Below, piece after piece: positions 1 to 64,000 of a stretch of DNA of 64,000 bases (positions are counted from its first letter, which is position 1; every line of letters begins with the position of its first letter). This DNA comes from Phytopythium helicoides. Lineage: Eukaryota; Oomycota; Peronosporomycetes; Pythiales; Pythiaceae. A model generated the notes under the pieces. The model saw only the letters and a program-made list of their open reading frames with translations. It did no database searches and was not told where the DNA came from. The position numbers and the translations under genes were made by a program. The stretch covers positions 62,001 through 126,000 of the forward strand of contig JANFNE010000038.1 in assembly GCA_024867545.1 (NCBI GenBank), given 5' to 3'.

Positions 1-3000
1 GTTGTCGTAAGCGAGTTTCACTCGAATCAAAACTAATATTTGGGATCACGACTTTGCGAGTCTCTAGCGTGCGCAGCTTTTGATCGAATATCAAATCATT
101 TGCGCCATGAATCTTGATTTGAAGGATCCCTTCTTGGTGAAGTTTCTCAACAGGGTCGTCATCTTCTAACTCAGGAACTTCGCAAATCAGTTGGTCTTCG
201 CTGATTTCATGCTCGAACATCTCGACAAGCTTATCCGTGTTAATGCTACCACTATCTTCCAGTCCGCTAAGCAGCAAATTCAGGCGTTCATCATTCATGT
301 CGTCAACTTTGAACCCAAGAGTCTGTAGTTTGCGTCGACAGTCGGCACGCTTGAGCTTCGAGCATTTGGCAAATTCCATTTTCAGCTCGCGGATACCGAT
401 GCTCTTTGCCTTTGCCTGGCGCAAAATTTCATCCTTGGCATCCTCGTACTTCTTCCTGCGCTCCATTGAGCTCATAGTTTCCGAGACAATGCCTGCATCT
501 GAGCTCTTTGTTGGACTATGTGCTGGCAAGGTCATCCCTGTTGCACTGCGACCAAACTTATCAACATGTCCTGAATTGTTTGTATCATCATCTCCTTCTT
601 CCTCCTCCACAATCCGCTCACCACCTTCAAGTTGAAATGAACTTTTGTCCGAATATACAGAGAGCCAGAAACTACCGACGTTGGTTTTGCCTGTGTCTTT
701 GTCCTTCAGCAAAATCGTTCAATATTTGCGAGGTGAGATAAGATTTTTCGAAGTAGAAGACCACTTACCGATCGCATATACATGCTTGGAACAATACAAT
801 ATCGCCCAGGTTCCATCGCCACTTCTGTCTGCACACAGGGTCAAAAATGAGGTAAGTAGGCTGGTAATACTGAAACCCACTCCCAATTTCGTTCGACTTG
901 AAATGTACCGAGACAGCTTGCTTGAAAGTATAGGATGGCTGAGGAACACCGTCGTCGTCAACTCCCTCGATTACTGATCCCGGAATGATAGCCGGTGGCA
1001 ACGGCTCCGACCTCACTCCATTTTGGAAATCAGATCGATCTTTTGGAGTTCTGTAGAGTCGATAATACGCGTCTAACTTCTTCGCAGGCTCCTTCATCTC
1101 GAACTGTTTGCCATCTGACCCAGCTACACCACTTCGTTCTAGCAAAGAGCAAATGTGAAACCCAATCGGGACGATCTTCTGGTTCTCTTTCCCTCTTGGA
1201 TCTTCTTGGCTCAAGGAAATAAAAAGCTGCGACCGTTCCTTCACTGTTAGCGTGAAGTGCGGGTTGTTAATCCATGTACTTTTGGTCGTGTTACCACCGC
1301 ACGTTGATTCGTTCCAGCAACCTTCAACCCGGCGTCCGTGCCATGCATCCGGGAAATCTAATTGATAAAAAAGGATATTCAGGAATATGAGCACACGAAC
1401 GCCATAAACACCAGCCCTTGTTGCAACTCACCAATGCCGGCAAAAAAATGAGTGAAATACTGCATCCAAGTGCTGTACGCCATGAAGAAGGTTCCGTCGT
1501 TTGCATTGGCCTCCACAACCTCTTCTTGCGAGATCTCATCGACTGCCATCTCACCTTTGCCGTTTAGACGCAAGAACACTCTCTTTTGAGCATTCCCACC
1601 CACAAATCTCTTCAGAACTTTGAAGAAAGCCTCAATAACATCTTGGTTTTCAGTTCTTTCGGTGCTAGAGTCGGACCACGGGCCAGTCTATCATTATCAC
1701 GTGGATTCCAAGAGTATTAGCCCTCGCATGATGAGGGTTTTAATCGTCAAATCACGCACCCACTCGCCCATCCCCCAAGGATTCCGCAGCTTTACTAACT
1801 TGACTCGCTCGTTGCGGACCGTCTTGATTTCGGCTGCATCCACAAGAGCGTACGCGTGCTTATAGTATAGGCCGTTTCCAGCACTAGACTCGGCCGCCAC
1901 ATTCTTGTCACCTGTTGGTGGTGATTGGATGGAGCAGCCCATCAGAGTGCCTGAACCCTTGTATCGCAGTATTTTGTTCCAGAACGGGTCTCCAACTTGC
2001 TGCCCTGGACGTGTCGGTGCAAACGGGTCCTCTCCAAACCCAGGGAAGCCAGCCTTCATGATCACTTGCTCGGAGCACATTCCTGTCAAATCGTTCAGGG
2101 CAACATCCACAAACCCGCCAATAAGGGCTTCATAGGTGCCATGCAGCTTTGCGTACGCCTTCTCGAGCATGGCAACCCTATATCATTCAGACCAAGGCGC
2201 TATAGCTTAGTCATTGCGACGATGCTCCTGTCAATCACGGGGCGTACCACAATTCATTCGGATCACGACAGCGTGCGAAATAGGGTTTTCCTGCTTTCGA
2301 TTTAGAGAAGCCAAACACTGGTAGTCGGTCGTCAATGATAACATATTGCCACACAAAATTCTGTAGAGAGCGGGATTTTGCGAGGTCAGAAGTATGCAGA
2401 GAAAAAAAATTATACGCTCGCTGACCTTCATGAACTTGCACACGAAAAGCCCCCTGGTCTTGAACGCATCAGCGCGCCAAAAAGTCTGCTCCAGCATGTC
2501 AGATCGAGTTGCGACTACGCTAAGTGCACCTGTTGCATAGTGCTTCTATTAGAAAATGTCAAATCATCACATAAGAGATCGCGACATACTCAAAAACCAG
2601 CAATCGCCGAGATTCCCTTGGATGACGTCGCCAGAGTTAACACCGTCTGCAAAAAGTCTAGCTTCAGTAGCAAACACAAGTTCTCCGCTCGATGAAATGG
2701 CAAGATTCTCTGTGTCGTCGCTCTCGTCTTCGTTTAACGCGTTATTGTCCACGTCTGGAGCATACTCTGGGCGTTCCCACCTTATGCGCTCGCTTTTGAT
2801 GAGTGCCAGCACTTTAGCTTGATGCTGCGACCCACCTTTGGACGGGACAGCTGAACCATTTTTGCATATGGCGGCAGCACCTGCTGGGTCATTGGTGCAA
2901 GGGCCAAATGTCGGGTCTGTGAAGAGTTTGGTTGTTGGATCCGAATGCGCTTTGAGGACACGCTTGACACGCTCATGCAGCAATTCATCGGCGAGGCGTA

Positions 3001-3124
3001 GCGCTCGATTGAGTCCCTGGCCTGCGAGACCCTTGATCTGTACGCTCACGACGGTGTCTTGACGTCCAGACACGACGACCACCCCAATCTTCTTGAGCTC
3101 CTCTTCCAACTGCAGCAAGTCCAT
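1..3124 (-). CDS. Calpain-family cysteine protease (C2), 3' end beyond window
   Basis: Intracellular papain-fold protease of the calpain family. Exons on the minus strand: 3124-2590, 2529-2426, 2360-2248, 2177-1760, 1687-1432, 1357 to about 800, then further exons running off position 1. The catalytic Cys lies in GDCWFLS, whose serine codon is split by the intron at 2530-2589. The catalytic His is in GLYYKHAYALVDA and the Asn in KLRNPWG, so the triad is complete. A calpain beta-sandwich (domain III) follows, ending in GSFWLSVYSDK (about 650-700), then an acidic linker, an EF-hand-like helical segment (about 240-480) and a segment (about 60-150) reading ILQIKIHGANDL that resembles a C2 strand. 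The start is uncertain: ATG at 3124 is the first in frame, but an AG acceptor upstream suggests a lost 5' exon. The N-terminal 160 residues match no domain I recognise. The upstream neighbour on the same strand ends only 250 bp away. Confidence 0.88.
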
Positions 3125-3377
3125 TGCCGAGAGCTTCAACGGAGACGACGATACTATAGCCTGGGCAGTCTACTCCTCCGATTGAAGGGTCACTTGAGAT
3201 ACCAATTGGACTTCACAAGTGATTGCCTTGTTCTGCACACGGAGGGGCGCGTTGAACCGGCAGATCGATCTCGACAGCGAGTCTACAAAATTGAGTCCAG
3301 CATTGCTCAATCAAAGAGCGAGGGCACATGCAGCACTTATTGTAAAAGACGACAACTAGGGTGGCCCATACCAGTAA

Positions 3378-4345
3378 TCATTCTGTTGGTAGCTGCAAGA
3401 TGTCAGCGCCATCACGTTTCACAAGTGCGGCAAGACTCGATTCTAAACTCGCTAGCTTCTCTTCGAGTTGCTCGACGCTGGCTTTTCTGTCTCCATCCGC
3501 GCTGTCAACGCGCTGGTGGAGCTTGAAGATCATTTGTTCCGAGAAAGCAAGACGTTGGGACAGTTGAGCCAACTTTGCATCAATTGCGCCTGCAATCTTG
3601 GTTTCCATCTCCTGCATGAGTGTCTGCTGTGCGCTTGCCAGTAGCATCTGTACGTTACTGGCGGTCAGCCCTTGGCCCGTAGCGCCGATGTTGAGACCAG
3701 CAAGAGCGCTACAATTGCCGAAGCATTAGTGAGTAAAAACAACAGCTGCAGTGATACAAACGACATGCAAGTTTCGCACCTTCCGAGTGTGTCGGGTGTT
3801 GATGTCGGCATCGGAGTCTCGGGGATTACGTTGTAGACACAGCGGAAGGCCGGCAGCTGCAGCTCGCCTTTGTCATCCACAAGCGACAAAAACTTGACAC
3901 GAACACGTGAGGTCGCCTTCAGCACGCTATGATCTCTGCTGCTTGGCTCGAATTGCTCGTTGAACGCAAAAAGCGTCGACTGCGGGTCGCGAGCGCCTCG
4001 GAACGTGCCCAGATACACTTCTCCATGCTCCATCTCCCCCAGCAAGTTACGCCGCGAGCCCTCGGCGAAAACCTCAATGTGACGCGCAGATGCGAGCGCC
4101 TGGATCTTGAATGTCTCGCATTTCCTCGGAGGCGCCGCCCACTCGATCGACAGCTCGCAGGGAACAGCGGGGCCGTCTTCAGCCTGAATCTCGGGCTTCC
4201 GGAGCGCCACAGGACCCACGAAAGTCGCCTCCAGCTGACCTGAACAAGCGCCTTGTGCTTGAGCTTCTCCTTCTGCAGGCACCAGCCCCCGCTCCACGAA
4301 CAGCGCGTCGCCAAGCAGCGTCCACGAGCTCCGGCACTCGGCCAT
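3378..4345 (-). CDS. PAAT-like protein (C10orf88 family)
   Basis: 298 residues in two exons (4345-3780, 3708-3378) around a 71-bp intron with a GTGCG donor; frame closes exactly. The segment around residues 85-150 (KIQALASARHIEVFAEG, then GEVYLGTFRGA, later RVKFLSLVDDKGEL) resembles the beta-rich core of vertebrate PAAT/C10orf88, an ATPase reported to bind ABC transporters. The C-terminal third is a predicted coiled coil (residues about 200-290: Q/E/K heptads, KIAGAIDAKLAQLSQRL). I see no Walker motif, so an ATPase activity is not supported by sequence. It is divergently transcribed from the phosphatase at 4468 with 122 bp between the start codons. The family call is from remembered pattern similarity only; the coiled-coil part is clear. 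Confidence 0.6.
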
Positions 4346-4467
4346 GCCGTCCTTGGTTGCCTTTCCGATGTCTTTTCTCCTTGACTTGGAGTTTGTATGG
4401 ATAGTGCGAACCTACCGCGAACTTAGCATGGCGCGCCTTCCAGCACTGCTCGATTGACTCGACGAGC

Positions 4468-5079
4468 ATGGTGACGAGCGTGCTGTTCGTGTGCCTGGGC
4501 AACATCTGCCGCAGCCCCGCGGCCGAGGCAGTGTTCCAGGCCATTGTGGACCGCGAGGGCGCGAGCTCGCGCTTCCACGTGGACTCGTGCGGCACTGGCG
4601 GCGGCAACCCGAACTGGTACTGCGCAGGCGGCTGGTCGTACCACGAGGGCGAGAAGGCGGACGCGCGCATGACCAAGGAGGCGCGCAAGCGAGGCATCGT
4701 CATGACGTCTCGCGCGCGACCGCTGACGCTGCAGGACCTGAGCGACTTCGACCACATCGTCTGCATGGAGGACAAGAACCGCGAGGCTGTGTTCGAGGCG
4801 GCCGAGGCTTGGGGCGGCGCCGACGCCAAGGCGCTCGCCAAGCAAAAGGTGCGACCGCAGCCTGTTTTGCAGCGTACGTCCTGGGATGCAGCGTCTCACC
4901 AGTGTATTGTGGGAAAACGCACGGATGCATGTATGCAGGTGTCCATGATGACGGCGTACTGCACCAAGTTCAAGGACGCGCGGCGCGTGCCGGACCCGTG
5001 GTACGAAGGTGGCTTCGACCACGTGCTAGATCTGCTCGAGGACGCCTGCGCTGGGTTGTACGAGCACCTTTCGGCGTGA
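4468..5079 (+). CDS. Low-molecular-weight protein tyrosine phosphatase
   Basis: Cytosolic LMW-PTP (ACP1 class), which hydrolyses phosphotyrosine through a cysteinyl-phosphate. The P-loop C9-L-G-N-I-C-R15 followed by SP matches C(X)5R-S, and the general-acid loop reads DPWYEGGFDHV near the C-terminus, as in the family (DPxY). Exons 4468-4848 and 4939-5079 give 173 residues, close to the usual 155-165. The intron 4849-4938 (GTGCGA...GCAG) is 90 bp, a multiple of three with no in-frame stop, so unspliced RNA would encode a 203-residue protein with a 30-residue insertion just before the acid loop region. ATG at 4468 directly precedes the beta-strand VLFVCLGNICRS, so this start is firm. It shares a 122-bp divergent promoter with the PAAT-like gene. 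Confidence 0.93.
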   Translation: MVTSVLFVCLGNICRSPAAEAVFQAIVDREGASSRFHVDSCGTGGGNPNWYCAGGWSYHEGEKADARMTKEARKRGIVMTSRARPLTLQDLSDFDHIVCMEDKNREAVFEAAEAWGGADAKALAKQKVRPQPVLQRTSWDAASHQCIVGKRTDACMQVSMMTAYCTKFKDARRVPDPWYEGGFDHVLDLLEDACAGLYEHLSA

Positions 5080-5195
5080 TTATTGTCTCAAGATCCTGTG
5101 CTCTTGAACTTCAAATCAAGAACGAATCAAATACACACGCAAACGTGACAGATACTCAACCCGAAAAAGGTCGAGTGGATGGATGACGCCGACAG

Positions 5196-7040
5196 CTAGG
5201 TCAGCTGCAACGCCTCCATTGCAGTGCTAGGCGATCCCAATTGTAAGAGTCCTGACTGGAATACAGATTCCGCGAGTTCCGGTTGGAAAACTGGGTCGTC
5301 ATTCGGGTCGATCATAGCTGAGAGCGCTGCTGGAGTTGAAATGTCCGCTGCATCCAGTTGTTGACGAGAGGTAGCAGCGATAATGTCTGTCGGCATTTTC
5401 CAGGCTTGAAGTTGTTGTGCTAGTTGAACCATGCCGCCGGGACTGAGCTATACCAAGCTAAACAGTAAGTCCGTGCTCTGTGGAAAGTGACAACAAAAAC
5501 TCCGCCTTACCATAGGCTCCACACTCGAGGTTGCATGGACCAAAATGATCTTTTGCATATTGATCTATCCAAACAGGCGACAAGTTCTGTAAGCATCGTT
5601 TCGCCATATCGTAGCAAGATGCATAGCAAACCTGTAGTGAGATGGCGTGCTGGCGCTCAAATAGTGATGCTGCTCGGAAAAAGTGGTCGACACGACCACG
5701 GTTTTTCCATGTCGGGCTGCTGTAACTCAGCTCGCTAGGAACCTCAACGCGACGGCGCTTCTTTCCTTTGAGTTTTTCAATGAATCTAAATGTTGCTGGA
5801 AGTGGTGATTGCTTTGTCATGTATGTTGCTGCGGTGTGCGTTGGCGTAACCTCTGGGTGCTGCATGTATGGACGATCATCTTGATATCGAGTCAAACTAC
5901 CTGACCCTGTGGTGAAGTCGTCAGAATCATCATCCCGAGGAACACTAATCCGGAGGGAAGATATGCTCTGGATCTCGCTTGATGACGATCCATACCCACT
6001 TCCAGTGTCACTTAACTCGTCGTTGTCGACATCGGTCTCCCTCCTGTATTTTTGACTGTGAGATTTTCGTCGTGGGGGTTTAAACACCTGGCTCAAACTC
6101 GTCATTGGAGCTTGTCGCGATCTTCCAGAATGTACTGCAACTGGTGAAGTTGGAGTCGGAGAAAGAAACACGGGCGCTGGCAGCGGCTCGACGTCAATCA
6201 TTCTAGGCGACATTACTTCCGACTCGAGAAACAATGGCATCGCATCCAACGCGAGTGCCTCCAACTGGTCCTGCGATAATGCAATGGAGTCGTCAAATGG
6301 TGGAATCATGTTGCTCATAGTCGCATCAAGACCCAATAAGCTGCTGCTATCGTGGCCGTTATGTGTATTCTTGAATGGCCTGAGTACGTTTCGCCATAGT
6401 CGACAGGTTCTGGGAAACCCCGCGTTGCTCTTGGCAGCGTGCTCGCTTGGTTGAGACTCCAAATCGCATGATAGAAAGGCTGACGACACAGGACACAGTG
6501 CACCTACGTCGGCACGATAATCTTGCACCTCAACAATGACACTGGCGTCCCGTGGACGAAGCGCGACCTGCAAATGTTCGACCATCAGCGTAACTCCGGA
6601 TACTGCGTGCTGACTACCAGTGAGAGGGCGCACCAGATCCGAGAGCCCGTCGGGGATCACGCCTTCATCAATGCACGCAAGAAAATACCTTTTCACGAAT
6701 CCACTCGTTAGATCAACGAAATCTTTGGTCAAGTCTAAAAAAGTCAGAGTCACCACCTTGACTCGGAGTCGTAAGGCTGCGCAAATCCCTCGACCCACTG
6801 GTTGGCCTTGTTGACGTGCCTGCACACGAACGCATCCTGGAACAGCACGACCTGCAGCGTGCACACCCCAGCCAGCGCCGAGTCCTCTTCAGCCCGACAG
6901 CTCACAGGCGCGCACTGCCACGTCGACCAGCTCTCATCTACCGTGTACACCGCCAGCACGCTCGTTATCAGATTGGTGATCCTGACGAACCCACAGCGCA
7001 GAGTGACGCACCCCACGGGCGCCGCTGCATCGACCGCCAA
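5196..7040 (-). CDS. Uncharacterised protein, probably nuclear
   Basis: 561 residues, exons 7040-6757, 6688-5511 and 5419-5196; introns of 68 and 91 bp with exact frame closure. I do not recognise the family. Residues 1-160 form a compact, hydrophobic, Cys-containing domain (VTLRCGFVRITN, later SESRYFLACIDEGVIPDGL across the first junction). The middle is serine-rich and disordered with a basic run KGKKRRRVEVP (a plausible nuclear localisation signal). The C-terminal 110 residues are again ordered and Cys/His-bearing (VCYASCYDMAKRCLQ, then FGPCNLECGAYAQQLQAWKMP across the second junction). Two ordered ends with a disordered, NLS-bearing middle would suit a transcriptional regulator, but no DNA-binding fold is evident. 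The last exon could be missed by ORF callers because the unspliced frame stops at 5458. Confidence 0.75.
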
Positions 7041-7168
7041 CGCTCACTTGCCACGCGGGACTCGAACGACTGACTGCCTGCGCAGAATCCAGCGCGCCAG
7101 GGGGAGCTGCCCTTTCAAGATCCTTTCATGAGCTCTTCAACCTGAGCTTCCAACTTTTGCGCTGGATA

Positions 7169-7198
7169 CGGTCCGGACCGGTTTGGACCGGTCCGATC
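7169..7198. repeat. GGACCGGT palindromic double repeat
   Basis: Two copies of GGACCGGT separated by TT lie between KRR1 and the upstream gene's start. The block is also an imperfect inverted repeat (CGGTCCGGACCGG...CCGGTCC). It sits about 140 bp upstream of the ATG at 7040, counted from the start of the minus-strand gene at 5196-7040, so it could be a dimeric factor site in that promoter. Function is inferred only from symmetry. Confidence 0.35.
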
Positions 7199-7329
7199 AC
7201 TTGAGTTTACTATGAAGTGTAGAAAACATGGCTACAGTTTGGCAACAAGAACGCGTTGACGCAAGAAACGATCGACAGAATGGTGCATGCATTTTAGAGT
7301 TTTTGTTTTGGGGGAACTGCCATGTCGCT

Positions 7330-8918
<1,589 letters not shown>

Positions 8919-9718
8919 ATGGCCGAGCTCCGCGAGCTGCGCGTGGACCCGGCGGCTCCTGCGGCGGCGCCCGCGGCCGTGGCGGACCGGCGCGGCAGCC
9001 TGCGGCAGCCGGAGGAGGAGGACCCGGCCGACGACAGCGGCGATTCGCTCGACGCCAAGCGCGAGGAGCGGATACACCCGCAGCGCCGTGCGGACGCGGG
9101 CAAAGACGCGCTCAACGCGCCCGTCGCGCCCAGGGCCGTGCAGTCGGAGCCGCGAGCGCGCAGCGCGTCGGCCGCGCCGGCCGCGACCACGAGCCAGGAC
9201 CTGCGCGCCAAGCTGCTGGTCGGCGCGCGCAGCTCGACCGACATGCCGCTACCCTACGGCACCAACGTGACCATGCAGCGCCGCCACTCGATCCTGCGCA
9301 TGACGAGCGGCCGCGGCATGAAGAAGAGCGCCTCGGTCGAGTTCATTCTCAGCCAGGAGGAACAGGTCAAGATCGTCGAGAAGAGCATCCATCTCAGCGG
9401 AACCTCCATCGGCAGCAACCGCGACAAGACTCCGAGGTGCGAGCTTTCTTTTTTTCTTACAGAGGTGGTGGCTTTTGGAGACGTCTCGAGACTGACGCTC
9501 TTGGGATTTGCAGGAGGCTCACGTTCGAGGAGAAAGAGGAGCTGTACCGCGTGCGCCCGGATCTGGAGATCGGGCCCGCACCATTCTTCAACGAGAAGAT
9601 GCAGGAGATGAACACGCGCAACCAGCGCCGCATCATCTTCGCCATGTTTGGGGGCATGCTGTCCATCGTGATGCTGCTCATCATCTACTCGGTGCTGGCG
9701 GGCTCGGGGCAGATGTAG
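8919..9718 (+). CDS. Tail-anchored membrane protein, uncharacterised
   Basis: 240 residues, exons 8919-9436 and 9514-9718 with a 77-bp intron (GTGCGA...GCAG). The N-terminal 110 residues are Ala/Pro/Arg-rich and disordered, a central segment is basic (TMQRRHSILRMTSGRGMKKS), a short acidic helix follows (FEEKEELYRVRPDLEIGP), and the protein ends in a single hydrophobic helix (IIFAMFGGMLSIVMLLIIYSVL) with four residues after it. That is tail-anchor topology: insertion into ER or outer mitochondrial membrane with the N-terminus in the cytosol. I do not recognise a family. ATG at 8919 is preferred because it starts the acidic/Ala-rich run immediately downstream of the divergent promoter; an upstream in-frame ATG at 8817 would add 34 residues. 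Confidence 0.75.
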
Positions 9719-10358
9719 ACTGCTTTGCTCCCCCAGCTCTGTTGTATCTATAGCTTTATTCGCACACAGTTTCGCCCCACACGCGCGGGCAAGAAGCGGC
9801 ACCAAGTATGTGCCCTCATGTCTAAGAGTATAATCCAAAAGCTCGCATGAGCAATCGTTCGCACGGCGTATTTACGTGGAGTAAACGGCACGCCCGACAT
9901 GAGCAACGCCAACGGACCCATCGAGAACCTCACGGCGAGCCCCATACTGTATAGACATGCGGCGCATTGAAGTTCGTTCCCTTCCGCGAATCTGCGGCTG
10001 CGCGCGGCAGCGAGTCGCAATGTGTCCCGGATCCCTGCAACTACAAATAGCCGTTGCCTCAGTGTCTATACCGAAAGCGCAGCTATGCAACGAGTAACGG
10101 GTTCCACGATCATGTGCACCATGAACTTGCCTTCAAGTCGGTCAGCCATTGAAGCCATTCCTGTGCTGGAAGCTCGCCAAATGAGCTCGCCAGTCGACAG
10201 TACTAAAATAATGTTTCAATACATAACTTAAGGTGATAACTAGGTAAAACGTACACTTGGGATCTCGACCCTATTCTAGCGTACGAATGTGTGGCTGCAA
10301 GCAGCCATCGCATTCTCGAGCCTTGTCAAAGCAGAGCAAGCGCGCCGCCTCGAGCACC
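9719..10358. other. Intergenic region, no gene supported
   Basis: 640 bp between a plus-strand gene end and the TRM112 start. Only short ORFs without codon or family support occur here. It holds the 3' UTR of the tail-anchored gene (AT-rich run near 9755) and the TRM112 promoter. No tRNA cloverleaf or repeat was seen. Confidence 0.6.
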
Positions 10359-10736
10359 ATGCGGCTCATCACGCACAACATGCTGACGTGCAACAAGAAG
10401 GGCGTGGCCAACGGCTTCCCGCTGCGCATCGAGCCCGAGCAGGTCGAGGTGGTCGAGTCCGAGTTCAGCGCCGAGTTCGTGCGCAAGATGCTGGCCAAGC
10501 TCGACTATGCGGCCTTCCTGGCTGGCGCGCAGGCGCTCGCGGTGGCCGACGGACTGCCGCAGTCGCTGCCCGCTGAAGGAGAGGAGCCGCTGAGCGACGA
10601 GCAGCTGCGCAAGGTGCACCACGCGCTGCTGGACGTGCACGTCAAGCAGGGCAAGCTCGTCTGCCCCGAGTCGGGCCGCGAGTTCCCCATCGTCGACGGG
10701 ATCCCCAACATGCTGCTGAACGAGGACGAGGTGTAG
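10359..10736 (+). CDS. TRM112: TRM112 methyltransferase activator
   Basis: Small zinc-binding partner that activates several methyltransferases acting on tRNA, 18S rRNA and release factor eRF1. 125 residues, intronless, matching the family length (about 125-135). The N-terminus MRLITHNMLTCNKKGV carries the first zinc-site cysteine, and the C-terminus GKLVCPESGREFPIVDGIPNMLL is the hallmark CPExGRxFPIxxGIPNML motif. The central helical insertion (AFLAGAQALAVADGLPQSLP) corresponds to the variable domain. ATG at 10359 is placed by the conserved MRLxTHN start; the reading frame is open upstream to 10257 but that extension is not conserved. Confidence 0.96.
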   Translation: MRLITHNMLTCNKKGVANGFPLRIEPEQVEVVESEFSAEFVRKMLAKLDYAAFLAGAQALAVADGLPQSLPAEGEEPLSDEQLRKVHHALLDVHVKQGKLVCPESGREFPIVDGIPNMLLNEDEV

Positions 10737-10902
10737 GCGGCGTGCTCCGCGAGAGCAGGCAACAAGTAGACGATATCCATGTGGAATAGAACGGGAGGGC
10801 ACACGAACGACGCTGCTGTATTCGACTAGACGGGGTGATATTCTCGGCTAGGAGGGACAAAATCGCTCGCGCGAGCTTGTTCGCGGTTCCTTGACAAACT
10901 AC

Positions 10903-12270
10903 CTACACAGCCAGACCCGACGGCTTTTTGGATTGGGACCGCTTCTTCTCGTCCGATGGATTGTAACTGCAAGACGATATCACAGGAATTAGTGGTAAGC
11001 AGTGCCCATGATAGCCAATTCCAAGAGCACATACGGTGTTTGGTCGTCCCCATCGTCCTCATCTTCATCGTTCTCTTGCGGCGTCGGCTGGTCGATCTGA
11101 GCGACAGCCTTAATCCACTGGATACGCAACTCAAAGTCGCCTTCTTTCTGGTCGGCAATTGCAAATCCAATCTGCAGCGATGCATGTTGTTAGAGGTAAA
11201 GTCGTCGGCGATGGGGATGATCGCCACCAACAACGTACACTACGGAGCTTGGCAGGGTCCAGGGGTGTTTCGTCATCCAGCTTGACGTAGCCTCTCGACG
11301 TAAGCATAAAGTCTCGGAATGGTAACTGTTGATATTGACACCAAACGCATGTCATGAGCTCATGATGTTGGCACCAAGCACTCACAGACTCCGCACCTCA
11401 ATATCTACCCATTCGTTCGGCGGCGTACGGATAAACCCCTAAACGGCAAGACATTCTTGTCAATCCCATTGATGCACCAATAGCTATCAAACTAGGACAA
11501 AGCACACGTACCATATACAGGTTGAGCGGGTTCCAGCCGTCCATCTGAATGTTCATGCGGTATCTGACGCATTGAAAGAAATTCGTTAGAGCACGATTGG
11601 TAGCAAGCGCATTGGAGATCAACATCAACATACTCGCGGCCGTCCGTCATGACACGCATAGTAATGCCCTCGTAGCCATGGAGCAGGAGTTCCGACGGGA
11701 CCGATGCGCGCACGCCGCAGTAGCCACTGCGGACAATGTCGGCCTCGGTCGGCTGGCACGACATGCTCAGTCGTCCCTTGAACACAGCTGCTCGCCAATC
11801 AAGCTCGTCAGTCTTGAGTATCCCACCACAGTGCTCTGCAGCAACCAAAGCGCACCCGACGGAACGCCGTCATCCACTTGGACGCTGTGGATCACTCGTC
11901 TAGCGTCTACTTCCTCGCCCTCCTTGAGTCCTTTCGGGTCGTAGAACCCCCACTTGCACTCGGACAGCCCTGCTCGCTTCCATCAGCTTCTCGCTCTGGT
12001 ACAACTACTGCATAACTCCCACGCACCGCCAATGGAGCGATCGCTGGACGACACCCAGGCCGCCACCGCATCGCGCGTCGAGAAGGCGAAGATCTCCTGC
12101 TCCGGCTGGAGCGTGAGCCGCAGCCCCAGCGCTGTCGTCGCACAGCCAGCGCGTCAGCAAGCCACACAAGCCGTCCGAGCGCCAGCCGCAGCGCCAGCCA
12201 GCCACGCACTCTGCTTGGAGCTCAGCACCGCCGAGTTGACGGACCGCAGCGCGCGCTGCAGGAAGCTCAT
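10903..12270 (-). CDS. NDUFAF1: Complex I assembly factor, CIA30 family (NDUFAF1-like)
   Basis: Mitochondrial chaperone for respiratory complex I assembly. Nine exons: 12270-12166, 12105-12027, 11969-11856, 11787-11634, 11563-11512, 11438-11397, 11325-11239, 11171-11035 and 10966-10903. Frames close at every junction, giving 277 residues. The N-terminus MSFLQRALRSVNSAVLSSKQ is a good mitochondrial presequence. The CIA30 signatures appear in order: SSDRSIGGLSECKW, AVFKGRLS then RSGYCGVRA, GITMRVMTDGREYRMNIQM, NEWVDIELPFRDFMLTSRG, and LDPAKLRSIGFAIADQKEGDFELRIQWI. The C-tail is acidic then basic. No single long ORF reveals the gene; three introns use GTGCG donors. The first intron (12106-12165, containing an in-frame TGA) is the least certain. 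The start codons of this gene and the CDK at 12393 are 122 bp apart. Confidence 0.9.
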
Positions 12271-12392
12271 GGCCGCTCGCGAGGTGGGGTTTGCGGGGGC
12301 ACTGGCGCGGAGGCAGTACCGTCGCCGCACGAGTTATAAAACCCAGCGCAACCAGAAAGACGCCTCATAGTGGAAACGAGGTGTTGGTGACC

Positions 12393-13989
12393 ATGAGCCT
12401 CCACCTGCCCAAGCACCGGTGGGGCACGCGCGGCATGGACGCGTACGAGAAGCTCGAGTGCATTGGCGCGGGCACCTACGGGTACGTGGAGCTGCGGTGG
12501 CTGGTTGCGCGGCGGCGGCGGCTGAGCGCGGAGCCCTTTTTTTCGTGGAGCGCAGTCAGGTTTATATGGCCAAGGACAAGCAGACGGAGGAGGTCGTGGC
12601 CATCAAGAAGATCCGCAGCCTCAACGAAGTGCAGGGCGTGAGTGAAGAGCGATGTTGTGAAGAGCGGGCGAGCGGGTGTGGACTGACTTTCGGCGCCGTG
12701 GCAGCTCCCGGTGACGACCATCCGTGAGATCAAGGTGCTCAAGTGCCTGAACCACCGCAACCTGGTCGAGCTCAAGGAGGTGGTGGTCTCGGCCGAGAAC
12801 GAGGACGACGATGGTACGCGAACGCGGGTGACAAGTGGTGGCGAGCTGGAGCTAGTGGCTGATGATGCTCGTGGTGCTGCAGCCGAGTTCACCGACAAGG
12901 ACGAGCCGCTCGACTACTGCCACGGCTCCATCTACCTCGTGCTGGAGTATGTCGAGCACGATCTCACTGGGCTGATTGATCGCCAGTACCCGTAAGTTGT
13001 TGCATGCACCGTAGTGGGCCCTTCTTCAAATTGACGAGCTAGCTGTCTGCGTGGGCGGTAGTTTCTCGGACGTTGAGATCAAGTGCATCATGAAGCAGCT
13101 GCTCGAGGTCATGGAATACATGCATTCGATCGACATCATCCACCGCGACATCAAGTGCTCCAACCTGCTCATGACCAAACACCACCTGCTCAAGGTTGCT
13201 GACTTCGGTCTTGCACGGTCTGTGCGTGGCGACCAGCTCTTCACCAACAAGGTGGTGACGCTATGGTACCGCGCTCCTGAGCTGCTACTCGGTGCCACTA
13301 GCTACGATGCCAGCATCGACATGTGGAGCATTGGCTGCGTGTTTGCAGAGCTGTACATCGGACACCCGATTTTCCAGGGCAAGACGGAACTTGAGCAGAT
13401 TACCAAGATTTTCGACATTTGTGGCACCCCGACCACAGAGACTTGGCCCGACTACAAGTTTTTGCCTTTGAGCAACAAGTTTGTACCCGAGAAGGCCAAG
13501 CCTCGCAGGCTCAAGGAGTATCTTTTCCGCGAAGCGAGTCTGCGCAAGCGCATTTTGCCCAAGGGAGCACTGGACTTGATTGAGGCGCTGCTGTCTCTTG
13601 ACCCTGAGCAACGACTGACTGCAGCTGACTGTCAGAAGGCTACGTACTTCCAGTCGCGACCGCTCCCGCCCACAGATCCTGCAAGTCTCCCGCCGCTTGC
13701 AAACCTGCCGCACTCACATGAGTATCAGACGAAGAAAATCCGCCGTGAGCAAGCCAAGCTCATGAATGGTGGTGCGAACAACAGCGCCAAAGACGCGGGA
13801 AATAGTGCAAAGGATGCAAGCAACAGTGCAAAAGACGCAGGAGGCAGTGCGAAGGAGGCGGGCAGCAGTGCAGGCCAAGTCAAGTCGAGAAGTCCGTCTG
13901 CTGCAAAGAATGGGAGCTCTAAGTCTGGAGGCAGCGGAATGAAACCAGAAGGGGAACCGAAGCCCAAGAAGCGAAGGCGGGAGGCGTAA
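12393..13989 (+). CDS. Cyclin-dependent kinase, CDK9/CDK12 type
   Basis: 438 residues in exons 12393-12481, 12556-12637, 12705-12813, 12883-12991 and 13062-13989. Complete kinase: glycine loop GAGTYGQVYMAKD, VAIKKI lysine, cyclin-binding helix PVTTIRE (compare PITALRE of CDK9 and PITAIRE of CDK12), hinge LEYVEHDLTGLID, catalytic loop HRDIKCSNLL, DFGLAR, and T-loop NKVVTLWYRAPELLLG with the activating Thr. These point to the transcriptional CDKs that phosphorylate the RNA polymerase II C-terminal domain. A short insertion (ENEDDDAEFTDKDEPLDY) extends the region before the hinge. The intron 12814-12882 is 69 bp, in frame and stop-free, so a longer isoform is possible. The C-tail (residues about 370-438) is disordered with NSAKDAG-type repeats and a terminal basic KPKKRRREA nuclear signal. 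Confidence 0.93.
13784..13875 (+). repeat. In-frame NSAKDAG-type repeats in CDK tail
   Basis: Four imperfect 7-residue units (NSAKDAG, NSAKDAS, NSAKDAG, GSAKEAG) followed by a degenerate SSAG unit, encoded by a 21-bp period array. Nucleotide divergence between units (AAC/AAT/AGT, GCC/GCA) shows they are not freshly slipped. This is a disordered, Ser/Lys-rich linker between the kinase fold and the basic C-terminus. Confidence 0.75.
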
Positions 13990-14100
13990 ACTATACCCGC
14001 CTTGTTCACAACCAACAGGTATCATGTAGCAAGAGGAGGCAGAGCAGTCGATCGTTTGATTCCTTCTCAGCAAGTGCGAGAATACAAACAGGAAACGTTA

Positions 14101-15028
14101 CTAGTGTGTGAGATATCTACTCTTGGAAGCGCCAGCAGAGGCCGGTTTCTGGAGCTGAGCAACATGCGACAACAACAGTAAATAAGCAGTATTCAAGCCA
14201 CATTCGGCGTTGTCAATTACCTGCAGCAGAAGCGAAGGGTTCTTGGTTTTGACAATGCTGTTGACTTCGTGGAGTCGAGTCTGCAACACTTGCAGCCGAG
14301 ATTTCATCGAGTTGTATCGAAAGGTAATATGCTGGCGAATTGTGTCATCTGTTGCTCGCAGAAAATCGACCGACAGTAGCTCCACAAACTTGTACTCCAT
14401 ATTTTGGATAAAGTCGAGTCGTGCACGTCCATCCGATTGCATCAGATACACAGCCAAGTGGTTATGTGGCTCCTTGATGCAGTTATTGAGCATGCGAATA
14501 AGCACGTTGGCGTAATCCGCAAAATCGACCATGAGTTTTTGCTGCTCTTGCATTAGTTGGAAGCTTTCCGCGTCGCAGGTGTGCGAGTACAGGAAGAACA
14601 GGTCGCTTTCGGTTGATAGCTCCACTTTCACGACGTGAACATCCGACTCGTCCCCCTGTATTAGCCGATCATGCAAACGTATAGGTTTGATGAGCAGGCT
14701 ACTCAGCTTAAACCTTTCATCGGCCTTACCAAAATGAGGATCTTCACCTTGATCGCTTCAAGAGTTCCAACTTGTTGCGGAGTATTGTCCGCATCCTTTC
14801 ACCATCAATCCTCATATCAGCTTAGCCAACACTGTTGTCCGTGATTTCTTTTTTTCTGCTCACCTGGATTCGCAGCTCGAATGGAGTTTCGCGGTCGTAA
14901 ATGACGCGGAAGCCGCCAACGAGGCTCGGATCGATGTCGTCGCCTCCAACGACAGGGATATGAATTCCAGCTGCCGCCGCTGCATCCATGACGTCGCTTT
15001 CACGTGACGACGAAACTACAGAGCTCAT
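14101..15028 (-). CDS. SAS6-like protein (PISA domain), short form
   Basis: Centriolar/apical-structure protein related to the cartwheel component SAS-6. 239 residues from exons 15028-14864, 14795-14730, 14655-14221 and 14154-14101, all phase-closed. After a Ser/Ala N-terminus come the beta strands FRVIYDRETPFELRIQ and GTLEAIKVKILIL. The SAS-6 head motif follows (VKVELSTESDLFFLYSHTCDAESFQLMQEQQKLMVDFADY), then the PISA-type segment (RLDFIQNMEYKFVELLSVDFLRATDDTIRQHI) and about 30 residues of predicted coil. Canonical SAS-6 continues into a long coiled coil of several hundred residues, which is absent here; that resembles SAS6L proteins described from Toxoplasma and trypanosomes. An upstream ATG at 15119 is in another frame and would need an unseen exon. 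The gene diverges from the coiled-coil gene at 15248. Confidence 0.8.
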
Positions 15029-15247
15029 GGTGAAGTTTTCGACGAGGCCGTTGGCGAAATGGGGCCACAAGTGAACCGTCGCGGGGCTCTACCGTCGTCA
15101 GCTCAAAAAGCTTTGCCATCAACCAAAATCGGGCACGCCCATATTTACCTCTAGGATCAGCCCATCTAAATTTACCAGGTGATCCATGCTGCAGCATGTA
15201 CATCAACATTCAGATACACTCCTGGCGCCGATATCAGTGAGACAGCT

Positions 15248-17533
15248 ATGTCTGCCAGCAGTCCGAGTGCAAGCAATAGAAGCAAATGTGAAGCACGAAA
15301 TGGCAACGACAGTAATGACGGTGAGCACACCGAGCTAGAAGACTGGAATCTGGAAAACTTTGAAGAAAATGGTGAGAAGACTGATAGGATATTGACGAGT
15401 CCACGATCGATTGAGGCATGCCGGATGCTTGGCATTGAGCCAGAGGAGCTTTTGCCACGTCCATTTGAATACTTCATCCGGTCCAAGCAGGACCGAGACG
15501 ATTTTGATCTTGCCGAAAAGCGAGCAGCAAGATACGAGCGAGTGCGACTAGTGCAGCTTCAGAAAGTGCGTGCTCAGCGCGAAGAACTCATCGAGGCCGA
15601 GAACGGCGGAGCTCGTGCTAGCATGTCACTTGTCACACGGAGTTTGTGCCGTTCTCCGGACGCTGGTGCTGGAAAGCTCAGCCTTCATAGAGTTGGTGCA
15701 GGAGAAACGATTGCAACCGATGCTGCAGCCATACTAGAGATATCAGCATTAGCGCGAGAGCAGCGAGAGCTTGAACGAATGCAGCAGCGACAGGCACGAG
15801 AAGTGCAGCAAATGCTACACTTCGAACTTCAGATGGCTTCATTACAGCAAGAGCGAGAGAAGAAAGAGGCAGCAAAAAGACATCAAGATGAGCTGGCAGC
15901 AAAAGAGAGGATACGTCGTCAAAAACTCGCGGACGAGACTCGTCGACGAAAAGAACTAGACCGCGCAGAGCAAGAGAAACTCGAGCTCGAAATTTTGCGA
16001 CGAGAAGCTCAGCAACAACAGCTTGAAAACGCACGGAGGCAGCAACGAGCCAAGCAAGAAGACGAGCGCAAGCGACGCGAAATACAGAAAGCCGAGCGAG
16101 AGCGACTAAGGAGACAAGAGGAGGCAAAGTTGCAAAATGAGCTGTATCAGTTGGCTCAAGAGCGTGAAGCAGCTCAACGTGAGCAGGAAGCATCCCGGCG
16201 CGATGCACAAAAGAGAGAAGAGAGAGAACGCAAAAAGAAAGCTAAAGCGATGGAGCTAGCCGAGAAGCAAAAACACAATAAGCTTCGAATCATTCGAGTC
16301 ATTGAGGATAAAGAATTGCAACGTGCTGAACAGCTTGCCGCAGCGGCTCGAAAGCACCAAGAAAGTGAGGCGAGACGACGAAAATTTGAAGAAGAGCGTC
16401 GACAACGTGAAGTAGAGATCCAGGAAGCTGCTCGACGAAAAAAAGAGGCTATTGAAATGGTTCAGCAGCAGCTATCTTGCATAGAAGAGGAGCGACAACA
16501 GCGGCTTCGTGAGCAAGAGCGCCAAGCAGCGTCTAGATTGCAGCAAACTGAGGTCGAGAAACAACGGGAGCGGGAGCAGCAACGCCGTGCGGAACAGCGG
16601 TTGGCTGAAGAGCGCCGTCGCGTGTACGAGCGTATGGAAGCGCAGCTTCGAGAGAAACAAAGATTATATTACCGCAAAAGTGAACAAAAAGCTATTGCAA
16701 CGCAAGTTGTCCAGGAACAAAAGCGCGCGCTCATTCGCTCACGACTGCAAGATGCCAAGTTGCGCGAAGAAGAAATCCAAACTGCACTCACAAGGCGGCA
16801 AAAACAGGAGGCATACCGTACCAACCTGCTGAAATCAAGGATCCAGAGTGATGATGAGCGCGCGCGTCAACTAAAAGAGCAGCGTCAGAACTTAATTCGT
16901 CGTCGTCAGCTCATTAAACAAACAGCGAGTCGGCAAAAGCAAGAGATTCTAGAAAGCTTTTACCGAATGAAGGTGACGAAGAAATTTGAGATCCCAAAAC
17001 ATTTAATACGCTCACTTAGTGCTGCCAGCGATCTGCCGCGTTCTGCATCAGATCTATTGACGCGATCGCTCGAAAAAGAAGCAACAAAACAAGACCCGCA
17101 AACTCGGAAAAAGCAACGACCAGCAAGTGCGTTTACTCGTCAAGCTCCACGATCGCTCGATGACGATCAGATAGGAAGTCTCTCAGCGCGACGATCGTTC
17201 GATCGCAAGCTCAACGACGAGGCGTTGGATGATAACACAGCTCGAAACGATGACAGCAATGATAAGTTTGACCTTGAAACATACAAAGCTGAGATGGACG
17301 AGCTTCGTCGACGACAAAATGAGGAGCTGCTACATGTTCTCGAAGAAGAGCATCATGCGGAAGAGCAGCGCGAATTCCTGTTGCGGCAAGCACTTGATAA
17401 TCCTTCTGAACACTCGCGGCTTGAACAAATCTTCGACAAAGAGCGTGCAGCAGCGAGTGAGCGAATTATGGAGCTTACTGACCGCCATGAAGAGGAGCTG
17501 AAGACGCGAGCACGCCAACTTAGAACACGATAA
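15248..17533 (+). CDS. CCDC177-like long coiled-coil protein
   Basis: 761 residues in a single exon. Near the N-terminus is DRILTSPRSIEACRMLGIEPEELLPRP, which matches the LTSPRSLEAC...ELLPR motif I associate with the CCDC177 family and its protist relatives. Residues about 150-590 form one long, highly charged coiled coil (runs of RRQREVEIQEAARRKKEAIE type) with almost no helix breakers. A Ser-rich segment with RPASAFTR and RSASDL phosphosite-like motifs follows, and a second shorter coil closes the protein. Relatives tend to occur in flagellated lineages, so an axonemal or basal-body role is inferred. I chose ATG 15248 because the upstream in-frame initiator is GTG. It is divergent from SAS6L with 219 bp between start codons. 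Confidence 0.78.
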   Translation: MSASSPSASNRSKCEARNGNDSNDGEHTELEDWNLENFEENGEKTDRILTSPRSIEACRMLGIEPEELLPRPFEYFIRSKQDRDDFDLAEKRAARYERVRLVQLQKVRAQREELIEAENGGARASMSLVTRSLCRSPDAGAGKLSLHRVGAGETIATDAAAILEISALAREQRELERMQQRQAREVQQMLHFELQMASLQQEREKKEAAKRHQDELAAKERIRRQKLADETRRRKELDRAEQEKLELEILRREAQQQQLENARRQQRAKQEDERKRREIQKAERERLRRQEEAKLQNELYQLAQEREAAQREQEASRRDAQKREERERKKKAKAMELAEKQKHNKLRIIRVIEDKELQRAEQLAAAARKHQESEARRRKFEEERRQREVEIQEAARRKKEAIEMVQQQLSCIEEERQQRLREQERQAASRLQQTEVEKQREREQQRRAEQRLAEERRRVYERMEAQLREKQRLYYRKSEQKAIATQVVQEQKRALIRSRLQDAKLREEEIQTALTRRQKQEAYRTNLLKSRIQSDDERARQLKEQRQNLIRRRQLIKQTASRQKQEILESFYRMKVTKKFEIPKHLIRSLSAASDLPRSASDLLTRSLEKEATKQDPQTRKKQRPASAFTRQAPRSLDDDQIGSLSARRSFDRKLNDEALDDNTARNDDSNDKFDLETYKAEMDELRRRQNEELLHVLEEEHHAEEQREFLLRQALDNPSEHSRLEQIFDKERAAASERIMELTDRHEEELKTRARQLRTR

Positions 17534-17597
17534 TCGAAGGGGGTCATGTTTCTTCAGATCTGACTGTACAATGCTGGCGCTTCTATTCGGTTCTGTG

Positions 17598-19243
17598 CTA
17601 GTCAAGTTCCGTGTCGTCGTAGTGTAGAGTACGAATAACCTCGTTGGAGTCTTCGTTTATTGGACGGAGTTCTTCTCCATTCAGGGCAACTTGTGATGTC
17701 AACTCCAATTCATACTGCTGCTCGCGTTTGATCTGCTTTTCTTGGCCAGAGAGCTCTCCCATGGAGATTTTTTTCATGGAGCTTACGAGTTTATACTCTT
17801 CGTGAGCCGGTAGCACTGGAGTCGGTGGGCAAAGCTTCATCGCACTTTTCCTGATCATACTTGAGTCAGAGACACTTGCCTCTGCAAGTTCGAGGTACAA
17901 ACGCTGTGCGTCTTCATCATTTGCGTTTTTGACCTCGCCAAGCTGCGCTTGGATACGCTGAATCAGCGTATTCAACTGTGCAACATAATGAGAGTATATA
18001 TCTGTCAATGAAGACGATTCAAAAGTCGCCTGAGTTTGCACGAGCTTCCCGACACGTTCTTGATCAACTTGACACCTCACAGCGTCCAAGAATTGCTGGG
18101 CATCTCGCACGACATCGTTCAGGTTCATCAGCTGCCCACTCGCGGCTCGAGTGGGAACATCTGTTGGCAGGATTTTCGCCGCGCTTAATATTGGTTGATC
18201 TTGACTGTATTGAAGTGCAGTACCCAGCACTTCGGTGCTTCGCTTATACGTGTGGCTGCTAGTCAACTCATCAATTGAAGCCCAGGCAATTTCAATAGAT
18301 TGCAGCTTTTGTGAGCGCTGCTCTGTCTTGACCTGAGAAAATATCTCGCGACTGACGGTTCTATCCAGCTGAGCTTGTGCCTCGTGCATTTGTTGCTAGA
18401 GAAACGGTAAATGCATGAGATGACGATGATTGGGCAAGGAACAAAAACAGCTCGTTACAGTACCTGCAGTGCATTGAGTTGCTGGATTTTTTCTGTCAGC
18501 TCCTCAGCAAAACTGCACCACTCGTCCTGGAGCTGACTCCGTTGAACGAACTTGGTCTTGATCTGCTTCGTCTTCATGGCAATCAATGCCTACATCGCGC
18601 ATTGGCAATCTGTGAGAGATCCACAACCAATATAAACGCTTTCATATATATCGATAGCCACCTTTGTCGCCGTCACTGCGTCTGCATTGCCGACTTCTGA
18701 ACTCCCCGGAGTCGGACGGAGGGCATAGGACGGGAATTCTCGCGCCATAACCTCCTTGACCACAAGCGTCGATAATCTCCATAGCAGCTCCACTGTCCTA
18801 CACTCGGTCCTCCACGTTAGCGTCAATTGCACCACACAAACAAGCATCAAGACTCACCGAGGGCCGTATCCAGTGTTGATCCTCGACGCCTGGCTCGAGC
18901 CGACCGGCAGCAATCGCTGCCTCTCTAGCTCCTGGAGCCTCGCCTGCCTCCCAAGAGCAAACCCTTCAGCCACAAAGCCGCAAGATATCATGGGCACGCC
19001 ACGCACCTGCACGAGACGCTTGAAGTTGGACTTGTCGTGCGGCGTCGCGACCGGCCAGCAGAAGCGGAACTCGTGCGCGGCCGCGGGCGCCAGGCGCACC
19101 AGCAGAAAGTGCAGCAGGCGCAGCAGCAGCTTCTCGTTCGGGCGGTCGAAAGCGCCGGCTGCCAGCTCGGCCGCGCCGTCGAAGCCCAGCAGCTTGGCGT
19201 TCTGCGCCATCAGCGCCTCCTTGCCAGGCGCCATCGCCAGCAT
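17598..19243 (-). CDS. HAUS6: HAUS augmin-like complex subunit 6
   Basis: Augmin subunit that recruits gamma-tubulin to spindle microtubules for branching nucleation. Exons 19243-19007, 18943-18858, 18797-18662, 18589-18464 and 18395-17598 close exactly to 460 residues. The HAUS6 N-terminal domain is clear: FDRPNEKLLLRLLHFLLVRL followed by HEFRFCWPV (compare FDKPN...FRFCWP) and GPRTVELLWRLSTLVVKEV (compare GPKFxxLxxxLSxxVM). Downstream helices include QDEWCSFAEELTEKIQQL and a long coil to about residue 330. The protein is shorter than human HAUS6 (955), lacking the long disordered tail. The first intron (18944-19006, GTGCGT donor, 63 bp) is a stop-free multiple of three, so retention would insert 21 residues. 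The gene ends 64 bp from the convergent coiled-coil gene's stop. Confidence 0.85.
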
Positions 19244-19394
19244 GTATCGCCAGCTCAAGTGAGTCACTAAAAGGAGGTTGAACCTGATAGGGAAGAGTGA
19301 TGGTCTTTTGGTTTCCCTTGCCTTGCCTTTTTTTTCCAGCACTTTCTCAGAAGCCACCACGGCAACACATCATTGATCGGAGACGGTGGAGATC

Positions 19395-21336
19395 ATGGCG
19401 GACGCGTCGCAAGGTGGCGGGTGCGTGGGCGTTTCTCAACGAGGCCGACGAGGCGAAGCGAATGCTGCGCGTGTTGGCTCCAAGCGGAAGGCGAGAGCGG
19501 GTGAGGCGGCACAGTTGGCGCCGCGCAAGCGCCAGGTGCGTGTGGAGGTCGCTTGCGAGTGTATGAGGGTGATCTCGACTAATTTTTTTATGGCTTAGAG
19601 CACTGGGAGGGGTGCGGAGTTTGCCGACACGGTGAATGCGGCGACGGATGCCGAGAGTTCGTTGCGAGTCCGAATGACGCACGCGGTCAAGCTGCGGCGG
19701 ATGGCAAGGCACATGGATCCAGGCAAAGCTATGGATATGGTGGAGCACGAAGTGGAGGTGGTCGGCAAGCTTGCCAACGCGCTGCAGCACACGGCTTATT
19801 TCCCACTGCAGGAGCTGTTCTTCGTGACATTGTCAAGGCTGCTGAGAATGATCTCGAACGATCCGAATGTGAAACACGAGTTGCTGGAAAGCGTCGAAAA
19901 GTGTCTTCAGAGCGATTGCCCCGGACTATTGAACTCATTGCCACTGAAGTGCATCATCGCATCGGTTCGTATATATGGATCACGAGCTGGGTGCTCTGAG
20001 TTCTAACATACTTGCCACGGCATTTGAATTATATAGGAAGATGCTGATCACGCAAGACGTGAGCTGAATGCGATGAATCGACGACTCCACACTTGCAGGA
20101 CGTTCAACTTGCTAGCTTGTTGGATAAGCACAAACGGAAAAGAATCGTTAGTAAGTCTGCAAGTAAGACCAAGTGGACTGACGTAGACTAATATGATGTC
20201 ATGTTTCTACTGCAGGAGCCTCTTGATGCCGATCAATGGATCGACTTTGGTGATACGACAGCAAGCTTGTATCACCGTGTGGCGAGTGCCACTGAAGTGA
20301 TCAATATCCCGTATTCTAGCATTCGGAAGGCCGGAATCGACGAGCAAAAGTCAGCAGTTCTACTGCACTCGGCCAAAAAGACGTCTACCTCGAGTGCGAC
20401 TACATTCATCAAGCTGTGTATTGCACCTGGGGTACGCATTTGGTGTTTAGATGAAAAGAGATGGCGTTCTGCTCTGACGAATGGTTTCTCAACAGGATTT
20501 TGCTCTGCTTGTGAATGTTCTATCGGTGGTTGCTCGAGAAGGGTCGATCACTTATCATGTAAGCAGCGTCCTGGAACTGCACGCAATTCGAGATTTTGCG
20601 TCTAATTTGTTCAATTCCGTCTGTGTAGACCCTTGTAAAGGGTGGGGTGTCCCCCATCACTTCTGCCCCTCGCACACCACAGTGTATCAAGGCGAAAGTT
20701 TACTGCCATGAAGTGTCACCCCCAGTTACACGTAAATTGTTCAGCTCTCCATCTTTGCACCACCAGGAAGCGAGAAAACAAGACACAAGCCTCATGGGCT
20801 CGACGAGGTCCTCTAATTCCCCATGCATAGAAACTCATCAACCACGCATTGTGGTCACACCAGCCAAGAGTGAGGAAGCCAGAAGGAGTTCCCCACCAGA
20901 CAAACCAACTCGCCAAAAGCAGCGGGCACTGGCGAGTGTCACATCCGATGAGACCTCTAGCAACTGCGATGACAAGGATCAACTCACGTTTGAGCAGCTG
21001 GGGGTCATGCTCGACCGCAGACTTGAAGAGGTCCGCGAGAGCATTATCGGCGATTTACTTCAGGCCCCTACCCAGGTCTGTTCTACGAGTGGGATTTGTG
21101 ACGTAGCGGGTCCCAGTTGTGCACCGTCCGTGCAATCGCTCCCCAAGGCCACTGTCGACTCGTCAGCAGAACCGGCGATTCCAATTGGCAACATCCGTCC
21201 GTGCGACAGCGATGCAAGCAATACCCCCAAACCGCTGCGGCCCCACCACATCGCGATGCTAGCTTTTGTCGGTCTCATGTGGCTCCTGTGGGTGGCCATG
21301 CTCGGCAGCAAGCGCCTCGTGGTACCGCGAACGTGA
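19395..21336 (+). CDS. Uncharacterised tail-anchored protein
   Basis: 535 residues in six phase-0 exons: 19395-19535, 19599-19964, 20037-20150, 20216-20431, 20496-20558 and 20629-21336. The N-terminus is basic (GSKRKARAGEAAQLAPRKRQ, nuclear-signal-like). Residues about 50-300 are alpha-helical (MDMVEHEVEVVGKLANALQH, ELFFVTLSRLLRMI), with a WIDFGDTTASLYHRV segment. Then comes a disordered Ser/Pro region, and the protein ends in one hydrophobic helix (HIAMLAFVGLMWLLWVAML) followed by KRLVVPRT. I recognise no family. A basic N-terminus with a C-terminal anchor would fit an inner nuclear membrane or ER protein. All six exons sharing phase 0 is unusual among its neighbours. Confidence 0.75.
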
Positions 21337-21578
21337 ATCGAGTTCACACGTCGCACACACAACTTGAAGCTCGTCTGCTTCAACCTCTATGCCCAAATAG
21401 TCCTCCAGAGGGGCATGTATTCATGCACGATCATTAGATAGATACGTATGATGGTGTGATTTTTGGTAATGAGTACATTGCGACAACAGATGCAGACCTT
21501 CCGCATACGTCAGTGTGTTGGGTGGGCAGCGGTATTGCGCATCGCACTTGAAGATTTTCGCTCCCTCGCGTCATCGCC

Positions 21579-22448
21579 ATGACCCTCAAGCTGTACGGGA
21601 ACCTCGTGAGCCAGCCCTGCCGCGCCGGTGCGCTGCAATTCCCCTGCGTAATGCGCGAGGGTGTTCGACTAGCCTGACGCTGTGCGTGGTGCAGTCGCGT
21701 GGCTGCTCAAGGTCAAGGGCGTCGACTTTGAGCTCGTGTTCACGCGTCCACCGCGCACCGTGCCGCCCGAGTTTTCGCAGCTTAACCCGAACAAGCAGAT
21801 TCCCGTGCTCCAAGACGGAGACTTCTCGCTCTACGAATCGTACGTGCTCGGACTTTTTCACGTGAGCTAATTCGACGTCGGAATATGACAAAAGTGCCGG
21901 CAGGAATGCCATCCTGACGTACTTGGCCGAAAAGTACAAATGGGACGACGTCTACCCAACCGAGCCGCGTCCACGTGCCAAGGTGAACGAGTATCTGCAT
22001 TGGCACCACACGAACGCGCGTGTTGGAACGCCCAAAGTGTTCGCCCCCATTCTTCGCAAGAGCGTGGGCAAGGCACCGCCTGAAGAATTGGCGCTCATCC
22101 GTGACCGCGACGCCATTATTGGCAAGTACGTCGCTCTGATCGAGACGTTCCTCGGACAACATCTGTATCTTGCAAACAGCCAGCATCCGACGCTGGCCGA
22201 CTATGCCTGCTACTGTGAGGTCGACCAGTTCGAGATCATGGACGTGTTTGACTTCTCGCGTTACCCGAAGACGCACGCGTGGATGGGTCGTATGAAGGTG
22301 AGTTCGCTTGCATAATTAATCCAAATGGCATCGGTACTAACGAAGACCGCCAAAGGCTTTGCCGCATCATGACGAGGTGCGCTTACCGTTGAAGGAGTTC
22401 CTGCTGAAGTTCAAGCTGTACCCAGTGCCGAAGGAACTGCTTGAGTAG
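21579..22448 (+). CDS. Glutathione S-transferase, theta-like
   Basis: Cytosolic GST, 226 residues, exons 21579-21627, 21695-21839, 21904-22297 and 22356-22448. The thioredoxin-like N-domain has the G-site serine region LYGNLVSQPCRAVAWLLK (theta class uses Ser), the cis-proline loop KQIPVLQDGDFSLYES, and the NAILTYLAEKY helix. The all-alpha C-domain contains YLHWHHTNARVG and the N-capping-type HPTLADYACYCEVDQ. Size and the HxxxR-like helix 4 resemble theta/theta-like GSTs, which conjugate glutathione to electrophiles. Introns are 67, 64 and 58 bp; the first starts GTGCGC and falls inside the first helix, as in many theta GST genes. Confidence 0.92.
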
Positions 22449-22518
22449 CTCTGTTGAGGCTACAACCGCTCGATGGCAACTTGAATCTGTGCGTTCAAAG
22501 AGATTTGTTGCCATTGAG

Positions 22519-24581
22519 CTAATGGAAAGCTTTTAAGCCTTCGTTGGAGGAATGTGAACGCCTTCGAGATGCATCCGCCCCCACAAACTGTAGCCATCGC
22601 ATGCACAATACGTTGCGATACCGCGGAGTGTCAAACAGGATTGCATATTTTTCGAATGACTGTGCAGTTGGAAATATCCTCGAGAAGTGGCCACATCTCG
22701 CCATCTCTTCTTCCATAGTTTTTACCACTCGTAGATCGTCATCATCGTCAAGGTCCATCCCTAGCCTTTTGCTCGCTACAAATGATACGCTCATGAGATC
22801 ATCAGCTGTCCGCTTCTTCTTTGCGTTTGTGTTCTTTGGCTGGATCGAAGTTGCAGTTACCCCTGACGAAATGGTATGCCGCCGTTGTGTAAGCTTGACA
22901 CCGTGAAGGCGGTCTTGCTTATCTCTTTCGTGGCGCTGGATGCCGGATCGTGGGTCTTGGAAAGGGATGCCAACAAGCTGAAACATATCGCTCACCAACA
23001 ATGTCTTGATACGCTTATCCATGGGTGACGAGCTACTGAGAGATGGAAAAACGTTCACCTCGAGCAGCCAAGGAATCATCTCGTCTCCTTCTAGCAATAC
23101 GTCAAAACCATAAAGCTCAAACGCATTCGTCTTGCCGGTTCCGATCTTGCTTTCCACTGCAATCAGTGTCTTGATGATCATATCTTCTAGCTCCTGTTGG
23201 AACACCTCAAGCTCTCGAGATTTCCCTTGCGCTCGCAAGTATTTGAGCAGCATTTGCAAACTCCACTTGCTTGCGCTTTCGCCGTCATTGTCCTCATTCT
23301 CTCCGTCCTGGTTTGGCTTGAATGCAGCCGTGTTCTTTTTATTTACGCTGTAGTTGGTCAAGTGCCCGAACCGATTCTTCACAGCAGCTTTACTCGTTGA
23401 GTATGGCTCTGTGCAGAAGCGAACCAAGCCATCATCGAATAGATAGACTCTTAGTGGATCGAACGATGTCACAAGGACGTAGATACGGAGGTCGAACTTG
23501 AGTCCATTAATCAAAAAAGGCGAGGCTACATATCGCTGCAAGTCGAAGAGTAGTTAGATTTCGTTAGCAATTAATCTGTATACTCACAATTGCAAATGGT
23601 GTACCTGGGCAACATAGGCTTTTTTCTTGGTCAGCTTTATCGCGGGATATACGCTAGCGCTGACGATTTTAATGCCACGTCCACATGAGAGATTTGGTGG
23701 CTTAAGTATCCAAAGTATGTTAGGGTCTGCGTGGTAATGCGCCAGGAATTGCTGTTTTTCGTATTCGTTGGCAGTCAAATAAGTTTCAGGAATGATACGC
23801 GCATACGCGTTAGGATGCTTTTTCTTCATTCGAAGCAAGCTACCACAAAGGCGATCTTTTCGTCCTAGCTCAAAGCTTCCGGGGAAGTGGTTTACTTTCT
23901 GGAACGAGAGTAATTCGAGCAGTGTTTGTGCATTGAGGTGGTGTCCCCAAAAGACGTTCCAGTTTTTTGTAGTACTAGGGTCACCACTTGCTTTGCGAAT
24001 GTTTGCTGCCCGGAGTGCATTGCCCATAGCGTTATACATGTATCGCCTGATCACGGTAAATGTGAGTTTAACATCCGCGTGCACTTCTCGAACTGTAGAT
24101 ATGTCTTGGTTAGTATTCAGAGCAAATATTGTGATATTGAACGCTACATAGACTTTGGCACCTTCATATCCAGGAGGGCATGCTCTCTCCAATGCCAAAA
24201 AGGCGGGATACGGAAAAAATACGAGCGGAATTGCTACCGGATCCATCTTGGAAACGAGCACAAAGAAAGTATTGGAGTCAGCACCGTTATTTCTCTCAAC
24301 TGCGTCATCAGTGTCGATACTGCTGGCGACCACTGTTGGTGGTTCGAGCTGTTCAACTTCACATTGCATGACTGTCATCACCTGGTTTCTTTTATGAACC
24401 TGAGCTTTGAACCCACATGCAGCGCACTGATGACGTAAAAATAAGTTTGCCGACTTTCATCATTTGATCCAGGGTATTCTGGGATTGTCCAGGCAGAATT
24501 TTTCTTGATATTGTATGACAAAACACCTTGCCAAGAAGATCGTGCAGCTGTTCGTGGCGCATCTCGTTGCTGCAGTATCAT
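22519..24581 (-). CDS. Tubulin tyrosine ligase-like enzyme (TTLL)
   Basis: 643 residues from exons 24581-24382, 24319-23605 and 23535-22519. ATP-grasp glutamylase/glycylase of tubulin: WNVFWGHHL, QKVNHFPGSFELGRKDRL (the TTLL NH.PG...KD.L signature), ILKPPNLSCGRGIKIV (ATP-binding Lys and GRGI), RYVASPFLINGLKFDLRIYVLV (with FDLRIYVL), KNRFGHLTNYSVNKKN, FELYGFDVLLEGDEMIPWLLEVNVFPSL (metal-binding E and N). This set resembles the TTLL4/5 glutamylases. Substrate in the flagellar axoneme is an inference. The tail after residue 450 is disordered. The initiating ATG (24579-24581) overlaps the ATG (24580-24582) of the divergent gene by two bases, which leaves no intergenic promoter unless one gene starts downstream. 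Confidence 0.88.
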
Positions 24582-27500
24582 GGAGGTTGTCAGTCATAAA
24601 GTTGCAAATGTACCACTCTCACCTTCTACACGAGTTGAGAGACGAGAGCCAGGTTCTCCTCCATCTCCACGACCACGATGGAATGCCGGGTCTTCAGCCT
24701 CGTCTGTAGGGAAATCATCGGGTGTGCTGCCAAGCGGGAACTCTCTGCTCTCGCTGAAGGCGTACTATCGGAAGCTACGAACATTCAAGGGGACTGTGAA
24801 AGCATTGATCAACCTTCGGCGTTTCCCAACAGGCAAAAGTACCGATGAATCTGCAGCAGATTGCGCTACTGGTGCTGCTATCAATGACGCTAGAAGGTCC
24901 ATTACACGCTACGTCTTTTTTGCATTGCTGAGACTTACGAGTTTGATCATCGCAGAACGATATCCTCGGTGGCACGAATCGCAACCGATGGGGCGTCACT
25001 AAACGCACTGCAAAACCAGGTCAATTCGCTAGTCAACGACGGGTAAGCTTGAACAATGCTGACCATCTCAACAACTACAGATATGAACTCACATTACGAA
25101 CATAAAGGCATGTGATTGCCGAGATAGATCGTAGCATGGTAGGTGAGGTGTCATATCGCCAACAAGGCAATTTGGAGCATTACACCGAGGTAAGTCACAA
25201 CCGGTGGTTGAAAAAAAATAAAGTTTCTGATGCAAACTTGTGATATAGGAAAATTTGATGAAGCGAGTTGCACTTCAAAAGCACCCTCACATGATTGCTC
25301 TGACTCAGCGGTTATGGATGTGCGCCGTTCAGCCTGATGGAAGTACAAAAACCACGTGCAGCAACGGCAGCGAGGCATTACTGAAGTTCACCAGCTATGA
25401 ATCATTTATGCTACGATTACACCGTCTCATTCTACCCGAATTTGACATCGCTGCATCTCGAGAGCTAATCCTCGACGATTGGACTCGAGATACGAATGGA
25501 GCAGATCACCTCGACTACGCATATTTTCACCTGTCGATGTTTGAACTTGTCGGTATGATTGATTTTCTCCACTCTTCCAGCTCGGCTTAGATCTTACACA
25601 TTACACTGAACTAAACATGCTATAACAGATCTGTGGACTGACACGGTCGATGACGAAGACGTACGTGCTCTGGGGACTCAATGTTGCTCATTCAATAGCA
25701 GCTAACATATTCTTTGGATCAGTATATCTCGTTGCTATACTGCATCATGCACAGCCTGACATTTGTCTGGGGAGACCGTCATCTTCTAAAGCCACTTGAA
25801 GGTGCAGTAGCTCAAAGATAGAGAGTTTGCGAACTTGTTGTGCGCTAACGTGTCGACATTGTAGATATTAACCCGGTTGACATCTTGGAGGAATCGAAGA
25901 GTGTGACGCTAAAGGATATCACCACAGACCTCTCACCCGAGTTGAGCAGTGCATCGGCTAATTATTTCAGAGAGTTGATCGTTAGCGGCACACCGCGAGG
26001 TACTCGTAACCTTAGTGGGGTTGCTGAAGGTGAAGATGAAGCCGAACGCAGGTCTTCGGTAAGTCGCGGTGATCAATCGCATAGTGTGTCAACACACGAT
26101 CCAGCAAGCACCTCAAAAGATAATCTGGGCATCAAGGTTGGAACAAATCTTGTATCAAGTGCTGTTGGGCCAAGCAACTTTTCCGAGCTTATTTCAGCGA
26201 GCAAAGCTAAACGAGAACCAAAAGAAAGTGGGCTAGAAGAAATAGCTTCGTCATGGCAAACAGGAAACGAAAACCGTCGATCAAGTAGAACAGGAAGCCG
26301 AGCTAAAAGTGCCTCAGCGATGGCTGCTCGACGTGCAAGCGCATTACAGCGCCAAGCAGCAGCAAGTTCAAAGCTAAGGGATTTGAGTTCGTTCGGGGGA
26401 TACACACCGCACGTCGTTTATGGTATGGCTTTTTTGGTAATTGTCGCACGCGAACATCTAGACTCATACTCGTTGATGCTTTTAGATACTTCGAGTCGTA
26501 CCTTCGACCAGGATTTCTCTGCCTCGCCACTCACTGTCAAAGCGTACGGTCACCAACAGAACGGAGGTGTTCAGGGTGAGTTCCAACGAGATCGCGAGTT
26601 CATTCTTGAGCTAGAACAGTCTGACCATCTGAGCGGTGGGCTCCTGGGAATCAGTGGGCTACAAAGTTTTTCAATCAAGCCAAAATCTGCGGCAGCAAGA
26701 AGCCTTGTGTCTGGGCAATTCTCAGAATCCAGTGGACAAGAATTGCATTACACCTTCGGAATCCAGGCTCCAGGTTTCTCGGGGGCTATGGACTCCTCGA
26801 AAGCTGATGGCACAAGGATCGCGTCTTTCACATACGGAGAGTCATCTCCTCGACCTCCACCTCTACAAATTGGATCTCTCGGACTCTCGGACCCAAATCA
26901 CAGCTCGGCTTTGAAGCCAACGACGTACACGCTTCTCGCCCCCAATAACTCACCGCGACCAAAATCCTCAATGTCCGGCAATTCTGCAGCGCCAGCCATG
27001 TCTCCTCGAGCAACCTCAGCCTCTTATAAGAGGCAACGCCAGCCTTCGATTGGACCCGCAGCTCACCGTCCAGCAGGAAATCCGTCACTTGTTGCGGCAA
27101 ACTCTCCAAGAAGCAAGTTCAACACGAACGAAGTCGATAGTGAAATATTGCGTGGAGCTCGAGCGAATCCTGCTGGATCTCCAGGACATCAACTGGCGAG
27201 CTCGGTGCCCTCGGCCGATCCCATGCTGATTACAGGACGAGCAGCATCGCCGCGTGGGGCTTATCATGGTTCAGTAGCGACGGTGTACGCAAATCTAGCC
27301 CGACAGCCAACAACCCGCGGTATAGAAGATTTTTCGTCACTTGTGGTTACTAGCCAAGACCATGAAACCAAATTGCAACGCGCGGAAGACCAGACAAGAC
27401 AGCATGGACTGCCCGAAGTTGCGCCACCATCTACAAAGTTTCCCGCCAATCTCTTGAATCGAATTATGCCGAACCGGTCAACTCTCTCCCCTCCGACTAC

Positions 27501-27660
27501 GAGACGGGTCTCTGCAGCCAAGTTGCGGCATCAATCCAGCCGCCGCATGCCAATAGGCTCTCGCCCCGGAAGCAGTCGGCAAGTTGCGCAACCAACTTGC
27601 CCTGTAGACTTCAGCGTTCAGAGCTTTGGTCTCTCCGGAAGAACAACCAGCAGCACCTAA
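24580..27660 (+). CDS. Large uncharacterised protein with ordered N-terminal domain
   Basis: 898 residues in exons 24580-24896, 24956-25042, 25108-25189, 25249-25552, 25629-25660, 25723-25801 and 25865-27660, frames closing at every junction. Residues 1-110 are Ser/Pro-rich. Residues about 100-320 form an ordered alpha/beta domain (ISSVARIATDGASLNALQNQ, TSYESFMLRLHRLILPEFD, DHLDYAYFHLSMFELVDLWT, YISLLYCIMHSLTFVWGDR), with an EF-hand-like helical feel but no clear loop. The remaining 560 residues are low-complexity Ser/Pro/Arg with PRGTRNLSG, SPRPKSSMSG and SPRATSASYKRQ, typical of cytoskeletal or kinase-substrate tails. I know no named family; the LDYAYFHLSMFELVDLWT block recalls flagellar proteins of protists, which is weak. 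A further intron in the last exon around 26420-26520 is possible. Confidence 0.65.
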
Positions 27661-27931
27661 CTTACCTTCAGTAATCCCACATCGATAAATACGTTTGTGT
27701 CTAGCTGCATCAACTGTTGCTTGCCGTTCATCCTTGAGGCAGAGCCGTTGAACCGACCACGAATGCGGATTGATGCAGCGATGATGCGCTCGCAACCTGA
27801 TCCGATTGTGCCACAATGTAGCCATATTCCTCCTCGGATTTTGATTCGCCAATATCCCTCCATAACGCCATCCAATTGGCTCAAACTCCCACCAACACCT
27901 TATTCCCCGCATTTCACGAAGAGCTACGAGC

Positions 27932-30341
27932 ATGGCGGACGGGGGCGGCCTCGCCTGGTGGGAGGCGCAGCTCGCGCTCTCCGCGCGGCACCAGCGCGGC
28001 CCACCGCCCGCCTCACGCGCCGCTGACTCGTTGGCGTTCCGTGCCGAGTTCTTTCCGGCGCTGCTGCGCGCCTGTGAGGCCCACGCGCTGCCTGCGGAGC
28101 TCTCGCTCGACGAGCTGCGCGTGCTCGTGCGCTTCTGCCTCGGCGACTCTGCGCGCGATCTGGACGCGGTGACCAAGCAGGACGTGCGTGGCTGGGCTTG
28201 CGGCTTGTGGTGGACAGCTGAGGTGATGGAGATGGCTTTTATGGCAGTTCACGTGGTTCCTGGCGCGGTTTGGGCCGCTGGAGCAGAGCATTGAGAAGGT
28301 GCGGAGGAGCCTTTGGTTCGCATGGGTGAGCCACGTGCTGATTGAATTGGTGGAGCAGCTGGTGGAGAACTTCTGTGTCAGTAGAGAAATGGCGCCGTGG
28401 TTCCACGGGACGATGGGGCGGAGGGAGGCCGAGCAGGTGCTGACGGCAAGGGGAAGAGATGACGGCGCGTTCCTCGTCCGCTTCTCCGAGTCCCAGCCGG
28501 CTAAATTCACGCTGTCGTATCTGAAAGTGCATGCGGATAGTGGACGAAGGGAGGTGAAGAACTGCCTCGTAGAAAATATGGGGCGGGAAGGTGGCTACGC
28601 ACTGTTGGAAGGGAGTCGAAGTCGCCACCAACGCACATATGCGTCCTTGCAGTCGTTCGTCAAACACAATGCGTCGAGGCTCAAATATGGGGTAAGTGGC
28701 GAATGATGCGAGTCGTGATCTACCTTGTTTTAACATATTGCTTTCCCCTTCTAGGTTCCTTCCGAACTATCACGGCAGTGCAACAACGAACTCGCCGATC
28801 TACGCGCAGTATGCGACCACCAGATGGATGCGTATACAGCTTTCAGCTCGGAGACGGTCGTCGATTCACAGGACACACCGGGTAAGGGTGGGGACTATAC
28901 TGCCTCTATGCTGTTCACGAGATCGCCAGTGCTGCAGGCTCAGTCCGAGTACCAGGCATACGGCGGGCTCACACTGCCCGAGAGTGGCAACAACAGCGCA
29001 TACTCTAGCTTCTCACTCGACGCTCTCTCGGGGGTTCGCGACCAGAGCCACACTTCTGACAACAGTAGCTCATTCGTGTCCAGTAGCCAAAGCTTGCGGC
29101 AGTTTGAAGTCGCGGAACCCGACTACGGGTACAACTTCTTAGCGTTCTCCGGTCCACAGAGTAGCAACGAAAGCGGTAAAAGTGCCAAGAGCGACGACGT
29201 ATACGCCAATTTTGACACATTCACAGCAGCTGCAGGGATGTTCGCAAATGAATCCCGCGAATTGGCTGCGCGGAGACAGCAAATGGTATCGCTTTCAAGA
29301 TCACCTACTCGCCCGGGCTCTACTCAGTGGCAATGTGATCAGGTAGAGAGCCATCACGAAGTGTACGGGTCATTTGCGAGTGCAGAAGTGGCTTCGATTC
29401 CGGCGTCTTCGACACCTGCGCTTCCGGTCACAGTAAGACCTCTAGAATCGAGTTCTGCTCGTCACGATTCTTCAAGCGACTATGGCAGCTTTGTGTCATT
29501 CCCAGATAGTGGTGTTTCCAAGCAGACCTCGACTACTGAAGCGAATCTCTCTGGGAATTCAGCACTCGGGCCGCCACCGCCACCTCCTCAATCGATTCTT
29601 CTGCGTCCGTCACCTAATGCAGACGAGGTGTACGGAAATTTCTCGTCCATGACAATTGATGATGGCCACGTGGAGTCCAGTCCCAGTTCTACATTTGATG
29701 CTTCGGCTTCAATGCCTGATCTTCGTCAAATGGCGGGTGAAGACGCCTTGGGGCCACCGCCGCTCCCTCTGTCGCATTCGTTCTCAACCACAGCGACCGG
29801 GTTGGACCTGGCAGGTGACCTTGAATCAAAGCCGGACTCTGCATCAACAGAACTTAGAAGCACAATGTTTGCCCATGCATCTGCCCTCGAGGAGCTGAAT
29901 GCAGGTATGGCTTTCTATAAGCAGCAAATGTTGGACGAAGCTATTCTTCGTTTCGTCGTTGCTCGGGAGACTGCACGGGAGACGCAGGATAAAGTCGTAG
30001 AGGCGCGAGCCCTCGGAAACTTGGGAACTGTTTACTTGGATCGCAAGAACCCTCGGCAAGCAGTCGAATGCTATCAGAAATGCCTTGAGATAACTCGTTC
30101 CATCGGCGACACGAAGCGAGAGCGAACAATTCTGAACAACATCGTGCTGGCTTTTGTCGCGTGTGAAGAATTTTCAGAAGCGCTTGCATACTCCCAAGTC
30201 CAACTCGAGATGACCGCAAATGCAATCAACCGCCGCAAGATTCTGTCACGCATGAGCTTGTTGAAAGAGCGGATGGCCCGTGCAACAGCTGCTGCTGAGA
30301 AGCAGAATGCTGCTCACGCTGCCGTTGCATTTGGCGCGTAA
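27932..30341 (+). CDS. SH2 domain - YxxF repeat - TPR protein
   Basis: 760 residues, exons 27932-28183, 28248-28691 and 28755-30341. Residues 1-130 are a helical, EF-hand/linker-like module (FTWFLARFGPLEQSIEKVRRSLW) like the segment before SH2 in STAT and Cbl-type proteins. Residues 135-237 are a full SH2 domain: WFHGTMGRREAEQVL, GAFLVRFSES with the phosphotyrosine-binding Arg in FLVR, FTLSYLK, VKNCLVENM, YASLQSFVKHN, VPSEL. Residues about 250-600 are disordered and carry six Y-x-x-F motifs. Residues about 605-720 hold TPR/GPSM-like helices (ALGNLGTVYLDRKNPRQAVECYQKCLEI, then VACEEFSEALAYSQ). The combination implies a phosphotyrosine adaptor. The first intron uses GTGCGT and interrupts the linker just before FTWF. 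Confidence 0.9.
28824..29645 (+). repeat. Six iterated Y-x-x-F tyrosine motifs
   Basis: Within the SH2-TPR protein six motifs of the form Y-[small]-[A/S/N]-F recur: YTAF (28833), YSSF (29001), YANF (29202), YGSF (29364), YGSF (29480) and YGNF (29631). Most are preceded by an acidic or Asp/Glu-Val context (DDVYANF, HEVYGSF, DEVYGNF). The intervening sequence is unrelated low complexity, so the motifs are conserved peaks in a disordered stretch, consistent with tyrosine phosphorylation or docking sites. Phosphorylation itself is inferred. Confidence 0.75.
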
Positions 30342-30415
30342 GAGTAAAGCAAAGAGCTCGTTGTTCCGATTGTTAGCTCACTCCTGTATTCCATCAATAA
30401 ATAGCGTCTGGGAAT

Positions 30416-33244
30416 CTACAACAAAACTGAGGAAGGATGCTGGCTTGAGCCACTCCCATCTTCTTCGTCTACGTCTGCGAGAAATGTTGCGTGCGGAAGC
30501 GGTGGCAACTTGCTAACGAATGTCTGCTCCAGGCCCAGCTTCAGTTGACGCATAGACTCTTCTCCAGTGTCGTCCTGTGGGACCGAGCTGACAGAATCGC
30601 TCCCGCTCGCTTCTTCAACCCCAGACGCAATCTGGTTGAGCTGCTCGAACTCGTCCATAGCGAGCTCATGGTTGAGATAGCGCCTCCATTCCTCCGAAAA
30701 GCTTGTCCATTCATCGCTGCTGCAGAGCAGCAATTCCTCGGGCGTACAAGAACTGAGATCACCATCAATTAGGCTTCGTGACACCTCGTCATTTTTACGC
30801 CCTGTGGCTCGGGGTACGCGCTTCTTCATGCTTGATGCAAACCCGATGTGCAACGTCAGCTCAACTGTTGCAGGGCCATCCGTCGTTTGAGCAATTGGAG
30901 GAACAACTCCAATGCCTCGAATGATACCTCGGACATTGGCAGACGCAAGTCCCAACGCATACAACCGGCAACACAACGCACAGATCTCCGGGTGAGAATC
31001 TGACACGAACGAGTAGAACGATGACACATCGGTGTAATCGCCCGTGGTTGCTGGATCAAACGGGAACTGGCGAAGTTGATACGCTCCAAGGATTTCGTTG
31101 AGACGCTCAGGCAATAGACCCGGTGATGACGGCGCCGACGATGCCGAGGTGTTGATTGCAATAGTCGGGGGAGAGGTCGTGCTGTCGCAGGTGAACCACC
31201 GCCGAAAGTACCGCTGGAAGTATAGTGCGAGGGATTTCCACTCGAGCAATGGATTGCTGAAGTTGAGCACAGACGCGTCCAAGTGGAAGTCGAAAACGTA
31301 TGCAAGCGCCATGGCAGGTAGATCGTAACGTTTCCACAAAGTATCGACGAGGCCAACCAGAAGTCGTGCAACACTCAATGCGACCGGGTGCAACGATGAC
31401 GAGTTGGAGCTGCTCCGTCCAGCATTCTGCACGAGGGCGGTGTACTGCTGGCTCATGCGACCGAATTGATGCATCACCTGGGCTAATGTAAGTCCGCTTT
31501 GAACTACTACAGTTCCAGGAGCGTATCTGAAGGCTTGCTCGCTAGAGCTGTTACCTTCCCGGTTCGATGTTTTGTCACTTTCTTGTTCCACTTGCTGAGG
31601 CGTGACAACACAATATGCTTCTCGTAGTGGAGCTAGCACTCGCTCCATATCTCGTAGTGTCTTCCAGAAAGCACCGTCACCACCAACGACCAGCTCCGCA
31701 AGAGATGCTGGAACGGATGGCTGGCTAATTTCCTCGCTGCCAAGAGTACGTGTTGTACCCACACAGATCGCAGTAATCACGTCTGCGTATTCTAGAACTG
31801 CGCCAAGACACTCCATCAAGGAAAACCAGCTATCTCGTCGCGGGAGCGGGATGTATGCGTCCCGCACACCGCTGACATCTCGAAGGGCGGACTGAAGGGC
31901 TGGATTCGAAAAGTGAGAGGCGATCTCAACGAGCTCTCCGATGGCTTCTTTGAAGCCTTCGTGTGTGAAGACGCTGCCGGCCATTGTGCTGAGAACAGCG
32001 GATATGCATGGCACAACAAGAAGTGAGGCCCATTTTGGTGCGCGGCACACGCGTCGTGCAGCGTTTAGCGCAACCACCGAGTCGGCAACGATTCCCATCA
32101 CTGTAATGTGCTGGGCACGCCCAAGTTCGTCAAGCACATCTTCAATCGCCAGCGCAAGCTTCGGGGAGGTGTAGGCATTTACGTGGTTGCCCATGTCAAC
32201 AACACGAACGCAGGCAGCGTCACCGTTCGAGTTCAGCAGCGAAAATGCTACAAGATGCTGCAGATCAAGAGTCGACCAGCAGTTGATACTTAGCGTCAAG
32301 CCACCCTTGATGATGGTCGAGTTCAGCATGCCTTCCTTCACGCGGTCAAGCTGCACGGCCGCGAGTTTGCGCACCGCATTTGTGATGTGCGCGTCATCGA
32401 ACACTAATCCGTCTGTATCCAGTGTGGCTGGGTTGGCACACATCAAGAACGCGAGAAAGTCCGGGCGTTGGAGAACACTCAGTGGAAGGTTCGCCGAAAC
32501 CACTACCTTGAGTACAGAAGCCACCCAGTCATCTCCGCCTCGGGCAGAAGCGTCCTGAATTCCAACGCTTGTCGAAACTTCTTTACCCGCCTGGGCTCCG
32601 CCTGCATTGGCAACACCAACTTCACCAGTGAAACCAAAGCCGGCTGCCTGGCTTGCCATCGCGTGCTTCTTCCTGGGCGGCGCCATGAACGCGTCCGCCA
32701 AACCCACACTGCTGGCCATAATGTCCGCGCTCTTCCGCTTGTCGGCGGTATGCTGCCCTGCCGTCTGGTCTGCGGTCCCGCTGCTGGCCTCAGCGTCGAT
32801 CGATTGCTGCAGCGCCTGCTCCATCGCGCTTGCTCCCGCTCCATTCGTCGCCACTCCATCCCCAGCCAAGCCGAACCTCGCTTGGTCTGCTCCAGCGGCC
32901 TCCACAGCCGCCGCGTGCTTCTTCCTGTGCGCGGCGGTGGGCGCCTTGTGCTGGTCGCTGTGGTGCGCGGCCTCCCTGCGCTCGCAGATGTCCTTGACCT
33001 CGGCCACGATCTCGCGCGGGCAGTAGGCGCAGCCCTCGAGGTGGCGCAGCATGTCGGTGGAGACGCCGCGCGTGGGCGCCACCTGCGGCAGCCCCAGGCG
33101 CGCCACGCAGTAGACGCAGAACGCGTGGTAGTGGTAGCGGTTGCGCTTCTCGCCGCGGTGGAAGTGCATCCACAGCGGGTGCGCGGGCCGCCCGGTCTTC
33201 TTGGCGCGCTCCTTGCCGCCCGCCGCCGAGACAGGCGCGCTCAT
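30416..33244 (-). CDS. hAT-transposase-derived protein with BED-like zinc finger
   Basis: 942 residues, intronless and open. The N-terminus has a BED-type finger: LWMHFHRGEKRNRYHYHAFCVYCVARLG with CVYC, then a later HLEGCAYC giving the His/Cys pair. A disordered Ala-rich linker with KKH-type basic runs follows, then a DUF659/hAT RNase-H-like core (GGLTLSINCWSTLDLQHLVAFSLL; HITVMGIVADSVVALNAARR; later DSWFSLMECLGAVLEYADV) and a C-terminal helical region ending in an acidic tail. The first core motif reads INCW where active hAT enzymes have an Asp (DxW), so one catalytic carboxylate appears replaced by Asn. No terminal inverted repeats or target-site duplications are visible around it. An intact ORF with a lost catalytic residue is compatible with host domestication as a DNA-binding protein. 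Alignment is by eye. Confidence 0.72.
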   Translation of the reverse strand: MSAPVSAAGGKERAKKTGRPAHPLWMHFHRGEKRNRYHYHAFCVYCVARLGLPQVAPTRGVSTDMLRHLEGCAYCPREIVAEVKDICERREAAHHSDQHKAPTAAHRKKHAAAVEAAGADQARFGLAGDGVATNGAGASAMEQALQQSIDAEASSGTADQTAGQHTADKRKSADIMASSVGLADAFMAPPRKKHAMASQAAGFGFTGEVGVANAGGAQAGKEVSTSVGIQDASARGGDDWVASVLKVVVSANLPLSVLQRPDFLAFLMCANPATLDTDGLVFDDAHITNAVRKLAAVQLDRVKEGMLNSTIIKGGLTLSINCWSTLDLQHLVAFSLLNSNGDAACVRVVDMGNHVNAYTSPKLALAIEDVLDELGRAQHITVMGIVADSVVALNAARRVCRAPKWASLLVVPCISAVLSTMAGSVFTHEGFKEAIGELVEIASHFSNPALQSALRDVSGVRDAYIPLPRRDSWFSLMECLGAVLEYADVITAICVGTTRTLGSEEISQPSVPASLAELVVGGDGAFWKTLRDMERVLAPLREAYCVVTPQQVEQESDKTSNREGNSSSEQAFRYAPGTVVVQSGLTLAQVMHQFGRMSQQYTALVQNAGRSSSNSSSLHPVALSVARLLVGLVDTLWKRYDLPAMALAYVFDFHLDASVLNFSNPLLEWKSLALYFQRYFRRWFTCDSTTSPPTIAINTSASSAPSSPGLLPERLNEILGAYQLRQFPFDPATTGDYTDVSSFYSFVSDSHPEICALCCRLYALGLASANVRGIIRGIGVVPPIAQTTDGPATVELTLHIGFASSMKKRVPRATGRKNDEVSRSLIDGDLSSCTPEELLLCSSDEWTSFSEEWRRYLNHELAMDEFEQLNQIASGVEEASGSDSVSSVPQDDTGEESMRQLKLGLEQTFVSKLPPLPHATFLADVDEEDGSGSSQHPSSVLL

Positions 33245-33549
33245 GGTGGCCGTCCAAAGTGATCAAAACTGGAAATCCGCACCACCTACTTCAATAGTGT
33301 ATCTCACCGACCAATGGGAAGGCGAACGGATACAAAGCCTCTACGATTTGATGAATGCTTCGAAAAGAGCGCCGCTGCATAAACGAATGTGTCACTTGGT
33401 TCCAGTATGATAGTGGAGAGAGTATACAAACGCCAAGTCGGCCGAGGGCACTTGGCCTTTTTTCCTTGAGGAGCTGCACGCGGGGGATCTGCGCCTCGTC
33501 CTCGACCTGTGTGGACCTCGCGCGGCGCTAGTTGTCGACTGCGGAGCTC
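33245..33549. promoter_or_regulatory. Divergent intergenic region
   Basis: 305 bp between the hAT-derived gene and a small membrane protein gene on opposite strands. It includes CCGACCAATGGGAAGG (inverted-type CCAAT near 33309) and is AT-richer than its flanks. No ORF is supported here. Confidence 0.45.
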
Positions 33550-33831
33550 ATGGAGAACGCGGCGCCCTCGTGTTCAGTGGCGGGAGGCGCGCGCGACCGC
33601 CAGGCGGCGGCGCCGGCGCCGGCCGAGGCCCAGCGAGAGCCGCAGGCGCAGCAGCCGGTCGAGCACAACATTTTCGGCGGTGCGTTGATGCGGTCGGTTG
33701 GCAGAAGATGGAGAGGAGCGGGGGCTGACGGCGAGGCGTGGCGTGCAGACTCGAACCTGAACATGGTCATGATGTTCCTGCTGCTGCTGCACTTTATGCA
33801 GTACGCTATGCGCGAGCGCTGCGGCTGCTAG
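33550..33831 (+). CDS. Small single-pass membrane protein
   Basis: 70 residues from exons 33550-33679 and 33749-33831, or 93 residues if the 69-bp, stop-free intron (GTGCGT...GCAG) is retained. The N-terminus is Ala/Gln/Pro-rich (AAPAPAEAQREPQAQQPVEH) and the C-terminus is a single hydrophobic helix (LNMVMMFLLLLHFMQYAM) followed by RERCGC, so a tail-anchored topology with terminal cysteines is likely. The splice joins IFGG to DSNLN cleanly. I recognise no family. It is short enough to be missed by size filters; support is the codon structure and the splice signals. Confidence 0.6.
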   Translation: MENAAPSCSVAGGARDRQAAAPAPAEAQREPQAQQPVEHNIFGGALMRSVGRRWRGAGADGEAWRADSNLNMVMMFLLLLHFMQYAMRERCGC

Positions 33832-33988
33832 GGAGCGAGGGGAGCCGACTAGATCATCGGGCCGTCACCCGCAGCCGGATATCTATTGAGAGGGGTGCGG
33901 CGCGCGACAGAGCTCGCGCTGCCGCCGCGCACTCGTGCATGTTGAGGGGAATATAATACTTTGCTTGTAAAAGTACTTGGCGCGTTCG

Positions 33989-35273
33989 TTAGAAGCACTT
34001 GCGGTCGAGGATGGCCTCGTGGTACTCCTCCCATTCCTGCTTGGTCACGTGCACTTCCTTGAACGTCGCGAGCGACGCGAACAGCGACCCACCGATCCAA
34101 GCTGCTAGCCGCCGATGGGAGTTGTACCCTCGCTCGCGGACGTCTGGATCAGGGACGATCTTGAGAGCTGCCCCTGCGCGCTTTGACGCTGTCAACGCCT
34201 GCAGCTCCTGCTGAAAACGTCGACAGAACCCTGGCAACATCGTGGTGCCCCCTGCGAGCACGACGGCTCCGTACAGATCATTCTGCAGGTCCTTGTCACA
34301 CATGGCGATGGAAGACGCAACGCACTCGTGGAGCCCCTTGGTTGGCTTCATCGGGTGGTCATCGCCCAGCTCTTGTGGTCGATAAAGCACCTCCGCTGGC
34401 GCTGACTGCGTCTGTCGATCAACCTGCAATAGTGTGCCATCTGGCAGCTCAAACGCCTTGGTGCTTGCAGTATCGTCTCCTCCTTGGTTGTTGTTGCTGC
34501 TAACTTTGATCTTTGGTGCAACAATACAAGTCGACTCCTTGATGGCGCTGATGGTGTGAATCTGGAAGGCGTGAAAGGCATGGCCACGCTTCGCCAGAAG
34601 TTTGTGCAGGCGATGGCTAAGGTCGATCCCGCCAGCATTGAACGCAATGCAAGCATGTGGAAGCGCGTATCCCTCAAACACTGGCGTTGCGTGGCTCGAT
34701 CCATGCCCAACCTCGACAACAATCCCACGCGTTCGTCCGGACGCCAGCAGAGACAGCACACTCTGATTCATGAAGTAGAATCCGCACGCGCGCTGCGACT
34801 CGAACAGGATCTGCGCCATCCGCTCCTGCTGCTTCTTCGATCCCGCAGGTGAGCTAGTGCACAATATCTACCTCATTTCATTGGTTAGACTCGAGATTGA
34901 CAGCTAGTGATGCCATGTTGGATCTTACCGGGAGCGCACACGTTTCGGGGTCGACGTGCAGCTCGTGAGTGAAGACGAACTCCCAGATGCGCTCTAGCGC
35001 GTCCCAGTCCTCGACGATGCCCCTGTTGACTGGATTGGAAACATCAAGGTAGTCTCGGTACTGCTGACACGCGGCCCCCACGAACGTGTCGCCGTCGCGC
35101 AGGTCCGCAGAGGAGCTCTTCCAGCTCGGCACTTGCGCCGCGAACCACTCGGGGTTCTTGACGCGTCCTGCACAGCTAGCGAACACCGAACGAGGAGCGT
35201 CCTCGCCCGAGAAGCCCGCCTTGAACACGCCCGAGCCATTGTCCAGCACGATGGCGTCGATCTGGTCCCCCAT
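33989..35273 (-). CDS. Divergent actin-related protein
   Basis: 407 residues, exons 35273-34929 and 34867-33989, intron 61 bp. The actin fold is recognisable: MGDQIDAIVLDNGSGVFKAGFSGEDAPRSVF (phosphate-1 loop DNGSG), FVGAACQQYRDYL, NRGIVEDWDALERIWEFVF, GIVVEVGHGSSHATPVFEGYALPHA (phosphate-2), GAVVLAGGTTMLPGF, and ERGYNSHRRLAAWIGGSLFASLATFKEVHVTKQEWEEYHEAILDRKCF ending in KCF as in actin. Substitutions (CTSSPAGSKKQQER for the LTEAPLNPK region) and an insertion KVSSNNNQGGDDTAST separate it from conventional actin. It does not fit a specific ARP class that I can name. Divergent with PrimPol, starts 140 bp apart. Confidence 0.85.
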
Positions 35274-35413
35274 AACGCGGCGCAAACTCGACAAGTGAGG
35301 GGCTTCACGACGTTTCGCGTCCAAAAGATATGGCTACAGTCTAAACAGTGCCTTTGGCGCTAGTGCCATACGTCCTCTATATTTCAACCAATTAAAACAT
35401 CGTACTTGAATTT

Positions 35414-37877
35414 ATGACCAATCAGCAGGCGGAAGAAATCGCGATGACAAGCATCGAGAAGGCGACGGAGATGGCGTTCCGGAGCGCAAGTTGCCGCGTC
35501 TGGGGCGGGCCCCAGGGCATCTCGACCGCCGCCATACTGAGCGCGAGTGATGCAGAGGTCCGTGAGCTTCCGTCTCCAGTCGATATCCGGCTGTTGCGGT
35601 GCGGAAATGGCGCCAGAGGCCGCACGATTGGCGCTGCTTCCAGCTCTTCAGAGTCGAATGGCTATCAGCGCTCGGGAATTTTGCTGTCACGAGCATCTGA
35701 TAGGGCGCTGCTACTGCCGGATGAGCAGATCTCGTGGTTGTCAATCTATAGCCCGTCACCGCTTTCTATGAGCGTGGTGGTGGTGGTGGAGCTGGATGGA
35801 GGTGCAGGACAGCAGTGCTACTTTCTCGGCGGACTCACCAAGACGTCTGACGAAGATGGCTGGGGCCATCTATATAATGCTGACACAACTGAAGAGTTAT
35901 TGGTAGAGATGCACAACGCATTTCCTGATGTGCCACTAACTCCAGCAGCTCGTGAGGTGATTGCCAAGAGACAATTGAGCGAGAAATCTACCGGTGTGAA
36001 GAGACCACGAAAGAGCCTAGATGCAACTTCATTCTACGGGGAAGGAGCGAGCAAACTGACTAGGACAGCTTCTTCCGATGCTACTGGGTGGGCGATTTTC
36101 TATGATAAACTTCAATTTCGCGTGTCGCGATCGCTGATGTGCCAGCTTGAAGGCACTGCTCCAGTGTCCGCGTCCTTCCCGCGTCAGCAAGAAGCATTTG
36201 AGTTTGCAGATCAGGTTGTAACCTTCCGCCGCGAACTAGCACTGAGAAGAGTGAAGCGGCTTTCTAGCACCAATCGGATTTCAATTGAACATCCTCGATC
36301 TTTTTCCTTTGAGAGCGCTCCGGAAGGCAAGCGTAGATTCCTCGTTGCCAGCCTGGACGCGTTCTGGAAATCATATCAAGCTACACCGCCAAACCAGAGG
36401 CACGTCTACGAAATAATCCGCGAGCATGTTCCGTGTCGGCTGTATTTCGATCTCGGTGAGCTATGTAGATACACTTCAACCTTCCAATTTTCGATTTTCA
36501 AATTGACCGCCTAGTAAACCTGTATTTTGCAGAATTCAAACGAGCACTCAACCAAGAAGTGGATGGCGACAAGCTTGTTACTCTGCTTATCTCTCTTCTT
36601 CAGCTCCAGCTTTACGTAAGTACTTGTAACATGTTGTTACATGGTGAACTTTCTTTCTAACTGTCGCTGATTGGGTTGCTCACCAGAGGAGGTTCGGTCT
36701 ATGCGTGTCGAACTCGAATGTTTTGCAGCTCGATTCTTCGACTGCTACAAAATTCAGTCGTCATTTAATTGTACGCCCCCGACGTGCCTGGTCACACCTA
36801 GATATGATCGCTACTTACCGCTGATGTCCAACAGTTTCACTTTCCTGGTGGCGAGCTCTTCGCCGACAATATTCATGCTGGAGCGGTAGGACCACTCATC
36901 ACTTTCGTAACGTGTGCCATTGATGCTTACATGACATATTCCAGTTTGTTCGTGAGTTCATAGCTGACTTAGTCGATTGTTCAACAACGACTGGCTTGAT
37001 AGACTCCGACACTGCGTCACCATTTCTCGTGCGGAACACCGATCACGAGGGCAACGATCAGTGGCAGCTCTTCATCGACACTGGCGTCTACACACGGAAC
37101 CGCATGTTTCGCGTTCTTGGATCCTCCAAGTTTCGCAAGCAATCTACTCTCCAGATGCATCCTTCAGACTCTCCTATAGAGCAACTAGACGTCGACGCAT
37201 TTTCGTCGACGCTTGTCTGCCCGTACTCATCACTCAGCGCATTGGAATCTGAGGCACCAAACGTTCGACTCCTCCGGTGCCCTAACGTTGCTACACCAGC
37301 TATCCTGCGCCTAGGACGAATGTCAATGTCGACATCAGCAAGAGTGTCTTCGTCACGGGCTGTAGAGTGCCGTCAATCCGTCTGGCCAGAGCTTGACGCA
37401 TTTATTCGGTCAGTTGCTACACATGGAGGCATCCAAGGCGAAATTCGTGCCATTCAGATGTTGTTTCCGCCAGCAATCGACGGCGAGGTGAGGCAGGAGC
37501 CTCGGCCATGGATGATCACATACCATATGATGCGCAACCGCTGGTGCGGCAACATTCAACGTGCGCATCGTAGCAACAATGTCATGTTCATCGTCGACAT
37601 TGCATCGCGAATTTATTACCAAAAATGCCACGACCCCGTGTGCCAAGCAGCCGACTTCAGGTACGCTTTATCGTTACGCACAACCATTCATTTGGCGCGC
37701 CGCGCGCCTCACGCACTACAACAACCATCGCTACCTCTATGCCTTCAGCCCTCAACTAATCACGCGGCACTCTCTTGCTGCTTTTGGTTCTTCTTGTACA
37801 GGTCCCCTTCACAGCCACTTCCCGCGCATATCCAGCTTGACCAAGCAGAAACCCCACAAGAACCTACTCCTAGGTGA
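35414..37877 (+). CDS. PRIMPOL: PrimPol DNA-directed primase/polymerase
   Basis: 683 residues in exons 35414-36455, 36533-36615, 36687-36770, 36835-36885, 36945-37660 and 37802-37877. AEP-type primase-polymerase that restarts stalled replication forks. The catalytic motif I is LYFDLEF with D346 and E348; the Glu codon is split by intron 36456-36532. Motif II/III regions read FSRHLIFHFPGG (Ser-x-His) and DTGVYTRNRMFRVLGSSKF (conserved Asp and Arg). The C-terminal UL52-like zinc finger has RWCGNIQRAHRSNNVMFIVD and YYQKCHDPVC. An unusual N-terminal extension of about 230 residues (low-complexity and basic KRPRKS) precedes the polymerase core. I see no acidic RPA-binding motif at the C-terminus. 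The stop lies 60 bp from the convergent HECT gene stop. Confidence 0.92.
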
Positions 37878-37937
37878 TTGCAGAGGTCAGCTTGGACGAG
37901 CTTGCCAAATAAATACACCCGCATCGCTGGGATGGGT

Positions 37938-40210
37938 TTACTCGATCGTGAAGCCTGTGATATCCATTTGGACAATCTGCAGTTCATAAATATCGTCAAT
38001 AAACCATCATCCCTACACTCATTATCGCGAGAGAGCATGCGTACCAGCTTGAGATACTCGCTAAGCACCTCCTTAGAGTTGTATATCGGCAGATCGACAC
38101 GATTGAAGCACGTATGCGCCTTGGGGAACAGGAAGCTTTGGTTGGTGCCCGCGAATGCAACATTGAATCGGCGAACACGTCCGTCGCTACTGATAAGACC
38201 CTGTTGAGAGACACTCAGTCAGCCAGTGCCAAAAACGACTGTGTCGAACGCCAAGTATGGGCATACCTTGAATCCTTGAGCTGGAACGCGACTGGTTCCT
38301 GTCGCGAACTGAAGCAAGCGCACACGGTCCTCATTCTTCATTTCCTCAATCACCTCCCAGAACCACTCAATGTTGTTCAGCTCGAGCTCGGTCGGGTAGT
38401 TGTGCGTGAAGAACTTGAAATCGGTGTGCTTCTTCCAGTCTTCCACGTTGATTGAAGGTACACCTGTGACATAGGAATGCATCAGTCATATGCGCCATCC
38501 GTTATAACATTGGACAAGACAACCACGACACATACCACACATCAGAAGTTCCAGCTCCTGGTAGTCGAAGAGCTTGAGCAAGCCTTCAGGCACGACGTCG
38601 TACAGCGCGGTCAGGAATGACAGCAGTTGGTCGGAGACGCTATCGAGGACGTGGTATTTAAACAGCGCTTCCAGATACCGAGCACGGTTCTCCCGAGTGA
38701 CATCAATGTTTGCACCACCCTCGACGAGCTCAATAATTTCTGGCTTGCCATTCACCAGGCGTGTGGCAGTAAAGTCGAGGCACAACGGCTCGATGTCGTC
38801 GATTTTCTTCACCATCATCGCGCTGTTGTAAATCTCGTCGTCCAAGAACTGCAGGTCTGAAAATGAAATCGGGACGCCGAGAATGTGCTTCAAGAAAGGG
38901 AGCGCAAGATGCACCGACACCAAGTGCTCCTCCAGGATCGCCTTGCCAACAAGCCGGCCAGCAAATTCAAAGTAGTGCAGGTGTTCTTCGTGAAAGCTCC
39001 CCGAGGTTGCGTTGATCCAATAGCTTCGTTCATCACCAACCGTCGACGAGAAGAGACCGAACTCAGGGTCAAAGAGCTCGGCGAATAGTAGCGTAAACCA
39101 TTCGCGCATGACACCACCCGCGTCCAGTGCGGGCTCGCCTGCAAACACGACTCGCCAGCGCTGACGAAGCTGGTAGGGCTTCATCGCGCGGACAAGCTCG
39201 TACGAGTCCTCAAGCAAGTGGTCGCGACGAACCACAAGCTCTGCGTGGCCGGACTCCCACGGTAGCCACAAGCGGTGGATCTCGGTCGAGAACCACCGAA
39301 TCTTGTCGGTGAACGGCAGGTTGTGCACTCCTTCGAGGTTCATAATAAGCTCGGAGGTGCCTGTGCCGTCCATAATGTTGATGCGGTAGTGGAAGTCTGT
39401 GGCCACAACGTCCGACTCGTTCAGCACAAGTCGGCCGACCGAGTCGCGCACGCGAATGTATCCGATTGACAGGTTGCTGTCGCGCTCGCCATTGATGTAG
39501 CGCGCAATGGAGACGCGGTTGCTCTGGTCGCTCTCGATCGAGTCGCGACTCGAGCCCACGCGGCTCATGCGCACCCAGCGGTGCAGCCCATCGTTGGTGG
39601 GCATACGCTTCCACTGCAAGCGACGTCCGGCCGCCAGCTGGAGCTTGCTCAGGTGTGGCGGCGCGCCGGACATGCTGCCGGCGCTGCTACTAGGACGTCC
39701 GCCGCTGAACGAGTTTCCCCTGGCGATGGCGTCATCTCCGCCGCTCACGATGCTGAGCGACGTGTACGGCTCAGCCTCTCCAATCCTGTCCATGCGCGCG
39801 GGGTCCTTCTTCCTCGCGAAGGTGGCCTTGGGGTTCTTCTTCTTCTTGGCGTGATACTTGTCGTTTCCTCTCACGGTCTGGCACAGGTCGCACATCTTTC
39901 TCTCGGGGTGGTTGCGGAAGTGGCACACTCCGCAGCGCCACAGCATCTGCTCCATAAAGCTGCACACACGCACGCACGCACATCAGCGACCACGGCTTCC
40001 ACCAAACCCCCCCACGCTCGAAAATCCCCCCGCGCACCTGTCGTTCAGCTCCTCGCGGTACACGTCCGTGGGCTCCTGCAGGAAGATCTGCGTGGCGAGC
40101 ATCTGCTGCTCGCGCTGCTCGCGCATGCGCCGCAGGAAGAGCGCGATCAGCACGATGCCCAGCAGCGCGATGAGCGTGCCCGCCACCGCGATGGCCGCCG
40201 TGCTCGACAT
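37938..40210 (-). CDS. Membrane-anchored RanBP2-finger HECT E3 ubiquitin ligase
   Basis: 662 residues, exons 40210-40038, 39959-38536, 38463-38267, 38200-38045 and 37976-37938. Residues 1-25 are a hydrophobic N-terminal helix (AIAVAGTLIALLGIVLIALFL) followed by RRMREQREQQ, a signal-anchor. Next is a RanBP2-type zinc finger WRCGVCHFRN...CDLC (residues about 64-85). The HECT domain (about 290-662) has the N-lobe (QLRQRWRVVFAGEPALDAGGVMREWFTLL), the GRLVGKAI helix, the C-lobe FATGTSRVPAQGFK, and the catalytic loop FPKAHTCFNRVDLP, with Cys629 as thioester residue, then VQMDITGFTIE at the end. Such topology places the catalytic part in the cytosol on a membrane. The N-terminal helix would be missed without the first 173-bp exon (intron GTGCGC, 78 bp). 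Regulation by autoubiquitination is typical of the family, not seen. Confidence 0.88.
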
Positions 40211-41027
40211 GGCGCGGCCCTTCTCGCCCGCCTGGCGCTCGCGCTCGCTCGCTGCTCCGCTTGGGACTCGCTGCTTGGCTTGTGGCTCGGGAGACGCGCG
40301 CTCAACTGCCGCCTGACGCTCGGTGGCGGCGGCCGACGCGCGGCGAGGGATCGAACTGGCCTGGCGCCGACTGGTGCGGCTTCGCTATGGCGCGCCGCCT
40401 GTCCGGCCTTTCCGGTCCGCCGTGGGACCTCTGGGAAATGTTGGAATCTTTTATTTGATGGTATGCGATTAGTAAAACTATAGTGAGATGGAAAGGTGGC
40501 GGACGCGAGAGTGGATTTTGGGGCGACGGTTCGCTGACTCGAAGGAGCCAGTGCTACTGGTCCGCAGGTTTTTTGTTTTTACTAATGTAGCAATGGTTGA
40601 AGTGATGCTCGAGGGATGCCGCTCATGGATGGGAACGGGACTGGTGGGCGGGTGAGAAGCAGGGAGTAGCGGCTTTCTGGCTGCTTTATACCGTCGAGGA
40701 TGTGGAGACCACAAGAGTGCAGTCTGACGGTCTCCGACCACTTGGGGGTGTCATACGAGCGTTTCCACCGTGTGCGCAGAGGATTACGACTAGCAGTAAT
40801 GCGTGCAAGTGACGATTGGGGTTGAGGAGCCCATGAATCCCAGCCAAGCAAAATCGACCGGTCCAAAGGCGAGGGCCGACGCTATTGAAAGTGTTTCGAG
40901 TCGCAGCCAAAGCTTTTATTGACGCGACGACGGCGGAGGTATGCGTGCGATGCCTCTTTTGCCAGCACAATCCAGACCTGCACGAGCGCAATCCAAGGTC
41001 GTATGAAAAATTGCAATTCGACGAGCC
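40211..41027. promoter_or_regulatory. Divergent intergenic region
   Basis: 817 bp between HECT (minus) and the broken multi-TM gene (plus). The first 250 bp beside HECT is GC-rich with short CG-rich repeats; the rest is neutral. I see only short ORFs without coding support, and no RNA gene, repeat or clear box element. Confidence 0.5.
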
Positions 41028-42801
41028 ATGTCCCGCACACGGAGAAAAAACCGACCGGATAACCAACGCAAGATGCTTTTCTCCAATGGACACTTCGCGA
41101 ACCGGAAATACTTTCCGATGTTCCTGCGTCTTCCTTCGTTGCTTCAGCTGGCGCAGGTGGTGGCTGAGAAATGGTCGGTCGTGCAAGTCGAGCTCCACGG
41201 GCAATATTCTCTCAATCGGATGCGCGCATTTCATGAATACTGGACGTGCACGAACTGGCTGCGTTTACTCTTCTGCTGTGTCGTCACGCCGATTCCTTGT
41301 CTCGTCATCAGTATCACGCTCGATGTCGCACCACTTGCGAAACCAAGTGCTGGACGCGATGCAAACTACGTCTTCTGGGCTCGCAGCAGCGTTTTCGCGA
41401 CCATATCAACATTCTGGATCTTCATGCAGCTTGGATTTTTGGTGCCAAGTCTTGGGATGACACGACGCCGTGCGCTGTCAATAGCTGTTGCCGCCACCCT
41501 CTCATGTGTTGGATTTGGATACGTGATTACAGGTTTCATCCCGATGCCCGTTCCTTTTTGGCTTCTTACGGTGACACCCATGTTCATTATTTCAACGACG
41601 CCAATTATCACAGCCTATTTCGGCCGCAGATTGAGAAATGATGCAGATCTACGATCAGCTACAATTCGAGCAACAAGTGTCATCGCTCTCCAACTATGCT
41701 AGACTTTCATATATCCCATCTTTATCTACGGCTTCAACTCGATCCCGACAGGTTACCAAATGCCGTACATGGTACTATTGCCCGCCATTAAAATTGTCAC
41801 CAAGAACTTCATGAGCAAACTCATTAATAGCAATGACGACATGATACCTGAAGTGGTCGTCTTCAACATTGACTGTTTCAATGCGGTATATGTGTCGCTA
41901 GCAATGCAACACGCAACGACACTCTCAACCTCGTTTACTGTGATGTTCATCGACATTGCCCAGGGTTGTGTATCGGTATACGATGTCTACCAAGCTTTTC
42001 AGCCCCTCAAGAAGTACATGGCTGCGATCAATAATAGCAGCCCTCTGCGTGGCAAGAACTTTTTGGAGGTGGCAATTGCACTCGCTCCGAATAATCCCCC
42101 TGGTCGAGACGACGAAGCGATACGATCGTCCAAGGGCCGCACAAAGAGATCTAGATTCAATCATCAGTCACCCAGCAACAAGCCGATGAAAACATGGTGT
42201 GACATCAGTTCACCAAAAGTGGGTAACAAGGTTTCTCCGCTTAGGCTCTCCAGTACAATCAAAGTCCGGTCTAGTTTGACGCGCAAGCAAATTGAACTAA
42301 GCTCAGTGGAAAACCGAGCAGCTTTTTTGCTCGCGTGTAGGAAGTTGTTGTTCACTACCGAGTTTGTAATCCTCATCGAGTACGCAGAGGTGATCATGCC
42401 AGTCTTCTACAGTGAGTACAATTTCTTCTCAGTCAACGCGTTTTCATTCCACTAAATGGGTTGTCTCGATTGCAGGCTTGTACACGACAGCCATCTTCTT
42501 CTTGCCCAATCGCATTTTCCACCCAACAATCGCCCACATTGATGAACAGCAACTCTGGGCCATGGTTACTAGCGTGCTCGTCTACGCTGCCCTCGAACTG
42601 CTATCGCTCATTGCGATGAACCTCGTTCTGTATTATATCACCGGAGTATCGGCAATGCGTCAAGTGGGCTTCATGCTCGAGTCACAGAGCGTGACGATTC
42701 AGTCGAAACTGCTCTCGTGGGTGCTTTACGCGGTGGAAAACAATCTGGAGCATCTTGGTGCTGATTATAGCTTCCGGTTCAAATGGCTTCGATCTTCATG
42801 A
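41028..42801 (+). pseudogene. Multi-TM protein gene with one in-frame TAG stop
   Basis: A stramenopile-type multipass membrane protein family. Exons 41028-42411 and 42476-42801 (64-bp intron) would encode 569 residues but an in-frame TAG occurs at 41700-41702 (codon 225), with the frame otherwise open and conserved on both sides (before: RATSVIALQLC; after: TFIYPIFIYGFNSIPTGYQMPYMVLLP). The stop lies in a predicted transmembrane helix, so the first reading frame would yield a truncated 224-residue, 4-TM product. Hydrophobic helices include LRLLFCCVVTPIPCLVISITL, ATISTFWIFMQLGFLVP, ALSIAVAATLSCVGFGYVITGF, and, downstream, SVLVYAALELLSLIAMNLVLYYI. I see no frameshift or second stop. A sequencing error, polymorphism, recent pseudogenisation or readthrough are all possible. 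A 26-bp intron there would be too short. Confidence 0.7.
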
Positions 42802-43233
42802 GCCCTTCGTTTCAGCAGTCTGGGAGTGGTTTGTCGCCATCATATCGATTCATGCATTCGTGCTTAGCACGCACAGACACATGAATGATGGAGCAACGCT
42901 TTCATTCTCCAGTGTCCGGTGTTCAAGTTTGCTCAATTGACTTCGCCATAGTCGGTGCATCGCAGTCAGTTCGCCTCGTTGCCCAATCACCACTTGCCAG
43001 CAAGAATATGTCGATCACCACATGACCAGATCTTCCATCTGAAGCGAAACCACCGCCTGAAAAAAAACGCCACTCGCCTATTTCCAGCGTCTCCGCGGCG
43101 CCAATTGCAGCCGCGAGCGGCCCAGTCGACGAACGTCTTCCCTTGCTTTTGCTGCTGCTTCGAGTGACCGAAGAGCTCATCTGCGCTCTTCCGCGTCGCT
43201 CCGTTCCCCTCCCGCTCTCCTTCCCACCGCTTC
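42802..43233. other. Intergenic region, no gene supported
   Basis: 432 bp between the broken multi-TM gene and the decarboxylase-like gene. It contains the 5' UTR/promoter of the latter; GC content rises toward 43150. I recognise no repeats, boxes or RNA. Confidence 0.5.
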
Positions 43234-44640
43234 ATGGGCGCCGGCGCGTCCGCCGCCAGTCACCCGAAGCCCATGAGAGTCGTGGGCCCCATGCCGCCGA
43301 TCGGCAGCGTCTCATCGCCCACCAAGATCAACCGCCTGGAACTGTTGCTGTCTTCGCCTCCGTCGTCTCCGTCAGCTCGAGCGTCAGACGGCGAGGACAA
43401 CAGTCTGATCGAGCCGCACGTGGTGCGAGCAGCTCTCGAGCACATTGCTACAAGCGGCGAGGGCTTCGACGACCCGTTCTTCACGGTCGACCTGGCGCGG
43501 ATTGCGGCGCAGTTCCGCCGCATGGCAGCAGCCATGCCCCGCGTCGAGCCGTTTTACACCATGAAGTGCCATCCAGACGCGCGAGTGTTCGAGTTGCTCA
43601 CAGGGATGGGATGCGGCGTCGACTGCGCCAGCAAGCCCGAGATTGAGTTCTCGCTCGCTCACGGCGTCGCGCCGGAGAAGATCATCTTCGCCAACACCAT
43701 GAAGCAGAGCTCCCATTTGGCGTTCGCTCGGGAGTCGAACGTCCCGCTTATGACTTTCGACAGCCTGGACGAGCTCGCCAAGGTGAAGCGCGTGTTCCCG
43801 GAAGCGCAGCTCGTGTTGCGCATCAAGGTCGACGACTCCAAGGCGCGCAGCCAGTTCGGCCCCAAGTTCGGCGTCAACATGAGCGAGGTGCCCGCGATCC
43901 TCGAGACGGCTCAGCGGTTCAACCTCAGCGTCGTTGGCGTCTGTTTCCACGCTGGAGTTGGAATCCTGGACGCGTCAGCCTTCACGGATGCCATTGCGCG
44001 TGCCAAGGAGGTGTTCGTCATGGCGGAGGCCAACGGCTTTACACTGACGTTGCTCAACATCGGTGGAGGCTTTGCAGGAGACGAGCTGGGGCCAGTCACC
44101 TTCGAGGATGCGGCAGCTGCGGTGAATGCTGCACTGGAGGAGCATTTCCCCGAGAGCAGCGGAGTGCGAATCATGTCGGAGCCTGGTCGGTACTACGTGT
44201 CCGCTAGTACGGCACTGCATCTCAACATCGTGGGACGCAAGATTGACCCCACGCTAGCGACAAAAGCATTGGAGTTAGATGAATCACAGCATCCAGAGCT
44301 CCCGCGGTACATGTACATCCTGAACGACGGTGCTCATGGGTCGTTCAACACGCCACACCTCATCAAGCTGCACGATTTCGCAGTGCTCAAGGCGCCGTAC
44401 GCCGACAAGTCGGTCCGGATTTCGTGCAGTCTGTGGGGCCCTACAATGGACGGCAAGGACATGATCACGGCCGAGACCAAGCTGCCAATCTTGGATGTCG
44501 GCGACTGGATCACCGCGCCGCACATGGGTGCCTATACATTCGCCACGGGCTCAACCTTCAATGGTTTCGCGCTGCCCACTCGTGTGTACATTGAGGCTTC
44601 ATCTCAAGAAGACCCTGAGACCAAGGACACGACGGAGTGA
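43234..44640 (+). CDS. Ornithine-decarboxylase-like protein with altered active site
   Basis: 468 residues, intronless. Fold-type III PLP decarboxylase architecture: PLP Lys111 in FYTMKCHPDARVFE (ODC: AVKCN), GCGVDCASKPEIE, EKIIFANTMKQ, LRIKVDDSKARSQFGPKFG, LNIGGGF, EPGRYYVSAS, YMYILNDGAHGSFN, and GAYTFATGSTFNGF at the C-terminus. Key deviations: the catalytic Cys motif GPTCDGLD reads GPTMDGKD (Met405), and HVGSG reads HAGVG (His239). In characterised ODC that Cys supports protonation after decarboxylation, so the usual reaction may be lost or altered. The N-terminus MGAGASAASHP matches the N-myristoylation consensus (Gly2, Ser6), absent in ODC. A long disordered N-terminal extension of about 60 residues precedes the barrel. 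It may be an altered-substrate decarboxylase or a regulatory paralogue. Confidence 0.88.
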   Translation: MGAGASAASHPKPMRVVGPMPPIGSVSSPTKINRLELLLSSPPSSPSARASDGEDNSLIEPHVVRAALEHIATSGEGFDDPFFTVDLARIAAQFRRMAAAMPRVEPFYTMKCHPDARVFELLTGMGCGVDCASKPEIEFSLAHGVAPEKIIFANTMKQSSHLAFARESNVPLMTFDSLDELAKVKRVFPEAQLVLRIKVDDSKARSQFGPKFGVNMSEVPAILETAQRFNLSVVGVCFHAGVGILDASAFTDAIARAKEVFVMAEANGFTLTLLNIGGGFAGDELGPVTFEDAAAAVNAALEEHFPESSGVRIMSEPGRYYVSASTALHLNIVGRKIDPTLATKALELDESQHPELPRYMYILNDGAHGSFNTPHLIKLHDFAVLKAPYADKSVRISCSLWGPTMDGKDMITAETKLPILDVGDWITAPHMGAYTFATGSTFNGFALPTRVYIEASSQEDPETKDTTE

Positions 44641-45094
44641 GAGATCTGCATCCGAGATGAGATAACGCCATAGACAATATCTTTTTTCGATCGTCACCAC
44701 CTTACCGCATTCGGATGAGGTGGCCGGAGGCGGTACTCTCTGGATGCCATGTGTTCAATGCGTAGCCATCCATAAGAAAGGTCTCTGCACTCATAGAGCA
44801 CACGCAGTTGCACTGCTCGTTCAAATCGGGCGATCACCTCTCCAGAGCGACGCGAGCAATTTCCGTTGCACGGCAAGTGGTGATGCCCTTGCTCGTCAAT
44901 TTTCCCTTTCACTCTCTATGGCAAACTCCTTGCGTCCCGGAGCCGATAGGAGTCAAGTTTCGTGCCGTTGTCATCCGACCGCGTTCCAGAAAGCACTGAG
45001 GATCGATCCGTCACGCGCCGTCGACAGCAAAGCTCTCCGTGACTCGCCACTTCCCAACTCTCTCTCTCTCTCTCCATCGACCCGATCGATCGGC
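44641..45094. promoter_or_regulatory. Upstream region of MLO-like copy A
   Basis: 454 bp. Positions 44952-45094 are already part of the duplicated unit (identical to the 5' flank of copy B), including a CT-dinucleotide run. The preceding part (44641-44951) is unique to copy A and holds the decarboxylase gene's 3' UTR. Confidence 0.5.
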
Positions 45095-47281
45095 ATGAGA
45101 CGCCGACTACTGCTATGGCCGTCGCTTTCGTTACTCCAATCCCACGTTGAAGCGCACAAGCTGCTGCTACGATCTCGACCGTCCGACGCAATGACACAAG
45201 TCAACCGAGAACTGGCAGAGGGAGCGAACCCCGGATCGACATGCAGCGCTGCCGGCTCCTTCCTCGGCGTAGGCAATACGGCATGTCTGCATGACAACCT
45301 GAGTGCCGCCATCTTCCTGCTGGCAGTCATCGTGCTCGTCTCGATCGCCTTCGAGCGATTCATCCACTACACCAGGCGAGCCATCAAGTGTCCGCAGCTG
45401 CGACGCATCGTCGGCCGGATCTTCCAGGAAATCATGATCCTCGGCTTCCTCTCCATGGTCATCTTCACGCTCAACACGACCGGCGCCTTCGAGGCGCTCA
45501 GCACCGCGTCCTTCGCGTTCGCAGACGAGCTGTCGGGGTCGGAGCGCCTTCACTTCTACGAGTTCTTCCACTACGTCGTCTTCCTCACCATGATCTACTT
45601 CATCGCCATCGTGCTGCTGCTTCTTTTCATCGGTACCGTGGCTCCGAAGCTCGTATGGGAGACCAAAGTGCACCGCGGCGGTCTGCGCCGCTACCAGCTC
45701 GAGTCGGACGACGAAGATCGACTGGACTACTACCACCACGACAGCGACGACGACAACGACAATGATAACATCAACAACAACAATCGCAGCATCAACGGGT
45801 CGTCAAGGCGCAAAATGATGCTCGACTCGAACGGAAACACGGCCAACACACCTCAGGACTCGACGCTATCCGACGATGAGGACGGAAGCCGATACTATGT
45901 GCGTCCGAGCCACCAGTTCTCATGGTGCCGCCAAGACGCAAGGAACGATATGATGCAGAGCTTTGCGGCCATGCGAGAGCGATCCAAGTCGGGTATGGAT
46001 CTGGCGCTTGGTGCTCGAGCGTATTCGCTACTACTGCATCGTTACCAGCGAGAGAGCGGCTGGTGTTTCCGACTGAACCTGCGCAAGCAGTGGCAACTGT
46101 ACAAGAGCTTCGAGCTGTTGGCTTACAATATCTGCCAGAACCGATCGGGCTACATCTACAAGAACGCGAAGGAGATGGAGCGGCTATTTGACGTTCGTCC
46201 GGCCGCGGCGACTCACTCACCGCTGGAGATGCTCGATGACCAATGCATCACCGGCGGAGAGGACGATATTTGTAGTCCTCCACCGGGTCCTCCGTTCACC
46301 TTCGAGGAATACCATGTCTTGTGCATGCGAAACCTGCTCTTCCACATCACGGAGCTGCATCCCAGTGCGTTCGTGATCCTCGTGGTCATCAGTATTCTGC
46401 CGTCGGCATTCCCAGCATATGCTCACTGGATCTTTATTGGGGTTGGCGCTCTCCTACTCCTCATCAACGTCGTCATCCTGTTCAAGGTGTTCCGAATCCT
46501 TCGCGGCATCGTCGATGACCGGCTACGAGTGTTCACGATGCGAGAGATCCAAGCGAGAATGGACAGAAAGGCGGCGAGACAAGGTGGTGGTGCGTCTCAG
46601 TCGCAACTACACCCGCGGAAACGAACTTTCAAGGCGGCTGCGCTGGCGGTACGCGCGATTTTGCGGATGCAGATGTCGGCGCTGTGTCACCGTGCGCTCC
46701 ACCACCACGACCATCTGTTCTGGTTGTCAAGTCCCAAGCTTCTTCTGCGGTTGTTTCAGTTCGCGACCATAGGACAGGCATTTTACCTGGTGTGGTTGTC
46801 GCTGGTGGAAACTCAAGCCGTGCTGCACGAGTCTTCGCCTGCTGCCAAGTGGTACTACATGACCATCATGCTAGCTCTACCCGCGCTCGCGCTTTTTGTG
46901 GTCACCCCGATGACGATGCCGAGTCTCGTGTTAGTGATGAGTCTCACGGGCATCTTTGCCGAGCTCAACGCGGAGACGGAGGAAGGTGGCGTACTAAAGA
47001 AGTCGAGCAAGCGGACGATGCAGGAAGAGTCCAAGATTCGTATGCGAATGATGCGCCGATCCTATCTGCGTAGCCACTACTCTGACGACGACGATCGATA
47101 CATTTCTCGTTTGAATATCGGGCACAACAGCAGCAGCAACAACAACAACAACAACTTTTCACTCGAGGACGGTGTGAACTCGAGTGAACGATTGGTTCGC
47201 GGCAGCCGTGCTACGAATCCTCCATGCGTCGAGGGCGTCACTGTGGAGGCTCAATCTAACGTCAATGATGTTGGAAACGTG
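44952..47281 (+). repeat. Tandem duplication unit, copy A
   Basis: 2,330 bp repeated at constant offset 2,775 bp as 47727-50056. Two mismatches noticed: 45030 A against 47805 C and 45109 A against 47884 G; no indel, since the offset is constant. The unit covers the 5' flank, CT run and the first 729 codons of the MLO-like gene, ending inside the C-terminal disordered region. Confidence 0.9.
45058..45074 (+). repeat. CT-dinucleotide run in 5' flank (also at 47833)
   Basis: Short (CT)n tract about 20 bp upstream of the ATG, present in both copies. Pyrimidine runs near start codons may act in initiation or promoter spacing; this is not established here. Confidence 0.5.
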
Positions 47282-47395
47282 AGACATGGCGTTGGCTTGG
47301 GTTCACAAAGTAGTCAGCAAGAAGATCTTGCAAAGTGGTCGGAAGCGATGTATATTCGCTGGACACGAAGGCGTTCAATGCGAAGCACTTCTTGA
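45095..47395 (+). CDS. MLO-like multi-TM protein, copy A, altered C-terminus
   Basis: 766 residues, intronless, seven to eight predicted transmembrane helices: NLSAAIFLLAVIVLVSIAFE, EIMILGFLSMVIFTL, FFHYVVFLTMIYFIAIVLLLL, AFVILVVISILPSAF, WIFIGVGALLLLINVVIL, PKLLLRLFQFATIGQAFYL and ALPALALFVVTP. The arrangement, the early E-IMILGFLS helix, the HFYEFFHYVVF helix with basic loop, and the PKLLLRL...FQFATIGQAFYL stretch resemble the MLO superfamily, a call based on pattern only. A cytosolic loop (residues about 170-230) is Asp/Asn-rich. After residue about 729 the copy leaves the shared sequence and ends with a novel 38-residue tail (RHGVGLGSQSS...). Start ATG 45095 opens a hydrophobic signal-like helix MRRRLLLWPSLSLLQ; upstream initiation in frame is not conserved in copy B. 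Confidence 0.75.
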   Translation: MRRRLLLWPSLSLLQSHVEAHKLLLRSRPSDAMTQVNRELAEGANPGSTCSAAGSFLGVGNTACLHDNLSAAIFLLAVIVLVSIAFERFIHYTRRAIKCPQLRRIVGRIFQEIMILGFLSMVIFTLNTTGAFEALSTASFAFADELSGSERLHFYEFFHYVVFLTMIYFIAIVLLLLFIGTVAPKLVWETKVHRGGLRRYQLESDDEDRLDYYHHDSDDDNDNDNINNNNRSINGSSRRKMMLDSNGNTANTPQDSTLSDDEDGSRYYVRPSHQFSWCRQDARNDMMQSFAAMRERSKSGMDLALGARAYSLLLHRYQRESGWCFRLNLRKQWQLYKSFELLAYNICQNRSGYIYKNAKEMERLFDVRPAAATHSPLEMLDDQCITGGEDDICSPPPGPPFTFEEYHVLCMRNLLFHITELHPSAFVILVVISILPSAFPAYAHWIFIGVGALLLLINVVILFKVFRILRGIVDDRLRVFTMREIQARMDRKAARQGGGASQSQLHPRKRTFKAAALAVRAILRMQMSALCHRALHHHDHLFWLSSPKLLLRLFQFATIGQAFYLVWLSLVETQAVLHESSPAAKWYYMTIMLALPALALFVVTPMTMPSLVLVMSLTGIFAELNAETEEGGVLKKSSKRTMQEESKIRMRMMRRSYLRSHYSDDDDRYISRLNIGHNSSSNNNNNNFSLEDGVNSSERLVRGSRATNPPCVEGVTVEAQSNVNDVGNVRHGVGLGSQSSQQEDLAKWSEAMYIRWTRRRSMRSTS

Positions 47396-47869
47396 GAAGG
47401 GCCTAGCTACCTAGTGGCATACCAGCGCTGCACTCGTCACTTGTTTCATCGCAAGCAGGAGCTCTTGCAGTGCAGGTTCAAATCTGAAGATTCACGCCCC
47501 GCCCACTTCTATACCGAGCTTGAAGCTCGATGGGCAAGTCGCATGTTCGTTTCGGCTGGTACGCATGCGTTCATGTCGACAATACAGTAAAAAACACGAG
47601 GCGACGCATGCATGTGGCTTCATACAGCGTGCCTGGTCGTGGTGCGCACAGCTTTTTTCCGCTTCTTTCGCTTTCTATGGGCAGCTCCACGTGTTCTGGA
47701 GTAGATAATTTTTAGTCAAGAACTGCGTCAAGTTTCGTGCCGTTGTCATCCGACCGCGTTCCAGAAAGCACTGAGGATCGATCCGTCACGCGCCGTCGAC
47801 AGCACAGCTCTCCGTGACTCGCCACTTCCCAACTCTCTCTCTCTCTCTCCATCGACCCGATCGATCGGC
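47396..47869. other. Spacer between duplicated MLO-like genes
   Basis: 474 bp. 47396-47726 is unique spacer and 47727-47869 is the duplicated 5' flank of copy B. No ORF with support; a C-rich stretch near 47495 and an AT-rich segment near 47700 are visible. Confidence 0.5.
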
Positions 47870-50056
47870 ATGAGACGCCGACTGCTGCTATGGCCGTCGC
47901 TTTCGTTACTCCAATCCCACGTTGAAGCGCACAAGCTGCTGCTACGATCTCGACCGTCCGACGCAATGACACAAGTCAACCGAGAACTGGCAGAGGGAGC
48001 GAACCCCGGATCGACATGCAGCGCTGCCGGCTCCTTCCTCGGCGTAGGCAATACGGCATGTCTGCATGACAACCTGAGTGCCGCCATCTTCCTGCTGGCA
48101 GTCATCGTGCTCGTCTCGATCGCCTTCGAGCGATTCATCCACTACACCAGGCGAGCCATCAAGTGTCCGCAGCTGCGACGCATCGTCGGCCGGATCTTCC
48201 AGGAAATCATGATCCTCGGCTTCCTCTCCATGGTCATCTTCACGCTCAACACGACCGGCGCCTTCGAGGCGCTCAGCACCGCGTCCTTCGCGTTCGCAGA
48301 CGAGCTGTCGGGGTCGGAGCGCCTTCACTTCTACGAGTTCTTCCACTACGTCGTCTTCCTCACCATGATCTACTTCATCGCCATCGTGCTGCTGCTTCTT
48401 TTCATCGGTACCGTGGCTCCGAAGCTCGTATGGGAGACCAAAGTGCACCGCGGCGGTCTGCGCCGCTACCAGCTCGAGTCGGACGACGAAGATCGACTGG
48501 ACTACTACCACCACGACAGCGACGACGACAACGACAATGATAACATCAACAACAACAATCGCAGCATCAACGGGTCGTCAAGGCGCAAAATGATGCTCGA
48601 CTCGAACGGAAACACGGCCAACACACCTCAGGACTCGACGCTATCCGACGATGAGGACGGAAGCCGATACTATGTGCGTCCGAGCCACCAGTTCTCATGG
48701 TGCCGCCAAGACGCAAGGAACGATATGATGCAGAGCTTTGCGGCCATGCGAGAGCGATCCAAGTCGGGTATGGATCTGGCGCTTGGTGCTCGAGCGTATT
48801 CGCTACTACTGCATCGTTACCAGCGAGAGAGCGGCTGGTGTTTCCGACTGAACCTGCGCAAGCAGTGGCAACTGTACAAGAGCTTCGAGCTGTTGGCTTA
48901 CAATATCTGCCAGAACCGATCGGGCTACATCTACAAGAACGCGAAGGAGATGGAGCGGCTATTTGACGTTCGTCCGGCCGCGGCGACTCACTCACCGCTG
49001 GAGATGCTCGATGACCAATGCATCACCGGCGGAGAGGACGATATTTGTAGTCCTCCACCGGGTCCTCCGTTCACCTTCGAGGAATACCATGTCTTGTGCA
49101 TGCGAAACCTGCTCTTCCACATCACGGAGCTGCATCCCAGTGCGTTCGTGATCCTCGTGGTCATCAGTATTCTGCCGTCGGCATTCCCAGCATATGCTCA
49201 CTGGATCTTTATTGGGGTTGGCGCTCTCCTACTCCTCATCAACGTCGTCATCCTGTTCAAGGTGTTCCGAATCCTTCGCGGCATCGTCGATGACCGGCTA
49301 CGAGTGTTCACGATGCGAGAGATCCAAGCGAGAATGGACAGAAAGGCGGCGAGACAAGGTGGTGGTGCGTCTCAGTCGCAACTACACCCGCGGAAACGAA
49401 CTTTCAAGGCGGCTGCGCTGGCGGTACGCGCGATTTTGCGGATGCAGATGTCGGCGCTGTGTCACCGTGCGCTCCACCACCACGACCATCTGTTCTGGTT
49501 GTCAAGTCCCAAGCTTCTTCTGCGGTTGTTTCAGTTCGCGACCATAGGACAGGCATTTTACCTGGTGTGGTTGTCGCTGGTGGAAACTCAAGCCGTGCTG
49601 CACGAGTCTTCGCCTGCTGCCAAGTGGTACTACATGACCATCATGCTAGCTCTACCCGCGCTCGCGCTTTTTGTGGTCACCCCGATGACGATGCCGAGTC
49701 TCGTGTTAGTGATGAGTCTCACGGGCATCTTTGCCGAGCTCAACGCGGAGACGGAGGAAGGTGGCGTACTAAAGAAGTCGAGCAAGCGGACGATGCAGGA
49801 AGAGTCCAAGATTCGTATGCGAATGATGCGCCGATCCTATCTGCGTAGCCACTACTCTGACGACGACGATCGATACATTTCTCGTTTGAATATCGGGCAC
49901 AACAGCAGCAGCAACAACAACAACAACAACTTTTCACTCGAGGACGGTGTGAACTCGAGTGAACGATTGGTTCGCGGCAGCCGTGCTACGAATCCTCCAT
50001 GCGTCGAGGGCGTCACTGTGGAGGCTCAATCTAACGTCAATGATGTTGGAAACGTG
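47727..50056 (+). repeat. Tandem duplication unit, copy B
   Basis: Counterpart of 44952-47281 at a constant 2,775-bp offset. The junction with non-repeated DNA is at 47726/47727 on the left and 50056/50057 on the right. Confidence 0.9.
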
Positions 50057-50791
50057 GAAGCTGGACCGATGTCGCCCACAAATAGCGTTTTCCTGCGCAT
50101 ATACGACTCGCCCACAGCTGCAGTTCAGCATAGCAAAATGGCTCTCGCGGATCGCATACTGTCTCCGAGCTCGCGACGTAGTGACGGTGATCGGATGTCA
50201 TTACTCGGACGAGCCAGGAGAGGAGCTCAGGCAAGTAACTCTCGACGCTACTCACGTGAGTCTGGGCGGTCTCGCAGCTCCAGCTACAACAGTGACACAA
50301 TCACCAGCAACCATAGCTACCGAAGTCTGGGATACAGCAGCTCTGTTGGGCGAAATGGTACCACGTCAAGTTGCTATAACTCGCGTGGTGGATCTTGGGG
50401 AAGAGCAACACCCAAACATAATTCCTTCGGAAGCTTTGGACGCGATGACAGCGGGTATTCTGGAGCGAGTAGACACTTCGACCTTGCAGCTTTCCAAGCA
50501 GCAGGAGGGAACGCGCGAACTGCACTGAATAGCGTTTACCACAGCCCACGCCGATCGCGGAATCGACCGGAGTGGTCCCAAGCTCCCATGGAGAGCATCA
50601 CAACGCCTGGGAATCAGGAACCGCAGCAGGAAAGTCATTCCTCGGTACCAAGTGCAAGTAGCAGCAACAAAGACGACGCCATGGATCAGTCAAACCGTAA
50701 GATCCCCGGCGAGGACTCAGATCCTTTGAGCCCAGCTGCCTCGACCTTCAAGAGCTATTGCTCCAAGTACGGTGGCTACCCTGAGCAGTGA
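47870..50791 (+). CDS. MLO-like multi-TM protein, copy B, full-length
   Basis: 973 residues, intronless. Residues 1-729 have the same translation as copy A (the single coding difference I found, 45109/47884, is synonymous or nearly so). The unique C-terminus (about 245 residues) is Ser/Arg-rich: QASNSRRYSRESGRSRSSSYNSD, SHRSLGYSS-like runs, YNSRGGSWGRATPKHNSFGSF and a final CSKYGGYPEQ. It resembles a phosphorylated cytosolic tail and follows the cytosolic C-terminus of MLO proteins, where calmodulin binds in plants; I see no clear amphipathic calmodulin site. This copy is likely the ancestral form because its tail flows from conserved sequence; copy A's tail begins at the break. Confidence 0.78.
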   Translation: MRRRLLLWPSLSLLQSHVEAHKLLLRSRPSDAMTQVNRELAEGANPGSTCSAAGSFLGVGNTACLHDNLSAAIFLLAVIVLVSIAFERFIHYTRRAIKCPQLRRIVGRIFQEIMILGFLSMVIFTLNTTGAFEALSTASFAFADELSGSERLHFYEFFHYVVFLTMIYFIAIVLLLLFIGTVAPKLVWETKVHRGGLRRYQLESDDEDRLDYYHHDSDDDNDNDNINNNNRSINGSSRRKMMLDSNGNTANTPQDSTLSDDEDGSRYYVRPSHQFSWCRQDARNDMMQSFAAMRERSKSGMDLALGARAYSLLLHRYQRESGWCFRLNLRKQWQLYKSFELLAYNICQNRSGYIYKNAKEMERLFDVRPAAATHSPLEMLDDQCITGGEDDICSPPPGPPFTFEEYHVLCMRNLLFHITELHPSAFVILVVISILPSAFPAYAHWIFIGVGALLLLINVVILFKVFRILRGIVDDRLRVFTMREIQARMDRKAARQGGGASQSQLHPRKRTFKAAALAVRAILRMQMSALCHRALHHHDHLFWLSSPKLLLRLFQFATIGQAFYLVWLSLVETQAVLHESSPAAKWYYMTIMLALPALALFVVTPMTMPSLVLVMSLTGIFAELNAETEEGGVLKKSSKRTMQEESKIRMRMMRRSYLRSHYSDDDDRYISRLNIGHNSSSNNNNNNFSLEDGVNSSERLVRGSRATNPPCVEGVTVEAQSNVNDVGNVEAGPMSPTNSVFLRIYDSPTAAVQHSKMALADRILSPSSRRSDGDRMSLLGRARRGAQASNSRRYSRESGRSRSSSYNSDTITSNHSYRSLGYSSSVGRNGTTSSCYNSRGGSWGRATPKHNSFGSFGRDDSGYSGASRHFDLAAFQAAGGNARTALNSVYHSPRRSRNRPEWSQAPMESITTPGNQEPQQESHSSVPSASSSNKDDAMDQSNRKIPGEDSDPLSPAASTFKSYCSKYGGYPEQ

Positions 50792-50946
50792 AACACAACG
50801 CGCGAGTAAAGAACTGCATCTCTGCGAGAACTAGAGACATATATCCAATGATGGATCTGCATAGACGTACAACAACACACCATTCACGAACCCGAGGCAT
50901 AAGCACACCTGCGTTTAGATGGATATTGTTTGCCTACTCTGCTGTG

Positions 50947-51984
50947 TTACGAGCCTCCAGCTGCGAGTGGCTTGTTATAACCGTACTTGGGCCGCATAGC
51001 TCGCTTCTCCTCCTGCGAGCAGAAAAAGTGTCAGCAACATAATTATCTTCGCTAACACTACCAGCATGGTTGCAAGTACCATCGAGATGTCATTGTCCGA
51101 GTAGACGAGTCCCAAGTCCGACTTTGGAGCTCCAGTATCCCCGCTAGTCGATGACAACACTTGCGAGGAGCTCACTTGCTGAACAAGACCCGGTGGAGCA
51201 ACTGCGGCAGGAGTACCAACTGCTGGAGGAACTGGAATTGCAGCAGCGACCCCGAGTTGCTGGTTCATATAGGCCAACGCAGCAGGTGGGACGCCTGGAG
51301 CAGGAGCACCAGGTGGAGCAGTCACGACTCCACCAATAGGTCGTGGCGGAACTACACCCGGTGGTGCAGCACCCCACATCGGCGGTGGCACGCCAGGGAC
51401 ACCAGGAACACCAGGAATACCGGGCACGACGCCAATTGGCCGAGGAGGATACATTCCTGGTGGTTGGCCAGGGATGGGGAAAGGTGGTCGGGGCGGAATC
51501 ATCCCCATCATGGGCGGGGGCGGCGGGCGCACACCTGGAAATCCGCCAGGCACCATCGGCATCCCCATGGGCATCGGCGGGACTCCCAGTCGGGGCTTCT
51601 TGGTCGGATCTGCATCGATTTCACGCGAGACACAAACGGAAATGAGCCGATCCATCCACGTTGCATCCAGGACCCACCGGTCGCACCGTCGACGCCACCC
51701 TCGCCGGGCACGCCCTGCATGCCGTAGATCTCCAGGTCGACGCTCTCGCGGCCGGCCTTGGCGTTGGGCACGGCCTCTAGCTTCTCCTTGTGCACCTGCA
51801 TGGCGTGGATGACCATGCCGCTGGCCGTGTTGAGCTTCTTGTGGCACAGCTGGCACTTGAAGTGGCGCGCCTTCTGGTGCAGGATGAGCACCTTCTCATC
51901 GTCAAAGTTGCGGTCGCAGTAGTAGCAGTAGATGCGCCGCGGCGCCGCCTCGGCGCCATCCTCTCTGCGCTTCTTCTTGCCCAT
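50947..51984 (-). CDS. BuGZ/ZNF207-like zinc-finger protein
   Basis: 300 residues, exons 51984-51678, 51609-51080 and 51012-50947. Nuclear, microtubule- and Bub3-binding protein in animals, with roles in kinetochore and spindle assembly and splicing. Two C2H2 fingers open the protein: [26 protein letters not shown] and [24 protein letters not shown], the signature of the family (RNFDDEKILxxHQKAKHFKCxxCHKKL). The conserved [20 protein letters not shown] follows, then a Pro/Gly/Met-rich low-complexity middle, and a GLEBS-like motif [20 protein letters not shown] split by the last intron (51013-51079). The first intron donor could be GTGGGT. A 427-bp divergent region separates it from SEC63. Confidence 0.92.
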
Positions 51985-52411
51985 GTTGCGCCGCGGGAAA
52001 CCACTCGGCGACTGTATGCCGAGGAAAGGTCGGCGTTGGTTGGCCTTTCCCACTCGAATACAAGGCCCTTGATCTTCATGGCCCATCTCAACTGCCCCTC
52101 AACCCAGTAAACGCCCACTGTACCAACCGCATACAGGACGAATCGCAACGGACAGTCAAGTTTACGTGGCACTTGGCGCGTTTCCCTCCAATTGGGCAAC
52201 CGCCGAGTATACAACCATCGGGGGCACCGTTGCCTGTTCGGGGTCGCGCCGTTTTGGCTCGCTTCTTCCACGTGTCCCCGTCAGCCCCCACAAGCCAACG
52301 CGACCGGCGGGCGGAGCGCACTTTCCGAGCGACGGCAGCGGCAGCCAGCGGCGTCCCCAGCCTCCCCAGTCCCCGCAGTCCCCGCAGCCCCCGCAGGCGC
52401 GACCGGCCGCC
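51985..52411. promoter_or_regulatory. Divergent promoter between BuGZ and SEC63
   Basis: 427 bp containing GC-rich 5' UTR sequence for SEC63 with a short repeat of the type CCCCGCAGT (52363-52400). Only shadow ORFs occur in it. No TATA or clear box was found. Confidence 0.5.
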
Positions 52412-54282
52412 ATGCTCGAGTACGACAACTCGGCGTTCTACTACTTCTCCATCTCGCTCTGCGTGCTCTACGTGGTGCCGGTGACGTACCTGTCGGTGCG
52501 GCGCATCGTGTTCGGGCTCTTCCTCAAGGACCGGCTCATCGACCGCCAGAATGTGCGCTGCGAGCGCGAGCTGCGCAAGATGAAGCAGCTCGAGGCCGAG
52601 AAGACCAAGCTCTCGAACGTGTTCTCGCCGCTCTTCGTCGCCAACCTGCTCGTGCTCGCGGCCATGTGGTACGGGCTCTTCCACATGGTCTCGCTGCTGC
52701 AGACCGACTCGGAGATCAAGTCCTTCGACCCTTTCGCCATCCTTGGCATCGCAGCAGGCGCGTCCGAGCGCGAGATCAAGCGCGCATACCGCAAGATGAG
52801 TCTGCTCTACCACCCGGACAAGAACATTGGCGACGCTGTTGCGGAGCAGAAGTTCATGCTCGTTGCCAAGGCCTACGAGGCGCTCACGGACGAGGTCGCC
52901 AAGGCCAACTACGAGAAGTACGGCAACCCGGACGGTCGCCAGGCGCTGCAGCTGTCGATCGGCCTCCCAACCTTCCTTATGGACCCCGCCAACCACAACG
53001 TTGTGCTCTTCCTGTACCTCATCATCCTCGTGATTGCCATCCCGTCGTGCGTTGCGCTGTGGTACAGCCACTCGAAGAAGTACGGTGACTCGATGATCAT
53101 GTACGACACGTACGGCTTCTACAACTTTGCCATGTCCCAGAACTCGCACCCGCGCATGCTTCCCGAGATCCTTGCTGGCTCGGCCGAGTTCCGCGAAATC
53201 CCGCGCCGCCCGGCCGACGATGTTGAGCTAAACACGCTTTTCAAAAAGTTCAAGGCTGCCGACATGATTGCCAAGCCGAAGTTCAACCACCCCGCGATTG
53301 CCAAGGCCAACGTGCTGATCCACGCTCACTTTATGCGCGAGAAGCTCAGCCCGCTGCTGAAGGAGGACCTCAAGACGATGCTGCAGAAGGTTATTAAGCT
53401 CGTGGATGGTATGCTCGAGATCTCGGTGATGAAGAGCTGGCTGCAGACCACGCTGAACTTGATCGAGCTGCAACAGTTCCTGACCCAGGCGCTGTGGTTC
53501 AAGGACCCGCCGTTCCTCCAGCTGCCGAACATCACGGAGGCCGAGGTGAAGCACATTGTGACGGGCAAGAACGCGGTGCGCAGCATGCACCAGTACCTCG
53601 CGATGGAGCCGGACCAGCGCAAGGGTCTGAGCGGTCTGACCGATGAGCAACGAGACGAGGTGAACAAGGTGATTGACATGATGCCGCACATGGAGCTTGC
53701 GATCACGATTGGCGTTGAGGACGAAGAGGAGATCGCGGAGGGCGACATCATGACGGTGACGATCAAGATTACGCGCAAGAACGTGAAGGAGGGCGACACG
53801 TGCGACCTTGTGTACGCGCCGCACTTCCCGTACCCCAAGTCGGAGCGCTGGTTCTGCCTCGTCGGTGACGCCAAGACGAACCATTTGCACGCTTTCGGCA
53901 AGATCACATCGCAGGAGCGCACAGCCGAGCTGAAGCTGCACCTGCAGGCGCCGCCCAAGGCTGGCACGTACCAGCTGGACATTTTTGTCAAGTCGGACTC
54001 GTACATTGGCCTCGATCTCCGCGCTCTTGCTAAGGTGAGCTTTGTCGTTGTTGCACCTTTCATTCCAGTTGCAGTGTCTCTAACGTGTGTCTTGTATCTG
54101 GCTCCTCTCAGTTTAATGTTGTTCCGGCGTCTACGCTGCCGGTGTACCAGCCCCATCCGGAGGACCTGGAGTTAGATAACGAGCCGACGCTGTTCGAGCA
54201 GGTGATGAACGCAGGCGACTCGAGCGACAGTGAGGATGAGGTGGACGACGAAGAGGAGACGGAGAGCAAGAAGGATAAATAG
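52412..54282 (+). CDS. SEC63: SEC63 ER translocon component
   Basis: 597 residues, exons 52412-54034 and 54112-54282. ER membrane J-protein that partners BiP in post-translational protein translocation. Transmembrane helices at residues about 10-30 (FYYFSISLCVLYVVPVTYL), 70-92 (VANLLVLAAMWYGLFHM) and 185-210 (VVLFLYLIILVIAIPSCVAL). The J domain (about 110-175) carries the HPD motif in YHPDKN. A helical and Ig-like (Sec63/Brl) region follows: LHAHFMREKL-type helix, then FCLVGDAKTNHLHAFGKI and LDIFVKSDSYIGLDL. The acidic C-tail (SSDSEDEVDDEEETESKK) is the usual Sec62-binding type. The position of the ATG is firm, starting the first helix; an upstream GC-rich frame extension is not. Confidence 0.95.
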
Positions 54283-54800
54283 ACGCCTCCCCCACCGTGC
54301 TAGCCAACCCCAGCGACGCCGAGCGGCCGCCCGAGTGAAGGCGGCCGCTCGCTAATCGATGTCAACCGTGTCTGCCTTGAGTTGCTACGTTGTATTTTGC
54401 GGATGGTGATGTTGACGTTGACTGCAGCGGTGTCCGACGCCGCGTAAGCCGCCGAGTGAGTGTCTCTCCGTTCGCATGACGCCCGTGTTCGGTACCGCAA
54501 GTCGCGTTAATAGATTCGGTTGAACCCACTGAATGAATCGCTCGTGTCAAACGCGTATAGTGCGAACACTTTCGAGGTTTTCGACCTCTTTGAGTTCGGT
54601 GCGGCGATGGGAGGCAGCAGCACCTCGCATACAAACACCAAGTGCGTGCGTTTCCTGGGCCATCACCTCGCCAGACGGAACGTCCATACAAATCGCAAGA
54701 GAAACCCACCATCAATCGGCCTTTCTCCTTATCCCCGACGCAGGGGGGAAGGTGCTCGAAGTCGACGATTCCGACGCCGCAGGGCTCCTTCGTCGTCGCC
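54283..54800. other. Intergenic region with strong hairpin, before TM-kinase gene
   Basis: 518 bp. It begins with the SEC63 3' UTR, which carries the hairpin at 54320-54351, followed by GC-neutral sequence with no supported gene. Short ORFs near 54520-54700 are judged noise; one could be a 5' exon of the kinase gene but no splice closure is evident. Confidence 0.5.
54320..54351. terminator. Perfect 12-bp stem hairpin in SEC63 3' region
   Basis: CGAGCGGCCGCC, loop CGAGTGAA, then GGCGGCCGCTCG: twelve paired bases with an 8-nt loop, 38 bp after the stop of SEC63. It contains two NotI sites (GCGGCCGC). Eukaryotic polymerase II termination does not need such structure, so 'terminator' is a form-based label; an mRNA 3'-UTR stability element is as likely. 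Confidence 0.55.
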
Positions 54801-57508
54801 ATGGACTCGCCCGGGCCCCCGCGGGGCGAGGGCACGCCCACGACCAGCTTCATCCTGCTCGAGGGCCGCGAGAGCCTGCCTGATGTGCTCTCGCCCTCGG
54901 TGGACGCGGCGCCGCGCCGCGGAGGCTCGCGGCTGTTGAACGCGCTGTCTCGGCGGACGCCCCCGCTGGCGGCGGCTGGGAGTGGCGAGGTGGTGACGAT
55001 GGACGGCTTCCAGCAGCGGCCGAGGGAGGACTCGATCAGCGACCTGTTCCCGATGAACGTGAGCGTGTTCACCAACCCGGAGAACATCATGCCGTCGCGC
55101 CAGGACTCGATCCTGATCGACACGGACTCGCAGCAGCAGGAGCAGCAGATGATGCAGAACTCCAACACGCTCATGCCCGCCGGATCGCAGTTCCTCAACG
55201 GCAGCCAGAGCACGGCTACCATCGGCAGCGCGTCGATCAACAGCAGCACACTCTTCGCGTACCCGTCGACAGGCTCCGTTCTCCACGCAGTGTATGAGCA
55301 GACGGGCAAGGGCACGACCACCAACACGAACGGATCGCGAGAACCCTCGTTCGAGGGCGACCACGTGTTCCAGGATATTGCAAATAGTATCGCGACCTCG
55401 CGCGCGTCTGCCAGCGGAACAGCGTACGACAAGGATGAGGTTGGAATCGCCGGAAGGAAGCGGTGCTGGTGCGGAACGACGCATGCGTCTCCCCGACAGT
55501 GGCTGGCATCATTGTGGGAGCGACTTACTAATGACTGGGATACCATCTTCCAAATGGGCACCCTCGCTGTGAGCATTTGCAGCGTGCCGATTGCCGTGAC
55601 TATTGCATGGGCGTTGGATTCCTCACAAGACCTCCGATTCGGCACCCGATGTCGGCTTTCAGCCACAAGCCATGTCGACAGCCCCTCGGTTCCGTACCTC
55701 GCTGCAGTGCTGATCCCCATCATGAATTATGCGGTTCTGTTTGTTGTATCGCTCTGGGTTGGCATTCTCTGCAGCCGCAGTCGCAAGCGTGTGTTGAAAA
55801 GCGGCCCTGCTGCAATCAGCTCCAACCTGAGTACGTTCGAAGTGTTTAGATGTACTGTTGCTGACGTGGTTACTCACCGGAACATCTATATCTCGCAGCG
55901 TCGGCTTTCATGCTACCTTGCTACGAGCCTATCTGGTACTGCATTTCGTGTCTGTCAGCAATCGGCCTCATCCTTTATCTGTCAAGCTACACAGTCTCCA
56001 CAGACACGGACCCTGATGCTCCTAGAGTGTCAGACCTTGGTGGAAGCGCAGGGTACCCGTGCAATGTAGCCACGCTGCCGTTCGTGTGGGTCTTGCAGCT
56101 CCTCCCAATGCTCATGATCCAGCGCAGCGTATCCCAGGAAGCTGTTGTTCGCGCCATTGTCTACTCTGGCGGCGTGTGCATCGTCATGGTGATTTGTTAC
56201 GTCTGCCTTTTCAACCAGGGCAGACATATCCTTGACTCGATCTCTACATCGGTTCACCTCGTGCTACTCGCCTTCTACATCTGGGCCAAGTTTGGTTTCC
56301 ACGCACGCGCCACCTTCGACTTCTTTTTCGTGATGGCCGTTGTTTCAGCTATCGCGAACGTGACAGTGCACACCATGGGAATAGTATCAGCGGATCCCAA
56401 TACGACAATCCCGATTACTCAGTGCGTCGTGGGTTCGCTGGACGCGATGATTATGGTCTCGATCCTGCTATCGCTGCGTGCAGATACAAGATATTGGCTC
56501 GCGATTGATGATGGTAATGGCGGCACGGGAGTGACATCGAACGCCATGAAGCGATACGTGCGATTACTTTCTGAGCGTGGATTGATCACAAACTTTTCCA
56601 CCCGAACGTCAGTGTACGATGTCCACCGCATGATTGAAGAGCACCGCAAGAATGTTGTCGACTTTTCGGCTCTGCAACTCGACTGTGTAATTGCTCAAGG
56701 TGCGACATCTATCGTCATGCGCGGCTCTCTTCGTCAGAGCGGCACGGCGATTGCCCTCAAGATCTACACTTCCGTCCAGGTTACATACGAAGAGGTCCAG
56801 CGCTTTTCTCGCGAGACTGCGCTTAACGTCCAGCTGTCGCATCCGAATGTCGTTCGGTTTTACGGCTTGTGTGTTGTGCCGCCTTCCATTTCTCTCATCT
56901 TCGAGTTCTGCGAGTATGGTGGACTCGATGTGGCGTTGCGAGCAACCGTGGAAGGCTCGACATCATGGAGTTTGTCAACCAAGCTAAAAGCCTGGCTGGA
57001 TGCGTGCAAGGCAGTCGCATACTTGCACAGTTTTTCTCCACCGCTACTCCACCGAGACATTAAAACCGACAACTTCCTCATCGGCCAGGACTATCTGCTC
57101 AAGCTTGCCGACTTTGGCGAGGCAAATTTGCTGCGTCCTCGCAGTGATGGCACAATGACAATCGCAGGAACAGTCGACTACATGGCACCGGAAATGATTA
57201 TTGGGGGCAAGACGGCTCGCTACGGAACAGCGGTGGATGTGTACAGCCTGATGATCACGCTGTGGCAGATTCTCGTACCCGACCGTAGCCCTTGGGGAGC
57301 CAAGACGCATCTCGAAGTTTATCAGTGCGTCACGAATGGCGAGCGACCGCCGCTATTGCCTACGATTCCGCGCGGGTGTGCTGACATCCTAGTCGCAGGG
57401 TGGGCACCAAACCCAGCGGACCGCGTGTCAGTCGACGAGGTTATTCCTAAGGTGCATCGGTTGTGGTTATACTCGCTACACCAGAAGAAGCTGACGCGGA
57501 CGAAGTGA
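54801..57508 (+). CDS. Multi-TM receptor-like protein fused to TKL kinase
   Basis: 879 residues, exons 54801-55830 and 55899-57508 (68-bp intron). Residues about 1-250 are disordered Ser/Gln/Thr-rich, with RDSIS-type motifs. About eight hydrophobic helices follow, for example FQMGTLAVSICSVPIAVTIAW, VLIPIMNYAVLFVVSLWVGIL, YCISCLSAIGLILYLSSYTV, ATLPFVWVLQLLPMLM, VCIVMVICYVCLF, TSVHLVLLAFYIWAKFGF, FFFVMAVVSAIANVTVHTMGIV. The kinase (about 605-870) has AIALKIY, FEFCEYGGLDVAL, HRDIKTDNFLIG, LADFGEA, a T-loop AGTVDYMAPEMI and WGAKTHLEVYQCVTNGERPPLLP, typical of TKL. The gene resembles the G-protein-coupled-receptor/TKL-kinase fusions described in oomycetes. Signal perception at the membrane passing to the cytosolic kinase is inferred. 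N-terminal start is chosen as first ATG in frame after the GC-rich region; convergent with the FYVE gene. Confidence 0.82.
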
Positions 57509-57635
57509 ACGTCAAAGGGAGGACTTTAATTTATCTATTACGGCGCAGTCTTGCCGCCGACGGAGCTGCTCACAACGAAACACCAGGATGCAGTTCAATC
57601 GAGGCAATTTACACTAAATAACATTGAGTGAAACA

Positions 57636-60600
57636 TTATAGCTCCGTGAGCGACCGTGTGTCCTCGTCAGGGGCTTCAGCGCGCTTGTCCTTGTCGCGGT
57701 GCCGATGCTTTCGCCCAGTCTCATCCGCTTTCTTCTTCTTCTTGGGCTTTTTGGACTTCCCTTCCTGAGCGCTTGTAGAGCTTACAACAGCCTTTGAGTG
57801 CTGCTTCTTCAGCTTGTCTCGTTGCGCTTGGCGCTGCTTCATCTGCAGCTTCTTCTTGCGCTCCTTCTCTTGCTCTTGCATCGCCTGCCAGTCCGCGTTA
57901 AACGCGCTTGCATTCTCCGGCGCGGGTGATAGAAACTCGTCGCCCGCTACAGATGATAACGCGTCACTTTCGTTGGAAACCGAATCGCTTCGACTGAAAT
58001 TGTCGGCGGGGATGGTCTCAAGACCATCGTCCACATACAGTGCTGATTCCGCCCGAGATGGTGGAGCACGGGAGTAACGTCCGAGTACAAAACTGTCGAC
58101 GCTGCTGTCTTGACTCAGCACAGACGCCGTTGACGACGGACGGCGCACGGGGGACATGTCAAGTGACGGTGGAGTTTTCCTCCGTGTGGGGCGGACCTCG
58201 AAACTGAAGCCTCCATCATCGACATCCGAGCCATTCTCGCCCTCGTCCGAATCCTCCGGCTTTGAGGACTCAGTAGAAGCTGTCACATCCAGTTCGTCTA
58301 TCGCCGAACCTCCCATGAGTGCATGGATATCCACGTCCTTGGAGTTATCAAATAACTCTAAATCCGCATCCTTATGGAGACTCTTCGAGGTATCGACCCT
58401 TTCGATGCGCGAAACAAACGAGTTTTGAGGCATAGGTACGTCCTCTTCATTGTCGAGGCTGGGAGGGGAACTCCTCGTTGCTACTAGTGACGTTGAGTTG
58501 TCGTCATGATCAACTGGATCAGACTTGAGCAAGGTCACTGCATCGTTATGCTTCCCATCCTTAGAGAGATGGAGCTCGTCGTCTGAAGATACCACCTCAT
58601 CAGCAGTCAACACATCGATATCGTTCATCGATGACGGATTTGCAGGCTGCTGCACAGGCAAAAGTTCAGGTTCAGCAGCTTCGAGTTCCTCGTCTCCACC
58701 CGGTTTGTTACTCGCATTATCGGCTAAATCAGAGGGATGCGCTGTGGGAGGCTCGTCGTCGTCATCATCAAATAAACCAGATCGAGTAACTGGCACGAAA
58801 GACGCCGGCTGTCCTATCGACGGCCGAGTCTTCCGTCGATTTCTGCTTGTCTTGACCTTCTTCCAATTGATAGCAAAGTCCTCGTCCGAATCAGAGGTAT
58901 CACCACCACTTGTTGCAATGGTGGAGCTTAGGCTTGGTGGTACCGCAAACGTTACCTCTGCACTCTGCGTCGCCAAGTCCTTCTCAGATGAAATCAAGGA
59001 TGCCGTTAATTTCTTGTCGCTTGAGTCGTCTTCACTGCTATCACTGAGGTGTTGACTTGCTAAATGTGATGAAGAGACAACCTCATCGTCCTTCTTTGAG
59101 GCCTTAGTCTCGGAAGTATTCACGTCCAATGTAGTCTCTGCGCCATAGAGATTCGCCATGTCCGCGTCACTGGAAGTATCGAAGAGTGCATCGATAGAAT
59201 CTGCGTCATTTTGTTTCTTCGTCGGTGTCTTGGTCACTGGCACCACATCTTGATTTTTAGCTTTCTTCGAGTTTGAGGTAACAACAGAGGTAGGCGCCTC
59301 ATCAGGCGAATCTTCAGCCCACTTTGGAGTAGCTCGGTCCTTTGAAGACCGTCGACGTTGTCGTGCCACCGATCGCTTGTTCTTCAGAGATTCAAATTCT
59401 TCTTCGTCCTCTTCTTCTGCTACTACCGCATACTGCAAATTGTCGGGTTCAGGTGATGTAGCAACTTCGGGTAGCTTTTTCTTTGACCTCTTCTTAGATC
59501 GCCGCTTCTTGGCGATCTTCGACGCTGACTCGTCTTCTTCACTCCCCTCTGACTTGGTTGCACCTCCTTCAAAGAGTGCTTCATACCCACCATTTCCAGC
59601 TAGGCTTGTTTCCTTCTCTGCTTCGTCGTCAAAAAGGGAAGCAAACGAGTCTCTCCTCTTTTTCGGTTGCTTGAATTTGGCTTTGTCGTACGAGACAACT
59701 CCCTTGTCAAGGCGATTGCTAGACGACACTACTCCCCACTTCGACTTTGGCGCTTCGTTGTCACTGTCGCTATCCCCATCAAAGATACTTTCTTTGCGAG
59801 GCTTGTTGCTTTCATAAACAGGTGCTGACGATTTTCTCCGATCAGACTGAATGTGCTTGGGGTTTCCACCTTTGCGATTCTTGATCAGACGTTTGAGGGC
59901 CGCTAGTTCACCCTCGAGTGAAGAGATTTTGTCAACGATGACATCAGCATCACTCTCGTTCGACTCGGACCCATTGCCACTTTGATCGTACACGCGCTGT
60001 TCAACGAGAGTAGATGCTTCGAAGACATATTGCTGTTCGTATCGCGGAGCGTCCCTAGTTTGTCTTCCGATGGACGATCGAGGTCGCTGATCTTCTGGGA
60101 TGCGATTGCTTGACTGCCTACCAAATGACGACGTGCGAGCAACTTCTTGGTGTTGCGAAGGCTCTTGAGTACTTTCTCGTTGTCGGCTAGAACGCGGTGG
60201 TTGGCGGGCTGGAATATAGCTTCCAGTAGCGGGATCAAAAATGTAATCGTTTGGACGCTCGAACTGCGCGAAGATGTCATCAACTGAATCCGAAGTTGAT
60301 TTCTTTCGATTAGCGGAGCTCGAGTGATTATGGAGGTCTTGCATAATGTTATGAGAAGTGTTCCGGTGCTCTTCATCATCTTCATCATGGTCATGAGTAG
60401 CAAATCGGTCTCCTCCAAAACGCGAGTCGCGCATTTGAACACCCGCGGGTACTGCGTACGTGGCTGTTCCAAACCCAGGCGCGCTCTTCACATTGCTCCA
60501 AGTAAACCCCCCGTTCTGTCTCTTGGGCGAATCGAACTCGACATCGCTATCACGCCGTGACCCGACAACGTGCTGTTGTGTAGAACTGCGAAACTCGTGA

Positions 60601-63351
60601 GATAACCCTGATGGAGTGCCGACTTCGTCCTCATTTGGAGCTCCATTGTCGTTCAAAAAATCCAGGTCGTCTTCCTCTTCATCACGTCTCGCGTCAAAAC
60701 GGCTGACACCAACAGAGTACTGCGCACTCGTTGGTACGTCAACCGTATTCCACGAACGACTGGGCAAGTTGACGTCAGCAAACGACACCGCATTGTGGCG
60801 ATCAACTGCTTTTGGAGATTCAAACAGATCATCGAACGTGTCTCGGCGCTTGAGCGATTTGCTGGACTTCTTTCTCTTTGACTTGGGGGACATCTTGGTC
60901 GTTTCTGGTACCATGAAAGTATTAGGGCGAAGACTAGCACTAGCGTCGACCGTAGCTGCCATTGTGTTTCGAAGAGTATCAGCTCGTTCCTGCGGTCTGG
61001 GCATGACATAGTCACCGCTATCACCCATCGAATATCGAGTCGTCGATGCAGAGGCAGCGGGTTCTCCCATATAACCTTCGGGGACAAATTTCCTTGGTCC
61101 CAAACTCTCGCGCCGAGCAATCGCAGGTGCTACTTGCTGTGACTCCTTAGGTTGGTCAACATTTTGAGACACCTTGGCTTTATCGGAGCTTGGAGGAGCG
61201 GGCGCTTTATCAGGTGTCTTGGCGCTCGACATGCCGAAAAAGCGTTTTAAAGCCCCAGTTAGCCCGTGCTCTTTTGTGTTGCTAGACGGCTGCGAGGTTG
61301 ATTCGCTTCGTGGTACATTTGAAGCACTCTCTGGGGAGCTCGCTCCATGCGATGGGGCATCCACGATGCTAAATGATTCTTGCCCACTCGAAAATCTGTT
61401 ATTGCTGGACGCCGGAACAGCGATACTGTTTACCCATGCAGCATCTTCAGCCATCCTTCGCTGAAGCTCTTCTTCCTTCTTTTTCTTTGCCAGCTTTTCC
61501 GCCATCGACTCCTCGAAAAAGCCAGGTGTGTCATCAACTACGAGCTCATCCGCATCATCATCATAAAATGTTGGACGTGTTGGTGGTGCAACAACGGGAA
61601 TCGGTTTTGGCGCCACCTCCAGCTCGTCAAGTGTCATTCGGCTGTTAGGAGTAAAAAATGACGCAGCAAAGGTATTGCGATCAGGCACAGCAACAGGAGA
61701 CACTTGAACTTCCTCTGTTGGAGCATCTTTGTTTTTCTGCTGCTTTTCCCGCTTGTCTTTTTTGGACTTCCCGTGGAACAAGCCCTTGATGTTTACTTTC
61801 AACGTACTTTGACGCAATTGATCAGGTTCGTTTCGTGAAGGCCGAGAAACTGGAGTATTAGCTGTTGAAGAAGGCTGCCGAGAAACAGGGGTGTCCGCTT
61901 TTGAAGAAGGTTGATCAAGTATCCTTGGTTCTACCGGCGCAGGACGAGGCATCGATGCACGACCGCCACTCCCAAAGTCATCGTCTGCGCTTTTGTCGTC
62001 GTCGTCGTCGTCATCATCATAGTTGAATTGCTCAGAGAATCCGTTCCGATTAAACCCAAAGCCGGACGCTGGAGCAACTCGACTTGCTGGTGCAGTCTCT
62101 AGTTGCAGCTGGTATGACGCCTTCACTTTATCACGCCATTCTTCAACTGCTGAATGGCTTCCGGTACTGTCCGCAAACCCGTCAGAGAAGTTTGAGCTCT
62201 GAAAACCCGCTTCAGGCCGACTAGCAGTTGAGGGTCGGGTAGCCATACCCCCATCGTCGTCATCATCTTTAGGCTCGGTGAACCACGCGTCTTCCGCGTT
62301 GTTGAACAGCGAAGCACTGGTCCGTTGTTCGCGAGATTCTATTGTGGTTGTGCCATTCGCAACTTGTCTCGGTTGCGCAATCGTCACTTGTGCCTTTTGT
62401 GAGCTCCCAGTTCCAAATCCCTTCTTTGCTTTCTTTTTGTCGCGCTTTGCGGACGATGGAGTAATGGCGTGTAGAACGGAGGCGCGGAAACCTCCGCGCT
62501 TGTCTGATGCAACAGATGTAGGAGTATGCATTACGCCTGACGACTCTGCATCCGAGCCTGCGAAGTCGAAGTTCGAGTCTTTCTGTGATTTTCGAGCCTT
62601 ACCAACAGCCGCTGCATGATCCGATGCGCACGCGGCGCACACGCGATGTTTACGCTGAGACGACTCAAAGAAGAGGAAGGACGAGCACTCGGAGCACATG
62701 ACACGGCCGCAGGGTCTAAGCAGCCATCCCATCAGAATCATCATCTCCACGCAGGATCAAACTCACCCTCCACGCACCTGCAGTGGTGCTTGCGGCGCAC
62801 GAGCGAGAAGCCCGACGCGCATATGGTGCACGCCGAGACGCGCGCCTCGTCGTCCCAGTCCACGTCGAACAGTTCCTGGCTGCCCTTGCGCCTCACCTTC
62901 CTGTCCTTCTTGACGCTGCTCGCTTCTCGAGCGCGCGGCTGCTCGCTCCTGCTCGCCACTCGCTCGCGTTTGGCGCTGGCCACGCGACTCGCAGGCGTTG
63001 CCAGCGACCCGTCGCTCGGTCGCCCGGCCGGCGCCAGGCTCTGCGCGTCGTCGTCCACCGCAGCGCGTCGCTCGTCGCGCCTCGGAGACGCCGCGGGCGC
63101 CGGTCTCCGATACAAATCGTCAAAGTCGTCGCCATCCTGCGCGCCAGCGGACCATTAGGGGCGGAACTCGGCGAGAAAGTACGCGCGCGCGCGCTCGCGT
63201 GGAGGGAAACGACGCGACGCTCGCCGCGCCACCGCGGCCTACGGCCCATGCGGCTGATTGGGGAGCTGCGGGGGCGTCTGACGGCCTCCACGCGGCGCTA
63301 GGAGCAGCCAGAGCGACGCACCTCGTCGGCGAAGAACGGGTCGTCCGCCAT
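57636..63351 (-). CDS. Giant FYVE-domain protein with disordered acidic tail
   Basis: 1,822 residues, exons 63351-63322, 63136-62778 and 62715-57636 (introns 185 and 62 bp, both GTGCGT). FYVE zinc finger at about residues 104-165: VDWDDEARVSACTICASGFSLVRRKHHCRPCGRVMCSECSSF and QRKHRVCAACASDH, giving WxxD, RRKHHCR and eight Cys, so PI(3)P binding on endosomes is predicted. The remaining 1,650 residues are disordered: alternating acidic (YDDDDDDDDKSADDD), basic (KKRRSKKRSKKKLP) and Ser-rich stretches with many DS[DE] motifs, and one short coil (DKISSLEGELAALKRLI). A lysine-rich C-terminus (KKQHSKAVV, KKPKKKKKADE) ends the protein. It lies on the same strand downstream of the transporter-like gene (168 bp). 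Confidence 0.85.
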
Positions 63352-63518
63352 GCTGGCGGCAGGTCGGAAGGCACTATGGAGCTCAAGGTGAAGTGGCCAG
63401 TGTGCCCGTCTGGACCGGCCCACACGAGGTTCTAAAGGAGAATGTGGAGCGATTTAGGGGGAAAATGTACTGACGACGTGACCACTTCAACATGAAGGGA
63501 GATGCGACGAATGCTACG

Positions 63519-64000
63519 TCAGGTGCTGATCTCGTACGACGCGATGCAGGCCGCGCTGGCGGCGAGGCCGAGGAAGATGAAGAGGATTGGAAGGCCACGG
63601 GAAAGTAACCAGCCACTGCTGTCGGCACTGCTGCCTTCTCGCTCGTAGCTGCCGCTGCTACTGCTGCGTTGACCATTGGCGAGTTTGAGCGAGATGGCTC
63701 CAGGAAGCGAGAACAGAAGCAGGAGACCACCGTACGCGCCCGTGAGCGTCAGCACAGTTGCGATGTCAGTGTCCACAAAGAGAGCGATTTGGGCAATGGC
63801 TGCGAGCGACAGTGTTGTCAGCAGGTATCGCTTCCACGCCAAACCCTTGGGGAGTGCCAGACTTGCTGCGTCACTCGCGCGCTCCGTTGGCGAGAGCTTG
63901 GAGTCAACTTCATCGTAGTTTCCTGGATCGTACCGGCGTGGAGAGTGCTGCTTCTGAAAAAGGACGTCATCGCTTGTACTGGAGCTTGAAGGCGCACGCG
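63519..64000 (-). CDS. Amino-acid transporter-like protein (AAAP family), C-terminal part
   Basis: Minus-strand frame open from the window end to the stop at 63519; the 5' part is missing, so only the last 160 residues are visible. A hydrophilic segment (FQKQHSPRRYDPGNYDEVD) is followed by helices (WKRYLLTTLSLAAIAQIALF, VLTLTGAYGGLLLLFSLPGAISL, and a C-terminal LPILFIFLGLAASAACIAS). The pattern DIATVLTLTGAYGG...LPGAISLKL is typical of the late helices of AAAP/SLC36-38 transporters. The tail SSSSGSYEREGSSADSSGW forms a loop between the last two helices. Identity is inferred from hydrophobic pattern and the LPGA motif; subfamily is not determinable. Confidence 0.6.
   Translation of the reverse strand, partial: RAPSSSSTSDDVLFQKQHSPRRYDPGNYDEVDSKLSPTERASDAASLALPKGLAWKRYLLTTLSLAAIAQIALFVDTDIATVLTLTGAYGGLLLLFSLPGAISLKLANGQRSSSSGSYEREGSSADSSGWLLSRGLPILFIFLGLAASAACIASYEIST

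Follow-up and report, generated by a model that had tools for sequence, protein, structure and literature searches.

The window, i.e. the whole stretch of 64,000 nucleotides of Phytopythium helicoides DNA that was analysed, contains on its forward strand (27932-30341) a gene with four exons and three short introns, which encodes a protein of 740 amino acids (Table 1). The model follows an open frame across GT-AG introns and the alignment of orthologues; the introns are predictions from the splice consensus and the orthologues, with no RNA behind them. A two-intron model (760 amino acids) was replaced, as the orthologues revealed a third intron: intron 2 was recognised because the orthologues lack the 20 amino acids that it would encode. 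The Pfam scan, the shuffles, the orthologue search, a comparison with solved structures and the realignment were run on the 760-residue version, in which the excess 20 residues lie upstream of the SH2 domain. The SH2, motif and TPR results are the same for both versions, except that the numbering is shifted by 20.

Table 1. Predicted gene, protein features (window positions) and TK-type kinase loci (contig positions)
Feature	Position	Strand	Observation
Whole gene	exons 27932-28183, 28248-28298, 28359-28691, 28755-30341	+	Open frame, orthologue alignment
Intron 1, 64 nt	28184..28247	+	GTGCGT...TGGCAG; full-length orthologues continue across the junction
Intron 2, 60 nt, in frame	28299..28358	+	GTGCGG...GAGCAG; its 20 aa missing from orthologues
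Intron 3, 63 nt	28692..28754	+	GTAAGT...TTCTAG; in-frame stops
N-terminal helical domain, residues 1-114	27932..28397	+	AlphaFold2 model of orthologue P0003; alignment A4; weak IBP39 match
SH2, residues 115-212, FLVRF at 139-143	28398..28691	+	Pfam PF00017, E 2.5e-13
YxxF 1, Tyr239 YTAF	28833..28844	+	Y 1.00, F 1.00 of 34 orthologue rows
YxxF 2, Tyr295 YSSF	29001..29012	+	Y 0.97 of 39, F 1.00 of 38
Degenerate seventh site, Tyr336 YGYNFLA (DYGYNFLAF)	29124..29144	+	Exact YxxF in most orthologues
YxxF 3, Tyr362 YANF	29202..29213	+	Y 0.97, F 0.95 of 37
YxxF 4, Tyr416 YGSF	29364..29375	+	Y 0.97 of 37, F 1.00 of 38
YxxF 5, Tyr455 YGSF	29481..29492	+	Y 1.00, F 0.92 of 38
YxxF 6, Tyr505 YGNF	29631..29642	+	Y 1.00, F 0.92 of 38
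C-terminal TPR domain, residues 589-721	29883..30281	+	TPR profiles; orthologue model
L004 / L005, TK-type kinase	G000 C43:7783-8640 / C29:591068-591925		HRDIAARN
L006, second TK type	C29:252012-252788		HRDIAARN

From its N-terminus the protein consists of a helical domain, an SH2 domain, a disordered region of about 340 residues with an array of YxxF motifs, and a TPR domain resembling that of LGN. The complete SH2 domain with the FLVR arginine, proposed in the sequence-only reading, was recovered by Pfam well over threshold (50.4 bits, cut-off 21) and scored 54.8 bits in a six-frame search of the whole genome. The phosphate-pocket residues are conserved: Arg alphaA2, Arg betaB5 and Ser betaB7 are invariant in all 24 rows of alignment A1, whose members were picked from SH2-bearing matches. 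In alignment A3 (25 rows) the alphaA2 Arg is present in at least 90% of rows and the betaB5 Arg and betaB7 Ser are invariant. Position betaD4 holds Asn, not His. From its sequence, the gene product can probably read phosphorylated tyrosines. The best sequence matches among solved structures are the SH2 domains of SHP2 (PTPN11), Syk, Lck, PLC-gamma and Grb2; unlike these proteins, the product carries a single SH2 and no phosphatase, kinase or lipase domain.

The TPR-like helices that had been noticed at the C-terminus are borne out as well, with TPR families scoring over the Pfam cut-off and the helical repeat fold confidently modelled in an orthologue. The alignment with the 321-residue chain of LGN/Pins (GPSM2) covers 143 residues. 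SH2 and TPR profile matches occur together in all 24 members of A1. No SH3 match was found in the Pfam scan of the window protein up to E 1.

In the AlphaFold2 model of orthologue P0003 the N-terminal domain folds into two helix-strand-helix units resembling an EF-hand pair, and an RFGP motif is conserved within it, ahead of the SH2 (alignment A4). The Cbl TKB module combines a 4-helix bundle, an EF-hand and an SH2 domain, and in both Cbl TKB and STAT modules a helical domain with EF-hand-like units directly precedes the SH2. By its modelled fold, the N-terminal domain with the SH2 may resemble the Cbl TKB and STAT linker-SH2 modules. Foldseek lists Cbl-b (8qnh) at rank 43 over 156 columns, and there was no sequence-profile match of the domain to Cbl or STAT. 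The N-terminal sequence profile returned only Trichomonas IBP39 (E 0.5) and two chance-level rows. In a domain scan of the A1 members, 8 of the 24 matched this initiator-binding protein family at E 0.001 or better, and one matched Rapsyn_N.

The homologue listing comprises 52 proteins, the first 42 of which are orthologues and the remaining ten generic TPR proteins. All named orthologues are from oomycetes (Phytophthora, Nothophytophthora, Peronospora, Pythium, Globisporangium, Lagenidium, Saprolegnia, Achlya, Aphanomyces), the others stem from environmental sets, and Phytophthora infestans PITG_02464 and its oomycete orthologues are the same gene. In databases these are named hypothetical, SH2-domain-containing or TPR proteins. 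In the sequence-only reading the combination of SH2, YxxF motifs and TPR was called new; its SH2-TPR part is already annotated among the precomputed domains for 30 of the 42 orthologues. The other 12 lack SH2 there. Two of these (P0002 and P0011) start within the array and are apparently incomplete gene models; among the other ten, genuine SH2 loss is possible. A profile search (26 rows) found no SH2-TPR protein outside oomycetes. This negative is weak because Pythium, Globisporangium and Saprolegniales members of the query alignment were also not returned. In the literature searched, which lacked most subscription journals, no publication on this protein and no paper with the PITG_02464 locus tag was found.

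The disordered stretch of 362 residues contains six exact YxxF motifs, where 0.48 are expected, and none of 20,000 composition shuffles reached six. The six motifs of the sequence-only reading are therefore real, but they were described there as regularly recurring and are not regular, as the distance between them varies from 39 to 67 residues. In the same stretch YxF, YxxxF, FxxY, YxxY and YxxL are at or near chance. Each of the 42 orthologue proteins has 4-10 YxxF within the part scanned, which starts 90 residues past the first F[LVI][VILA]R[FYLW] match (in many rows the pre-SH2 RFGP motif) or comprises the whole protein if there is none. The motif region is predicted to be disordered (pLDDT <50) in the orthologue AlphaFold2 model. 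The model, in which phosphotyrosine cannot be represented, gives no sign of a motif docked on the SH2. A genome pattern search with one stringent form of the motif gave no matches and carries little weight.

The window protein was realigned with all 42 orthologues and conservation was counted over 39 rows; three Saprolegniales proteins were left out of the count because their array is rearranged. Of the two outcomes named in the sequence-only reading as refuting it, an SH2 match below threshold and motifs that are not conserved in orthologues, neither occurred. The motifs stand out by their conservation: mean identity is 0.99 for the motif Tyr and 0.96 for the Phe, against 0.32 for the whole disordered region, and none of 20,000 random sets of 12 positions in this realignment was equally conserved. 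A chance origin of the repeats is ruled out by the shuffles together with the orthologue conservation. Across 266 sites the most frequent residues read S-D-x-Y-[GA]-[SAN]-F-[AS]-S, and the three Saprolegniales proteins have Y-G-[HQR]-F at 26 sites. Two further conserved islands lie in the disordered region outside the motifs: a Leu-Phe pair (window 28911-28916, conserved 0.92/0.97) and a proline pair inside a proline run (29571-29576, 0.89/0.95).

Such an array could in principle work without phosphorylation. The Tyr/Phe pairs may be generic aromatic stickers for condensates which act independently of the SH2, as the disordered, G/S/N-rich context with aromatic repeats would allow. This is very improbable, for the scaffold holds strictly to the +3 distance, with YxF and YxxxF no commoner than chance, and orthologous sites remain in register, which stickers do not require. 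Alternatively, YxxF may be a non-phosphorylated linear motif for a third protein (a mu-adaptin YxxPhi or an Atg8-type pocket), common to the scaffold and to the kinase described below. YxxF fits the loose YxxPhi consensus, the Aphanomyces orthologue has YGxL and YGxI beside YGHF, and Globisporangium has YGSL at one site. Sorting signals of the YxxPhi type tolerate L/I/M/V at +3 and Atg8 motifs want L/I/V, whereas at the six aligned sites of the scaffold 92-100% of rows have Phe at +3; in addition, the same protein contains an SH2, and its partner belongs to the TK-type kinases. A third-protein pocket is therefore a quite doubtful explanation, though less so than stickers. Readings without phosphorylation are harder to reconcile with an invariably placed Phe at +3 and with the association with an SH2 and a TK, and neither of the two is favoured over a phosphotyrosine scaffold.

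A candidate writer for such a scaffold was found among the kinases of the same genome. The search for tyrosine-type kinase domains gave at least 145 matches, and among the best 20 of 145, which were inspected, HRDIAARN with GPVKW or GPVKY is present in L004, L005 and L006. The other inspected kinases have the Ser/Thr form HRD[LI]KSxN, none being printed for L008. The available text of the P. infestans kinome study (PMC3019232) defines the TK group by HRD[LI]AARN (subdomain VIb) and a Pro in subdomain VIII; the catalytic segment of L004 agrees with this definition, having HRDIAARN and FGPVKWMAPE. The same text lists two TKs in P. infestans (PITG_02400 and PITG_02529), with which the finding in the window's genome agrees, and no more than four plausible SH2 proteins. 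Over the catalytic segment compared, L004 and L005 do not differ; they lie on two contigs, as a haplotig or a duplication. Among the matches listed, the first named non-oomycete relatives of L004 are MuSK kinases. One strong match to a classical PTP was found in the genome. A weak Y_phosphatase match is located about 3.2 kb from L004, and likewise from L005.

The L004 kinase contains YDGF, YASF and YDNF, 5 and 14 residues apart, inside 23 residues N-terminal of the kinase domain. The family alignment has 40 rows, L004 plus 39 orthologues; a conserved downstream motif served as an anchor in 33 of them, and the up to 190 residues ahead of it were scanned. Each of these 33 (L004 plus 32 orthologues) carries two or more YxxF N-terminal of the kinase domain. 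The pair spacing is 17-20 in 31 anchored rows and 12 in Pythium insidiosum P0078. The seven unanchored rows are less uniform: a pair is found in P0063, P0088, P0089 and P0090, whereas P0091 has a single motif and P0085 and P0087 lack it. At the outer two sites Tyr and Phe do not vary in 33 of 33 non-Saprolegniales orthologues with residues there (35 aligned), and the region around them has a mean identity of 26%.

In the pooled kinase windows 67 YxxF were observed, against 9.2 +/- 3.0 expected from shuffling; pooled counts ignore relatedness, and the strength of the result is its recurrence across genera. YxxP is also enriched (50 observed, 13.7 expected), because the L004 family has a third conserved tyrosine: residue 135 of L004, between the outer YxxF motifs, is 94% conserved and is followed by Pro at +3 in many orthologues. 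Tyr and Phe with one, four or six residues between them occur 27, 22 and 29 times (raw counts), which may follow from the relatedness of the sequences.

As a comparison, 16 non-TK kinase ORFs of the same genome were taken and two with too short an N-terminal region were discarded. Of the 14 usable Ser/Thr-type controls, 11 have no YxxF before the kinase domain and three have one; the number of independent controls is below 14 because L007 and L009 overlap and several others are near-copies. These controls give no support to YxxF as a feature of all kinases. L006 has one YxxF (YDPF). Among 18 relatives nearer to L006 than to L004, ten have none and five have one, while P0095, P0102 and P0107 have 3, 3 and 5, with P0102 and P0107 clearly above shuffles. 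The L006 type is thus a mixed, not a clean, control, and it was rejected as the partner since it has one motif and most of its relatives have none or one. From these counts, the conserved pair is a property of the L004 family among the kinases examined; the second TK type may use a looser version. The kinase and scaffold motifs share only Tyr and Phe: the +1 and +2 residues are mostly D-x in the kinase, against G/A and then S/A/N in the scaffold.

With the YxxF pair on a TK-type kinase, "some phosphotyrosine somewhere" becomes a specific candidate writer. The gene is probably, though by no means certainly, an oomycete phosphotyrosine scaffold, in which writer, reader and multisite substrate would share one YxxF code. 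The earlier reading of a scaffold with an SH2, its own tyrosines and a TPR region agrees with the architecture and with the motif conservation; it did not foresee a TK-type kinase with a YxxF pair. In the proposed mechanism, the L004-family kinase would autophosphorylate its conserved YxxF pair (mostly YDxF) in the variable region before the kinase domain, and the scaffold SH2 would dock on the phosphorylated pair. The docked kinase would then phosphorylate the Y-[GA]-x-F array of the scaffold. The phosphorylated array would recruit further SH2 copies, chiefly of the same protein, leading to a multivalent assembly, while the TPR domain would hold a client.

The substrate domain of p130Cas/BCAR1 is a long run of short Tyr motifs which a docked tyrosine kinase phosphorylates and SH2 domains read. 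The scaffold is like p130Cas/BCAR1 in that one chain contains a run of near-identical Tyr motifs in disordered sequence, conserved as such here. CAS proteins have an SH3 domain and YxxP motifs read by Crk in trans, and possess neither SH2 nor TPR. In contrast, the scaffold has its own SH2, YxxF motifs and TPR but no SH3, and is not a CAS member. Its proposed mode would also be similar to that of LAT, to whose family it does not belong.

The genome of the window has three conventional SH2 loci and one Spt6-type SH2_2 match. The two other conventional loci, L002 and L003, would be compatible with an array that the kinase phosphorylates but that an SH2 protein of their type reads, the scaffold's own SH2 binding something else, for example only the kinase. 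Many animal scaffolds are indeed read in trans. However, nothing was found that ties L002 or L003 to YxxF, and each of the 24 A1 members, a set chosen for SH2, has SH2 and array on a single chain. Reading by another protein is thus unlikely, although it is the least unlikely of the three alternatives. L002 (G000 C28, L002:1426-2649, minus strand) encodes another SH2 protein, and the translation of the frame directly before it looks like a P-loop ATPase. The profile comparison of L002 with A1 (probability 91.9, E 7.1e-7) spans the SH2 and the preceding stretch, and the pre-SH2 domain may therefore be common to both. Beside the third SH2 locus, L003 (G000 C67), an adjacent frame has sub-threshold NPHP3_N and TANC1-like matches.

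Peronospora offers a natural comparison. Eight sites were defined on P. fragariae and followed through Phytophthora and Peronospora. The named Phytophthora rows number twelve, from eleven species with P. infestans represented twice; they retain 90 of 96 site slots, and the six failures are five gaps or lost stretches and one Tyr substitution. Substitutions have destroyed three of the eight sites in Peronospora farinosa, and the same three in P. effusa (F to C, F to L, Y to C with F to L); in P0038 four of eight are broken. The identity of the disordered region to that of P. fragariae is 0.50, 0.49 and 0.46 for P. farinosa, P. effusa and P0038, respectively; P. boehmeriae (0.50) and Nothophytophthora (0.44, one site lost) are comparably diverged. 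No downy mildew names appear among the best 120 of 734 TK matches, many of which carry no species name, and the kinome study (PMC3019232) found no TK orthologue in Hyaloperonospora arabidopsidis. YxxF erosion in Peronospora may thus be tied to a missing kinase. The case is suggestive only, because it consists of one lineage and a negative search. As counter-points, five of the eight sites are intact in Peronospora, Globisporangium has a Phe-to-Leu change at one site (YGSL) with the kinase present (P0084), and P0023 has three sites lost or broken.

Extended further, the phosphotyrosine scaffold reading leads to a more speculative picture: a closed oomycete tyrosine circuit apart from the animal one, with one kinase, one reader-scaffold and one YxxF code, in which phosphorylation by the docked kinase would produce a self-polymerised signalling condensate and the code would decay on kinase loss, as in Peronospora. 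Self-polymerisation would be switched on because the scaffold carries both an SH2 and a whole row of its ligands. This picture is possible but we hold it only tentatively.

The available text of PMC3019232 states that the use of tyrosine phosphorylation as signalling in oomycetes "remains to be elucidated", and no oomycete phosphotyrosine-site study was found in the literature searched. As far as the searches reach, neither the conserved YxxF array nor the occurrence of its motif on a TK-type kinase appears to have been described. The suggested circuit is of a kind studied mainly in animals, and phosphotyrosine signalling has barely been studied in oomycetes. Since a TK-type kinase and an SH2 scaffold have a conserved motif in common, there are now candidates for the writer, the reader and the sites, and the question can be reduced to peptide and kinase assays. 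If true, the circuit would be a compact stramenopile one, with a natural scaffold that holds both a reader and its ligands.

The contigs of scaffold and kinase are of equal length in seven species (P. infestans, P. sojae, P. capsici, P. oleae, P. pseudosyringae, Pythium insidiosum and Pythium oligandrum). Five of the seven have serial gene numbers on both genes, and in these the numbers of the scaffold and the kinase are 57 to 183 apart. The contigs differ in other species (e.g. P. boehmeriae, Lagenidium, P. ramorum), where some of them are fragments or belong to other assemblies; in the genome of the window the scaffold is on C33 and the kinase on C29/C43. The two genes probably descend from a shared ancestral neighbourhood, to which little weight is given.

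Elsewhere in the window, 44744-50791 contains two large ORFs (883 and 973 amino acids) with long identical stretches. A 300-nt repeat, 99% identical at a spacing of 2775 nt, is found there and represents a recent tandem duplication or an assembly artefact. The second ORF of the pair (973 amino acids) has a marginal Mlo match (25.8 bits, cut-off 24). The ORF at 55910-57508 encodes a kinase, with Pkinase and PK_Tyr_Ser-Thr over cut-off and hydrophobic stretches before the kinase domain, and overlaps another ORF at 54801-56069.
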